Translations under genes and position numbers: made by a program
Shown here: piece by piece, positions 1-64,000 of the stretch
Layout of the letters: each line of letters starts with the position of its first letter
How positions within the stretch are numbered: position 1 is the stretch's first letter
The notes under the pieces: generated by a model
The model's input: only the letters and a program-made list of their open reading frames with translations
What the model was told of the DNA's origin: nothing
Database searches by the model: none
Assembly (NCBI GenBank): GCA_951799425.1
Contig: OX637402.1
Coordinates: forward strand, 32,644,492-32,708,491
Origin: Ilex aquifolium
Taxonomy: Eukaryota > Streptophyta > Magnoliopsida > Aquifoliales > Aquifoliaceae
Length of the DNA stretch: 64,000 nucleotides
Direction of reading: 5' to 3'

Positions 1-606
1 TGCATATGCATGGTTGATTGTCCATGGGAAGATCAACACCAATGATGTACTTCAAAGGAGGAGACCTAAGACTTGTTTTCTTCCGCAATGGTTTGTAATG
101 TGTATGAATGATGGTGAGAACATGAATCATTTATTTTTGCATTGTCCAACGGGCATTCTCTATTTGGAACAAGTTGTTTAATTTTGTGGGACTTTGTTGG
201 GTGAAGCCAAGTTCCATGTCTCCAATGATTAGTTTGAATGCTACGGGTTTGGGTGAAAATAGAAAGATAAATACTCTTTGGTGGTGTGCTCTTTTTGCTA
301 CCATTTAGGTGATTTTGTTGGAAAGGAATGAGAGAATCTTTGATGACAAAAGTAAGGTGGAGGAAGGCTTAAGGGTTCGGACATTCTTTTTGGGCATCGG
401 TGTCTAAGGAATTTGCTAATCTCCCTCTTTTCTGTATTACTGCTAGTTGGAAAGCCACTTGTGGCATGTAGCATATTTATTTTGAATTGTTTTTGTTTTT
501 GTGATGTTTGACTTCACCTATCTTTGGGTTGGATGTCTTATCCACCTTAGATAGGATTTATAATTTTTACATATTAATGATATTTACTGTTTTCTATCGA
601 AAAAAA
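1..606 (+). mobile_element. 3' end of an L1-type LINE retrotransposon (truncated by the window edge)
   Basis: One frame from about base 9 to 185 reads as the zinc-binding module found at the end of plant LINE reverse transcriptases: a W-L-I-V-H-G-K-I-N-T-N-D-V-L-Q-R-R stretch, then M-C-M-N-D-G-E, then H-L-F-L-H-C-P. Downstream the frame decays, and the element ends in an untranslated stretch with a short A-run at 601-606. This fits target-primed reverse transcription. The 5' part lies outside the window, so its TSD cannot be seen. It runs antisense to the DHFR-TS gene and sits just downstream of that gene's splice donor at 683-684, so it is most likely an intron insertion. Stops inside the frame mark it as dead. 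Confidence 0.75.
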
Positions 607-684
607 CATATAAGTGCATATACATACTTTTAGGTATACATGTATCTATACTTCTAGTAGTATACGTAATAAGTACGAGATTAC

Positions 685-1583
685 CTGGCTACCAAATTTG
701 GATAGAGTACCAGTCCCCGTCCTGTCATCTTTCAGGTTGCCACTTGAGATGATATCTTCAACCAGTCTCAGATACATGAACTCGTCATGTTTCTCAAAAA
801 TTATTTTTGGAAGGAAAGTAAAACTATCAACCTTGACCTTATCAGAATCTTTATTAATATCACACTTCACCCCACTGCTTGAAATATTGGATTCAATAGC
901 AGAAATCCTCACACGAACATAAGTTACAAAGCAAAACAGAATATTATTCTCAACGAATGGTGGAGATGAGCACCAAGGCTGAAATACAGAATCATCAACA
1001 GGAGGAATGAAAGTGTCGCACTCAATGCTCGTCTCAATCTCAGTCATATGGATGGCATCACATCTTGGAGCGTTAAGTGCTTCTCTGTACTAGAAAACTG
1101 TCAATAGCTATCATATCAACAACACAGGAAAACATATGAAGCATGTTACCCTTACCTTAATACCTGGCCACCACCTATAACAAACACCTTCTCTATTGAA
1201 GAAGAATCAGGAGATTCTGCTAACAATCTCAAAGCAGATGGAATGCTCCCACAAGTAATAACATTCTCAGCAGTAGCAATGTCAAAACTCCCAGAACGAG
1301 TCAGCACAATATTAAGCCGACCAGGGAGAGGTCGATACTTGAGGGGAATACTTTCCCAAGTTTTCCTCCCCATTACGACAGCATTCTTCTTCCCAGGGTC
1401 AGACGTATTCATCGTGATCTCCTTGAAAAATTTAAGGTCAGAACGCAATGTCCATGGTAACTTGCCATCCTTCCCAATGCCCATATTACGAGTTGCAGCC
1501 ACCACAACTTGGTATGTCCTCTGGGGATCAGACTGTGTACCTGCATCACCATTACTGGGATTCACCAGTGAATTCCCACCCAT
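685..1583 (-). CDS. DHFR-TS: Bifunctional dihydrofolate reductase-thymidylate synthase, N-terminal part (gene continues off the left edge)
   Basis: This enzyme makes thymidylate from dUMP with methylene-tetrahydrofolate and recycles the dihydrofolate formed; plants fuse both activities in one chain. Two coding exons are visible: 1156-1583, starting at an ATG whose product begins MGGNSLV, and 685-1084. The donor at 1151-1155 (GTAAG) and the acceptor before 1084 join AG to A and keep the frame. The first exon holds the DHFR domain: VVVAA, the GIGKDGKLPW active-site loop, VMGRKTWESIP, and the nucleotide-binding VIGGGQ. The second finishes DHFR (REALNAPRCDAIH), crosses the linker, and ends in the conserved TS start DDRTGTGTLSKFG. 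A donor follows at 683-684. About 276 aa are encoded here; the remaining TS portion (roughly 240 aa in the family, including the catalytic Cys) would lie left of base 1. I see no frameshift. Whether the gene is intact depends on the unseen part. Confidence 0.93.
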
Positions 1584-1703
1584 AACTGAGTATCTATGGC
1601 ACAATTTGTCCTTCACAAACACGTTCAGAACTCCAATTATTCGTGAGGATGCTGACACAGAACAGGAACTAAAAATGTTACTTGCATAAGAATTCAGTAG
1701 GAC
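1584..1703 (-). other. 5' UTR part of the DHFR-TS first coding exon
   Basis: The exon holding the DHFR start probably begins at 1703, after a pyrimidine-rich acceptor (TTTTTCAG at about 1704-1711). The frame stays open upstream of the chosen ATG, so an N-terminal extension (ending ...KDKLCHRYSV before MGGNS) cannot be excluded. Some plant DHFR-TS forms carry such leaders, which could be targeting sequences. No in-frame ATG lies between the acceptor and 1583, so an extension would need an ATG in an upstream exon. Confidence 0.5.
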
Positions 1704-3330
1704 CTGAAAAAGAGAAGGGCACAAAATTATCATACTTATGACTCAAAAAAAAAGCAGACAAGGAAAATTGCAGTGTTGAACCATAATAGTTTGCTACAAA
1801 TTCCTTGAGGGAAATCAGAAAACAAACACACATCACCGAGTTGAAGAAAAAAGGAAAGAAGGAAATAGAACTATGGAGACCTTTCCTTTTTGCTGGTTTT
1901 TGCACCCAAGATTTGCATTGAATGGCAGACCCTCGTGCTAGACGGGATCCTAGAGAAAAGCATGTGGAAAGACATTATACTTGGGACATGATGCATAGAA
2001 TTCTGTAGCCTCGCAAAATGATATGTTCCTTGCGCACAGTCTCAGATTAAAAGTTGGACCTTCATCAAGAAAGCTACCAAGATATCACATATCCATGTTC
2101 AAAGCAGTAATAATTTTTAGAGAATCAAACACCATACATGCATTTGGAAAAGAAACATACAATATAGAAATATATCAAAGCATCAATGTATAGCAACCAT
2201 CAGGATACAAGGATAAAGCAAGCTATTAGTTCTTCAAAATTTATGAGCAACATATGACAAGCATGGGGAACATTGAAAAGTGGACAACTGTCACAAAAGT
2301 CTACCTAACTGAACTCTTATCAGACAGTTCCCATTTAAAAATAGTGTTTTTTTTTTGTTGAAAGATCAAAATCGAAGTACAGAAACTCTGACGAATTATC
2401 TGTATAACAACAACATACATAAAAACAATCACTGTGACAACCCAACATTTGCTACAAGATATACACCAACATCTTCCCTATTTGAAAGTGAATTGATACA
2501 AATCCCAATTCTCATACATTTGGTGAGCAGGAGCAGAATTCTCTAATTTCCGGTGAAACCACAAATTTGCTTTTAACTTGATTCTGTATATTCTTCTATA
2601 TTGAGCCTTTATACAATAGTAGATCAAAGCGCTTGTATCATGATGCTTTTCTCAAGCAATAGACATTGATTTTGAACTTCCGGGAAAAAAAAAAAAAGAC
2701 CAAAGCAACAAAGACTGTGTTTCTCTAATCAACCAGGGAAAAGGCTGGGCACAACAAAAAAGGGAAACTGGCAGAATGATGATCAGCAATTTAGAGTGTA
2801 AGCATATCTATCCAACCGGCCATGCAATGCCGAAAGATCAGTGAAACTCTCTCAAACCTCGCCCAAACAAAGCCCCCACAATTGGTTATTCAACCAGGTA
2901 TGCTGCCCTCATAACCTCAGTCAATGATGCCACAATCAAAATACAAAAAACTAAACCCTAAGAATACAACAATTTCATTTCAAATTCTCTCAGCTTCAAA
3001 ACGAAATACAAACATAAAGACACCTCTGAAAGATGAGCCTACTTAAGAACAACAACAACAACATTAAAAACTAAATCGCTTGCTGTGTCGGGCATTCATT
3101 CCCCCATTTTTTTCCCCCAAGAACCAAACAGAATCAACACAACTGAAGCAAATAGGGGTATAAGTCCGTAAAAAAAATGCACAAATTCTTACAATCTGAC
3201 GGTTTGCGGTGTTTAATCACTCTGAAGAGGTGAAACAAAGGATTAGATTATGAGTAGAGAGAAGAAAGAAATAATAGAGAGATGTGTTTATGGAATGGAG
3301 CTAACGGTGCTTCAGGTAATGAGCACTTAC
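1704..3330 (-). other. Probable leader intron of DHFR-TS; no other gene seen
   Basis: A+T-rich sequence without a convincing ORF in any frame. It is bounded by the donor at 3325-3330 and the acceptor at about 1704. No transposon ends or TSDs are apparent. Confidence 0.35.
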
Positions 3331-3480
3331 CAGCAAAATTGCAGAAAACACGGCCAAAGTGCTTACCCTCTTCGACGAGTTGATTGAGGAGGTTGGGACC
3401 CAAAAGCTGAAAAAGCCGAATGAAAAAATGTGAGCGCGCGCTTTGGAGGGAAGGCCATTTCTGGGCTGATTTCTATTTTG
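3331..3480 (-). other. Probable 5' untranslated first exon of DHFR-TS
   Basis: A GC-richer island (GCGCGCGC near 3434) ends in a good splice donor on the minus strand (GCTG then GTAAGT, 3325-3330). It is followed by about 1.6 kb of noncoding sequence and then the acceptor before 1703. A short ORF across it (3301-3498) has no recognisable content and runs through the donor. I infer a leader exon of the DHFR-TS gene; its transcription start near 3480 is a guess. Confidence 0.4.
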
Positions 3481-3499
3481 TAAGACTGAGCTGCCCAAA

Positions 3500-4666
3500 T
3501 TTGTTTAGGAAATCTTATATACTAAATTATGTATCAAAATTTTATGTATTAAATGTTTGGTTGAGTTAGTGAATTCCATTGATCCAACCATCCACATTAA
3601 TTTAGAATATAAAATTTGATAAATAATTTGATAAGCATAACATTACTTTTTTTTTTTTTTCACATTATCCAAACGTCATTCGTGGCTAAGTAAGTCAATG
3701 AATTAGACTTTGATCTAAATTTAAATTTAATTAGTGGATATCAATTCATATTTTTTATTGATAATTTGAACCCAAATCTAAATTTGTTATTTTATATTTC
3801 AAGAATTCAGCTTTTGGAATATACTTATATCTTATTCGATTCGATCCAAAAAATATATTTGTATATAAATATTAAACAAAAAATATATATTTATTTAAAT
3901 ATTAAAGAAATTAAGTAATTATTTGAAGAAATTTAATTGAAATTTAAATATAATTTTTTAAATTTTAATTAAATTAAGTTATTCGTATCTAATAAAATTT
4001 TCAGACCAAAATTTTAAAATGTTAACAGATTCAGAAATGAACCATAAAAAAAAAATTGTCGAATAATTGGATCGAACTTTTAAAAGCAAAATTGGATTCA
4101 AATATAATCTCTTGGCAAACCTATGGCTGTAAGGTGGTATATTACAAGTGTTTTTTTGGCATTTTTTCTTTCTTTTTTTGGGGGTTTGGGGAGGGGGGTT
4201 ATCAAAAATTCAAAAATGACCCCAACTGGGAAGTTGCCCAAAAACATGGAATTGAAATTTAAACTTAAACAAGATCCTAAACTTAGCTTGCTCATCGTCA
4301 AAACTCTAGGGAGGAGTCTTGATTAAGTTAAATATGAGTCGAGCTCCATCATGTCGTCCTGCATGCAACATTCCTCGCTAGGGCCACTGATCCCTTTCGT
4401 ATTCTATCAGAACTGTCAAAATTTAGACAGTTCTTATTAAAAGCTTGGAATCACTCCTCCACAGCAAAACCTCCACGTTTCATCGGTCTTCCAACAAGTA
4501 TTAAGTATTAACCGTTAGAGATTGGCACAACTGAAGCAGAACGCCGTTTACCTCGTATAGCAAATATTACTATGTTGATTCGGTTATTCATTCATTTGAA
4601 CCAATGCTTCGAACCAAATAGGCTTCTTTTTAAAAATGTGCAGAAATCAAACTTTTGGAACATTTA
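3500..4666. other. Intergenic, very A+T-rich; nothing recognised
   Basis: Low-complexity A/T sequence (3600-4030), then a G/T-rich stretch near 4150-4200. The overlapping short ORFs at 4056-4326 come from low-complexity T-runs and G-runs and show no family features. Confidence 0.5.
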
Positions 4667-5854
4667 GGGCCTGCTTGGTTTGCATCTCAAAAAACAGTTT
4701 CTGAAAACTATTTTTGAGATGAGTTTTAAGAAAGTGTTATTAAAAATTTTTAGATTACAAAACATGTTTAGTTATATATTTTTGAAAATGGTTTTAAAGA
4801 ACAAAAATTATAAAACTTGTTTGGACAATAATCCACAATTTTCACCTCTTCGTCTCTCGGTCTCTCTCTCTTTCACTGTGCATCAAGACCACCCAACACC
4901 CACAACCACCACCAACCGACTACCACCCAAAACCCACAACCACCACCAACCGACTACCACCAAAAATCCACAACCACCACCCAAAAGCCACAACCACCAC
5001 CCAAACCGAGAACCACCCAAAAGCCACAACCACCACCAACCCACAACCACCACCCAAAATTCACAACCACCCGAAAACCACAACCACCAGCACCGAAACC
5101 CACAACCACCACCAAAACCCACAACCCACAACCACCGAAACCCACAACCACCACCCAAAACCCACAACCACCACCAAAACCCACAACCACCGAAACCCAC
5201 AACCACCACCCAAAACCCACAACCACCACCTGTGTATTGAACTCAGATATAGGAAAAAAAAAAAAGACACTAGAAGGACGGAGAAGACGCCGGAGTTGTT
5301 GAACCCAGAAGGCCGGAGATGTTGAACCCAGAACGCCGGAGAAAAAAATTCAGATCAAATCTGTGTTTTCGCCGATTGAACCAGATCTGAACCAATCGTC
5401 GGAGAGGTCGCAGTAGATGTAGTCGTCGGAGAGCTCCAGTGACTGTGTGTGGGTGTTTTGCCGGAGAAGATGCGGTCGCCGGAGAAGGCGCAGTCACCGA
5501 AGAAGGCTTCCGTCTGATAGAGTATGTGGAGGGAGAGAGAAAGACGGAGAGAGTAATGAGAGTCTGGGAGGACAAAGGCAAAAGAAGAAAAAAAAAAGTT
5601 TTTATACTATGGCTTGCTTTGCTTCTAAGAAAACTCGAAGGGGAGACCTCTTTAAAGAGTATACTGTATCTCCGTGTTTTCAAAGTTTTGGCAGAAAAGC
5701 TTGAAAACAAGCCCAGCTTGTTTTCTAGTTTTATACTTCAATTCCCCAAGTTTTCTGAAAATTGGAGAACAAAATAACAAACCAAACAGGTTTTGAAATT
5801 TTTTTGAGATTTGAGAACAAAAAACAGTTTTCAAGAATCAAACCAAACAGGGCC
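4667..5854. mobile_element. PIF/Harbinger-like non-autonomous DNA transposon with TTA target duplication
   Basis: The left end reads GGGCCTGCTTGGTTTG and the right end, reverse-complemented, GGCCCTGTTTGGTTTG. Both are flanked by TTA (4664-4666 and 5855-5857). A 3-bp TTA/TAA duplication with a GGSCCTGTTTGG terminus is typical of PIF/Harbinger (Tourist-like) elements. Subterminal inverted sequence extends inward (AAAACAGTTT and its complement near both ends). No transposase frame is present, so movement would have to be in trans. The interior holds a minisatellite (4880-5235) and a GC-richer block (about 5270-5560) unlike the A+T-rich surroundings, possibly captured host sequence. Confidence 0.8.
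4880..5235. repeat. ACAACCACC-type minisatellite inside the Harbinger-like element
   Basis: Tandem imperfect units of the type CCCACAACCACCACC and variants (CCAAAA, CCGAAA inserts) run for about 350 bp. On the plus strand they give Thr/His/Asn/Pro-rich frames and on the minus strand Gly/Val/Trp-rich frames. All these ORFs are by-products of the repeat, not genes. The C-rich strand and G-rich complement are strongly asymmetric. Confidence 0.9.
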
Positions 5855-6162
5855 TTAGTACTTGCATAATTAGCAGAAATCAAAAGTTCCCACATGATTC
5901 CATATTACATTTGAGATATTATATATACACATTCATACACATAGTTCACAAGTAATACATACATATTTAATGGGAGATTCATGATTAATTAATTACATAG
6001 GAAAGCTGACAATGACAACTTCAATCAATGCTTTCTATTTACAGATTTCATCCTCCTGAAACATCTGGAAAACAACAAAATAACCTTGTTCAATCCAGTA
6101 CCAACCCACAGAGAGAGCAACCACAATTATCCACTACGTAAAATAACACAAGGAGAGAAAAC

Positions 6163-6176
6163 ATACCTTAAATCTG
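6163..6176 (-). other. Possible 3' UTR splice donor of the BBD gene
   Basis: Just after the BBD stop codon the sequence reads TTTAAG then GTATGT. A plausible acceptor (TTTTCCAG) lies at about 6065-6072, so the 3' UTR may be spliced. This is inference from splice motifs only. Confidence 0.3.
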
Positions 6177-9100
6177 CTATGTCCAATTCCTCTTGGAACG
6201 AAATTGAGTGAGTTTGTCCCTCCACTGAGCTGTAATAGATTATCAGAATAATGAGGTATCAAAAGGTTTAACATCCATGAGGAAGATAAATTACACAAGA
6301 CAACAAAATAGGGAGTTCTAGATTTCGGAAAAGCATCTAAGAAACTAGGAAATAAGGCCCAAACATAATAGGGCAGACACATTGAGTGCTGCGATATCCA
6401 ACTGGTGCCCTACATTATAGGTAAACGATGGGGATGCTGAGCAGAAAAAACAGCTTCAATCCCCATTAAGAGTGAAAAGAAGTAATATGGTCAATTTTGA
6501 GAGATAGAGAGAGGGAGGGTACTGTCATTTAAGCATATCACAGCTCCACCCAATTGATTGGAATAAGACAAATTGTTTGCTAATATCTCAGGGTTGTGCC
6601 TTCATTTGCATTTTACGTTCCCAGATCCTTATTTTCTCTTTTGTGGTAGGTGCTCTAAATCACATTCCCTGTTTTCTAGAAGCTCACAAAGACAGAAAAA
6701 GAGTCTCTTTCCCTGTTTTGGTTGGGTTGGGGATGTCCTCTCCATGTGCCCAAAAATTGGCCCATTTTGCATCCATCAAAGCTATAATACAAACCAAAAA
6801 GAAGGGAACAAAACATACCTGCATCCTTATAGCGTTCCTCAACCACAGCAATCAGCATGTTGCGCACAAGATCAAACTCTTCTGTCTCAATGCATGGCTG
6901 GCCACTAGGTCTGAAACCATAATACCTTAAATTAGAAGTTTTAGCCCCTCCATGCAGAGACGCACAGTTTAAACATACAGATCCAAGCCCTCTCACACTG
7001 GATAGTCTAATCATACTGTTAAAAACCCTAAGGCTTCCCAGGCACGGTAACACAAGAGCAAATCTCAACAGATGTTACCGTATGTGTGTGTCGCATTATG
7101 AAAAACAACACATACTATTTTATACATTTCCAGATCTTTCCATTCCTGGGGGTTGATTAGTATAAACAAGCCACGACAAAGTTCCATTCCTGGGTGTTGA
7201 TTCGGATCGGATTCGGATCAAAATCTGATCCATAGACAAGCCTACTACAAAATATGACAAAATTAATGCATGCACTGAATGCATAGACTTGCCCCCATCT
7301 AAAGAGATACAGACATTGAGGGATGTGAAGTCTACCGGTCTAGTTCTGTGAAAAGTAAGCCATCTGAAGATAATCCATGCAATGAAGGCCTTGCAGATTC
7401 AATCACTCGCATTCCATCACCATATGCCAAGTATCTGTTGACTTGTATTGGCACCTACAAAATTATGAATATAACAAAAGTAAGATTTAATTGATTCAGA
7501 AAAACCATCAATAAGCAGGGTAACACATAGCTCAACTCATGCAGAGATTCAAAATATTGGGTAAACTACATGCATAATAGTAAACAAATGCTACAGAAAA
7601 CACAGCAGCAAGCCAGCCAACCACTTGCTAGCTTAACATAAACAGACACTTCCCACTGCCAGATGGTAATGGCCTTTTTATCCTTATCCTGACTGTACTG
7701 TCAAAAGTCAAGTCCAATGTATGTGGTAAGAGAAAGGAATAGTTGTGTGATTTGGAGTAAGCCCAATCAATGAAAACCATGCAAGTCCACTCCTCAGTAC
7801 AAAATCACTCTTCCATCTCCCATCTTTATTAATATAAACCTCTGGTAAATCACAGAAATTAACAATTTCTCAAACATGTGTCATATATAGTCCAATTCCA
7901 GATAAAACTTTGAAATCATGAAGTGAAATCAATGCGACTCCCATCATGGTTGGCAAGAACTGGGAAGAGGGAGCAGTCCACCAACTTCAACAGTCAAGGT
8001 ACTATGTTTGTAATTGTAACCACCGACAGAATAGAGAGAAAACAATTAAGTTTGTACGTAAACCAAGAGTTTTATCTCTTTTTCTCTACATTCGCAATGC
8101 ATTTAAACTCATCTATGAATATGCCAAAAAGCTTCTAGGCACAAATGGAATAGAACCTCAATAGCAGCTGCTGCCTTCCTGATAATCATATATTCTAGAT
8201 GTATAACTATGTGTTCTTTGTCCACTAGAGAGCATTCCCTCTCTAAAATTGTTTTACAAAATGCAATTTAGGCAACATGCAAAGGATAGTTCTTGCATCA
8301 CTACAAAAGATTGTAGAATTCCGATAGCTGTTAATGTATGTCATCTGTAATCCTGTATTAATAATCTCGTAGAACTTTGCTATTGTAAAGTGATCATCAC
8401 ATCATGAGATAGTAAATAAGGGATACTACCTTGCATCTCACTGCAATATTGATGGCATCAGAAGGCCGAAGGTCAAAGCTGACACACTCTTTTTCATCAC
8501 CCGGCTGAGATCACAACCACAAAAATCTACTGTTATGAGAAAATTTTTACAGGTCTGCAACATAATCAATCAAAAAAGGAGTGTTAGAGGCCATGCCTTC
8601 GTGAGGTATAACTGAGCAAAATATGCCTCATGTACTCTCTTGGTGACTCTAACAAGTTTCACCTGCATAGAAAATGTGAATGGAAGTCCATTAAAAAAAG
8701 GGCTAATCTCACTTTGCACCCTGAAAGAAGCTCCAATTCTCAATTTACACCCTTAAAGAATTGGATTCTCCAATTGCACCCTCAAATATCATAAAATAGA
8801 TGCAATGTAGCCCAATTCAAGGGTAAAATTTAAGATTGAAGGTGCAATTTGAGATTGAAATAGGGCTAAATTGCATCTGTTTTATTTTATGGAATTGAGG
8901 TTGCAAATTGAGAATTAGAGGATCTTTCGGGTGCAAAGTGAGATTAACCCTTTAAAAAAAAAGACGACATTATATTATAATGATACCCTTCAAAACAGAA
9001 AGCTTAGAAACACAAACATTAACTTACAACATATCCCATCTTCTCAATCATTTCTTTCACCACTTGATACATTGTGGGCCTAGCCTGAAAATCCATCACC

Positions 9101-10421
9101 AATTTTTATTTTTCAGAATAACGACATATATCAAGTCAAGAAATTGCCAAACTCAAATTTGACAGCACAATCAGCTCCAGTAAGAAGGAAGCATACAATT
9201 TGGACATTGCGCACGGCTGCCAAGAGCAATGCACTTGGCATCTCCACTGCAATAAAAGGCAAGATGACTTAAGAATAAAAGAGAACTCAAGCAACAGTAT
9301 CTGTGCAATGCTGAAAGAAAATATATCCTATTCTAGAAATTAATAAATGCAAACACGTACAAACAATAATGGGGAGGAGAAGACCAGTCCCATCTTCGAT
9401 CTTTAGTACAATTGCAGGATGTGGAGCATAATCAGGCACATTTCCACCCTGAGGGTTGTTATGTATGCATCGTAAATGTCTGCCATCTCTCATTTTAATC
9501 ATGAAACCTTCTGCACCACTCTTCACCTCAACTATACAAATAACCAAACACAAATTTTACTCTACATATTATTGCAAACAATTAACTCCAGTAAGTGTTC
9601 AAAAAATGTAACTCTACACTACCAGAGCTTAGGAATAGATGCTTGACTGCAATACTATCAGTCTATAGTAGGCTTAAAGAATTCCCCATTACAATGTAAG
9701 AATCTAACATTGTAAGTGATAAGAGCCAAGGCCTAAATTTAAAGGAACAGCTATATGCTTTGATTCCTTCTCAATAACACTTTCTGTTTTGAGAACATGA
9801 AGTGGAAAGTGAGGAACCAACTATTTAAAAGTTAGCTAATGGAAACTATATCAAAAAGGTTTCTGCAATAACCTTCTGCCAGAGGATTTTGGAAACATGT
9901 TCTTCACTTTCTGTTTTTATTTTCTAGCAAAACAAAAATCAACAAACAATGGCAGTCGCAACCTAGGTGTATTCTCTGTGTTGTTTAAATTATTTTCATT
10001 GACAGGGTAATGTTCTCCAGTTTCGAAAATATCGGCAAATAAATTTCCAAAAACATTTAACAAACAAACCAGATGAATATGCATTCGATTCCCTAAAAGA
10101 AAAACATGTGGTGATTTAAATTAGCATACCAGCTTCGACTACACTTGAATTCACATAATCAGCATCATTCTCACTGAAATTTTCTGCCATGCTACCATTA
10201 CCATTTGATGATGAACTGAAACTGCACCGCACCGTCATGCCCTTCTGCAAACGTGCTTGATGACCCATATTAGTCCCACGGCCATTGATCCCTTTGAGTC
10301 CCCAGAATCCACTTCTAAGAATTTTGGCCTTCATTAAGGGCTCATTAATAGATGGGGTGAAAATTCCATTTTGTTTTGCACGGACGGCTGGGCAAATAAC
10401 CGGTCCTTGTAACGAACCCAT
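6177..10421 (-). CDS. BBD1/BBD2-like: Bifunctional nuclease of the BBD family (DUF151 plus UVR motif), nine coding exons
   Basis: Joined exons, 5' to 3' on the minus strand: 10130-10421, 9361-9531, 9197-9246, 9028-9084, 8597-8662, 8430-8504, 7336-7454, 6819-6910, 6177-6229. They total 975 bp, giving 324 aa plus TAG with every junction in phase. The protein matches plant BBD (bifunctional nuclease in basal defence response), reported to have RNase and DNase activity. The N-terminus (MGSLQGPVICPAVR, then VRCSFSSSS) is followed by the DUF151 domain at about residues 100-235 (KMRDGRHLRC, PHPAIVLKIEDGTGLLLPI, LRPSDAINIAVRCK) and a C-terminal UVR-like helix pair (about 285-319, VEERYKDAAQWRDKL). 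The length equals the usual family size. The intron after 8597 has a GC donor. One intron holds a Mutator-type MITE. I am sure of the family but not of which paralogue. Confidence 0.95.
8700..8951. mobile_element. Mutator-type MITE inside a BBD intron, 9-bp target duplication
   Basis: The left end GGGCTAATCTCACTTTGCAC and the right end, reverse-complemented (AGGGTTAATCTCACTTTGCA), form a TIR that continues for about 50 bp with a few mismatches. The 252-bp element is flanked by TTAAAAAAA at 8691-8699 and 8952-8960. A 9-bp duplication with long TIRs points to the Mutator superfamily. It lies between BBD coding exons 9028-9084 and 8597-8662 and does not touch splice sites. Confidence 0.8.
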
Positions 10422-10740
10422 CTCAATTCCTTTCAGATCACCAGAAAAGGAAACATCTATTATCGCGTGCAACATTGGTCACAGTACATATGGTATGGTA
10501 CTTCAATTAATAGAATTTCAAGTATATCATATATAACCATATATGTGATCACATGCCAACATTTATTGCACCGCTTCGAAAAAGACAAAAAGGCAGATAC
10601 ATCAGGCCAGATTTTAAATCGGATACAATCTAAAAGAAGGGGGAAACCTAAAATCCGAACAAAAACCTTAGACCACACAGGACAAGAAATATGTGCACAT
10701 AAATCAAGAGTGGATTTGGCCAGTCAAGTGGCGGCTTGTT

Positions 10741-11030
10741 AGTTGACCAATCAAAGCCGAGATATCCATACCAAGTGTTGCAAGAAGTTTAGGTCTGGTG
10801 ACCAATAAGAAGTTTGCAGTGAATACTCTCGACATAGGATCTCTTGTTTTGGATATACTCGAAAAACAGACTGATTGTGTAATGATGAGACCAAAAAAAG
10901 ACTACTTGCCTAAAATGTATGATCCTTTCTTGAATGGGCCATATCGTGGCACAATCGAAAAATGGTTTTCCCCCCTTAGCCCAAGTACTATATTTGGCTA
11001 TTTACTAAAATCCTCCATGGATAGTTAGTA
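10741..11030 (+). pseudogene. Probable nuclear copy of a plastid ycf1 (TIC214) fragment
   Basis: The open frame at 10798-11028 contains [15 protein letters not shown], a stretch I recall from the plastid ycf1/TIC214 protein, preceded by [16 protein letters not shown] and followed by FSPLSPS. Upstream, other frames carry only decayed sequence, so this would be a small nuclear insertion of plastid DNA, now in the long 5' UTR intron of BBD. It has no start context and is far shorter than the plastid gene. The identity rests on memory of the motif and was not searched. Confidence 0.5.
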
Positions 11031-12096
11031 TAGACAATTTGGGGATCCCCCAAACTCCCCTAGGCACTCCAAACTGCCAATCACAGCTAACAGCGGCAGC
11101 GGAAACGCCAATATAACCGTTGTAGGAAAGGAAAGCACCCTTATGTTCCAACCTAACAATAACTAAAGTGCTATGCGGAGCTTTTTTGGTGTAATTGTAT
11201 ATTTGGTAGTTATTTTTGGTCTTTTAAAAATTTAGATTGACAATTCCATTAATCTTGTAATAGTAGTTTACCAAAAGAAAAATATGATCACTTCTATCAT
11301 AGATGTTTATGTTTAGTCTTTTTACAAAGGTTTTCATAACTGTGAAGGAGAAGAGCATGCAGGAAAGATTCTCCTCCATCATGAATTATTAGTACCTCTA
11401 TTAGCACAAATTTCATTGAAATTTCACAATAAGTATACATCATTTACCCAAGAAAAAAACTTACTAAAAAGTGGATCTATAATTGCCTTAAAACCATTGA
11501 TATATCTATGTATGTGTGACTATGGTATATGCTTTTCTTGAAAAATTAAAACAAGATAAGTCAAGATATAAATCAACACAATTTAGCATGCAGATCATCT
11601 ACCTTTAAGTACATATCAGTGATCGTACGCCACTATTACCACATCTGATTTCGAATGTTTTTGAATGTCGAAGACTGGTATAAAAACAGTGTGTGCAATG
11701 TTTTCCACATGCACCTAAAGATATCTTATAAATTAGGAACTTATTGTAGTAGTATTCTTTGATTTTTGACAGATTAGGAAACTTGATTTTTCGATCTTTT
11801 CTATGAGACACACAGAGGTCTCACTGCACAAACAGTACAGTTCATACTACAAACATAGAATACTCCTGAGGCTTCGGTTAACAAAATTCAGATACAAAAT
11901 ATTGCTGTAAATAGCTAGTTCTTACAGTTCAAATCATTTTCCAAATGAAAGACCAAATCATAACTACAAAAAATTCACACCTGAAAGACCTCAAAAAGCC
12001 CTCAATTTCCACAAACTTGAGCAGTAAAGGGATTACAGTCCCCGATCGTAGCTTTAAAGACAAAGAATCAACGGATTTTCAATATTTTCCCGAAAA
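11031..12096. other. Remaining part of the BBD 5' UTR intron; nothing recognised
   Basis: A+T-rich noncoding sequence without clear repeats or ORFs. It lies between the ycf1-like fragment and the donor of the putative leader exon. Confidence 0.4.
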
Positions 12097-12102
12097 ACTC
12101 AC

Positions 12103-12360
12103 CGATAAGTAAAATTTTACCGGCGAAGAGAATCTAGAAAGATCGATATGGAACGAAAAATTCTTTGCTGATTTAACAAGAAATTACTGAGAAAGTAATA
12201 TCGATCTGCGTTGCATGGCACCTAAGAAAGCAATGGCGTGATACCAAAGAAATATAAAGAGCAACAAAGAGGACCAGGTAAAGGAAAGGAGCAGTCCTGT
12301 GAGAAGATAAGAGATTCTTCTGCGATCGAGAGAGAGAGAGAGAGAGAGAGAGAAAAAAGA
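12103..12360 (-). other. Probable 5' untranslated exon of the BBD gene with a GA/CT repeat
   Basis: On the minus strand a CT-microsatellite (12327-12352) is followed about 220 bp downstream by a strong donor (CTTATCG then GTGAGT, 12097-12102). The start ATG of BBD lies 1.7 kb further on, after a likely acceptor (TCTGAAAG) close to the ATG. CT repeats are common in plant leaders. The transcription start is not determinable. Confidence 0.4.
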
Positions 12361-12399
12361 TATAGCAGAAGAGGCCCACTACACCCTACACCAAATGAC

Positions 12400-13657
12400 A
12401 TCACTTCTGTATTTGTAAGTGTTGTGTTTCTCCAAGCAAGCTTTGATGCTAAAAGACGTAAATAACCCTTGTTCCAACTCGTAATGGCTGTGGCGTATTA
12501 ATATTGTGAATCTTTTCTTTTGTGTCAAATCTTAGGTGGCTTAAAAGGTAAGCTGTGTGCAAATAAAGAACGATTATTAATAACCTATTTATCCACAGCG
12601 TACAAATAACCATACCCAATTACGTGCTTTGCAAATTTCATTTGCATTTCTTGAGATTTATCTAAAATATAGGAATTATCAGGATTAAGTACACTGCAAA
12701 ATAATTTCATTGTCTTAATCATCTTTTGCTATTTTAGGTAACTCTTTTTGGACTCACATTTTTTTCCTTCAACTAACTCCGATACCTCGCATCAAATCTA
12801 ATTTTTAACCTAAAAACAATCCTTAAAACACTTTTTTAGTAATTTTAAGCCTTAGACGTTTCGTTAATTAGAACTCTCACTTCCAATTGATCTCATCTTC
12901 CTCCCCCTCCCACCCCTTGTAACCCCTTTTTCAACGTCTCTCTCATAATTAACACACTTTTTTTCAACGCCACTTGTCATCCATAAGTCTAATTTCTCTC
13001 TGCTTACATATTACATATCATACAAAGGAACTTCAATCCTTCAATACTAATATATCATGCATTTGAATTCATTCCTTTTTTTTTTATCTTTTCCCTATAA
13101 TATCAAGTGTATCTAAGATTTTTTTTTTCGAAAGTAAATGTATCTAAGATATAAATAAAAAGAAAATGAAAAAACATTCTTAGAAATAGGATTTCGTCTT
13201 CTACCACATCAAAGTGATACTCTATTTTTGAGTTATACACCTTTTAATCTCTCCAAATTTTCATAAAAAGTGAGTTTTTTTAGAAATTTATAATCAAATA
13301 TAATTCATGTTGTCTATATCTAGGTGCATATAAGATACTTATTAAATATGAATAGTCCTCAAGTTGTGATATGAAAACTTTCTGAGTTTAATTTTATACT
13401 CATTTGCTTGATAAGTTGCATTAATTATTAGTCCAAAATTGATAATTGCACTTATATTTAGAGATTTTAAATATGAATTACACAGTTGGGAGGAAGTGAT
13501 GTACCAGCAGATGAAGAGGTGTCTTCAAGGGCCTGTTTACCATCTCTAATGTAATCCTCTGGTAAGTTGTTGAGGTCTAGGGGGTTTCCTTCTGGCCTCC
13601 TGAAATCAAAGTCACAAAAGCAAAAGAGGAGTTAAAGGGGATAAGAGACAGAGAGAT
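12400..13657. other. Intergenic; presumed upstream region of BBD
   Basis: A+T-rich with T-runs; no supported gene. At 13528 a GGGCCTGTTTACCATC stretch resembles a Harbinger-type end, but I found no matching second end or duplication. Confidence 0.4.

Positions 13658-13684
<27 letters not shown>
13658..13684 (+). repeat. Poly(G) run of 27
   Basis: An uninterrupted run of 27 G follows GAGAGAT. Such homopolymers can form G-quadruplexes and are also prone to length error in sequencing, so the exact count is uncertain. Confidence 0.9.
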
Positions 13685-13689
<5 letters not shown>

Positions 13690-13785
13690 AATTTATATGA
13701 TTGATGTGGATTATATCGGGAGGCAAATTTGATGACATACTTTTTTCAAAAAGGGCGGTTCTCAAAAGGGATTGAGAGTATTATT

Positions 13786-14515
13786 TGATGATGTACAAAT
13801 TAGTTTTGCACACAACCTGTCAGGTATGAATAATAAATGCAGTAATTAAAGTAGAGAGAGAAAACGAGAATTATTGTGGTTCGGTCAATGTGATCTACGT
13901 CCACTTTTGAATGGTTAGAGTCGCCAGATACTTTATAATCTTAGGGATGTGGAGAGAGCAAATAGTACAAGCTTAGAGAAGGAGAGGAGATATGTGCTCT
14001 ATTGAGTGACATCTGATCTGCCCCCAAGTGTTGGTGGGGCTTACAATTTATATTCATCCTCTAACAGATTCGGGCGACTTAATAGCAACTATATAACTAT
14101 TCTGGTGGAGCTTGCGACTTCTCCTCAACGGGCGAGACAATTGAGGTACTCTCCACGAGACTCGGTCAAAAGATGAGGTGAAGGTTGACTGTTTTCAAGG
14201 TGGTGAAGGTAAGGCTCCTGGGATGATCCTTACTCCAGGGTGGCGAGGAAGAGGCTCTTAGATGACCCTTACTTCAAGGTGGCGAGGAGGAGATTCTTGG
14301 ATGACCCTTACTCCAAGGTGGATAGGAGGAGACTCTTGGATGACCCTTGCATGCTCCCCTGTCGATGTAGCTCCTCCTGATTACGTAGCCAAGTTGATGT
14401 AGCTTCTTGATGAGTTTGACTGTGTGTAGACTTTTTTGGGCTTGGCTAGCTGGACCTCTTGAAATTGGACCCTTGAACTTGTAACATGAGTTGGACCCTT
14501 AAGCTTAGCGCATCA
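13786..14515 (-). mobile_element. Solo LTR of a Ty3/gypsy-type element, TSD TTATT
   Basis: On the plus strand it begins TGATGATGTACAAATTAG and ends GCGCATCA, flanked by TTATT at 13781-13785 and 14516-14520. Its start and internal stretches (GTGGTTCGGTCAATGTGATC, CTACGTCCACTTTTGAATGG, CCAAGTGTTGGTGGGGCTTA) match the reverse complement of the LTRs at 20611-21187 and 25085-25499. It is therefore an antisense member of the same family. No internal region is present, so this is a product of LTR-LTR recombination. At 730 bp it is longer than the 577-bp LTR because of a 39-bp tandem repeat and other private sequence. Confidence 0.85.
14199..14351. repeat. 39-bp minisatellite, four copies, inside the solo LTR
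   Basis: Units of the type GGTGGCGAGGAGGAGACTCT, followed by TGGATGACCCTTACTCCAA, start at about 14199, 14239, 14278 and 14317. The period is 39-40 bp. The first copy is the most diverged. The repeat is absent from the related LTRs at 20.6 and 25.1 kb. Confidence 0.85.
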
Positions 14516-14559
14516 TTATTCTTCATCAACTTCTCTTCCCACTCAAGCAAGGCTGCTTC

Positions 14560-14600
14560 TTATGTAGGACCAGCTGCTTCTTATGTAGGACCCCGGCTAC
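14560..14600 (+). repeat. 20-bp direct duplication
   Basis: GCTGCTTCTTATGTAGGACC occurs twice back to back, just outside the solo LTR's right flank. Confidence 0.8.
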
Positions 14601-15870
14601 AAATCAGAGTCCCAAGAAAGATGAATTCTTTGATTGCTTCGATTCATTGATCTGGAATTTTTTATTTCTAAAAAAAGTTACGTGCATTGCTTAGAATCTT
14701 AAGAAATAATGTAAATTGGCTTCTAATTGAGGGGCAAGGTCCTATGGGCCCTTGGCTAGGTGTCTCTCTTTTATTATATAAATAAAATTATATGTTTCAT
14801 ACCGTCACGTGTCTTATCTAATAAATTTTTATTGATCAAATATGATTCATGCCTAATAAGGAAAAAAAAAGATAGCAATGGTTTGTGGTAACGTGCTGGA
14901 GTCTCCAAATTTTCGAAAAAAAAAAAAGAAAAGGAGAAATTTGAACAATCAAAATCCATTTTTCCTAATGATTCCCAATAATTGCGATGTACCAACCATC
15001 ATAAGCTTTTGAGTAATAAAGCTCATGCTTAAGGGCATTTGTGACTTTTAAGGAATGCTGAGTTTTATTTCATAAGATGACGTCCGGCACCAAGTAACTG
15101 ACAAAACCGCATGACCAGCAGCCGAACGATGTAAGACTGCCTAGATGAGTGCCACGTTGACAACGATTATCAAAGTGGTCTGAATTGGATAAGGCTCCTT
15201 AAAATATCAAAATTTTTATCAAACAAGAAAAGAAAATAACAATTTAGGGAATTCTGGGCCCTACTGTGTAGATTCCGAGGGCCACGCTGAGATGTCCTAA
15301 TAACGTATGGGTTCAATCAACCGCTGAAACCTCGAGGTATAAGTTATAACTCAAGTTTAATAAAGACGAAATATAAATTTTAATATTTAAATTTAAATTT
15401 TGACAATTTTTTAAAGTTTGGTTATAAAGAATTTCAATAGTTCTATCAATTGTGCTAACTGAAGCGGGTTCATATTGGAGCTTAGAGATTTTGTGTAAAC
15501 AAATATTTTATTTATATTCGATTCGTTTATTAATTCACGTCTGACGAGTTGTGTCATATCGTATTCATGTCATATATTAATCGTGTATAACTAATATATA
15601 AATGAGTCGTATCGTGTATTTATTTTGATTTATTTCACCTATAATCGATTCATTTATTAATCGGGTCGGGTCAAATCTACTCGTTTACAAAAACGAATAA
15701 CTTAATAAAGACTAAAACCCTCTAATTTTGTGTCGTGCTCGTATCGTGCTAACAGGTCGTGTCATATTTTGACACCCCTACTCATGAATATCCTAATTCT
15801 GACGTAGATGATCTACCTTTAACTGTATCGAGGAATTAGTCGAAGTATACATAAGTTGATTCGGACATGA
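14601..15870. other. Intergenic; no gene, one probable repeat fragment
   Basis: Mostly A+T-rich. At about 15530-15780 lies a stretch ending in GACACGACCTGTTAGCACGA-type sequence (minus-strand reading), with repeated CGTATCGTG/TCGTGTCATA motifs typical of widespread plant interspersed repeats. I could not find both ends or a duplication. Confidence 0.4.
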
Positions 15871-15875
15871 CCGTT

Positions 15876-16450
15876 TGATGATGTTATTTCACGTGAATGA
15901 GCAACGAGATAGAGCTCAATTGTATGGGATGGATCTGAGCTACAAGGCTCGTGAATTGGTGGAGGAATGCCCTAATTAACCGAGTTGTAATATGTGTAAT
16001 ATAGTAAAAATATAGTGGTTCACCGGCTGATGAGCTCGGCTAGTCCACTCTCTAATGGAGGCTCTTGCTCCTTTTTCTTTATTGATGATCCTGGAATGCT
16101 TACATATAGCTTTTCATCTCCCTCCCCTTTGGTTGGGGTAATGTACAGTACTTATACTGTTACTCCTAACCCTCCAGGATCTCTACCGAGATCCTTGCCC
16201 TTTGTTCATGGGATCCCCCTAAATTTAGGGAGGGGTTCCTGGTCAATTAAGAGTTTTACGCCTGGGAGGTTGCTTGACTTATATTTTGGAGGTTCCAGTT
16301 GTCATCCAGCCACCTCCCTTATTGATTCGGCTATTATTTCGGTAGGGAGAGCCAGAACTCTGATCTTCTGAGCTCTGGAGCTCCAACCTGACCTCTCGAT
16401 CTGACCTCATGGGCTGATCTTACACTTAGAACTGATTTTGGATACTATCA
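15876..16450 (-). mobile_element. Second solo LTR, related termini, TSD CCGTT
   Basis: It begins TGATGATGTTATTTCACGTG and ends GATACTATCA, flanked by CCGTT at 15871-15875 and 16451-16455. Its 575 bp is almost the length of the intact LTR at 20611 (577 bp). It shares the TGATGATG start and a similarly placed GTGGTTCACC...TAGTCCACT segment. I infer a solo LTR from a diverged relative, antisense like its neighbour. The plus-strand ORF at 16015-16371 is accidental. Confidence 0.7.
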
Positions 16451-17151
16451 CCGTTAAACTAAAAAAAAAAAATTCAACTGCTGAAATGAACACATGGGGT
16501 TTTTTTTTTTTTTTGACATTTTTTTTTTTTTGTTTCCTTTTCTCCAGTTCACAATTGAATACCCCTCTCCCTTGGATTATGTCAGATAATTTTTGACACA
16601 AAAGGAAATTTATATAAATTTAATAATAAGTTAGTATTCATTTTATATAAATTTAATTAGTATGCTAATATCAATAATGACACATAACATAGGATGAAGT
16701 TGTGATGTTTTTCATTTTTTCCTCTTTCTTTATTTAGTATATTATGCTGTTTTGCTAAGAAATTCCACGTGTCTATGTAAGTGTCTAGACAGGGTGGATT
16801 TTTAGCTATGAAAATTTATTAGTGGTTGATTCAATTGAAAAAAAAAGGTGTAGTTTTAACTATAAAATTTATGTTCATAATTATGTGTTAAAATTAATGC
16901 AACAAAATTAATAAATATGTTGAATTTATATCAAATTGTCTAATTTGATTATAGAAACAAATAGATTTAAAGCGTTTATACCAGTAATCAACAAAGTCGA
17001 TATGCACGACTCAATTGTCACCTCCTACTCATACCTTTTCTTGAATTCCTGAAAAATATATTTCAATTACATTATTTCATAGCCTCTTAATTCATTAATT
17101 TTGGTATGTGTCTTTTATGAATCTTTCAATAACAAGGTTTTGAGAGATTTT

Positions 17152-17479
17152 AACCAACTGGGGTAGCTCAGTGGACCAGAGCCTCTGGCTTTCCAGTGGG
17201 AGGTCAGGGGTTCGAAGTCCCCTGGGAGCAAAAAGTGTGGCTGTTTGGTAGGATAAAATCTCAGTTGCTTGGACGAACCATATTCAAGTCTCTAGTGTGA
17301 GTCTTGAATCTCCGACGAAACGCAAATCCTGATTTAAATGGTGTATGAGTTGAGGGACCGGTTCATACACCCGGACTTTGTCCTTGGTTCTACTCAGAGT
17401 CAATAGCCTAAGCGACATAAGTGCGTCTCTACTCACTGAGGACAGGCCATGAGATTTTCCCGTATAACGAAAAAAAAAA
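17152..17479 (+). mobile_element. tRNA-derived SINE with a 15-bp target duplication
   Basis: The head carries RNA polymerase III promoter boxes in tRNA order: box A (GGGTAGCTCAGTGGACC, about 17161) and box B (GGGGTTCGAAGTCCC, about 17206). A tRNA-unrelated body follows, then an A-tail of ten (17470-17479). GTTTTGAGAGATTTT occurs on both sides (17137-17151 and 17480-17494), which is diagnostic of LINE-mediated insertion. The 15-bp duplication is still perfect, so the insertion is not very old. It is not a working tRNA gene: the acceptor stem does not close and there is no normal 3' end. Confidence 0.9.
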
Positions 17480-17494
17480 GTTTTGAGAGATTTT

Positions 17495-18470
17495 TAAAAT
17501 TAGGTATTTTGGTTTATTTTATATGTTGATGATTGACTGATTGTCCCAGATGAAAAGTGATTATTAACTTTTAAATTTAATACTAAGCCTATGTCAAAAG
17601 CGATCGATTTTTCAAATAAGATAAGAGCTAAAGTGGTAACGAAGAAAGGAATTTGGCCATAACCAACAGTTAGAAATTAAAATATTAATTAAGCACTTAT
17701 TTAATAATCAATCACTATAATTAATAATTCAAATCAGTTGTAATAAAAACAAAATGCACAACTTTCTGGAGAATTCTATATTATTAGAAAAAGGTTAAAT
17801 AGCATGCTGGCATGAGGTCGGAGACAATGGAAAAGGGTTCATTTAAATTTAAACAGAAATATTCAACTATGACAACTTGCTTGGCAACAAAGTAATGATT
17901 AGGACACAACATATGTTAATTAAATAGTTTTGGTACAATGAATGTGTTCAAACTTCAAAGAATGTATTTTTATTGTTAGATGAGTATTTCATTGACAGGT
18001 ATGAGAGAGTTAAGAAGGAGAATTTGTGTCCAAATAGCTAATTGACTGCAATTGTGTTTTTTGTTTATATAACATAACTATAATTTCTACACTAATAAGG
18101 CTCAGCCATCTTGCAGATGACATATTTTTAAACTAACTCGAGTTATGATGATCAATCTCAAAGTTCAAGAGAGTAGTCGGCACAAATCTAAACACATTAA
18201 AACAAAAAATAACAAATAGAAATTAGCCGTGAGGGGATAATAAATGCTTACGCATTCAAATGATAAATTGCTGGTTTTAAGTCTATGAATCAACTTTTTC
18301 AAAATATTTGGAGTTCACGTTGGAGGTTGGTGTTATGCTAACCTAAGTAGGTTTGTTTCCGAGAGAAATAACAGACGCGGTTAAGAGTTTCATAATCCCA
18401 TTAGTGAGGGTTTATTAGGGTGGTCTCTGGACGTTCTTCTTTGCCCCCATTTTTTTTTGTTTTTTTTGGA
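17495..18470. other. Intergenic; nothing recognised
   Basis: A+T-rich sequence with no ORF or repeat structure that I can support. Confidence 0.5.
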
Positions 18471-18607
18471 AAATGTTATTTGGACCTAATTTAAGGACTT
18501 AATCTAGGACCTAATAATGTACAATCATTCGATTGATTGTGGACTCCATCTAACATTGTAACTCACAACTATTAGGTCCCTAAATAAAGTCTTTATAACA
18601 TTGCTCT
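18471..18607. mobile_element. Short MITE, 'AATGTTATT...AACATTGCTC' family, copy a
   Basis: The left end AATGTTATTTGGACCTAATT and the right end TTATAACATTGCTC (with TAGGTCC inward) are imperfect inverted repeats. Copies with the same ends recur at about 28181, 29483, 34541 and 37361, all 130-170 bp apart from the one carrying an insertion. Confidence 0.55.
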
Positions 18608-18620
18608 TTTGTTTTTTTAA

Positions 18621-19582
18621 GGGAAAATTTCAGTCAGACCCCTCATAGTTTACTATATCTTCAAGGACACCCCTTCTATTATTAAAAACATCACTGACAC
18701 CCCTTCTAGTTTATATTTAAACATTACTAACACCTCTACCATTAAACTACCATTTCTAACAAAAATAATTAATCTAAAATACCAAAAATGCCCCTACATA
18801 AACCTCAAGTAATTTTTATACACAAAATTTTATTAAAATTCGAACCGATTAAAATTTATTTTTCTATATATTAAAATTTGAACTAATTAAAATTCGATTG
18901 AAGCTGGATAAATTTTATTTTTTTTAACGTATTCTAATTCGAGCCTATTAAAATTTATTTTTTACATATTAAAATTTGAGTCGATTTGAATTATACCCGA
19001 GTTGTTAGAGCCGATTAAAATTCGCTTTCGAGTCGATTAAAATTTATATTTTTTTACTTATTAAAATTCGTGTCAATTAAAATTTGATTTATTAAAATTT
19101 GAGTCAATTAAAATTTATATTTTTTATGTATTAAAATTTAGGCTGATTAAAATTCAATACAATTTGATTTGAATCGATTAAAAATAATTTTTATTTGGCT
19201 CAAATAGAATTTTAATTAGCCCAAATTTTCATACTTAAAAAATATAATTTTTAATTTGCTTAAATTTTAATATGTAAAAAAATAAATTTTAATTAGCTTG
19301 AATCGAATTTTAATTCGCTTGAATTTTAATACGTAAAAAAAATTAGAAAACAGAGGGGGTCTCATTGAAGATATGCTTATCTAGAGGGGGTCTCATTGAA
19401 GATATATTTACCTAAAGGGGGTGTGGATGAAGTTTGTCCTCAAATATATCATAGACAATTTAGTAAAATTGCATTCTAGTTAATATTTTTAATCTGACAG
19501 GGGGTGTCACTGAAGATTTAGATAATAGAGGGTGTCTTTGAAGATATGGTAAACTAGAGGGAGTGTGGTTGAAATTTCCCCT
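18621..19582. mobile_element. Long-TIR Mutator-type element, TSD TTTTTTTAA
   Basis: The left end (GGGAAAATTTCAGTCAGACC, then TAGTTTACTATATCTTCAAG) and the right end read in reverse complement (GGGGAAATTTCAACCACACT, then TAGTTTACCATATCTTCAAA) form a TIR of more than 60 bp. TTTTTTTAA lies at 18612-18620 and 19583-19591. The interior (about 18830-19340) is a cluster of short palindrome-like ATTAAAATTCGAGYCGATTA units in both orientations. Next to the right TIR there are two near-identical copies of GGGGGTCTCATTGAAGATAT. There is no coding capacity. Confidence 0.75.
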
Positions 19583-19591
19583 TTTTTTTAA

Positions 19592-20605
19592 TCAAACATA
19601 CAAAAGTCACCTAGAACTCAAATCTTTTGGCCCTGCCAACGACAAAAAAACTAGTGCATGGACTAAGAATCTTTTTTAATCAATAAATGGGTAATTCAGA
19701 CAATAGCTTAATTAATGTTTACAATTTCTTGTAAACAATAATATAATTTTAATTCGAGGAAGAAGATAAAAGATTACCCAAAATTTTGGTCATTTATGCA
19801 TAATTGTACATCACTATTGTAATTAAAAGCTAATTATTACAACAAATAAACAATTAGCAGAGAAGAAAACACGCAAAAAGAGACGAAGAGAAGTCCAAAA
19901 AACAAATAAGAATAAGGAAAATACTATGTATCTCAAATCTCTAACTCAAATTTTTATTTCAAATGAAGGGAGACCATTGGATGTATGAATCCCATCAACT
20001 TTTTTAAATGGGACCCACTGAAAATTTGAATTAAAAATTTAGGATACATAACATTGCTCTAAGAATAAACAATAATGAGAGTAACACAGAAATCACTCGT
20101 TATCTTTGAAAAAGGTTGGTCCCTGACTTAGACCACAACTTCTTTTAGCTTTCGAATTGACATGAATTGCATTTGAAACTTCAACCGCCGCCTTTAACGG
20201 TTCTTGTTATTCATTGAACTTTAACAGGTCGGCAGGAGCATTGACAAACAAATACTTATGTTTAAATATCAAAACTATCCTCTTTTGTGGGGCCCGAATC
20301 AAACCTTTTTTTTGTTTTTTTGGTTGAACGATCGGAGGTATTCGAATCAGTTTTCGTGTATTTTAACTGATCCTCTCTCTGACTTGATCAAAGACATATC
20401 ATTCACTCTAGGACTAGGATATTCATGGTCTGATTCTAAAGAATTGTCAAAATTCGAATTCAGTACGTCTGAATTTATAACTCATTCCTGTTATATTTTG
20501 TTACTAGGGGTAACCCGTACCTGAAGACAATGTAAAAATTTAAGAGAGATGTTGATGACCGTTGGATGAATCTATTTGAAACCATCGAATGAGCTTATTG
20601 AAATA
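19592..20605. other. Intergenic with one probable small MITE
   Basis: At about 19917-20065 the ends TACTATGTATCTCAAATCTC and (reverse complement) GCAATGTTATGTATCCTAAA look like a degenerate TIR of a small element. The rest is unremarkable; the ORF at 20258-20524 has no recognisable content. Confidence 0.4.
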
Positions 20606-20610
20606 TGTCT

Positions 20611-21187
20611 TGATGGGTCAAGCCCAAAAGGCCCAAAACTATACTGAAGCCCAGTTGCAATTAAAGACTCAAACTCATGAAGACCCAGCAGGCCCAATGA
20701 GATTCCCAAGCTCAATTAAGTTCACCATGGAGCTACCTCAGCTTAGCTACAAGATCCAGAGAGTATTCAAGACCCCTTACCTCCTCTACCACCTTGGAAG
20801 CAGTCAAACGGGGACCCGGTCATGTGGGGAGCTCCTCAACGGTCACACCCGTTGAGGAGAATCCGCAAAGTCCACTAGAATAGCTGAGTATGGCCTCTTA
20901 GTAGCTCCATTCGGTTGAGGACCAAGTATAAAATGTAAGCCCCACCAACACTTGGGGGGCATCACCTTCTACAGAACACAAAACTCCTCTACCTCTCCAA
21001 TCTGTCACTCTCCGTGCACATTACTCACCGGAATCAATAAAATACCGGCAACCCATTGCCATTCCAAAGTGGACGTAGGTCATATTGACCGAACCATTAT
21101 AAATTCTCTATCTTTTTACATTAATTGCTACCTAAATTTCCAAATTACTTGACTAGTGGTGTGCAAAGTCAATTTTGTGCATCATCA
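20611..21187 (+). repeat. 5' LTR (577 bp) of the gypsy element
   Basis: Complete, TGATG...CATCA. It contains a perfect 10-bp inverted repeat (TCCTCAACGG, 6-base loop, CCGTTGAGGA; 20833-20858) and a TATA-like GTATAAAATG at about 20927-20936, which could be the LTR promoter. Its last 418 bp align with the 3' LTR. Confidence 0.9.
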
Positions 21188-21190
21188 GTT

Positions 21191-21207
21191 TGGCGCCGTC
21201 TGTGGGA
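21191..21207 (+). other. Primer-binding site of the gypsy element
   Basis: TGGCGCCGTC lies three bases after the 5' LTR, the expected place for the tRNA primer site. Its first nine bases fit the 3' end of plant tRNA-Asp (as in many gypsy elements); the following bases fit less well, so the exact tRNA is uncertain. Confidence 0.65.
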
Positions 21208-21250
21208 ATCGACAAAATTCTCATTTCTAAACACTTTCTCTGTTGAGTCA

Positions 21251-22831
21251 ATGACGATCACTACCCGATCGATGAACCAGCCTGAGGATAACCAACCACG
21301 AGAAGAGGAGGTTGCTCCTCCACCGGCCAATCCTGCCCCAAGTGCGCAACAGATGTTGGAGACCATGCAGGAGCTTGTGGCCCAGAACCAACAGATCCTC
21401 CAATTAATGCTTGCTGCGCAGGGAAGAGCACAACCTGGACCTCAAGTGAGAGGAGCTCCACGCCTTGGGCGTCAAGAGGCTCCCTACATGGAGGCACCCC
21501 ATCATGGCGTCACTTTTGGAGCTCATTTGGGCGCCCAGCCTATGGGAGCTCCTTTGGGCGCCCAGCCTGGGGGACCTCCCCATGAGGGACTCCAACCTCC
21601 TCCTCCTCCAGCTCCTGCTTCTCATGGCGGAGACCCTCCCTTCCATGAAGATGAGGGTGAGAATCAAAGCATGGGGCATGGGAGCCACTTTCATGACAAT
21701 TCAAGAGGAGCTCCCAATCACTGGGACGAAAAAATTAAAGAAGTACAAAATCAGCTAGGTGACGTCTTCAATGCCATGAAGGCGCAAGGACCTGAGACTG
21801 TGGACTATCTTGTGAGGCGAACTGACACGTCTTTCAAGCCGGACGTGGCGAACTACCCCCTCCCTTAAAAGTTTAAAATGCCATCGGTGGAGACCTTTGA
21901 CGGGAAGAAGGATCCACTAGACCATCTGGAGACTTACAAAACTCTAATGCAACTGCAAAGTGTCCCCGACGAAATCATGTGCAGAGCATTCCCAACCACT
22001 TTGAAGGGATCCGTTCGACAGTGGTTTGCCAAGCTTGCTCCGGCCTCTATTTCCTCCTTCGCTGAGTTGAGCAGGTCGTTCGTGTCGCACTTCATTGGAG
22101 GGTGCCGCCACCAGAAGCCCGTTACTCACCTGCTCAGCATAAAGCAGGACAAGGACGAAAGCCTGAGAAGCTACCTCACTCGTTTTAACAAGGAGGTCCT
22201 TTAGGTAGAAGAACCCAATGACAAGGTGTCCATGACTGCATTCTTGGGAGGCCTCCGCTCGTCAAGCTTCCTATTCTCAGTGATGAAGCGACCACCAAGG
22301 AGTATGCCGGAGCTACTAGTCAAAGCCCAAAAGTACATGAACACAGAAGACATCACGAGGGCTAGACGAGGTGAGACGTCCAAAACAGGGGAGAAGAGAA
22401 AGGAAAGAGACAGAGACGACAAGAAGGAGACCAGCAATAAGCACAACAGGACAGAGAGGGTACCTGTCAGGGACCGGCTTGGTCCTGCTCCTCAGAGGGA
22501 CCGACAAGCCTTCACTCCCCTCAACGCCGCTGTCGGGCACATCCTATGCCAGATCCAGGAGGACCCCGCAGTAAAGTGGCCTGGGAGGATGAAGTCTCCC
22601 CCAAACCGCAGGAACCCAAGCAAGTATTGTCGCTTCCATCGCGACCATGGTCATGACACCGACGATTGTTATGACCTTAAAAGGCAAATTGAGGACCTCA
22701 TTCAACGTGGACACCTTCGCCAGTATGTAGCCGGAAGAGGACAAGCACCGCCTCCACCTCACAATCAGGAAGATCCACATCCCATTGGAGAGATTCACAC
22801 CATTTCTGGTGGGCTTGCAGGAGGAGGATAA
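21251..22831 (+). pseudogene. gag (capsid/nucleocapsid) of the gypsy element, interrupted by stops
   Basis: One reading frame, opening at MTITTRSMNQPED, is interrupted by TAA (21866-21868) and TAG (22202-22204) and ends with a third stop, TAA at 22829-22831, but stays in the same frame throughout. It has an N-terminal Pro/Gly/Gln-rich part with repeated LGAQP motifs, a capsid-type gag domain (DPLDHLETYKTLMQL, AFPTTLKGSVRQWFAKL, LLSIKQDKDESLRSY), a basic Arg/Lys/Glu-rich stretch, and a zinc-knuckle-like tail (CRFHRDHGHDTDDCYDLKRQI). The single frame suggests the ancestor made one gag-pol polyprotein. The TAG is a C-to-T change from CAG at a CHG site if the ancestor had Gln there, which is inference. 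Confidence 0.85.
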
Positions 22832-22843
22832 TCTCTCTCTGCC

Positions 22844-24505
22844 ATGAAGGCTCATGCCAGGAAAGCTAGACACCTTGATGATGAGCGCCCACCCAAGGCG
22901 CCCAAGCATGGCAACAACGAAGTCATCTCCTTCTCAGACAAGGACTTAGAAGGAATTCAGCACCCTCACGACGACCCTTTCGTGCTCACCATGACTGTTG
23001 CCAACTTCCAGGTACGAAGGATCCTAGTGGACAGTGGCAGCTCTGCGGACATCCTATTCGCAGAAGCTTATGACAAGCTCAATCTGGGCAGGGAGAGATT
23101 CCAGCCCATAAGATCACCCCTCATTGGGTTCTCAGGAGAGAAAGTGTATCCACTAGGGTCCATCACTCTACCAGTCACTGCCGGTGCTGCACCTCGAAGC
23201 TCTATGGTCATGGTTAATTTTCTGGTAATCGACTGTCCATCTGCCTACATCATCATACTGGGGCGACATGCTCTCAATACACTAAGAGCAGTGCCCTCCA
23301 CCTATCACCTCATCCTCCGTTTTCCAACCCCTAATGGAGTTGGAGAAGTAAGAGGAGATCAGGTAGTAACAAGGGAATGTTATGTCTCCTCAATGAAGAC
23401 CAGGAAGCCACATGAGACATTGCAGGTAGAGGTCCTCGATCCCAGGGATGACGCCGCCACAGAAAGAGGAGAACCAGTCGAGGAGCTCATTCCAGTAGCC
23501 TTAGATGAGGAACACCTAGACAGGAGGGTGTACATTGGCTCTTCTCTCACTGAAGATCTGGCTCGCCAACTAAGAGACTTTCTCAGAAGTAACATGGACA
23601 TTTTTGCATGGTCACATGCAGACCTTGAGGGGATTGACCCTGAGGTCGCCATCCACCGCCTCAATGTCGACCCTCGTCACAAACATGTCCGCCAAAAGCT
23701 AAGGGGCGCCTCCACTGAAAGGGCCCAAGCTATGGACAAGGAGGTTAGAAAGCTGATAGATAATGGGGCAGTCAGAGAAGTAACATATCCTGAATGGCTT
23801 TCCAATGTGGTAATGGTGACCAAGACCAATGGGAAGTGGTGCCTCTGCGTTGACTTTACAGGGCTCAACAAAGCGTGCCCAAATGACAGTTATCCGCTAC
23901 CAAGAATTGACCTCCTCATCGACGCCACAGCAGGGCACGAACTGCTCACCTTCTTGGATGCGTATTCTGGATACAACCAGATCAGCATGCATCCCCCAGA
24001 CCAGGAGAAGACATCATTTATCACTCCGAAGGGGACCTACTGCTACAGGGTGATGCCCTTTGGGCTAAAGAATGCAGGGGAAACCTACCAGCGGCTGGTG
24101 AACAAAATGTTCCAGTCCCAGATCGGGCGAACGATGGAGGTCTACGTTGACGACATGTTGGTGAAGAGTCTTGTCGCAGCAGACCACGTTGACCATCTCC
24201 AAGAGACCTTCAACGTCCTATGGTCATACCACATGAAACTGAATCCTGAGAAGTGCGCCTTCGGCGTGGGGTCAGGGAAGTTCTTAGGTTTTATGGTCAA
24301 CCAGAGGGGAATTGAGGCGAACCCTGACAAGATCAAGACAATCCTCAACATGAAGTCACCATCCTCAACGGAAGAATTGCAGCACTTAACAGGTTCGTTT
24401 CAAAGTCTGCAGACAAGTGTCTACCTTTCTTTAAAATTATCCGAAAGGCCTTCGACTGGGGACCTGAAGCAGAGGAAGCCTTCCAGAAGCTCAAGGCCTA
24501 TTTAG
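22844..24505 (+). pseudogene. pol: protease and reverse transcriptase of the gypsy element
   Basis: The same frame as gag continues after the stop at 22831. The aspartic protease has ILVDSGSSADIL near 23020. The reverse transcriptase runs from about 23640: GKWCLCVDFTGLNKACPND, FLDAYSGYNQI, FGLKNAGETYQ and catalytic YVDDML at about 24142-24159. The last about 40 residues before the stop at 24505 are out of frame. A lesion near 24390, probably a short deletion between two TTAACAGG copies, shifts the frame; the proper continuation lies in another frame up to 24540. Confidence 0.88.
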
Positions 24506-24540
24506 CCACGCCTCCTCTTCTTTCACATGCCGCTTCAGAA

Positions 24541-24963
24541 TAAACTCTGTATTTATACCTATCTGCCTCCTCATCGGCAGTAAGCTCAGTCCTTGTCAGA
24601 AGCAGTGATGAGGGGGTACAAAGACCTGTCTACTACGTGAGCAGGGCATATAGGGGAGCTGAGGTGAGGTATTCAGAGCTAGAAAAGCTAGCACTTGCTC
24701 TGATCTCAGCAGCAAGACGCCTACGACACTACTTCCAGAGTCACAACATCATTGTTGTCACAGACCAACCCCTGAAAAGAGTCTTGGGAAAACCCGATGT
24801 ATCCGGCAGACTACTTAAGTGGGCAGTAGAACTCGGGGAGTTTGATATCCAGTATCAACCAAGGGCAGCTATCAAAGCACAATCATTGGCGGATTTCATT
24901 GCCGAGCTTACACCAACAAAGGAGCAAGCCTCCTTGGGCGCCCAGCCACCCTCAGGTGCCTAG
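24541..24963 (+). pseudogene. RNase H domain of the gypsy element, C-terminal remnant
   Basis: After a stop at 24541-24543 the frame reads LYLYLSASSSAVSSVLVR, RPVYYVSRAYRGAEVRY, then LEKLALALISAARRLRHYFQ and VVTDQPLKRVL. This is the RNase H that follows RT in Ty3/gypsy elements. It ends in ...LADFIAELTPT and then a GGCGCCCAG-rich stretch. No integrase (zinc finger or DDE core) is found anywhere in the element. Confidence 0.82.
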
Positions 24964-25084
24964 AATGACTCCCAGACACCTCCCTCAGGCGCCCAGCCAC
25001 CCTCAGGCGCCCAGACTGATGTCCAGCAAGCTCCTTTGGGCGCCCAGACTCACTCTGGCGCCCAAGCAGCTCCCTCAGGCTCCC
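24935..25084 (+). repeat. GGCGCCCAG-type tandem repeat at the deletion junction
   Basis: Repeats of TTGGGCGCCCAG, CTCAGGCGCCCAGCCACC and similar units run up to the point where 3' LTR homology starts. The same GGCGCCCAG word occurs in gag (about 21530-21565). In frame it would encode repeated Gly-Ala-Gln/Pro. Confidence 0.8.
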
Positions 25085-25499
25085 AGACCCCTTACCTCCT
25101 CTACCACCTTGGAAACAGTCAAACGGGGACCCGGTCTTATGGGGAGCTCCTCAACGGTCACACCCGTTGAGGAGAATCCGCAAAGTCCACTAGAATAGCT
25201 GAGTATGGCCTCTTAGTAGCTCCATTCGGTTGAGGACCAAGTATAAAATGTAAGCCCCACCAACACTTGGGGGGCATCACCTTCTATAGAACACAAAACT
25301 CCTCTACCTCTCCAATCTGTCACTCTCCGTGCACATTACTCACCGACAATAAAATACCGGCAACCCATTGCCATTCCAAAGTGGACGTAGGTCATATTGA
25401 CCGAACCACTATAAATTCTCTCTCTTTTTACATTAATTGCTACCTAAATTTTCAAATTACTTGACTAGTGGTGTGCAAAGTCAATTTTGTGCATCATCA
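25085..25499 (+). repeat. 3' LTR, 5'-truncated (415 bp)
   Basis: It aligns with 20770-21187 of the 5' LTR from AGACCCCTTACC to CATCATCA. The first about 160 bp of the LTR are missing, and homology begins directly after the GGCGCCCAG repeat. Confidence 0.9.
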
Positions 25500-25504
25500 T
25501 GTCT

Positions 25505-28180
25505 TACTTTAAAAATCGGTACACGAAATTGGACTTAATTATTAAAAAGCATATAGACAAAATTTTTTGTAAAAGAATGTACTTAAAACATAGAAAGACT
25601 TAAATATCATTTTATCGTAAATAAATTTCTTAAAAACGATTTTAGAAACTAACCCCACATTTAATTATCTCCACATTATGCGGTGTATTTGTCTCCCACG
25701 CCTCTTTATCTCCTATATATATATATACTAGTAATTACCTGTACCTGAAGGCACGACGTAACAAATAAAAAAATCACAAGCAAATTCATTTGCATTAAGA
25801 GACTGTATGCCACAAAAAATTGTCAATTAGAAAGAGTAAGAAAAAACGTTCATAAATATAATATAGGCCCATTAATTTTTAAAAAAAAAATATTTATAGA
25901 ATACAAATCAAAACAATCTCAAACATTATTCAATGACCATTTAATTATTGATTGATATCCAAATAGTAGTAAATTCAAAAATCATTATGATATGAACACA
26001 ATCAAATAAATATGAGATAGAAAACAAATGAGGGGGATTAAAAGATGAATTGCAACAAAAAATATAATAAACAATATCAACAAAACCTAAATCAATTAAA
26101 ACTAATTTTTTTAACACTCTACTTTATTAAATTACATTTTTTGTCCTCTAAAAATCAGACCTTACAAAAATATGAAGATGTGCAAACCCTGTCAAGTAAA
26201 GATGTTTTTATATATTATACTTAAACATATTTATAGACAGATAGCATGCCATCAATGGAAATTGGTCTTGATCAAATTTTCATGATTAAATCTAGCAACG
26301 CTAACATTATCAAATTGAATACTTTAAATTTGAGTCTCATAAAGAATTCAAGCAAAATGCTCTAAAAACACAACTATACATAACTATTACCACTAATACC
26401 ACCATTACCACCACTATTACCACTTAACCTAAATTTTGATAACTAATCAAATTTTGTGCTCAAATTAAAATTAAATCAAACTAAGTCAACTATTTAAATT
26501 AATTTTGTTGTTCAATTCAAACCAAATTTTATCAACTAAGTTAATTTTATGTTAAAAAAAAAAGACCACCATCATTATCACTTTCGAACCTAAAAAATAT
26601 CTTAATCAACCATCGGCACCGCTTCGAGAAGGCGAACTTACTTTTAACTACAATCAAAGCCAAATAATGTATCAAATTATCAACAAATCAAATGAACTAT
26701 AAGGCATATTGACAACAAATCAAGTTGAATTTCAGTATATTACAGGAATCAGTATAACTTGCAAAATTTATGAACGTTTACAAAACATTAAATTGAAGTC
26801 GAGATTTGAAATTTTTTAGAGAGAGAATAATATTTAAAAACATAGACCAACCTAAATAACCTTAAATAATAGTATGGAGAACTCATTAAACATCGTGCAT
26901 ACACCTCACATCGACTCCTGTCATTTTTTTTTTTTTTTAATGCAAACCATTCCCAAAATGTGTCAAAAAAAACAAAAGGCTTGGCTCTTGATAAAAAAGG
27001 CTCCTTGATTCTTTCGAAATTCTTTGCAGCTTTTAGACAAAACAAACACCAGAAATAGATGAACTCATCCTTGTTCACAAAGGACCACTTAGCCTCAACA
27101 AATCTTAGGTCCTCATATCCTAGAACGTACAGAAAAATATTATAAATAACCTAAAAATATGTAAAACTAAAAAAATAACAAACCTAAACCAACAAACCAC
27201 TTTTTTAGGAGATCATCGTCCCGCTGGATCAAGATGGATGCAGGTGATAAAGGAAAGCGGAGATAGATGATATAGTATCATCTTCATATGAAGAGATATT
27301 CTCACGCTGTGATGGGAAGGCGGGGGATTCAAAAATTGAAATTTTTATGGAAAAGTGATTTCTTTGGTATGGAAAGGGTATTTTTTAGAGTAACTGAGAG
27401 GGGGTTAAAATTTAAATATGAACGTTAATTTTAGAATTTTAGATTTAGACAGAATTTTAGATTTCGATGACATTGATTTTGGGCGAGATTGAGAGATGAA
27501 TTCAATCTAGTGGTGTCAATTTTGGAAACTAAAAATTTTGAGCGGCAAAAATATTTTAAGAGTTAATGTGGTACGTCGGATCGAAACGATCTGAGACGCC
27601 AATAGCTTGAGACAGTTTGAGATATTGTCGTCCGTTGGATGATGTCTTTTTTATCATGAAACGATCTCAGCCGCTCTTTGTCTTTTGGATTCAAAGTTCT
27701 AAAAATATGAACTTAATGACATAACATTAAGAATTATGTACTTTTTGACTAATAACTTTAATTTTATATACCTCTTTATAATTTATTTATTTTTTGTTAA
27801 TTTACTTGTTCACTTGGGAAAGCCCAATAAATTAAGCATCATATGTAAACAACTCATTATCTTTGCAAAGATGAAATTCTCTTAGTATAATGTAATCTAA
27901 AAATATGATCTAAATATCCAACCTCTATTTCAGGCCCAATCCAATGCTGGCCCATAAAAGGTACTAGTTTGGGCTGATTTGAGGGGTGATGCAGATCGTG
28001 CTCCGTTTACCAAATATACATTGCACCGTGCTCCTTCGTTTACTATATCCAAACTAAACCAATCTGTTAGCCTAATTAACACCAATTTTCAGTGTTTGAT
28101 GGGGCCCGCAATCAATATAATAGTTGTAATGAATTAGATTAGCAAATTAGGTCTAAATAACATTGCTCATCTTCTAAAGA
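25505..28180. other. Long A+T-rich intergenic stretch; no gene recognised
   Basis: Contains (TA)n near 25716-25727, an ACC(ATT)-rich patch (26380-26425) and A/T homopolymers. The minus-strand ORF at 26788-27078 shows no family features. Around 27570-27690 lie near-repeated ACGATCTGAG/ACGATCTCAG words, and a partial MITE end (AATTAGGTCTAAATAACATT) at about 28146-28165. Confidence 0.45.
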
Positions 28181-28348
28181 GTAGTGTTATTTAGACCTAA
28201 TTTACTGACTTAATGATATGATTTTATTATAATCATTGAATTAACATCATGTTCAAATATTTGATGGGACCTACAACCAATTTTGATGATTGTAGTAAAT
28301 TAAATCAGCAAATTAAATCAATAAATTAGGTCTCAAAAACATTGCTCA
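28181..28348. mobile_element. Short MITE, copy b of the 'AATGTTATT...AACATTGCTC' family
   Basis: Left end AGTGTTATTTAGACCTAATT; right end AATTAGGTCTCAAAAACATTGCTC. These inverted ends match copies a, c, d and the interrupted copy near 37.4 kb. It lies about 390 bp downstream of the bHLH stop codon. Confidence 0.6.
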
Positions 28349-28741
28349 ATTAAATATACTTGAAGACACCCTTATACCTGGAAATAAAAACCACCATATG
28401 ATATATTGTGATTACATGTGTGTGTGTGTTATGTTGAACCAAAAATGGGAACCTGGCTGAAGGTGGAATCAAGGTAGAATTAAGGATTATCAATAGACTT
28501 AGTGTACACAACCAATTGGGGAAGATGGTAATGAAAAAAACTTAAACAGATCATTAATGGATCAAACTTGGTCCAACCTGGAATCTAATTACTTGTTGAG
28601 GATGACCAAATTTGCTCCATTATATTAAAAAGCAAGATACTCTAGAGATGGATTCTTAGGGTTCTTCTTCATTATGGAATTACAGGATCCAACACTGCTT
28701 TAGGGCAAGGTGCAATCTACTGTTTGACTTGAAAAACACAT

Positions 28742-31700
28742 TCAAGTGCTTCCACCGAAGTTAGGAGGTAGCCAAACACCTCCACCGCCATCGGTAACGT
28801 AAGACAAGCATGACAAGGGTACCAGACAGAGCCCTCGGCTTCTAAGATCTCGATGGCACGACTCTTCTTCTCCATCCTCCTGAGATCCAAAGCAACTATG
28901 AATCAGCAAAGAATATGAATTAAGGACATTTGCAATGAGAGAGAGAGAGAGAGAGAGTCCATTTTTCCTTTCCTCTCTTTGAATGTAATTTGTTGCCTTA
29001 ATATAACCCTTTTCCATGATTTTACAGAATCTCTCGTAATTACGAAACTAATATGGGTGATAGAAGGACTATCACTCAGCAAAACCTCTATACTAAAAAC
29101 GACCTTACTTCCACAGTTGTGAGTTGAGACGTTTAATGTTATCAATGAAATATTCAGTGTTAGTGTGATCACTTTCTTACCCCTTGCAATGACCTACAAC
29201 TGGTGTTCTTGCCTGATGAATTCATATTCATGTATGGGACACTTAACGTCTGCAAAAGAGCAAAAGTCAAATTTAATTATTGAAGGAAAGTCGAAGCAAC
29301 AGGAAATTAAACACTCCATCAACATTAACTTTTTAGAATAAATTTTATTCAGAATTACCAGTGATGATATTTTTTGAATTATTCATAATCTGACCAGAAA
29401 AGACATTTGAGTTGAGTTTTGTGACCATCTTAACATAAAGAATCTAGCTTTTGTCATAGAGAATAGATTTTATATATATATATATTGCTACTTGTACCTA
29501 ATTTAGACATTTAATTTAGGGATCCGATATATGCTACCATTAGATTAATAATAAAATCGATACAACATTAAGACCCATTGTTAATCCGATAATAAACATT
29601 CATTATGTCTTCAAATTAAATCTCTTTATTAGGTCCTAATAACATTGCTCCAATATACCATAATTCTTGAAGTGAAAATTTATGGGTCGACGCACCGGTA
29701 TGTAATAAAGGGAAGAAGGCAGTATGCCGAATTTAAACAAAAAAATCATATTAATTACTATAATATTTATTAAATTTAATTTGTGGACCTAATTCATTGC
29801 TAACATTAGATTGATAGTGAGATCCACAATTAAATTAATGATATCAATGGACGAAATTACCAAATTGAATCATCCAACTAAGTTCAAATAACATTAATCT
29901 TAAAAATAAATTTTAGTTAAACCAAACATTATGGCTAGGGTTTATGGCCAAAAGAGCATGCGGGTCTGTATTTCCTTCCTTATTAAATCCTTCCATTGGA
30001 TAAGGCTGCAAGATAATACAAAAAGGAGATGGAAAACCGAGAAGAATGTCATGAAGTGAAAGTACCTCGACCTGGTTTTGAAGGAATTTGATATATCCAA
30101 TCGCCTCCATTAGAACAGACGCTGTATCAGTCTGCAATATTCTCCAACCCACATGCATATATACATGTATTATATTACACATGAAACAATACTGTCACCA
30201 GAACAATATGAAACAATCTGATCCAAGAATATCATTAACCTAATATTAATGAAAGAACGATGCTCTCTGGGGGTCATCTTATATAAAGTTCCACTGGAGG
30301 ACATTCCCGAAATTCGTGCTGTCATAATGTTTGAAACCTTTGGAACTCACATAGTTTCAGACTTTTGAGTTTTTTTCGGCTATCTTAGACCTTCACTCTA
30401 ATTTTTACTTTAATTTTATTCGATATTTGAATAAAATTTTTTAATTTAATACGAAACAATCTAACAAAGACACTCAAATTTAAAATAGGATAAATTTAAA
30501 TTTAAATAAAAACAAATATAAATTTAAAGGAGCATAAAATATTCAATAAAAGGAGGGTAAAATTCGATCATTGAAGACTTCAGTAAAATTTGAGTCTTCC
30601 TTTGTATAGTATGAATTTGAGTAAAAAATTGGTTTTTGTTTTTAGCTTATTCTTACTCAAATTTAAATTTGAGTAACAATTTAAGTAAAAGTTAAAGATG
30701 TCCTTAGGTAAGTGGCGATGCAAAAATATGAAAGTGCAAATTAAACTTGAAGTAGTGCAACAATAAACTAATCAAATGGTTCAGAAGTCACAAATTCAAA
30801 AAACAAGAACTAAAATATTTTTCAGAATGCTAAAAAAATTAGCAAGTGCAACATACCAAAAGACGAACAAAAACAACCCTATATCATTGCTCTTAGCAAA
30901 TACACAGTCCAAATATGGGCTAAAGGGGAGCGAGCAAACGCTCCACTCATAATTAACTCAAAAAGAACAACATGACTCACACATGAGAGAATGTGTAAAC
31001 CAACATTTATGAAAGAAAGGGAAAGAGAATGCTACTTGTATGGTCATGGGTGTGGTATGTGTAAAGGCCTATCTCAGGTAAATTTGAAGGTTTACAACTA
31101 TATGTTGATGATGAATTGATGAGGGTGCTGAAATGCAAGAACACTAGGTATACCTTGCCAAAAGGTGCCACTAACTGCTGAAGAGCTGAAATTCTATCTC
31201 CTAATTTCTCTTTTCTGACCTGCTTCAACAAACATCTACACATCAATAAATTATCAATGACATCTACAATTGAAGAAATGACCCATACCATAATATATAT
31301 ACTATGGTTTCATCTTTCTGGAGTATGGTGATTCTACTTCATCACCTTAAAGGGTGGGCAGGAAGCTGCCAATCTTGATTTCTTTGGTGCTGCTTGAGGA
31401 GCCTTTGGCTCCAAAAAACTGCTGCTTCTTTTTGCTTCTGTAACTCCATTAGTCAAGGATGATATCTTCAAGATACAAAAGTAGTAAAGTTTAAGCGAAT
31501 GATGCTGAAAAAATTTGTCAAACCCTTTAAAAAAAGACTCAATTTCTGAAAAAATAGAGACACATTTAATGTATAAAGCTGCAAGTATGCTTTTAATAGC
31601 ATAAAGAGAAGGCTATCCTTTTGATTCCATTTTACTCAAACGAAAAAAATAGAAGTGTTGTAGCTTTCTTTTTCTCTTAATATCCCACAGAAGGAGATAC

Positions 31701-33213
31701 ACCTAGTTAGATGGTTGCCCTTTTTCCTTAGAATTATTTCAACTATAAACCTATCATGATTTTTTGCAAGAAAAGTTTTCAGGAAGGAATTAAAAGAAAA
31801 AAAAAAGATAATAAGAAGAGAAAGAAGTAGAGTACAACCACTTTACTAGAGCTGTTGGATGGCCTGTGACTTGACTGATGCATAATATCAAGACCATTGA
31901 ATGGACTGTCTTTAAACAGGCCGAGGTGTTCGTGTGAGGGCTGGCTAAAACTTCCACTGAACCTTGAAGACGTTAAGAGATCCAGAACTTGCAAGTTCAT
32001 GTCTGAAGAGCTTGAAATTGCCGAAGACGATTCATTCAAGTTTGAAATATTAATGGTAGGAAGAATCTGGCTGAAAATCCCTCGGCAAGGTGTGGATACG
32101 CTTTGTAAACTAGGAGAGAATTGTGGGTTGGAGTAGAATTCTGGAGTTGGAAGTTGAAGCCCTTCAATTTTGAAAGCAGAACCAGAAGAAGAGAGAGTTC
32201 TAAGCATGAGTTTCTCACTCAGATCGTTAAAATCTCTTCGCTCATTCTTTATGGAACTTGTGGGATGTAAGTGTAAATCTTCTATGCTTGATGAAGGGCT
32301 GTTTGTCATTTCGTTGAATTTTGGGTAAGAATCTGAGAGCTCTTCATTAATGTTTGAGTCCAAAACATGCATAGAGCGACTGTTGAAGCTCCCTGTAGTA
32401 GCTGAACTAGCCCACTGAAAGCCCAAGTCTTGATTCATGCAACTGTTCTGAGAAGAGCTTAGAATGTGATTTCCCAGCTGCCTTGGATCTCTTGAGTTGA
32501 TGAGACCTCCATTAATATTTGGATTGAAGTTACTGATACTACTGCACAATTAATTTGAAGAAGATGATTATGTAGATATGCTTCCTAGTTCCTAAAATGA
32601 GACCTTTCTGCTTCAAAAGAATAAGTAGAAGAGATGACACTAAGTCTATAAAGTCAATTACAAGAAAGAAGATAAAAACCCTAGAATAGAACTATAGCAT
32701 TTTTCTGTGACCAGTTTGTGAATAGGGTTATAAATATGATCCGTTATTGTTATATAACAGCAATCCAAACCAAAATTTAAAAGATTTAAAAACTGATCTT
32801 GGGAAAAACTCAACCCAACAAGAATGTTTTTGAGTTCCATACATTTTCTGATTGATGTATGTCAAATTATCAAAGATCATAAACAGAGGGAAAAAAAAAA
32901 GATCCCATGCTTTAGGCTAAGATAAATCATCATGTCTTTGTAATAAGTAGCAAGATGTCAATATGGATGTTAACTTCAAAACAAAAAAAGCAAGTCCTTT
33001 TGCAATTGTAGGTAAAAAGCATATGGTATCTGTGTGTGTGTGAGAGGGAGAGAGGGAGAGAGGGAGAGAGAGAGAGTGAACTTACAAGATGTTGTTTGAG
33101 GTCCAATCATGGGTGCTTCCACCTCCATAGCAAGATGGGGTAGCTAATGGAGAAGACCCAGCAAGCTGATGATCCTGGAGCTGATGTTGGTGATGGAGAT
33201 TTGCAGGCTCCAT
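28742..33213 (-). CDS. bHLH110-like: bHLH transcription factor (bHLH110/bHLH68 group), seven exons
   Basis: Joined exons on the minus strand: 33086-33213, 31842-32541, 31346-31465, 31154-31219, 30066-30131, 29181-29249, 28742-28879. They give 1287 bp, 428 aa plus stop, all in phase. The protein starts MEPANLHHQHQLQDH and has a long Ser/Asn/Pro-rich middle. It then has KKSRLAASCPPFKVRKEKLG (basic region), helix 1 DRISALQQLVAPFGK, loop TDTASVL, helix 2 MEAIGYIKFLQNQVE, and the group-typical tail DLRSRGLCLVPLSC. The basic region lacks the usual His-Glu-Arg set, so classical E-box binding is doubtful, as in this atypical group. The donor of exon 2 is ambiguous: it ends at 31842 (donor GTGGTT) or 31836 (donor GTACTC), a two-residue difference. 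A nuclear regulator; target genes are unknown from the sequence. Confidence 0.93.
29483..29650. mobile_element. Short MITE, copy c, in the bHLH intron
   Basis: Begins ATTGCTACTTGTACCTAATTT and ends TTAGGTCCTAATAACATTGCTC. It lies in the intron between exons 30066-30131 and 29181-29249. A second, more decayed relative may follow at about 29770-29900. Confidence 0.5.
30384..30705. mobile_element. Possible MITE in a bHLH intron
   Basis: The ends TAGACCTTCACTCTAATTTT (left) and CTAAGGACATCTTTAACTTT (right, reverse complement) are weakly inverted. The interior is A+T-rich with ACTCAAATTTAAATTTGAGT palindromes. No clear duplication was found, so the call is tentative. Confidence 0.3.
33040..33076. 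repeat. GA-rich microsatellite next to the first bHLH splice donor
   Basis: GAGAGGGAGAGAGGGAGAGA-type sequence lies a few bases from the donor at 33084-33085, so the first intron starts with a long CT tract on the sense strand. Confidence 0.85.
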
Positions 33214-34540
33214 AAAAAGATTATGTTTTTTTTAAAGGACTTGAAAATCCCAAGAAGAGTAATTAAAATTAAGTAGCTAGCATGCTCCAGGAATCTCTCT
33301 CTGTATTCAAAGCAACAGTTCAGGTGATACCCACATACCTTCTTTGCTTTTTAGCCACTTTTCATAGTTTCATCTTTACTCTTTCAAAGTCTCATCATAA
33401 AGCAGCCTTGAAAAGAAAGAAAGAGAGCACGAATAATTCTTCTCCTTCAGACCTCTCAGCCTTTATTTAAGTATCTTTTTCAGTCAAACTTTTTGCACCT
33501 TCACCATATAAGATTCAATATACGTTCTTCTCTCTCTCTCTCTCTCTTGAGCTATGCTTTTTGCACTCTCTGCAATTACAGGGAGATGATTATAGCTCCC
33601 CTACGCCATGATTAATATCTCAGCCTTCGATCCCAAGGCTTTCAACGGAAGTCTCAGAAAGAAATGATAGCAGCCACTCTCTCTCTCTCTCTCTCATACC
33701 CATATTATCTAAGCCTTTATATGGTGTCCGGGTGGCATCATATTAGCTAGAAACAGCGGGGGAGCCGGGAGGGTTACTATAAGGAATTACTATCTTCGTC
33801 CAGGCAGCCTGTTTGAAGCTTACGGTCCACAATGATAAACTGTAGGATGAATTATGTTTCCCTACCTTCACTTTTGGTGAAATAACACCATAATCCATAA
33901 TATTTGAGGAATAACATGAAGGCCCTTTGGTCAGAGTTTTTCTTAATTATGGAATAAACAATATTTAAATGACACAACGCTTATGTCATTTATGAAATAT
34001 TTAAGTTGTCTTTGGATATTTTTTTTAAAATTCCTTTAAAATTTACTCTAAGATCTTACCAATATCTATAGAAAAATGTCTTCTAACCAACAAAAGTGAA
34101 ACCAGACATGTGGCAACCCCCAGTAGAATAACTTTTCTATTACAAATCAAAAGAGGGGAATAATAAGGATATTAGTAAACCACTTGAAAACCCTTTTTCA
34201 ATGATTTCTTGTAGTTTTTTGGATTTGGACCAAAGAGAAAAAGAAAAGTCTTGCAAATCTTGCGTTTAGTCAGTTTAGCTGAGGCAGCAAATTAGCTCAT
34301 TTGTTCACGAATTTACACTAATATCAACATAGACACTTTGTATATAAGGACTGCTGTTGGTTTACAATATTGTGCTGCTGTTAAGTTTGAGCTTCCTATC
34401 ATACCACTACTGTCCAAGATTTGTGGGTGAGGTGTTTGGCTTCCCTCCATTAAGCCCCCCCTGGGTCCATGATTTCTGACTTCATGTTCCATAAAAAGTT
34501 TTCGAACACGGGTCAATTGTTTATCATATAAATTCGATGA
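33214..34540 (-). promoter_or_regulatory. Upstream region of the bHLH gene with CT/GA tracts
   Basis: Contains (CT)n tracts at about 33528-33548 and 33678-33696. TATA-like ATATAAAGG (minus-strand reading, about 33712-33720) and TTATATGG (about 33505-33512) are candidates only. No gene is recognised in the rest; the minus ORF at 34313-34516 has no family features. Confidence 0.35.
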
Positions 34541-34679
34541 GTAATGTTATTAGCACCTAAAAATTTAATTTAATTTGTTGATTAACATAAATTTTTTGGG
34601 ATTCACAGTCAATTCAAGGATTATAGTAAATTGAGTCAGCAAATTAGATTAATAAATTAGGTTTCAATAGTATTGCTTG
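34541..34679. mobile_element. Short MITE, copy d
   Basis: Left end GTAATGTTATTAGCACCTAA and right end AATTAGGTTTCAATAGTATTGCTTG show the family's inverted termini with more mismatches than copies a-c. Confidence 0.5.
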
Positions 34680-36033
34680 TATGGTGTAGAGACCTAATCA
34701 GAAACTTAATTTAAAGTAATTATTGAATTAGTTGTGAGTTCTAAAATTAAATGGAACCTACTTTCAATCCAATTGAACAGATTGTTCAAAAGAATCCCTA
34801 GTTCTTCCATCAAATATTATGTTTTTTTCTTGAATACTCCGGTTCAAATACCTAAGGATTCGTTGTTTGTGTACTGGCGTCATATAATTCAAAAAACACT
34901 AGTTTTCTCGAAGCTTTTTGTTGTCGTATCTAGACTAATACCAATCCAACACATTTCATGAGTAAAATGTGATCAATTAATCAACCAACAAAATTATTTG
35001 TTACAAATAACTTCTTTTTTCAAATTCTATCTATAGTCCTTAAATTTTTGTAGTAACTTTTGAAAGGTATTTGATTTCAAAGAGATACAAATATATAGGT
35101 TAAACTCATTTCAGCATAACGAATGTCAAATTCTCATCAATATATATCATTTTCTTCTTGGGAGAAGATTATCGTTTTCACAATCTCAAGCGGGCAAAGT
35201 TATACAAATCTATAATGGGAGAGATTGAAGATAATAAAATTAAAAAATATGGAACGTAGGATATATGTGGTTTGGTGTATGGTACATACATCTATGGATC
35301 AATGTTCAAGAGCTATGTCAATTTATTTATTTTTTGATTTTTTCCGGGATTGTATATATCTCATTTCGCTAGCACTCATGTTTATCCGGACTATCTTGAA
35401 GGTGGTTTGACGCTATGTCAATTCGCCTGAGGTACGCTCTCTCAGGTGAGATAAATGCGCGGATTCACAAGCTGTGTTGAATACATGTTAAATACAGTGC
35501 ATGGGCTTTGCCATGGAAGTAGACCTAGTCGTGTGCCCAACTTGACAATCTCCTTTAAATAGAGATGGCCTTTCTCTTAGGAAACTCGAGTGAGTCTCTA
35601 ACCAAACTGGTCTGTTGATTTGATTTTTTTTACTTGTTTTCAGTCTCAGTGATACATGCTTAATTACAACTAAAAACTTCAAATAAGGAACATATATATT
35701 ACAATGCTATAGTGAGGAGACCCTTCTAGTATAACACCTATATGATGTGTCAAATTAGTAGTCAATACAATGTTAACAATTGATGATGTCTCGTAATAAT
35801 ACAGATAAAAACCTCGTTCGACTGAACTAATTCATTTTGGTCTGTGTTAATAATATATGATTGTAGCAATTCAAAAGGAAATGATCAACATTTGGTACCC
35901 ATGTATTACTCTTTTTCTTATCCTATCCTTTCAAAGCTTTCATTATGATGCTCGAGAGAATGAGCAGGTCTTGGCATTTTGTCTTCAAAAAAATTGTGAC
36001 ATACAGCTATAGCTACACCTTTCTTTAGTTTAA

Positions 36034-36035
<2 letters not shown>
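34680..36035. other. Intergenic; nothing recognised
   Basis: A+T-rich with short accidental ORFs at 34734-34961 and 35225-35410 that show no family features. Confidence 0.45.

Positions 36036-36087
<52 letters not shown>
36036..36087. repeat. (CT)n microsatellite, about 26 units
   Basis: Uninterrupted CT dinucleotide run. The ORF 35918-36100 across it, with its Arg-Glu repeats, is an artefact of the repeat. Confidence 0.95.
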
Positions 36088-36091
<4 letters not shown>

Positions 36092-36333
36092 AGTGTCCAT
36101 AATTATGGATTTAAGGCCTTCATTAAGGCACTTTCAATTGTTAATGAGAACATGTAAATGTTGCTTCATCGAGAAATTTGAAGAAATAATTATGAACTGT
36201 CTAGGAGGGATGATTGCTGAACTTTAAACAACTTTTAAAGAATAAAGAAAATCTTAAGGACCAGATCTCTATCTGATGCTTTTGTTCGTTTGTTTGTTCT
36301 TACACAATATGTATGAGTGTACACCCATAGGAG

Positions 36334-36334
<1 letters not shown>

Positions 36335-36381
<47 letters not shown>
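36335..36381. repeat. (TG)n(AG)n compound microsatellite
   Basis: About 11 TG units run directly into about 13 AG units. Confidence 0.95.
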
Positions 36382-36388
<7 letters not shown>

Positions 36389-37360
36389 TAAGGTAGACTA
36401 AGTATTATTAAGCTGTAATCGTATCAAATAAAACCTGTAATAATTTGACAAGGCCCACAAAAGTTCAAATCAGACGAAAAGCTTGTGGGAGAACGTGAGA
36501 TCAGAGTATGGGCAAGCTTACCTTTGCTTTCGTAGGCCTTTTTCCTTTTCACCATGACATCGCAGCATAATCCCACACATCCTACACCTTATATTTAATA
36601 CTGAATATAAACCCATGTCTATATGTCCATATATATATTATATATTTGATCTCCTTTAAAGCTTTTCTTTTTTACCTACAGCTCTTCTTCTTTTAATGCT
36701 ACAATGGGACCCATCATTAAATATATTTCACTATCATTTCATTGGTGACAACTCATTATGTCCCCAAATTATGTCTTTCAATTATGTCTCAATAGCATTA
36801 CTGCTCGTTTTCGTTGTCTTATTGTGTCCACAAAAAAAAAAATATGTTGCTGTTTTATCCAATAGCAAATGTCCACGTGGTAGTCAAGTCAAAATACCTA
36901 GTCAAAATAATTGGGGAATATATGAATCAACACAAGGTAGGTAGCATTATCTCTCCGGAGATGATTGTCACAAGAGCAATGCTACTTGGACACTATTTGT
37001 TGACTCCACGCGAGTTTTATTATTTATTGAGATTTATTATCTATTTAATATTTATAATTGATACAATCATTAAATGGTGTCAAGTCAACTTAGAGAGTTC
37101 AAATAGTATTTTCCTTCTCACAAAAACCCTCTTCGACGTTTTAGTCATGATGAAGTAGTCATTGTTTAGAAATGGAAATAGAATAATTTTTAGTTTTACT
37201 AAACATGCAATATTTATTGCGAGTTCTATTATATGGCAGGAAAGCTCTGAATTTAATAATGCCTCTCATTTTCAATGACATTTTTTATGAATAAGACACC
37301 GTTTCTATTCATATATATATATGTTTTTGCCAAATTCCTGGCTAGATATACATGTAGGAG

Positions 37361-38016
37361 TAATGTTATTGGCCTTTAAAATTTTTATCTAATTTGTAAA
37401 CTTAATGATACGATGTAACTCTTCACTACAAGAAAAATTATTTTTTGTGAGGAATTAAAAAACGTCGCAAAAAGTATACTATCCACGATAATTTTATCGC
37501 AATTTTTATTTTGGTAATTTTTTTGCGGTGTTTTTTCCCAGTGCGCTCGAAATGATGATTCCTTCCCAAATTTTTTTGACGCGAGAAATGACAATGTTTT
37601 ACGACAAATATTTTGTGTCGTAGATAGTATTAAATCATCACAAAAATAAATAATCAAAAAATAAAAAAAAAATAAAGTCAAAATATTAATTTGCGACTGT
37701 TTTTTTACGTCGCAAAATTTTTTGTTGCGATGTTTAATTTTTCTTCACAGATATAAATTTTATTTTTGTAAACCAAAATAAAAATAAAAAAAATTCCTTC
37801 ATGACGTTTTTTATAAGTTTGTCGCACAATGGTGATTCTCTCCCAATTTTTTTGGCGCATGTCTTGGCGGAAATTGTTAATTTTTTTTACGACAAATCAT
37901 GTTTTCGTCGCGAATAAAAATTAAATCATGTTTTACGACAAATCATGTTTCCATCATTTAATATATCATTAGAAAAACAAATTAATTCAGTTTTCTTGGT
38001 CTCAATAACATTACTC
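37361..38016. mobile_element. MITE copy interrupted by a CACTA fragment
   Basis: A left MITE end (TAATGTTATTGGCCTTTAAA, then CTTAATGATA) lies at 37361-37410 and a matching right end (TTGGTCTCAATAACATTACTCT) at 37995-38016. About 590 bp lie between, where the family has about 120 bp. The CACTA terminus at 37424 accounts for the extra sequence, so this is a nested insertion. Confidence 0.5.
37424..37960. mobile_element. CACTA (En/Spm) transposon, one terminus only
   Basis: CACTACAAGAAAAATTATTT is the diagnostic CACTA terminus. It is followed by several subterminal words built on GTCGCAAAAA, TTTTTGCG and TTACGACAAAT in both orientations, as usual for En/Spm ends. The opposite terminus (TTCTTGTAGTG) is not found. 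No transposase is present. The inner boundary is approximate. Confidence 0.65.
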
Positions 38017-38093
38017 TACATGTAGTTTCGCCGGAACCCAATTTATTGATAAGGTAAGATCGATTTGAACATTGGTTGTGGTTTCTCTAATAT

Positions 38094-38575
38094 TTCGTTT
38101 GGTACGATGGAAAAATTGAATGATTAAAAGTTAGAATGATGTAAAGTTGGAGGGATAGATAAAATATCAAGGAAGAAAAATAAGAAGGATGGACAAGTGG
38201 ATGAATGAACTTTTCTTCCAACATATCAAAATCTACCCCTCAAAAATTGGGAGGAAAAGTAGATAAAAAGTTAATGATATGTGTTAAAATGTATGTTATT
38301 TGTTTATATATCCTTTGATATATACACATATCATATTTATTAATTACATATTATGTATACATTAATTTCATTATATAGATATAATGATAAAATATGTAAT
38401 ACTTTTTCTATCTTACCATACATAAAAAAATTAATCATTGCGGCTTTTCATCCTTCTTACCAAACATAAAGAAATAAAAGAATGATTTATTCCTTGAAAG
38501 ATAAAAAATGTATCGCTCTCATTTTTTATTCTTCCATTTTTTTATTCCTCTATTTTTTCATCCTACCAACGGACC
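38094..38575. mobile_element. Probable non-autonomous TIR element
   Basis: The left CGTTTGGTACGATGGAAAAAT and the right end in reverse complement (CCGTTGGTAGGATGAAAAAAT) form an imperfect TIR of about 21 bp. The interior is A+T-rich with a central (AT)-rich core and no ORF. No convincing duplication was seen, so the superfamily is left open. Confidence 0.5.
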
Positions 38576-40420
38576 ATAAATGACCTTTGTTCATTATGGG
38601 TTAAAGAAACAATACAGTAAAGAGAGTCAAATTTAAAAATTGGATCTCCAACTAGAACTATTATGTGTATGTTCCAACTATTCTAGTTACTCATGTTACA
38701 AATGTCTCAAATAGGTTTATACATTATTCTTGGAATTTGGACAACCTGTCTATTTATTTTCTCAAAGATAAATAGGGTTTTCAGTTCTAAAAAAACCCGA
38801 ATAAAATTAGAATAATGATAAACTAACTAAAAAAAATAAAAAAATATGGATCAAATGATGTGTCATTAGTATTGTTGATTTTATTTTTACACATTTAAAA
38901 TTCAAATTTATTTAATTATATAATATCACATTATTTAATCTATATTTTTTATTCCTTTTTTGGTCTGTGCAGCACTCTACTCATAAAATTATCCCCTATG
39001 GGCATGACTCAAGCTCTCATCCATGAGAAAAGATTCATTACACCGCAATATCACGTGGTAATATTGACGTGATATCACTAATTAATAATATCAAAACAAA
39101 TAAATAAATAGAACTCATTAAAATTAATAACCTACCTTCCTTATAAGTAAAAATAACTACTCACCTTCTTCTATATAAATAAATAATTATCTAAGTAAGA
39201 TTCACCTTATTCACTTGATATTTTATTATTAATTAGCGATACCATGTCAACATTTACATTCAATATTTACTCGTCATCCATCCCCCCCCCTCCCCCCCCC
39301 CCCCCCTCTCTCTCTCTCTCTCTGTCTCCATCCTTGACGTTGGAAAGGTGTGAAATCCTTGTCAAGTACTTAGACTGGTAACTGAAATAGACTATTTAGC
39401 TTGACCATACTTCCTTGTCTCACTAACTCCAAATATTATTTCCCTAAAGCTGTGTCCACGTCATTAGCTTTCCATCTTCTCAATTTAAGTATGCTAAAAG
39501 ATTCGTCCAAATAAAATGAAAGGTTATATTGAATCTTCTTCTGAGATAGAATAACTCTTAATGTTTCCACAGAATTCTTATCTTCTCTTACAATATAATA
39601 TTTCTTTTATATATATAATAAGTTCATCTCTTTTTATTGTTGACGTGGTCGCAAGATCGATTGAAAAATAGTGAACACAGTGACATATCATAAAAATATT
39701 ATGAAATTTAAGTTTTTTGGAGCTTTTAATGTCCCCTAGTAAATTATTTTAAGGGGCAAATCAAACTATATATATATAGTGGCAAAAGATTTACAAAAAA
39801 AAATTATAAAAATTAAAATTGCATCTTGTTGGACATAATTTGGACCCACAAGAAGCTAATTATTGGGAATTTTATTCTCAAATTAATCCCATTATTCTAT
39901 CATCCAAAAGGAGTCAATCGAATATATAATTGCAACGAAAGATTGATTAAAAAGTAAGACTTGGATCTGAAATTAAAATAAATAAATAATTAACATAATA
40001 TAAATTATACATGAAAAGAAGAAAAAATAAAAGCATATTCTGTGGTGTGGGTCAGTCTTGTGTGTGAAAGTCTAAGCGAGACCTAGAGAGAAAGACCACA
40101 ACGCAACGTAGTCCCTACTCCTCTAGTTGTCCAGCCACTAATTTTTTATCACTTCTTTCTATACGCATTGTTCCTAAACCTCTCTCTCTCTCTCTCATCT
40201 CAAAAACAAGCAGCCCTACAAAGCAACTTGCTATCATTGATGACTTTAGGGGTCCATCGCTGTCGTTTAAGGCAAACACCACCTTCTTTTTATCAAGCAA
40301 CGGATGGCTATGATATACTTTTGAACATGCTAATAATAATAATAATTTTTAAGCAACAGTTAATATTAGAATTACTTGGCTAAAATAATTTTTATATCAC
40401 TTGTTTTTAGATAAAAAGAG
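38576..40420. other. Intergenic; simple repeats only
   Basis: A+T-rich. A C-homopolymer/(CT)n tract lies at about 39284-39322 and a (CT)n at about 40181-40196. ORFs at 40115-40300 and 40168-40383 cross the CT repeat and look accidental. Confidence 0.45.
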
Positions 40421-40424
40421 AATT

Positions 40425-43215
40425 TAATTACAAAGATCCAATATACATACATATTTACAACTAAAATAATGTCATATGACAATAATCTCCACTCTTATGA
40501 GTCACCACATTTCTCTCTAGAAAGTGTTTTTGTCTTGGCCCAAAGTGTATTCTATCAAACAAAAGTCTAATGGCCAATATGCTTAAGGGATACAATCGTC
40601 ATTACATGGGAAAGGCTGGCCCAGTAGCCCATCTACCATTCCGTTCCGACACCAGTTATTGGAAATTCTGGGAAGAGTAAAAACCAAAAATACTTACTTG
40701 GACTTAAAACCCGGCTATTAGTTTAATTAAACTTGTAGATAGTAAGCGCATTCATAATATCTCAACTGTCACATAATCTTACTGGATGAATTTATAGTAA
40801 TTCAGGCCATAATTTTCATTTCTAGTTGCATTTATCGCCAATCACTTTGGCTGCAGAACAAATAACACAAAGAAAACACTTTCTAAGTGTATAAAATAAA
40901 GATATTCTGAATGAGAAAGGAATATGAGAATATCTCTGAAAAGGTATATTATTCAATTCATTAACTCGTAGAATATAAAGGAGCAATATAAATATGAATA
41001 ACCAAAACCTTAATCGTTTACAAAACATAAACAAAATTCTTAAAATTACGAAAAATACCAAAAATGAAAATATGCGATTTTTCTAATTAACATAAAAACA
41101 TGTGTCGTCTGGACTCCAACGAAATTGACGACACTGAATTCAGAATCTCTTATAATTTATTATTAATTTCTAAAATTTTTCCTAAAATGACAAAAATAGA
41201 ATTTTGAGGGCCTAAGCGATGAAATTCGGTCCAAAGCTAAAGGAGCTCATGGCAAAGTCATGAGTCTTGATTGTTAGCCCGATCTAAATTAAACCCCACT
41301 CGTCCCACTAAATTTCAAGTCCGACCCATTTTGCCTTTATTATCCTTTCGTTATGCTTTGAAGACACAACGATCAATCTGTTTCAACCACTCTGCTGTTA
41401 CCTGTTTTACATCAACTTCCTTTTGCTGTTCCTCATTCATTTCAGAGAAAAATTAAGTATTAGACTCAAGCATGTAGTGTAGCTCTACTTTCTCGTTTTT
41501 GTCTTCTTGTTTGAGGAAACATATCCCACTTAAAATCATGAACTTTGCATAATTTGCAGGCTCGCAAACTATATGATTATATTATTTGGTGATATATCAT
41601 TTCTGAATAGGAGTATATAATAAAGCTTTCTTATTTTGGGGTAAGCCCCTAAAAGGAGGTCTAAAGTTGAAGGATTTAAAGGTGTCTGAGAAGAAGACAA
41701 TGCACTGGAGCAGAAGAATATATGCTTTCACAATATAAGGGCATAAAAATCCAACACAAGGGCCATGCTCTTCTTGCTTTCCAATCCCACTGAACTAAAA
41801 TAATTTCCTAATTTTTGTTGATTCCCTCATCTTCCACTTAATCTACTGGGATATGTATCGCTAGTTGTAGCACCATAGAATCACTCTTCGATGTTCTAGA
41901 ATCACAATTCTAATATTGCTCGGTAAAATGTATATAAAGTGTTTTAAATTTTTTTTTAGAATAACGCTTAATCCAGGAAAATATTGTACGAAGTCGGTTG
42001 AGGGTTATATAGCTAATTATATTCCTACTCCCATGCAGATTTCGTCACTTTTATGGAGGGGATAGCTAAGAAACAATAGTGGTCAGCTTATCTATGTATT
42101 TTAGGGTGAGCCTTTAAATGAGTCACGAATTACTGAGTTGACTCAGTTTGCGAATGATACATTTGTCCCACCTAGTTTAAAATTTAATTTTTTTGTTATT
42201 TTATAGAGACTGAAACTTGAATGATATCTTACTTAAAATAAAGAATTAGTTGAATAAGCTCGAAAGAAAATAGAGGACCGATGGAGGCATTGGCACGTGC
42301 GTCCGTCCATTATGAATCTGAGTGCAAGGCTGATACGGCATGCCTTGGTTTTTCTTTTAGAAAATATCAGGGGTGCTGACGTTATTTTACGATTATTCAG
42401 AGGGTGTTAGGATAATTTACTTAACAAAAGAAATGACTAGAAATAATTAGTTTGAGTGATTCTTCTAGTAAGTAAATATAAACCAAGAGCTCCATAAAAC
42501 ATTGATAGCCCCACACACTAGCCATCCTAAAGGCCAGACTTTTTCCGGAAATCTTGGCTTTTTGCCTTAGCACTTCAAATAAGTTTCATCCAAGTTCTAG
42601 GATGTTTTCAACATCAGCTGTGTCACATGACAATCAATGGTATTAATCGAGACAAAATGGTTGTCGAAGATTCTTGGGAGTTTGCAGAAAAATCACAAAA
42701 ATGACAAGAAAAAGAGCTTCGAAGGTAAGATGACACCAGTGTGGTGTCCATGTATGGATTTTCGATGCTCAAGTCAAATTTGTCAATTTTGGGTGAAATA
42801 TATAGTGTACTAAATGTGAGGAGTATTGGTTGCATACTTGGTTTATCGAGTATTGCTTTCTTGTTTAAGTCCGAAGGTGGATATAAACGTCAGGAAAATG
42901 GGTTGAAGATGTGATCACTACTAATTGTTGATCTTATTCTTAGACAAATTTCATTCTCAAGTTTTACCCATTCGAAAGTTTTTCTTAATTGGTATTCCTA
43001 AAAGTGTATAAACTCTGTCTTCCTCGAGTGTTGGGCCTAAACCTTTTACCCTGGACTGAACTCTCTTCTGTCGCATGCAAAAGAATGGCTATGCATATTA
43101 ACCCATGCGCTAGCCCAGGAAGAGGCATCATTGCCCTTTTGGAGACCCAAGACCTAAGAGCTCGGGGACCAAAAATAACGATGGCTGAGACAACCTATTA
43201 AATTATGACTTATGA
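40425..43215. repeat. Segmental duplication, copy A (about 2.8 kb)
   Basis: It matches 45480-48240 in the same order and orientation, with many substitutions and several indels. Shared blocks include 40425-40550 with 45485-45605, 40730-41460 with 45790-46550, 41550-42170 with 46610-47270, 42400-42620 with 47320-47890, and 42990-43215 with 48020-48240. It holds one monomer related to the 180-bp array at about 41040-41210. Compared with copy B it has an extra about 200 bp near 42180-42400 and about 340 bp near 42660-42990. No protein gene is recognisable. Confidence 0.88.
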
Positions 43216-43829
43216 GAAAGTATAACCGGCCTTTGATCAAAAAGTACTATAATCAAAAAATAAAAAATAAATAAATAATATTTTTTATCTTGTGAATGTT
43301 TTATTTTATTGAGATTAAAGATTCAAGTCTCCCTCCCTCCTCTCTCCTCCCCCCCCCCCCCTCCCAAAAAAAATAGTAAACTAGACTAAGGTCCCTCCTT
43401 TGGTGTGTAAATTAAGTTTAGCCCTAACGGATTTCTATTATACAAAAAGTCCTTATTTTTAAAAACTTTGAATATGGTCCCTATGTTAGTGTGGTTGGGC
43501 AATTATTGTACATTTATTATTCATTTTGCCCTCATCACATGATTTCAACATAAATTTGAGAGATGCGAGTGTACCTGTCTGACGATTTGTGTTTATGGAG
43601 AAGATTAGTGTACCTGTCTAACGATTTGACAATTTTCGAATAATTGGGGATGGTGTAAAATAGATAGTTGAAATGGTTCGGATGCATAATCGATTAAGAC
43701 TAATGGTATTTGATCCAGATCGAGCCAACAATAAAGACTCATCGCAATGCCATGAGCACTATTAGTTTTTCACCGAATTTCATCGTTTAAGCACTCAAGA
43801 GTCAAAACCCCGTTTTTTTTTCATTTTTG

Positions 43830-43935
43830 GAAAGAATTCAAAAAATTAATAATAAATCACAGGAGATTCTGAATTTATCATCTCTAATTTTTTTAAACTC
43901 CAGATGAAACATGCTTTTATTTTAATCAGTTAGAT
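43830..43935 (-). repeat. Inverted, partial 180-bp monomer at the left edge of the array
   Basis: Read on the minus strand, this segment has the monomer landmarks (CTAACTGATTAAAATAAAA, CATCTGGAGTTTAAAAAAAT, GATTTATTATTAATTTTTTG) in the order of the direct copies. It therefore points opposite to the array that follows. Confidence 0.8.
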
Positions 43936-45352
43936 TGAAATTATTTCATAAAATGAAAAAAATGAGATTATCGAAGATTTAAAAATTACAGAAAAATTAT
44001 TAAAAAAATAAAAAATTATAATCTAACTGATTAAAATAAAAATTACGTATTGTCTGGAGTCTAAAAAAATTGGCAACACTAAATTCGGATTCTGCAATGA
44101 TTTATTATTAATTTTTTGAATTCTTTCCTAAAATAAAAAAAAATAGGATTGTCAAAGAATTAAAAATTACATAAAAATTATTAAAAAATAGAAAATTACA
44201 ATCTAACTTATTAAAATAAAAAATACGTATTTTCTGGAGTCTAATAAAATTGGCGGCGCGGAATTCGTACTCTCCTATGATTTATTATTATTTTTTTGAT
44301 TTCTGTCCTAAAATAAAAAAAAGGGATTATCAAAGAATTAAAAATTGTGTAAAAATTATTAAAAAATAGAAAATTACAATATAACTGATCAAAATAAAAA
44401 GTACGTATTGTCTAGAGTATAAAAAAATTGGCGACGCTGAATTTAGACTCTTCTATGATTTATTATTTATTTTTCCAATTCTTTCCTAAAATAGTAAAAA
44501 TGAGGTTATCAAAGAATTAAAAAGTTAAACAAAAAATATTTTAAAAAATAGAAAATTGCAAGATAACTAATTAAAATAAAAGTTCGTATTGTCTAGATTG
44601 TAAAAAAATTGGCGACGCGAAATTCGGATTCTTCTATGGTTTATTATTAATTTTTCGAATTCTTTCAGAAAATGAAAAAAAATGAGATTATCGAAGATTA
44701 AAAAATTACAGAAAAATTATTAAAAAATAAAAAATTGCAATCTAACTGATAAAAATAAAAAATACGTATTGTCTAGAGTCTTAAAAAATTGGCAACGCTA
44801 AATTTGGATTCTGCAATGATTTATTATTAATTTTTTGAATTCTTTCCTAAAATGAAAAAAATGGGATTGTCAAAGAATTAAAAATTACATAAAAAATATT
44901 AAAAAAAAATAAAATTACAATCTTACTTATTAAATAAAAAGTACGTATTGTCTGGAGTCTAATAAAATTGGCGGTGCGGAATTCGGACTCTCCTATGATT
45001 TATTATTAATTTTTTGAATTCTGTCCTAAAATTAAAAAAAAAAGGATTATCAAAGATTTAAAAATTGTGGAAAAATTATTAAAAAATAGAAAATTACAAT
45101 ATAAATGATTAAAATAAATAGTACGTATTGTCTAGAGTCTAAAAAAATTGGTGGCACTGAATTCAGACTTTCCCATGATTTATTATTAATTTTTCGAATT
45201 CTTTCCTCAAATGCAAACGGGATTATCAAAGAATTATAAATTATACAAAAATTATTAAAAAATAGAAAATTACAATCTAACTTATGAAAATAAAAAGTAT
45301 GTGTTATCTGGAGTCTAAAAAAATATGCGGCGTTGAATTTGGACTCTCCTAT
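43936..45352 (+). repeat. Satellite-like tandem array, about 180-bp period, about eight copies
   Basis: The landmark ACGTATTGTCTGGAGTC (and variants) recurs at 44045, 44225, 44403, 44584, 44764, 44943, 45123 and 45299, giving periods of 176-181 bp. Each monomer carries AAAAAATTGGCGACGC-like, TGATTTATTATTAATTTTT, ATTCTTTCCTAAAAT and ATTATTAAAAAATAGAAAAT segments in the same order. Monomers differ by point changes and 1-3-bp gaps. The A+T-rich, nucleosome-sized period is satellite-like, but the array is short. The minus ORF 45050-45436 runs through monomers and is not a gene. Confidence 0.92.
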
Positions 45353-45412
45353 AAAATTTTGTCGGATCAACCATGATGAGTCCAAATAATGTGACGAAAA
45401 CAAACTCATGGA

Positions 45413-45460
45413 GCCGGCCCCAAATAATTGGGACATAAAGCTTGATTTGATTTTGTTTGA
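45413..45460 (+). mobile_element. Possible 3' tail of an RTE-type LINE
   Basis: GCCGGCCCCAAATAATTGGG followed by ACATAAAGCTTGATTTGATT resembles the conserved 3' terminus of plant RTE-type LINEs (GCCGACC...TTGGGA...AAGGCTTG, then a simple repeat). Only the tail is recognisable. The likeness is from memory and needs a database check. Confidence 0.4.
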
Positions 45461-45479
45461 TTTAATTTACCGATAAACG

Positions 45480-48240
45480 AGAATTTAATTACAAAGACCC
45501 AATAGCCAATATACATATTTAAAACTCAATTAATGTAATATGACAATAATATCCACTCTTATGAGTCACCACATTTCTCTCTAGAAAGTGTCTCTCTCTT
45601 GGTGACATCTTATTTTACTTTAAAAAAGAAATTTCAAAATGTATCATTTCTCCATTCCATCGAGCAGGAGTCTAATGACCCATTCTTAAGGCTGGCTTAG
45701 TAGCTCATGCACCATTTTGTTCTGACACCTGTTATTGAAAATTCTGGGAAGGGTTAAAACCAAATATACTTGGACTTAAAACCCGTCTACTAGTTTAATT
45801 AAACTTGTAGAGAGTATACGCATTCATAATATCTCAACTGTCACATAATCTTACTGGATGAATTTATAGTAATTCAGACCATAACTTTCATTTCTAGTTG
45901 CATTTATCGCCAATCAATGTTGCAGCGGAATAAAGAATACAAAGAAAGCATAGTTTCTAAATATATATAATAAAAGTAATTTAAATTCATAGAAAAATGA
46001 ATAAGAGAATATCTCTGAAAAAATATATTTTCAATTCAATAACTCGTAGTATACAAAGGAATAATTTAAATATGAACGACCAAAACCCTAATCATTCACA
46101 AAAAACGGAAGCAAAATTCTTAAAATTAAGAAAAAAACCAAAAATAAAAATATGCAATTTTCCTAATTAACATAAAAACACGTGTCGTCTGGAGTTCGAC
46201 GAAACTGACGATACTGAATTTAGAATCTCCTATAATTTATTATTAATTTTTGAAATCTTTCCTAAAACGACAAAAAGGGGATTTTAAGAGCCTAAACAAT
46301 GGAATTTGGTCCAATGTTAAAGGAACTCGTGGCAAAGCCATAAGTCTTGATTGTTGGCTCGATTCGGATCAAACATCACTAAGCCCACTGAATTTGGAGT
46401 CGGAGTACTCATTTTGCTTTTTTTTTTGTGATTTCGTTATATTTTGAAGGCACGACGATCAATCTATTCCAAGTACTCTATTACCACCCGTGCTACATCA
46501 ACTTCCTTTCGCTGTTCCTCATTCATTTAAGAGAAAAAGTAAGCATTAGACTTGAGCATGTAGTGTAGCTCTACTTTCTCGTTTTTGTCTTTTTGTTTGA
46601 GGAAACTTTGCATAATTTGCAGGCTCGCAAGCTAATAAATGGTGATATATCATTTCTGATAGGAGTATAAATATATATATACAAAATAAAGCTTTCTTAT
46701 TTTGGGGTAAGCCCTTAAAAGGAGGTCTAAAGTTGAAGGATTTAAAGGTGTCTGAGAAGAAGACAATGCACTGGAGCAGAAGAATATATGCTTTCACAAT
46801 ATAAGGGCATAAAAATCCAACACAAGGGCCATGCTCTTCTTGCTTTCCAATCCCACTGAACTAAAATAATTTCCTATTTTTTGTTGATTCCATCATCTTC
46901 CACTTAATCTACTGGGATATGTATCGCTAGCAGTAGCACCATAGAATCACTCTTCGATGTTCAATGGCATTGTCTTCACCACAGCTTCATTCTTGTATGT
47001 AATCCTCTCAGTTTCAATATTGCTCGGTAAAATATTTTGGGTTTTTTTCTCGCTTCATCTGGAAAAATATTGTACATAGCCAGTTGGGGGTTATATAGCT
47101 AATTATATTCCTACTCCCACGCAGATTTCGTGACACAACTATGGAGGGGATAGGTAAGAAACAAAAGTGGTCAACTTATCTATGTATTTAAGGGTGAGTC
47201 TTTTAATGAATCTTTAAATGAGTCACGACTTACTGAGTTGACTCAGTTTGCCAAGGATGCATTTGTCGCACCTAGTTCAAAATTGGACTCTTTTTAGGCA
47301 GGTGTTATGTACGGCTTACGATTATTCATAGGGTGTTAGGATAATTTACTTAACAAAAGAAATGACTCGAAATAATTAGTTCGAGTGATTCATCTGGTAA
47401 ATAAATATAAACCAAGAGCTCCATAAAGCATTGATAGCCCCACACACTGGCCATCCTAAAGGCCAGACCTTTTTTCCGGAAATCTGGCTCTCTGGCTCCA
47501 CTGGTAGGGCTGTTAGTCGAACGAGTCCGAGCCGAGTTCGAGCCGAGCTTGAAAAGCTTGTTTCTTAATCGAGCTTAAAAAATTGTTGAAATTTGGCTTG
47601 TTTAGGAAACGAACCGAGTCTGAACGAGCGAAAAACAAATCGAATCCGAGCCAAGCCCGAGTATTTGCACATAAACGAGTCAAGCCTGTCGTTTGAGCTG
47701 AGCTTGTAGGGCTTGTTTTCTAAACGAGCCTAAAAACTTGTTCAAGTTTGAGCTCGTTTAGAAAACGAACCGAGCCTTAACGAGCCGAACCCGAGCCGAA
47801 CTCAAGCCAAACTCGAGTAGTTCAGTTTGATTAACAGCCCTATCCACTGGCACTGGCACGTCAAATAAGCTTCATCTAAGTTCTAGGATATGTTTCCACA
47901 CCTGCGTTACTCGATCGAACAAATATTTTTGAGGGAAAAAATATTTGGTGTAGTAGTTATACTACGTAACTAATGTCACATGACAGTTAATAGTATTAAT
48001 CGAAACAAAATAGTTGTCCAAAAGTATATAGACTCTGTCTTCCTCGAGTGTTGGGCCTAATCCTTTTATGATGGACTGAACTCTCTCGTGTTGCATGCAA
48101 AAGAATGGCTTTGCATATGAAATCATGGGCTTAGCCCAAGAAGCGACATTGTTTCCTTCTTGGAGACCCAAGACCTAAAGAGCTCGGAGATCAAAAATAA
48201 GGATGACTGAGACAGTCTAGTAACTTATGATTTACGAGAA
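45480..48240. repeat. Segmental duplication, copy B
   Basis: Diverged copy of 40425-43215, same orientation, starting about 5.05 kb downstream. It includes its own single 180-bp-type monomer at about 46130-46290 and a private hAT MITE at 47505-47842. A block of about 270 bp (46680-46950) is far better conserved with copy A (41625-41905) than the rest. Confidence 0.88.
47505..47842. mobile_element. hAT-type MITE with 8-bp target duplication
   Basis: The ends TAGGGCTGTTAGTCGAAC and, reverse-complemented, TAGGGCTGTTAATCAAAC form the TIR. TCCACTGG flanks both sides (47497-47504 and 47843-47850). The interior repeats words of the GAACCGAGCC/CGAGCCGA/GAGCTCGTTTAG type in both orientations. The paralogous position in copy A (about 42560) has no element. 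An 8-bp duplication is the hAT hallmark. Confidence 0.88.
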
Positions 48241-51222
48241 AATATAAATTTTGACAAAGAAAAATTGCCGAGAGATCTCATTGGCCGATCTAGAATAATT
48301 GAAATAAGACTTTATTAGCCCGGTAAGAACTCTTATTTTTTCTTGGCAAACAAAAGGCCCAAAAATAATATTTCCTTTAACAATGTGTTATTCCAATTAG
48401 AAGGGAAAGTAATCTCACTTTTGTGCATAATCATTTTTTAAATACAATTCGAGCAATGCTAAATTAGGATAAATAGTTTTTTCAGGAAAAAAAATTACAT
48501 GCACTATTTCTCTCTTAAATGAAATTGCATATGGAATCTTCCCCCCTAGTCGCCATTCAATTTTCGTTCTTACTCTTTTTGTTTCTAAAACTTAACGGAA
48601 GCACATACAAATGTATTAATGGACCAAATTGGAGGTCTTAGGCCCACTGGAGTATTTTTCCTAAGTTAGATCATATAACTGGGCCAACAAACAGAAAAGG
48701 TTGGCCCATAAGTATGGATTTGTTACTTTTCCATTCGGGTTGGAAGAGGCAAGATTAAAGCCCACCCGGCCTATCAACAAGAATCATACTAATTCTCTAA
48801 TCAGCCGTTAGAACTCAAATCCACGTTAAAGTTTAAAAGTTTTCATCAACCAGTATCCAGGGATTTAACTCACTACCCAAATTTCTTTTTATTACTTTTC
48901 AGCTTTGCTTTTTTGTATCCATCTAGAGACTTCTCCATTACCACCATTGGCTCTTAGGCTCCCTTTTCCTTCTTGTTTGCTACAACTTGAAAACATAGTA
49001 ATTAAGCAGCATTTACCATTAAGAACCTGCACTAAACCTCTCCTAACTTAATCACAAAAGAAAACAATCACCTGTGTCAGTCAAAACAATTGAACAACAT
49101 CCTTCACTTCTAAAACAAGGGAATGTTACAAAACATTCATATTCGACTCGATACATTCTTTTTTTTTTTTTTTAATTTAACGATCAGGGATGTTCGAACA
49201 CATAAATAGTGAAAAATCAAATCATGAAAATAGCTAGTCTACCCATAAATTCCATATAAGCTGTAATTTATAAAGCAGAATGCTTAGAATAAGTTATCTG
49301 CAGCAATCATAAGGGTAAGGTACAAAAGAATGAGAGCGTGCGGAAGTGTGAACAAACAAAGCCTCACGTTTTGAATCCTAGATTTGGAGATGAGATTGAC
49401 AGAATCTTTCATGTTGGCCTATAAAGTAGTAACCGTGGCCTAGTTGATGATACACAATATGTACAACCAATAAATTATTACTATATTTTTTGCTATTTTA
49501 TAACCTTGAGAGAGAACTGGGTTCCATACTTCATTACTTCAACTTTTCTTAATCACTTCATTGGGATAAGTTCATGACACTATTTCTCGGTACCATTTCG
49601 AAATATAATTAGTGATTTAAATCTTTAGTAAATTTATTTATAACCATTGATCGTAATAAAGTAAAGTGAAATAATAAAATTTAATGAAAAATGAGGTATG
49701 ATACATAACAGTACCATAATTAGACCAAATTCTTTGACATCAGTTAGGAAAGTTTAAAATGAAACTATCAAATTACAAAATGAGATCTCTTAATGATACA
49801 CAACCCAAATAGAATCAAAACAGTTGAAACTCAAATATATTATCCCTTGAATGATTGGGTCCCGTACGTCAATCTTTTCAATGGGACCCCTTCATCCAAC
49901 ACTAATCCAAGAGATAATATGCATTTGGATTGCAATTTTTGAGGTCCATTTGGGTTGTGTAGTATTTTTCCTTTTAAAATATTTTCTCCATATTTTGTTT
50001 GGCAGATTATTTACAATGAACTCAAACATAACACATTATATATATGAGTCGCTTACTCATTAATGATGGATGACTTATCAAGAAAATAAATTAAAAAATA
50101 TATATATCGGAGGAGATTTGGATCAAAATTGCGTTAAATTAGGATGATCCGCCACCCATGGTTGCAGAACTTAGAGAATGTGCACCTATAGATATATAGA
50201 ATCTAGTTCATGTATACAGGTGAAGCCTGTAATATGGCAGCTCACTGGGGGCAAAACTCTTCTCTCTCTCTCTCTCTCTATGTGGATGTGTGTATGTGTG
50301 GCTATTTCTGAAATTATATACAAAAAAATGGTTCAGACCCGTCATCTCGATGAAGATTGAAGTCAGAATGTGCAATGACTTTTACACATTGTGTTCATGA
50401 TGTGCAATGACTTTACACATTTGTTCATGCCATTGGGTACATGTCACATTGCTAACCTGTATCTTTAGAAAGATATTGCAGTGGCAATCCCTCTTTGTTC
50501 ACACTACAATCATTTACTTTAGGAATAAACATTAAAGAAAGGGCCACATCGTTACAAATTCGATAGGCACTAAGTTCTCTTCAGCCAGTGGGATGTGAAA
50601 GCCAAAGAGAAGAAAATGAAAGATAGCCAACTTGTAGTCGTAGTGCTTTTATTTTATATTTCGAAACCTAATTAGCTCTATCTACAGAGGCAAATAAAGT
50701 ACATTTTTGTTTTGTGATCAGAAAAGCACTAAGTTCAAACTCATCATAAACTTTACAATGATAATAGTAATTTATTCCAACAAGGGTGATGAAAAGGACA
50801 GGTAATATTAATAAAATAGATTGAAATTCCCTTCACTAATTTTTTAAATTGTTTTCAAGAGCAAAACATTGGTGGTGGACCACCATTTTTTTTTTTTTGT
50901 GGGATGATGAAATTTGAATCCACAATTATCTGCGAGCACCTTTACCATTGAACTTCTCTTTCACCCTCTATGGACGACCGACCTTTTTTTTTTTTTTCCA
51001 GACCATCGACTCACACACACACACACACAAATATATATAGAATTTAACTTAATATGGATGAATATATAGAATTTAGCTGTTAACTGATTAGCTCCTTAAA
51101 TAGTAGGAAAAAAATTGCAGATTATATAGAATTAATACTACCCAAAAAACTTGCTTATGACATTACAATACGAAATAGGCCGAGTATAAAGAAAAACAAA
51201 TTAAAAAACGCCATATTTTCTC
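48241..51222. other. Intergenic between the duplication and the DCR-like gene; no gene recognised
   Basis: A+T-rich. Contains a 32-bp-scale direct duplication (TGTGCAATGACTTTTACACA type, 50370-50432), a (CT)n at 50261-50278 and an (AC)n at about 51012-51028. Short ORFs (49851-50063, 50178-50360) lack family features. Confidence 0.45.
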
Positions 51223-53779
51223 TCATATGATGCCATTTTCTTCTCCACGGTAGCCATTTGCATCTCCTTTATCTTCCCTACTATCTAAGAATTCTTTCAT
51301 GTAGTACTCAAATTTACTAACCACACTCTCCGGCAACGACACAAGCACCCTAACTGCATGAAAATCTCCGATCACCGGCAGAAATAAGCAATAAATATCA
51401 CTGGTCAGAGGTCCCATGTGCAAAGGCTTTCCTTCTCCAAAATCCAAATCCTCTAACCCTAATTTCGACCACTGTGATATGACCAAGCTTGAAGAAATGT
51501 CTGTCTTCACCGTCTTATCCTCCAACAAATCTATGACAGACTTCACGTAATCATCAGTTAGTGACGCTTTAGCTTCTTGCACCAACTTCACCCCACTACG
51601 CAAATTAGCAGCGACCAAATCCTTAACCGTGGCCTCGGCGCATCCTAGAACGAACCCATTCCCGTAATACCCATGTGGCATTTCTGCCTTTAACCTTCTC
51701 CTAACGTTAACGGAGAAAAGAAGCTTGACATTGAAAGAGGGCGACAAGTCCAGTGATTTGACCCAGGAGCGCCATGTGTGAGATGCTAGAACCTCGAAGG
51801 TGGTGCATTTTACCGAGGGTACGCATTGTCTCTTCAGGTGAAGGATATGAGAGGGGGTAAAGGTTAAGGATGTGGGCACGAGTGGCTGAGACTGTAAATA
51901 TTGGTTAAGGGTGAGGTCTGATTGAGGACTATACTTGTCGGGGACAGTTTTGGTAAATTCTGCGTGTGTGGTGGTGGTTGTTTGTGGGGGCTTTCGGGGT
52001 TTTAAAACGTGGCGTGAGTGGAACGGGTTGATTGGTAAATTGGTACCAGGTTTGGTGGTGAGATGGGCCCAGGCATTTAGGAATTGCGATGTGCCAATGC
52101 CGTCACATAGACAGTGATTTATCGCGGTGCATAGAATCATTCCTCCACAACGTAGATTCGTTATCTGCAAAGAGGAATGAGGTAAATTTGCAATACGCAT
52201 AGGGGTGGATTCGTCATTCCGTAAAAAAATAATGACGCTAAACCCAGAGTTCACCAACCAAGCTGGTGAAAAGGACAAAAGAGAGAAGGCCAGTATCAGT
52301 ACCGTCACAGGTGTAGTAGGGTAACTAACTTTTGAGTCACTCTTTTTTCTTCCGATTGTCAGGAATTTGTGAATCACTTTACAAATGTCTCAATTAATTC
52401 TCTTTTTAATCTGATTAAAAATAGATAATTCATAATAAGACTTGAGTCTTTTTTTTTTTTTTAAAAAAAATCTGTGCTTTTGGGTCATTTCTCTAAGAAG
52501 CAAACTAGCTTATATGACCAAAACAATAACAAACCTAATTAATTAAGAGTTTTTTTCCCGATAAATAGACACAAAAGAGATACATACATGTTTTGAATTA
52601 ATTCAGAATTAATATGTATGGATTGTACTATTTTTTAAAAGACTCACTTTTTCTTCCTTGGTTCAAAATTGTTTACACTAAACTCAAGCGAGTCTTGTCT
52701 AATTGTTTTAGGGTCAATTATTTGGTTATATTCCACTATTATACTCTATTAAGGATAATATCTTTAGTTAAATCAACAACCAAACAAAAAAAAAAAAATC
52801 AATCTACCTCTATTTTTGATACTATCATTGCTAGTAGTGTAATCACATTACTTTTTCTTACCGATTCATAAACCATATATGACTATGACACTCGGATCCA
52901 TATCATCTGAATTTTAAACTTATCAATTTTGATACACATAGCATTATTCTTTGACAATAAGAGTTGAATTATTTATCATAAGACTCATGCAAATGAATTG
53001 TGAATATTTGATGAATAATAATGATATGTATATTACTTGATATAGTATGATCTTAATCATTAAATATTTAATAAATTTAATGAAATTTACCAATCTAAAA
53101 TGGTGCACAATGGTACGTCAGAGAGGTGGGGTGTGTGTAGAATTGTGGGTGGAGTTCATCATACAACTGAAAAGACTACTACTTCAACTGGGATACAATT
53201 TTTCTCTCAAGAGGATCATTTACTGGGTTACCCAGAAAAACTAAAAGAAACAGTAGGAACACTACTGAAGAAAATAAAGAGTGAAAATAATGACAGGAAA
53301 GAAAAAAAACCATGCAAGAAAAAAGAAAAGGGAAAAATTTGAAACCTGACCTGAATTACCAGAGGAGGAATATCCAAGAAATTGGGAGCTTCAACCCTAT
53401 ACAAGAGCTTCCTCCAAGACCTGTTTGGTTTTTTGGAAATATCAAGAAACTCCTCAACAGTTAAATCCATGAAAGCTTCAGCAAACACTGCTCCTTCTCC
53501 ATTACAGTCGACCTCAAGTTTATGTTCATCTTCTGGGCTTTTTCTCAACCTTCCAGCTAATGGATAGTATTCCACAAGAAGACTTGAAAGAGAACATTTT
53601 AAGCTCTCTGTGCTTAAAGATTTTTTGAAAAGATAAAGATATTTGATGGAGAATCTAAGGAACTTCTGATCATCAAGGTTGGATAGATAAAGAAAGTGAT
53701 TTGGTGTTGGGCCGTTGGGAGTGATTAAAGTAGGCTGCTTTGAGTAGAAACAATCTGGGAGTTCTGGATAGGTTGGCAT
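51223..53779 (-). CDS. DCR: BAHD acyltransferase, DCR-like (cutin biosynthesis), two exons
   Basis: Exon 1 is 53351-53779 (starts MPTYPELPDCFYSKQP) and exon 2 is 51223-52164, giving 456 aa. The donor CAG/GTCAGG and acceptor CTTTGCAG join in phase. The family transfers acyl groups from acyl-CoA. The catalytic HxxxD is present (HCLCDG, His160/Asp164). The second family motif, normally DFGWG, is DFGEG here (about 384-388). The N-terminal SNLDDQKFLRFSIKYLYLFK, the LEVDCNGEGAVFAEAFMD stretch and KPLHMGPLTSDIYCLFLPV agree with Arabidopsis DEFECTIVE IN CUTICULAR RIDGES, needed to load dihydroxy-palmitate into cutin; there the second motif is also non-canonical, as I recall. An in-frame upstream ATG at 53920 would add 47 residues encoded partly by a GA repeat; I judge that leader untranslated. 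Cytosolic by family. Confidence 0.93.
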
Positions 53780-54000
53780 GTTTGCTGTTCTTGCTCCTCT
53801 TGCTGCTGATGCTGATGAAGAGAGAGAGAGAGAGAGAGACGAGTAAATTGAAAGACAAGGTAAGCGAGAGCTTTGTAGACAATGGAACATTGAGTCATTT
53901 GCATATCTACTGTTGGACATGATGATGTACGATCAGATTCCTCCCAAGGGTAAGGCTGAAATGAGGGCAGTCTCATCCTACTTTTTACCATTGGTTACAA
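53780..54000 (-). promoter_or_regulatory. Leader and upstream region of the DCR-like gene with a CT repeat
   Basis: A (CT)n tract on the sense strand (53818-53840) precedes the start ATG by about 40 bp. A CCAAT word (minus-strand reading, about 53987) lies about 210 bp upstream. No TATA box is clear. Translation of the CT tract gives a Ser-Leu repeat in the longer ORF. Confidence 0.4.
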
Positions 54001-55534
54001 TTTATGTTTTTTTTTTTTTAAATAAAAAAACTTCATTTCATATATAATCTGATTTTTAACTTGTTTTTAAATTTATTGCTACTTACGTCCAAATTTGATA
54101 TGAAAACAAATTTTATACTATTTAAACCTGATAATTGCACCTATAATATTTTGATATAACAATGTAACAGTGGACAAGGTCTGAATAAATAAGTCCAATA
54201 AATTTTACACTACTTAATGTTATTCAATCATGTCGGCTAACTCGTCATTAAATGTAAATATAATATGTGAATTTTTAGGTCCCAATAGAAAGCAAAATTA
54301 CAAAACATTATTTTGGGCATTGTGAACTCATCTTTGAATTAGTACCAGACCTCAAAATAAACTTTGAATTAGTACAAGTCATATGTACCCAAAAAAAAAA
54401 AAAAAAGAGACACACACACAAACACATTTTAAAGTTTTTTTTTTATTAATTTTAATCACCCATCTATCAACATATTCTATAACTGATTAGTAACACCACG
54501 TAATAATAATGACGTGATATCATGTTACATTGAATATTTTCTTTGGGCTATGAGAGACAACCCTCATTCAGCGGATCTCATTCGGGTCTCCAATATTCTT
54601 ATAAGCAAGTGAACGTATGTCATCTATGTATTCGGGTCAGGTCATTCATATAAGTTATTGCATTATGAATATGAAGCAAAAACTTTTAAAGATCTTTGTT
54701 CGTGCGTAAATCAAACCATTTGTATACAATATAGAAGTCCTTTTAACCCTTCGAGCAGGAAACAGTAGAGCATATAATAAATAATATCTAAACAATTCAT
54801 CTAAAAGTTTAAATGCACAGCTCCTCACGTACAAACAAGATTTTGAGTGAATACAAAAGAACAATAGGAATCGAAAGTAATATTTTCTGATTTGATACCA
54901 TATTAAGTGATCAACTCATTTAAAAGTTCTAGTTTTTATATATTTCAAACTTTATTTATGGACAAAAATTGTAACGAGAAAAGGCTTATTATTTCAAAAC
55001 TTAGAAGACTGGTATCTTCATGCTTCATGGAGGGTATTGTTTAAAAAGCAGAATAGTGGTCAACCATTAAGCTCGAGTGAGTAATAAAAAATAAAAATAA
55101 AAATTGATTTTGCAGGGTCATGTTCTCTACAGTTTCGAGTTGTCTTCCCTTTTCTCTAACATAGAAACAAAGCAGCAGATTTCTCGGCAATTACAGGTAT
55201 GATCTTTGGTGATATAGACCTGTGTTTTCCTTTATAATTTTTATTCCGAATCAACTCTTTCTCTCTCTTTTTTCACCGACTTTACTAGAAAAGCCGATCA
55301 CCCGACAACCGAGAAATGGCGATTTTGAGATGTTTGACTGTCACCTCTCTTCATGCAAACGAGATGGATAATTTAATGGTGGTGGTTACCTTTTATTATT
55401 ATGAGATCATTTATTCTACCAGAAGACATGTTGTCAGTTGTTTTTTTGTTTGGAGGTTGGGAGACGAAATTATAAATGCCAGATTGGCGCCAATCCATGA
55501 TGGACACAACACGTATGTCAAATGAGAAGTCATC
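54001..55534. other. Intergenic; nothing recognised
   Basis: A+T-rich sequence with an A-run/(AC)n patch near 54389-54424. The small plus-strand ORF at 55316-55525 has no family features and lies just upstream of the 5S-like sequence. Confidence 0.45.
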
Positions 55535-55651
55535 ATGGGTACGACCATACTAGTACTAATGACTAAAATCCTATTAGAACTTTGTTATTAAACGTGCTTG
55601 AGCATGTATAATCCTAGGATGGATGACCCCAAGCAAGTCCTGGGTTGCATC
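55535..55651 (+). pseudogene. Decayed 5S rRNA-like sequence
   Basis: About 117 nt align end to end with plant 5S rRNA: GGGTACGACCATACTAGTAC at the start, the box A region AAACGTGCTTGAGC, the intermediate element ATAATCCTAGGATGG, a box C region TGACCCCAAGCAAGTCC, and TTGCATC at the end. Many mismatches are C-to-T or G-to-A, the pattern of methylated-cytosine decay. It could be a dispersed 5S pseudogene, or the 5S-bearing part of a Cassandra-type TRIM retrotransposon LTR. I could not find LTR ends or a second copy. Single, not in an array, so not a working rRNA locus. Confidence 0.82.
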
Positions 55652-55659
55652 GTATTATC

Positions 55660-58320
55660 AAATGGTGAAATGTCCATTCTCTATTGTGATTTTTTGGGGG
55701 TGGGTGAGTGTTGTTGTTGGGTGGGGGTGGGAGGCTCAGGTCAAATATCCATATCTTAGCAAAACATCAATCCTATGTACTTACAAACAATAAAGTTTGA
55801 GAGGTGAAAGAAACTTAAATGTTTATCAAACACTGTAATTTTAATTGTTTGCTGTTGAACTTTGCCTGTAGAACCCTTGAAAGCTAATTTTTTTTTTCTT
55901 ACTTTCGTTTGTCATTACTTTCACTGTTAATGGGTCAAAGTTAGAACAAGCTGTAGCCTCTGCAATTCAACAACTAAAGCTATCATGTCTTTGACATAAT
56001 GAAAAGTGATTCCTATTGTAGACACAAATTAATCAAAAATAATCAATATTTATATGTATATAAAGATTTCTTTGTCAAAAGAGGGGGAAAATATTATGAA
56101 AGAAAAGTCAAAAAGATTAGAATCGAGTTCCTAAAGTAATACCGATTAGAACCAAATCATGGAAATATTCTAGGACATAAAGAATAAAGATGAACTTTTC
56201 ACAGCTTTTTTACAGTGTAGAATTGTGGAATATGACAATCAAAATGGATTAATCCTCTATCAACTTAGTCTTCTTTTATGAAGGTACCAAAAGAAGGATC
56301 AAACCATCTCTCCAATGTCTATTCCTCCATTTTTAGATATTAAAGGTAACATGGAATCAAGTTCCTATCAAAGACACTCTCATTTTCCAAGCATATATAT
56401 ATGCCCTAATAATCTTCAGGCACAAAGGAAATTTAGACACCACCTTGGTTCAACCTGGGTGCAAGTCATTCTTCCAGAAAATACAAGCCTATCATATTAC
56501 TAAAAAATTATATATCATTCATCTATTTTTAATCAGAGTACAAGCTCTACATAAAATAAATAATGCTCTTCCCCTTCTCATACCAAAGGCTATTTTGGAT
56601 TGAAGAATTCCTCATCCTTAAAAGATGCCTCAGCATCTCTTTTTGACCACTTTTTGGCAGTAAGTACCACCATTATTGAAGCCAAGAAAACTGAACAAAA
56701 CAAAAGCCCATTTACTAGGTTTGCCTATGATTACTGCAAGAAGCTGCCAGGGTATGAATGTGTGCATATATATGACGATGCCTAGTGACAGCCAACCAGC
56801 AGCATAGACGATAGATCTCATGTTTCTACAGTCGTTAAGGTTGCTTTAAGATGGGTGCCATCCTTCTAATCCACAATTATTTTTAAGTTGGCACCAACCC
56901 TTAGATTTGTGGCAGCTTGATGTGCATTCTGGAAAGCAACAGCACTGGAATGAAGTTAACATCAGCTTGCGAATGCATCCGTCACTCAGTATGAAGTTGT
57001 ATCATATGCTGTAAATTTCAAGAGAAGAGAAGACAGTAAATAAAGGGTCGATACAACTTTATAAAATTACGAATATTAGCAGGCTAAATGTACAATTTTC
57101 ACGTAGTATAACCCCCAAAAAAAAAAAAAACCCTTTTCATCTTTTTCCCTGTTAAAGCAAGAGAAGAACAATGCAAAAGCAAAATATAACTAGAGGTCAA
57201 AACGTAAAATCTAAAAACCAGGAAGAATTACCTCATGTGCCTCGAGAAAAAATCTTCATTTGAAAACCCACAAGAAGATTATTTTGAAGAACCTAAAATG
57301 ACAATGCCAACATCAGTCCTCCAACTGACATTTACGTTCAGTCCAGCTTCCATGCGTCAGACCCAAGTTGCCCTCATCTCTGCTATTTCCTTCCTTTAGG
57401 TAGCCCCCACAAGCTTTCTGAAGTGAAACTAAACAATAACAGCATGCGTCAAGCAGTAAACACCCAATCATTCAAGAAATACGTAGTTCACTTCAAGAAC
57501 TTCCTTACCCCATGGTTACTTCCTAAAACTAAAGTAATAGGTCATATATCATACTCTACAAATTACCTGTCCCTTTTGTAGTCCAATGAGTAAGCAAAAC
57601 ATAGTCACAGCAATGACACAAAACACCATGTGAATGTCAGCAATGTAGCCAATGGAACAAAGGAAACAGAGATTTGGGAGATCTCATGAAAAATGGAATC
57701 AAGCCCTGGGACTACAGAATGGAAGGGATTGGTGAGACAACAGGCAATTTCAAGAGAACTTCAGCTTGAAATGGATGTGGATCTACTGATAGAGGAAACA
57801 ATTGACAACTCATTTTATTTTAATGGTGTATATTAGCCAAATTAAGCAGTGGCATACACAGGGAGAGGAGTTCGCTTTTAAGTGACTCAAAAAACTGAAC
57901 GTGAAAGAGGGATAGGGAGGGGTGTATGGCCATAGATGCTGTCACCCGACGACTTTCATGCAGTGGTACATATTACTTTTGTCTGGTTTTCTAGGAGTAA
58001 TGCAATTTTCTGGATTGCTTTTCACATGCAATAAAACATGACAACAAATAGAGGGGTTTTACAACATACACTACAAAATGAATTTTGACCTACTCTTCAC
58101 AAAGGCAGAGAAAACTTTCATGGTTACTTGGAATACAGATCTAGTCCTCTCTTCTGGTTTTTCTTCTTTCGGGTTTTTTCTGGGCTTAAAGGGGGAGGAA
58201 TAAGGAGTACGGAAGCAGAATTTTATCTGATGCGGAAAATTGAAATATGAGGCATGGAAAAGAGAACAAAAATTAGAAAACGGGACAGAATACTCAAAAA
58301 CAGGAATTGCTTAATATATC
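55660..58320. other. Non-coding or unrecognised stretch
   Basis: Includes short ORFs at 56315-56503 (+) and 56630-56821 (-, 63 aa, two hydrophobic stretches, with the end of the second rich in Phe/Gly). Neither shows a known family signature or clear splice context. Less A+T-rich than the surrounding intergenic DNA, so it may be transcribed. Confidence 0.35.
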
Positions 58321-58334
58321 TGTAGCAATGGCCA

Positions 58335-58745
58335 CCCGAACTGCTTGAAGAATGTAATCAGGAGAGAGGCGAGTAACCAAACTTGCTACTCAGTGAGCAG
58401 CTGAGCGAATCCTTTGAAGTACGCACCACTTCCCAATCCACACTGGAGTAAAGATTTTAAGCCTCTGTCAATTTGGACTATGGCCCAATGAGGCTTAATG
58501 TGATGGAGGACTGCAGCATGCATGACGTCATTAACGCCGCCTTCAAGAAACACATAAGACCATCTGTGTGCCCAAAGAGCTGATTTCTTAGCAGCGAGAG
58601 CCTCTGCTCCTTAAACACCATTGCCTTGAGCACCGTCCCCTGATAATCTCTTGTTCTCTGACACTGAAAACTCAGTGGTGGTCTTTTTTTTGTCTTCAAA
58701 AATATTGTTTGGATAAATCTTGATCTTTTGCCATTGCGCTTTGTT
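58335..58745 (-). pseudogene. Coding-like but broken segment, family not recognised
   Basis: On the minus strand a protein-like stretch reads EDKKKTTTEFSVSENK, then a stop, then GAEALAAKKSALWAHRWSYV and FLEGGVNDVMHAAVLHHIKP, then GLGSGAYFKGFAQLLTE and a stop. The composition and continuity look like an exon that has gained a stop and a frameshift after an ATG at about 58735. I cannot name the family. It may be a gene relic, a retrocopy fragment or chance. Confidence 0.3.
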
Positions 58746-58749
58746 CCCC

Positions 58750-60166
58750 TAGTCCCAAAGCTTGTATATTAAAGTAGCACCAAGAAGTATGAAATGATGC
58801 ATCGATAGAGCTCTCCAAAGAGAGTTTGTCGGAATCATTTCTGGCTGCCTTCCAGTCAAGTTACATTCACATTCAAATCAGCATGGACAAACAAAACCAA
58901 TCAACATACTTCTGCTCATACTTAAGCCACAAAGATGTGAAAACTATCTGAAATTCTAAGAATCAAGAGAGACATAAACGAAAAAACAATGAACATGATA
59001 AGAATAAGGATATCATGGGCGTCAAATGCAACCTTTTTGTCCTCATTACTCAAATGCAACTTTTTTTTCTCTGCACAACACGCAAAAGCAATATATTAAC
59101 TTTCAATGAGGAGCAGGGAGCAACAAATACACAGTTACACACACACACATGATTGCATCTCGAAGCCAAACATTTTTGCTTGTTAACCTCAAAATGATCA
59201 CATCTTTTATCTGGAGAACACCATGATTTTATAAGATGTTAAAAGCTAGAACTATGAATTAGGATTCTTTCTGCAAACTTTTCAGATAGTAATCCATATT
59301 ACTCTACATGCATTAGTCAAAACACACCTCAACTATTAAAATGTAATATATTTGCTCCAACAATTTTCTCTCTCATTGCCCCAACAAAGGTTGAAAATGA
59401 ATAAAGACTTCAATGAAATCCCTAATAGAACTTCCAAATATGATCTCAGATGAGATTACCCGGCCTGGTTGTCCAAGTACTTAGAAATTCCTAGCAATAA
59501 ACAGACTACTTACAATTCATAGACAACGCCGATTCCTTCACAAACATTATGCTATTGATATGCGTGGAAAAAATAACATTATATGTGCGTAAGCTTTATA
59601 TTTTATGTCTTCATAATCCACCTTTCTTTTAGGTTATAATACGATCCACATCCTTTTTGTTATGTTTAAAAAATATATAGGAGAACATAGCACCTTATTA
59701 CTTATTGTTGCTTCCTTGCTGTGTCTTATAGATGTCTACTGGGCAATCTTTTCTGGTTTCAACTTTCCTAACCTACACATGTGGCAATGTAATGGGAAAA
59801 GTTAAGTTCATTTTAAATCCAAATAAGTGTATAAGGCTGGGTAATGCAATAATCAAGCAAATAGCAGAAATCCAAAACAATAATCATACCAACAATAGAT
59901 ATGGCAAAGAAAATAGCAATGTGAGGTAACCTTCGTGTTACACAGCAAATGGAAGCCACCTAGCACGACTAATATTCATAATTATACTGCGATGAGTGCA
60001 AAAACTTTCAAATTTTGATTAGATACAAAATCACTAGATAATGGGGGTGAGAAACAAATACAAACATACCAATCAAGCATTAGGCACTGGTTGAAACCAG
60101 AAGTTCACTGGTTTAGTCTCACCTTGAGTCTTTGTGATGTAAATTTACAAAAGAGAGAAACCATAT
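58750..60166. other. Region downstream of the PPR gene; no gene recognised
   Basis: A+T-rich with an (AC)n at about 59134-59148. The small plus ORF at 59732-59929 has no family features. It may include the PPR 3' UTR at its right end. Confidence 0.4.
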
Positions 60167-61600
60167 TCAATAACCCCGAAGAGATATTTCCAGCTGCTCT
60201 ATTTTTTTAGCTAGATCATGCTTCCCACAATTCTTTAATCCATCAGTAACCATGTCAAAGTTTCGCGTCATGGGCGACAAATTCAACTCCGTCATCTCAA
60301 CCAAATAATTAGCAGCCTCAACAAATCTGCCACCACGTCCACACATCTTTATTAACATGGTATAAACTGGCCGATTTGGTGCATGTCCCTTCACCTTCAT
60401 ATCACTGAAAAAGCTAAATGCATCGTCAAACTGACCTCTCCTACAAAGCGCCTTTAGAATTGGAGCATATAAACTAGGAAATGGCCGGTGCCCATCCTCG
60501 ATGGAGTTATGAAGAATCTTAAATGCCTCGTCAATCTTACCCACTTTAGAAGCTGTGGTTATCATGATTTTATAAGTCTCGATATCAGGACAAAGCCCCA
60601 GTCTACACACATCATGGTAAAGCTCAATACAAAAATCAACCTCCCCGGATTTGCTTACAGCTTCTGCCAAAGAATTGAACGTGCCCACGTCCGGCACGAA
60701 TCCTTCCTTGGTCATTTTCCTCACTAAGCCTTTTGCGGATTCGAGATAGCCCGCATTCAACAACCCATCAATCAAAAGGTCCCGTCCTCGCACTGGTGGA
60801 TTGAAACCCTTTCGACTCATCTCCTCTAAGAACTCTTGGGCCTCGCCCATTTTGCCCGCCGAGCACCACCCATTAATCAGAATCGAGTAAGTCCTCTTAT
60901 CAGGGACTGCATCTTTTCGAACCATCCTCCGAATCAATGCATAAGCGCCTTGAAAATTCTTAACCTCACAGAGAGCAAAAAGCAAGGAATTGTAAATTTC
61001 TGTAGTTTGGGGACAATTAAAGTTCTTAGAGCGATTGAAGAGTTCTACGGCCTGATCAATGAGACCATGCTTACCATAATGCTCAATGATAAAGGAAATG
61101 ACAGGGGGTGAAATGGAGATGTTCCGAGATTTCATTTGATGAGCAACTTTCCACATGGTCTCCCAATGGCGTGTGCGAGCTAGGGTTTTTAGGAGTTCTT
61201 CGAATTCAAGGGTTGTTGGATCATACTGAGGATGGTGTGTTCGCGCCCAATTGAAGAAGCGAAAGGACTCAATTCCACAGTTGCAGCAGCTGCGTAGAAC
61301 ACGGTATACTAGCTCAGAGTTAACAATGGTGGAAATGCACATCTTGTTAAGGGTTCTCTCCATGTAAATGTCACGCCGGACTATGTTGGAAATGTGGTGG
61401 ATTGTAGTGAAATAGTCGTCGTTTGATACGCCTCTGCCTCCTCTTCCTGTTGTGTTGCTTCCATGTTCGGTGGCAATGGTGTTTGTAATGGTTTTGAGGC
61501 ATCTTAGTGTGACGGTGGAGGTTGTGTTAGGGTTTCTTCGGAGACGAAGAATGAGTCTTGCAGAGAGAAGCATTTGGGGAAATTTGCTCCAACAATCCAA
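60167..61600 (-). CDS. P-class pentatricopeptide repeat protein, probably mitochondrial (At5g18390-like)
   Basis: Intronless, 477 aa. The N-terminus is rich in Arg, Leu, Ser and Thr and poor in acidic residues (LLSARLILRLRRNPNTTSTV), as in mitochondrial presequences. Met1 and Met10 are both possible starts. From about residue 95 (SFRFFNWAR) onward come roughly nine to ten 35-residue helical repeats, for example TYSILINGWCSAGKMGEAQE, then LLIDGLLNAGYLESAKGLV, TFNSLAEAVSKSGEVDF and VYTMLIKMCGRGGRFVEAAN. No E, DYW or SMR domain follows; it ends QLEISLRGY. The repeat order and wording agree with Arabidopsis At5g18390 as I recall it. P-class members bind specific organelle RNAs to stabilise, splice or help translate them; the target RNA is unknown. 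Confidence 0.93.
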   Translation of the reverse strand: MDCWSKFPQMLLSARLILRLRRNPNTTSTVTLRCLKTITNTIATEHGSNTTGRGGRGVSNDDYFTTIHHISNIVRRDIYMERTLNKMCISTIVNSELVYRVLRSCCNCGIESFRFFNWARTHHPQYDPTTLEFEELLKTLARTRHWETMWKVAHQMKSRNISISPPVISFIIEHYGKHGLIDQAVELFNRSKNFNCPQTTEIYNSLLFALCEVKNFQGAYALIRRMVRKDAVPDKRTYSILINGWCSAGKMGEAQEFLEEMSRKGFNPPVRGRDLLIDGLLNAGYLESAKGLVRKMTKEGFVPDVGTFNSLAEAVSKSGEVDFCIELYHDVCRLGLCPDIETYKIMITTASKVGKIDEAFKILHNSIEDGHRPFPSLYAPILKALCRRGQFDDAFSFFSDMKVKGHAPNRPVYTMLIKMCGRGGRFVEAANYLVEMTELNLSPMTRNFDMVTDGLKNCGKHDLAKKIEQLEISLRGY

Positions 61601-62029
61601 AAATGCAAAATATCAGAAGAATTGCCCTTTTAGGATACGCCGTCGTTTCAAAGGAATTTTAAGATGAAGGTTGAATGACATCTTGCACCCCAAGATACTT
61701 TTAAATTTGTAATATTAAAAATATAATTTTTTTCCAACAATTCAAAATCAAAATATCTATTATAAGAATTAACCCCTTATAATCTAGTAAATATTAAATG
61801 TAATCGTGACATCACGCTATTATTGTTACATGGTGTCATTATTCAAAAATAAATTTATAAGTTGACACGGTAAACCCCACTTCTTTATATATGATAATTA
61901 TTTTGTTACACGGATAAGGTATTTACTAAATTAAGTGAAATTCACTTACACGATGGTTTATTATTAAATTGTGACACCATATAACAATGGTGATTTAGTA
62001 TCACTATTATATTAACTATTTTCTCCTTA
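61601..62029. other. Upstream region of the PPR gene
   Basis: The presumed promoter, with the first about 80 bp GC-richer (CGCCGTCGTTT near 61640) and the rest A+T-rich. Around 61800-62010 lie inverted CATCACGCTATTATTGTTAC / GTGACACCATATAACAATGG-type words, which suggest another degenerate repeat. Confidence 0.35.
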
Positions 62030-62430
62030 GTATAAATTGTATCAATGGCCTCTGAAGTTTACTATTAGTCAAATTTTGGTCTCTCAAATTTTAATTTTGT
62101 CAATTTAATCTTCAAAATTGCATATTGCGTTAATTTGGTCCTTGACACAAACAATCGTTTAAATAACAGCTGAAAAATGTCGTGCTTTGGCACATAAGGG
62201 TAGGGGCATTTTTTGTTATTGTCCTACCAGAGAAAAGGGGCACAAATAAGAAAAAAAACAATTCTTTAAACAAAAAACAAGAATTAAACCGATAACCCCT
62301 CCCCCTTCCCTCACTGTGAACCCTAACCGGCAATTCTCTAGTACCAGTGACCAGATCCCCCCACCCTTAACACTACCGCCAATGCCCCTAATCCCTAGCG
62401 GGCTCCAACATCTACGACCATCACCAAAAC

Positions 62431-62453
62431 TCTCTCTCTCTCTCTCTCTCTCT
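62431..62453. repeat. (CT)n microsatellite
   Basis: About eleven CT units inside the long-TIR element. Confidence 0.9.
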
Positions 62454-63084
62454 ATTTAGTGCAAAACAAATAGACGGAATCCTAACCCTAATCAACAATC
62501 TCTATCTTCCATCACCACCCAAAAGTTCATATAACCACTGTCATCCACAACCATCAACGAATAGTAACAACTATACATTGAACCTCGTCACAACAAGGTA
62601 GATAATGGGCTACTACCCCCACATGAACCAGAGAATTTCAAAGGGAGATAAATTGAGATTTGAAGAGAAATTCACAACCAAAATCATATACACAATGTAG
62701 ATTTAATTATGCATCAATTCAAATTTGAAAGATCGATACTGTAAAGAGAAAGAGAGATTTGAAAGTTTAATTCTACATCAATTCAAATTCAAATAAGGTA
62801 TTTCTCATATTGTGGTTGTGTATTTATGCGTTTGCGTGTGTGCGAAAGGGTGAGAAATAGAGAGAAATAGTGGGTTTGTGAATGTGCGTTATGTAAAACT
62901 TAGTGTGGGCGTTTGTGGGTTTGTGAGAATGTTGTGGGTGTGCTAGTGGTTGATACAAAAATAGAGACAGAGAAGGATGCTCGATTTCAGAGGGAAAGAC
63001 CGAGAGACAGAGACAGAGTTGGAGAGGGATTGATGAATGAAGAGAGCTAATTTGGGAAAGAGAGTTGTAGTGTGTTGTTTGTGA

Positions 63085-63140
63085 GTAAGAGAGAGAAAAG
63101 GAAAAAAAAAAAAAAAAGAAGAAGAAGAAGAAGGAGAAGA
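63085..63140. repeat. Purine tract A(n) and (GAA)n
   Basis: GAGAGAGAAAAGG, then about 15 A, then repeated AAG units. A homopurine stretch near the right TIR. Confidence 0.85.
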
Positions 63141-63398
63141 TATATGTTTGGTTGTATGTTTAATATTATTTAGATAAGGGATAATGGTGTTCAGAATGAG
63201 GGATTGTTGTAAAATATAAAAAATGTCCCTTAATACTCTCATGTGTTAGACACATGACATTTTCCATCTATTATTTAAACGGCAGTTAGTGTCAATGACC
63301 GTAATGTATAACTTTAAAGACTAAATTGACGAAATTAAAATTTTAGAGACCAACGTTCAATTAGTAATAAATCTTAGGGACCGTTGATATAATTTACC

Positions 63399-64000
63399 TT
63401 TTTGCCTTGTCATCTTCAAAGAATTTAAAAAGAGTGGATTATACTTTATACTTTAAAGAGGTGGATGATATTTTATACTTTAAGAAAATTTTAAATTCTT
63501 ATATTACGCCCTCAAGCCTCAATCAAATTAAAAGATAACAATATGTTTGTTACTTTGTTCAAGAATTTCTTTTAATGTTATTTTTATTTTTTTATATTTT
63601 TACACATAATTATTTGTACATTATCCAATATTAAATCTTTTTCACAAACATTTTATACCCAATTTTATTAAAACATATCACACCACTACAATTTTAGCTG
63701 ATTAAGAGAACAAAATACAAATTTCAATTTTTTAAAATATGAATTAAGAATTTAAATATTTTTTGAGGTACAAAATGTTATTTATCCTAAGATGAAAATG
63801 TTATACTAGATGCTTCCTTCTATTTATAAACTTTTGCTTGGGCAAAATTAAAAATAGTTTTTTAAAATGAAAATTATCCGTACCTGTGGTAACAAGAGGG
63901 AAGGCCGGGGAATAATAATAATAATAATATTTCGCATTTCAACATTTTTTTATCATTTTTTGTGTGTCGTCTTCTTCATCGGTGATCCGCTTGGCATACT
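63399..64000. other. Intergenic, A+T-rich, with an (AAT)n microsatellite
   Basis: No gene. A run of about seven AAT units lies at 63911-63931. Confidence 0.6.

Follow-up and report, generated by a model that had tools for sequence, protein, structure and literature searches.

Structure of the locus

The stretch of DNA analysed here (hereafter the window; 64,000 nucleotides of Ilex aquifolium, C12:32644492-32708491 in an assembly of 103 contigs that totals 800 Mb) carries genes for dihydrofolate reductase-thymidylate synthase, PPR and acyltransferase proteins, as well as a gypsy-like element (21125-24963) whose gag, reverse transcriptase and RNase H lie in different frames. A degenerate ACCACCCAAAACCCACA-like tandem repeat at 4888-5230 has long open frames on both strands. 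Between two segmental duplicates lies a tandem array on the plus strand (43939-45352), for which Tandem Repeats Finder gave a period of 180, 7.9 copies and a score of 1818. As described in an initial annotation of the window, a landmark recurs at intervals of 176-181 bp: eight direct landmarks start at 44045, 44225, 44403, 44584, 44764, 44943, 45123 and 45299, with spacings of 180, 178, 181, 180, 179, 180 and 176 bp. Ungapped self-identity at an offset of 180 was 0.563, compared with at most 0.395 among 500 dinucleotide shuffles. The repeated unit, here termed A, is present as a partial monomer m0 (43939-44044), the full monomers m1 to m7, and m8, which is cut off at 45352. We found no gene in the array, and its one longer open frame (45053-45466, minus strand, 138 aa) had no Pfam match.

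Array monomers are 75-92% identical pairwise, and the highest likeness is found between monomers four apart (m1/m5, 91.6%; m2/m6, 90.0%; m3/m7, 84.8%); m4/m8 reach 77.2% and the remaining pairs 75-87%. Compared by halves, m0/m4, m1/m5, m2/m6 and the first half of m3/m7 are 88-95% identical, the second half of m3/m7 78% and m4/m8 70%. Likeness at an offset of 720 bp, or four monomers, spans some 550 bp, beginning at the left edge of m0 and breaking off after the first half of m3. It pairs 43939-44490 (right limit approximate) with 44660-45210 (limits approximate), both on the plus strand. We conclude that an array already in existence was extended by a single larger step. Within the array, C/G positions changed more frequently than A/T positions (45 of 266 cells versus 73 of 981).

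The inverted monomer described earlier at the left edge of the array is also present, as a single A unit on the minus strand (43814-43946; landmark at 43896), with the strand switch at about 43939-43946. Its identity is 79-82% to the full monomers and 78% to the truncated last monomer; in the comparison that gave 62-67% for the flanking single copies, the inverted copy reached 73-81%. In a tree of window sequences it is the nearest relative of the array inside the window. Outward of it lies an inverted module of a second kind, B (43625-43800, minus strand). Kinship between A and B was not clear, with 12 of 300 shuffles reaching the observed score.

The stretch 43660-44230 is predicted to fold strongly (z -11.6 relative to shuffles), and a long hairpin is possible. 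A predicted hairpin so far below shuffles, together with a period near that of the nucleosome, could be read as a sign of function, with the array acting as a nucleosome-phased silencing centre or as a hairpin source of small RNAs. We consider such a role improbable, given that any inverted repeat yields a hairpin and that monomers only 75-92% alike give no sign of homogenization beyond the 720-bp step. The unit is a piece of a retroelement U3, described below, and the length of this piece accounts for the period of roughly 180 bp.

To the right of the array, the interval 45353-45474 (plus strand) directly abuts the start of the right duplicate. Of eight comparisons with LTR parts, seven were at chance level and one was weak (outerR, 10 of 300 shuffles). 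We tentatively take the interval to resemble the 3' end of plant RTE LINEs or Au SINEs.

The flanking duplicates carry LTR sequence

The left (40414-43225) and right (45475-48247) segmental duplicates, both on the plus strand, align in five pieces. Each was stated to carry one monomer related to the array, and landmarks at 41100 and 46180 bear this out. Each of these diverged monomers is related to the array, at 62-67% identity, and the proposal that the array grew in place is therefore not refuted by a lack of relationship. Both lie within copies of a long terminal repeat on the minus strand, termed L in the left duplicate (40846-41414, 569 bp) and R in the right (45918-46500, 583 bp), to which the array is antisense. 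In L, an A-like part (41042-41203) is followed by the first 128 bp of B (41204-41331), the whole occupying 41042-41331 on the plus strand; in R, an A-like part (46122-46283) and a B-like stretch together occupy 46122-46401, likewise on the plus strand. A TATA-like stretch is found in L at 40984-40999, and A corresponds to the part of U3 just upstream of it. Homology to U3 extends over A and most of B; it begins close to the start of the LTR and stops just upstream of the TATA-like stretch.

A change-point fit on the mismatches between the duplicates placed a fast-evolving insert at 40845-41408, as compared with the limits 40848-41411 set by eye beforehand. The mismatch rate was 0.19 inside the insert and 0.058 outside, and the likelihood gain was 16.2 versus at most 8.7 in 60 permutations run on a coarser grid. 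Differences comprised 79 transitions and 26 transversions in the insert, and 16 and 15, respectively, in the flanks. Copies elsewhere in the genome shifted the LTR start 3 bp outward, whereupon a candidate TTGA target duplication around the window LTRs was dropped. With no matching target duplication at either L or R, we treat both as LTR sequence rather than as intact insertions. A coding remnant at the LTR edge was considered and rejected on account of a stop within the frame in R.

Between L and R, the K2P distance is 0.22 in the LTR and 0.083 outside it. Within the array it is 0.09 for m1/m5 and 0.11 for m2/m6, and 0.21 on average for other pairs. If the array mutated at the rate of the LTR, its main growth would be about as old as the duplication of the blocks and the 720-bp step would be younger; at the rate of the flanks, growth would predate the block duplication. 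Growth of the array is not recent.

Two further features of the duplicates were observed. A 283-bp stretch (41614-41896 and 46680-46962) is 98% identical between them, as compared with 81% for the nearby LTR, and may represent either a conserved element or a recent gene conversion. On neither strand did 41614-41896 fold better than its shuffles, and a conserved RNA was rejected as a candidate, since nothing in the window reached the gathering score of an Rfam model. The right duplicate alone contains an insert at 47505-47842, flanked by an 8-bp target duplication, TCCACTGG, and absent from the left duplicate. Its ends, TAGGGCTGTTA, with 17 of 25 terminal bases matching, identify a MITE, which we take to belong to the hAT-like superfamily.

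The LTR belongs to a dispersed family

The element represented by L is dispersed in the genome. The best 40 of 395 candidates were scored, and removal of two rows falling in the window left 38 copies outside it, of which 23 begin at query base 5-19, 9 end at 564-566 and 2 do both. Eight fetched copies measure 572-583 bp; seven start with TG (TA in L054) and seven end with CA (the end of L053 is shifted), and their flanks appear unrelated by eye. A 5-bp target duplication is exact in two of the eight (L055 and L058) and matches at four of five bases in L054, L056 and L057. In L054 this is probably due to chance, since a purine tract precedes the LTR. No target duplication was seen in L051 or L052, nor in L053 unless its end is shifted.

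L052 and L054 have in common a purine-rich tract directly before the LTR. Upstream of L052 lies a reverse transcriptase followed by RNase H, an order that fits Ty3/gypsy elements. A putative integrase was recognized by eye only, and the two pieces tried had no Pfam match. The stretch upstream of L054 (L059) carries a gag gene on the opposite strand and has no bearing on domain order. One exact pattern for a tRNA-Met primer site beside the LTR end gave no match, a weak test given that the copies end differently; searches of viral and prokaryote collections with one exact pattern gave no match in either.

B corresponds to the 5' part of the U3 of this LTR. According to a reading of the genome copies by eye, it starts with the first bases of the LTR, lacks about 67 bp internally and carries about 26 bp upstream. 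L contains the first 128 bp of B. When the initial 112-127 bp of L and R were aligned with 43655-43710, the scores were at chance level (61 and 70 of 300 shuffles), so that the placement of the LTR start in B rests on the by-eye comparison of genome copies. Likewise, the middle copy gave no support for placing the LTR start at 43655. A simple inversion of an array within a sense LTR was rejected, by reasoning that the truncation points do not fit.

Arrays of A, with or without B, occur at many loci

The array query matches at least 119 places in the genome (best 40 of 299 candidates scored). From these matches we compiled by hand 21 array loci, the window included, and left out 15 places with matches summing to less than 300 bp, at least one of which is an LTR copy (C1:19.546 Mb). 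All 20 fetched loci contain A, and 10 of the 20 contain B, which in those 10 adjoins or separates runs of A and in places forms units of about 345 bp. The largest fetched loci are L033 and L041, with 35 and 33 monomer hits, some of them partial. Within loci with at least four copies, identity is 69-85%, partial copies included. The family thus consists of monomers homologous to an identifiable part of an LTR, in head-to-tail arrays at several loci, as in other LTR-derived tandem repeats. These are short dispersed arrays and not a classical satellite, long homogenized arrays being absent among the 20 fetched regions.

R-U5 was not detected in the 20 fetched loci with their flanks, either by BLAST with the L copy or with a profile built from ten LTRs, which matched only the two LTRs in the window. 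Repeats of the Ogre type, which derive from a 3'UTR and would lie between pol and the 3' LTR, were rejected as an explanation, given that R-U5 was not matched in these 20 loci. Five stretches neighbouring array loci were tested as candidate LTR sequence and none was LTR. With A and B masked, 29 matches remained among the 21 sequences, and most loci share nothing near the array. Exceptions are a stretch of about 180 bp near the arrays of L036, L037 and L043, and 217-288 bp common to L038 and L045. As these short neighbouring stretches are common to a few loci, a carrier element is possible for some arrays.

Further observations concern the surroundings of individual loci. The neighbour common to L036, L037 and L043 is MITE-like, with ends GGGGTGTT...AACACCCC in L036 (2496-3062). 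A 748-bp block that is 97% identical is present in L034 (772-1519) and L036 (4664-5410), loci about 30 kb apart on contig C3. The window stretch 43379-43604 shows a weak likeness to the flank of L041 (67.7% over 186 bp and 86% over 37 bp), and L041 is the sole locus among the 20 fetched that matches the flanks of the window array outside the B module. In literature searches, no listed paper describes the family in its title or abstract, a negative that carries little weight.

Monomer trees and the origin of the window array

In a tree of sampled monomers, 171 of 171 array monomers and none of 10 LTR monomers fall into one clade, with a support of 0.876; the bootstrap value of the array clade was 86 in a subset of 69 sequences. 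With moderate support, the sampled array monomers thus appear to descend from a common ancestor of their own, separate from the sampled LTRs. Mean identity between array and LTR monomers is 66.6% and the best value 78.0%, and so no near parent LTR is seen among the 10 LTR copies compared.

These trees bear directly on the earlier proposal that the array was born locally, having grown in place from the monomer of the flanking duplicates. Homology of the flanking monomers to the array, the part of the proposal that stands, is in its favour. However, L as sister of the array was rejected (p-AU 5e-5, in a window-only test with L alone), as was a tree that joins both L and R to the window array (p-AU 0.0003). 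In addition, arrays of the same family occur at many other loci, where the closest relatives of the window monomers reach 85-89% identity, as compared with 62-67% for L and R. Local birth from the flanking monomers is thus refuted by the tree tests, and we regard it as extremely improbable; growth in place from an imported founder survives.

Alternatively, the array could have arrived preformed, by ectopic exchange or on a carrier, with only the 720-bp step added locally. The nearest neighbour lies in the same locus for just 38 of 168 array monomers, and the free maximum-likelihood tree, which is the best, leaves the window monomers ungrouped, as preformed arrival would predict. The nearest-neighbour count, however, is biased towards the pool outside the locus, which is larger, and a single clade of window monomers is not rejected (p-AU 0.43). 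Window monomers are also somewhat more alike than monomers taken from different loci, with a mean identity of 0.848 for full-length copies versus 0.812 between loci, and 0.844 among themselves versus 0.799 to other loci. Seven monomers drawn from seven loci reached the window mean in 3 of 2000 draws (draw mean 0.764), a lenient control in that the pool holds partial copies beside B. In loci with at least four copies, identity is mostly slightly higher within than between loci, and lower in L036, L043 and L050. On balance, we give preformed arrival a little less than an even chance.

Strand switches arose at different positions

A strand switch inside the array is present in 3 of the 21 loci, namely the window, L033 and L037. 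In addition, the array-query search gave an inverted match of 33 bases at a C8 locus, which the profile search did not report. These switches, the inverted left edge of the window array and the strong predicted fold of 43660-44230 would fit a foldback transposon with tandem repeats in inverted arms, as in Tetris of Drosophila virilis. By contrast, the switch junctions in the three loci fall at different monomer phases (147|74, 117|108 and 148|0), so that they look like separate events and not like parts of one shared foldback element. Moreover, the right side of the window array has no clear outer module (outerL, 73 of 300 shuffles; outerR, 10 of 300), flanks are mostly unshared among array loci after masking of A and B, and common inverted ends were not encountered among them. 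A foldback element is consequently very unlikely here.

Longer arrays mostly lie near contig ends

Within the outer 10% of a contig we found 16 of the 21 array loci but only 1 of the 38 LTR copies (p 4.6e-6, with sizes interpolated for seven contigs). When only contigs of known size were considered, the counts were 16 of 21 and 0 of 25 (p 1.7e-5); when array loci within 2 Mb of each other were collapsed, 10 of 14 were near an end (p 0.0006). Among the short places left out of the compilation (<300 bp), 5 of 15 lie within 10% of an end, with two contig sizes interpolated, so that it is the longer arrays that show the distal bias; over all 36 places the bias is weaker (21 of 36). These sets comprise the best-scored matches, and contig ends may not be chromosome ends.

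Discussion

We propose that the window array belongs to a family of tandem repeats that is dispersed in the genome and built from U3 pieces of a Ty3/gypsy-like LTR, a reading that we consider quite probable. In the course of events that we envisage, an LTR would have duplicated its U3 in tandem, through template switching or unequal exchange, giving rise to the A+B unit of about 345 bp, from which loss of B would have produced the A-only unit of 180 bp. We found no intermediate LTR with a U3 array in place. The pieces would have spread afterwards, with arrays mostly in distal regions, and a B-A piece or short array would have arrived at the window locus, where a strand switch may have inverted its left end. 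The 720-bp step was then added, possibly by unequal exchange, and the array would have decayed thereafter.

Tandem repeats derived from LTRs or UTRs are well established, according to the cited passages of two reviews (PMC12628747, PMC9659126). In maize, CRM1TR and CRM4TR arose from a piece of a Ty3/gypsy LTR in at least two separate events; as described in the cited passages, both derive from centromeric elements and include UTR parts, CRM4TR starts in U3 and also includes the TATA box, and both are 97-98% like their living parents (PMC3648361). The holly array is alike in being a tandem repeat from a piece of a Ty3/gypsy LTR, but comprises U3 only, is about 67% like the sampled LTRs, and is short, dispersed and mostly distal. 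The RPCS satellite of rodents has a 348-bp monomer that resembles an LTR U3 and keeps the TATA box and other LTR signals (PMC3648361). It shares a U3-like monomer with the holly array, although it is an animal satellite, and A/B units are not described in the cited passage.

The Ogre satellites of Lathyrus sativus derive from the 3'UTR, with repeats inside the element, and form long arrays in primary constrictions, according to the cited part of PMC7004042. Like the holly family, they include short arrays of retroelement origin at scattered sites of a plant genome, whereas in holly the source is the LTR itself and loci with several monomers are found towards contig ends. VaccSat3 and VaccSat7 of Vaccinium likewise form very short dispersed arrays and are thought to be parts of mobile elements, but the VaccSat3 monomer is 111 bp, and a relation to an LTR U3 is not seen in the cited passages (PMC7290377). 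TIR-220 of Tetris, the repeat of a foldback-like DNA transposon with defined ends in the cited passage (PMC4079207), is similar to the holly monomer in length, mobile-element origin and inverted arrangement, but the holly arrays have no such shared ends. LTR-derived tandem repeats are thus already known, and what is new here is a further member in an unusual location.

The cited part of PMC7004042 treats the genomic places where such arrays start and persist as an open question. For holly, we tentatively raise the idea, which we consider rather doubtful at present, that the U3 became a self-standing library of repeats, with arrays spreading and persisting at a distance from the parent LTRs, in distal and probably recombining regions. 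What disperses may be just the promoter-proximal part, once it is free of the TATA box and R-U5. The results also illustrate that a single-window view can take a dispersed repeat for a local birth. A single assembly here contains about 20 array loci, both of the A+B and of the A-only kind, along with independent strand switches and an LTR family related to the arrays, and the position of multi-monomer loci near contig ends versus that of the interior scored LTR copies makes the question testable across species. If true, distal persistence in holly would be the opposite of the situation in Lathyrus, in which primary constrictions are the sites where arrays of retroelement origin expand.
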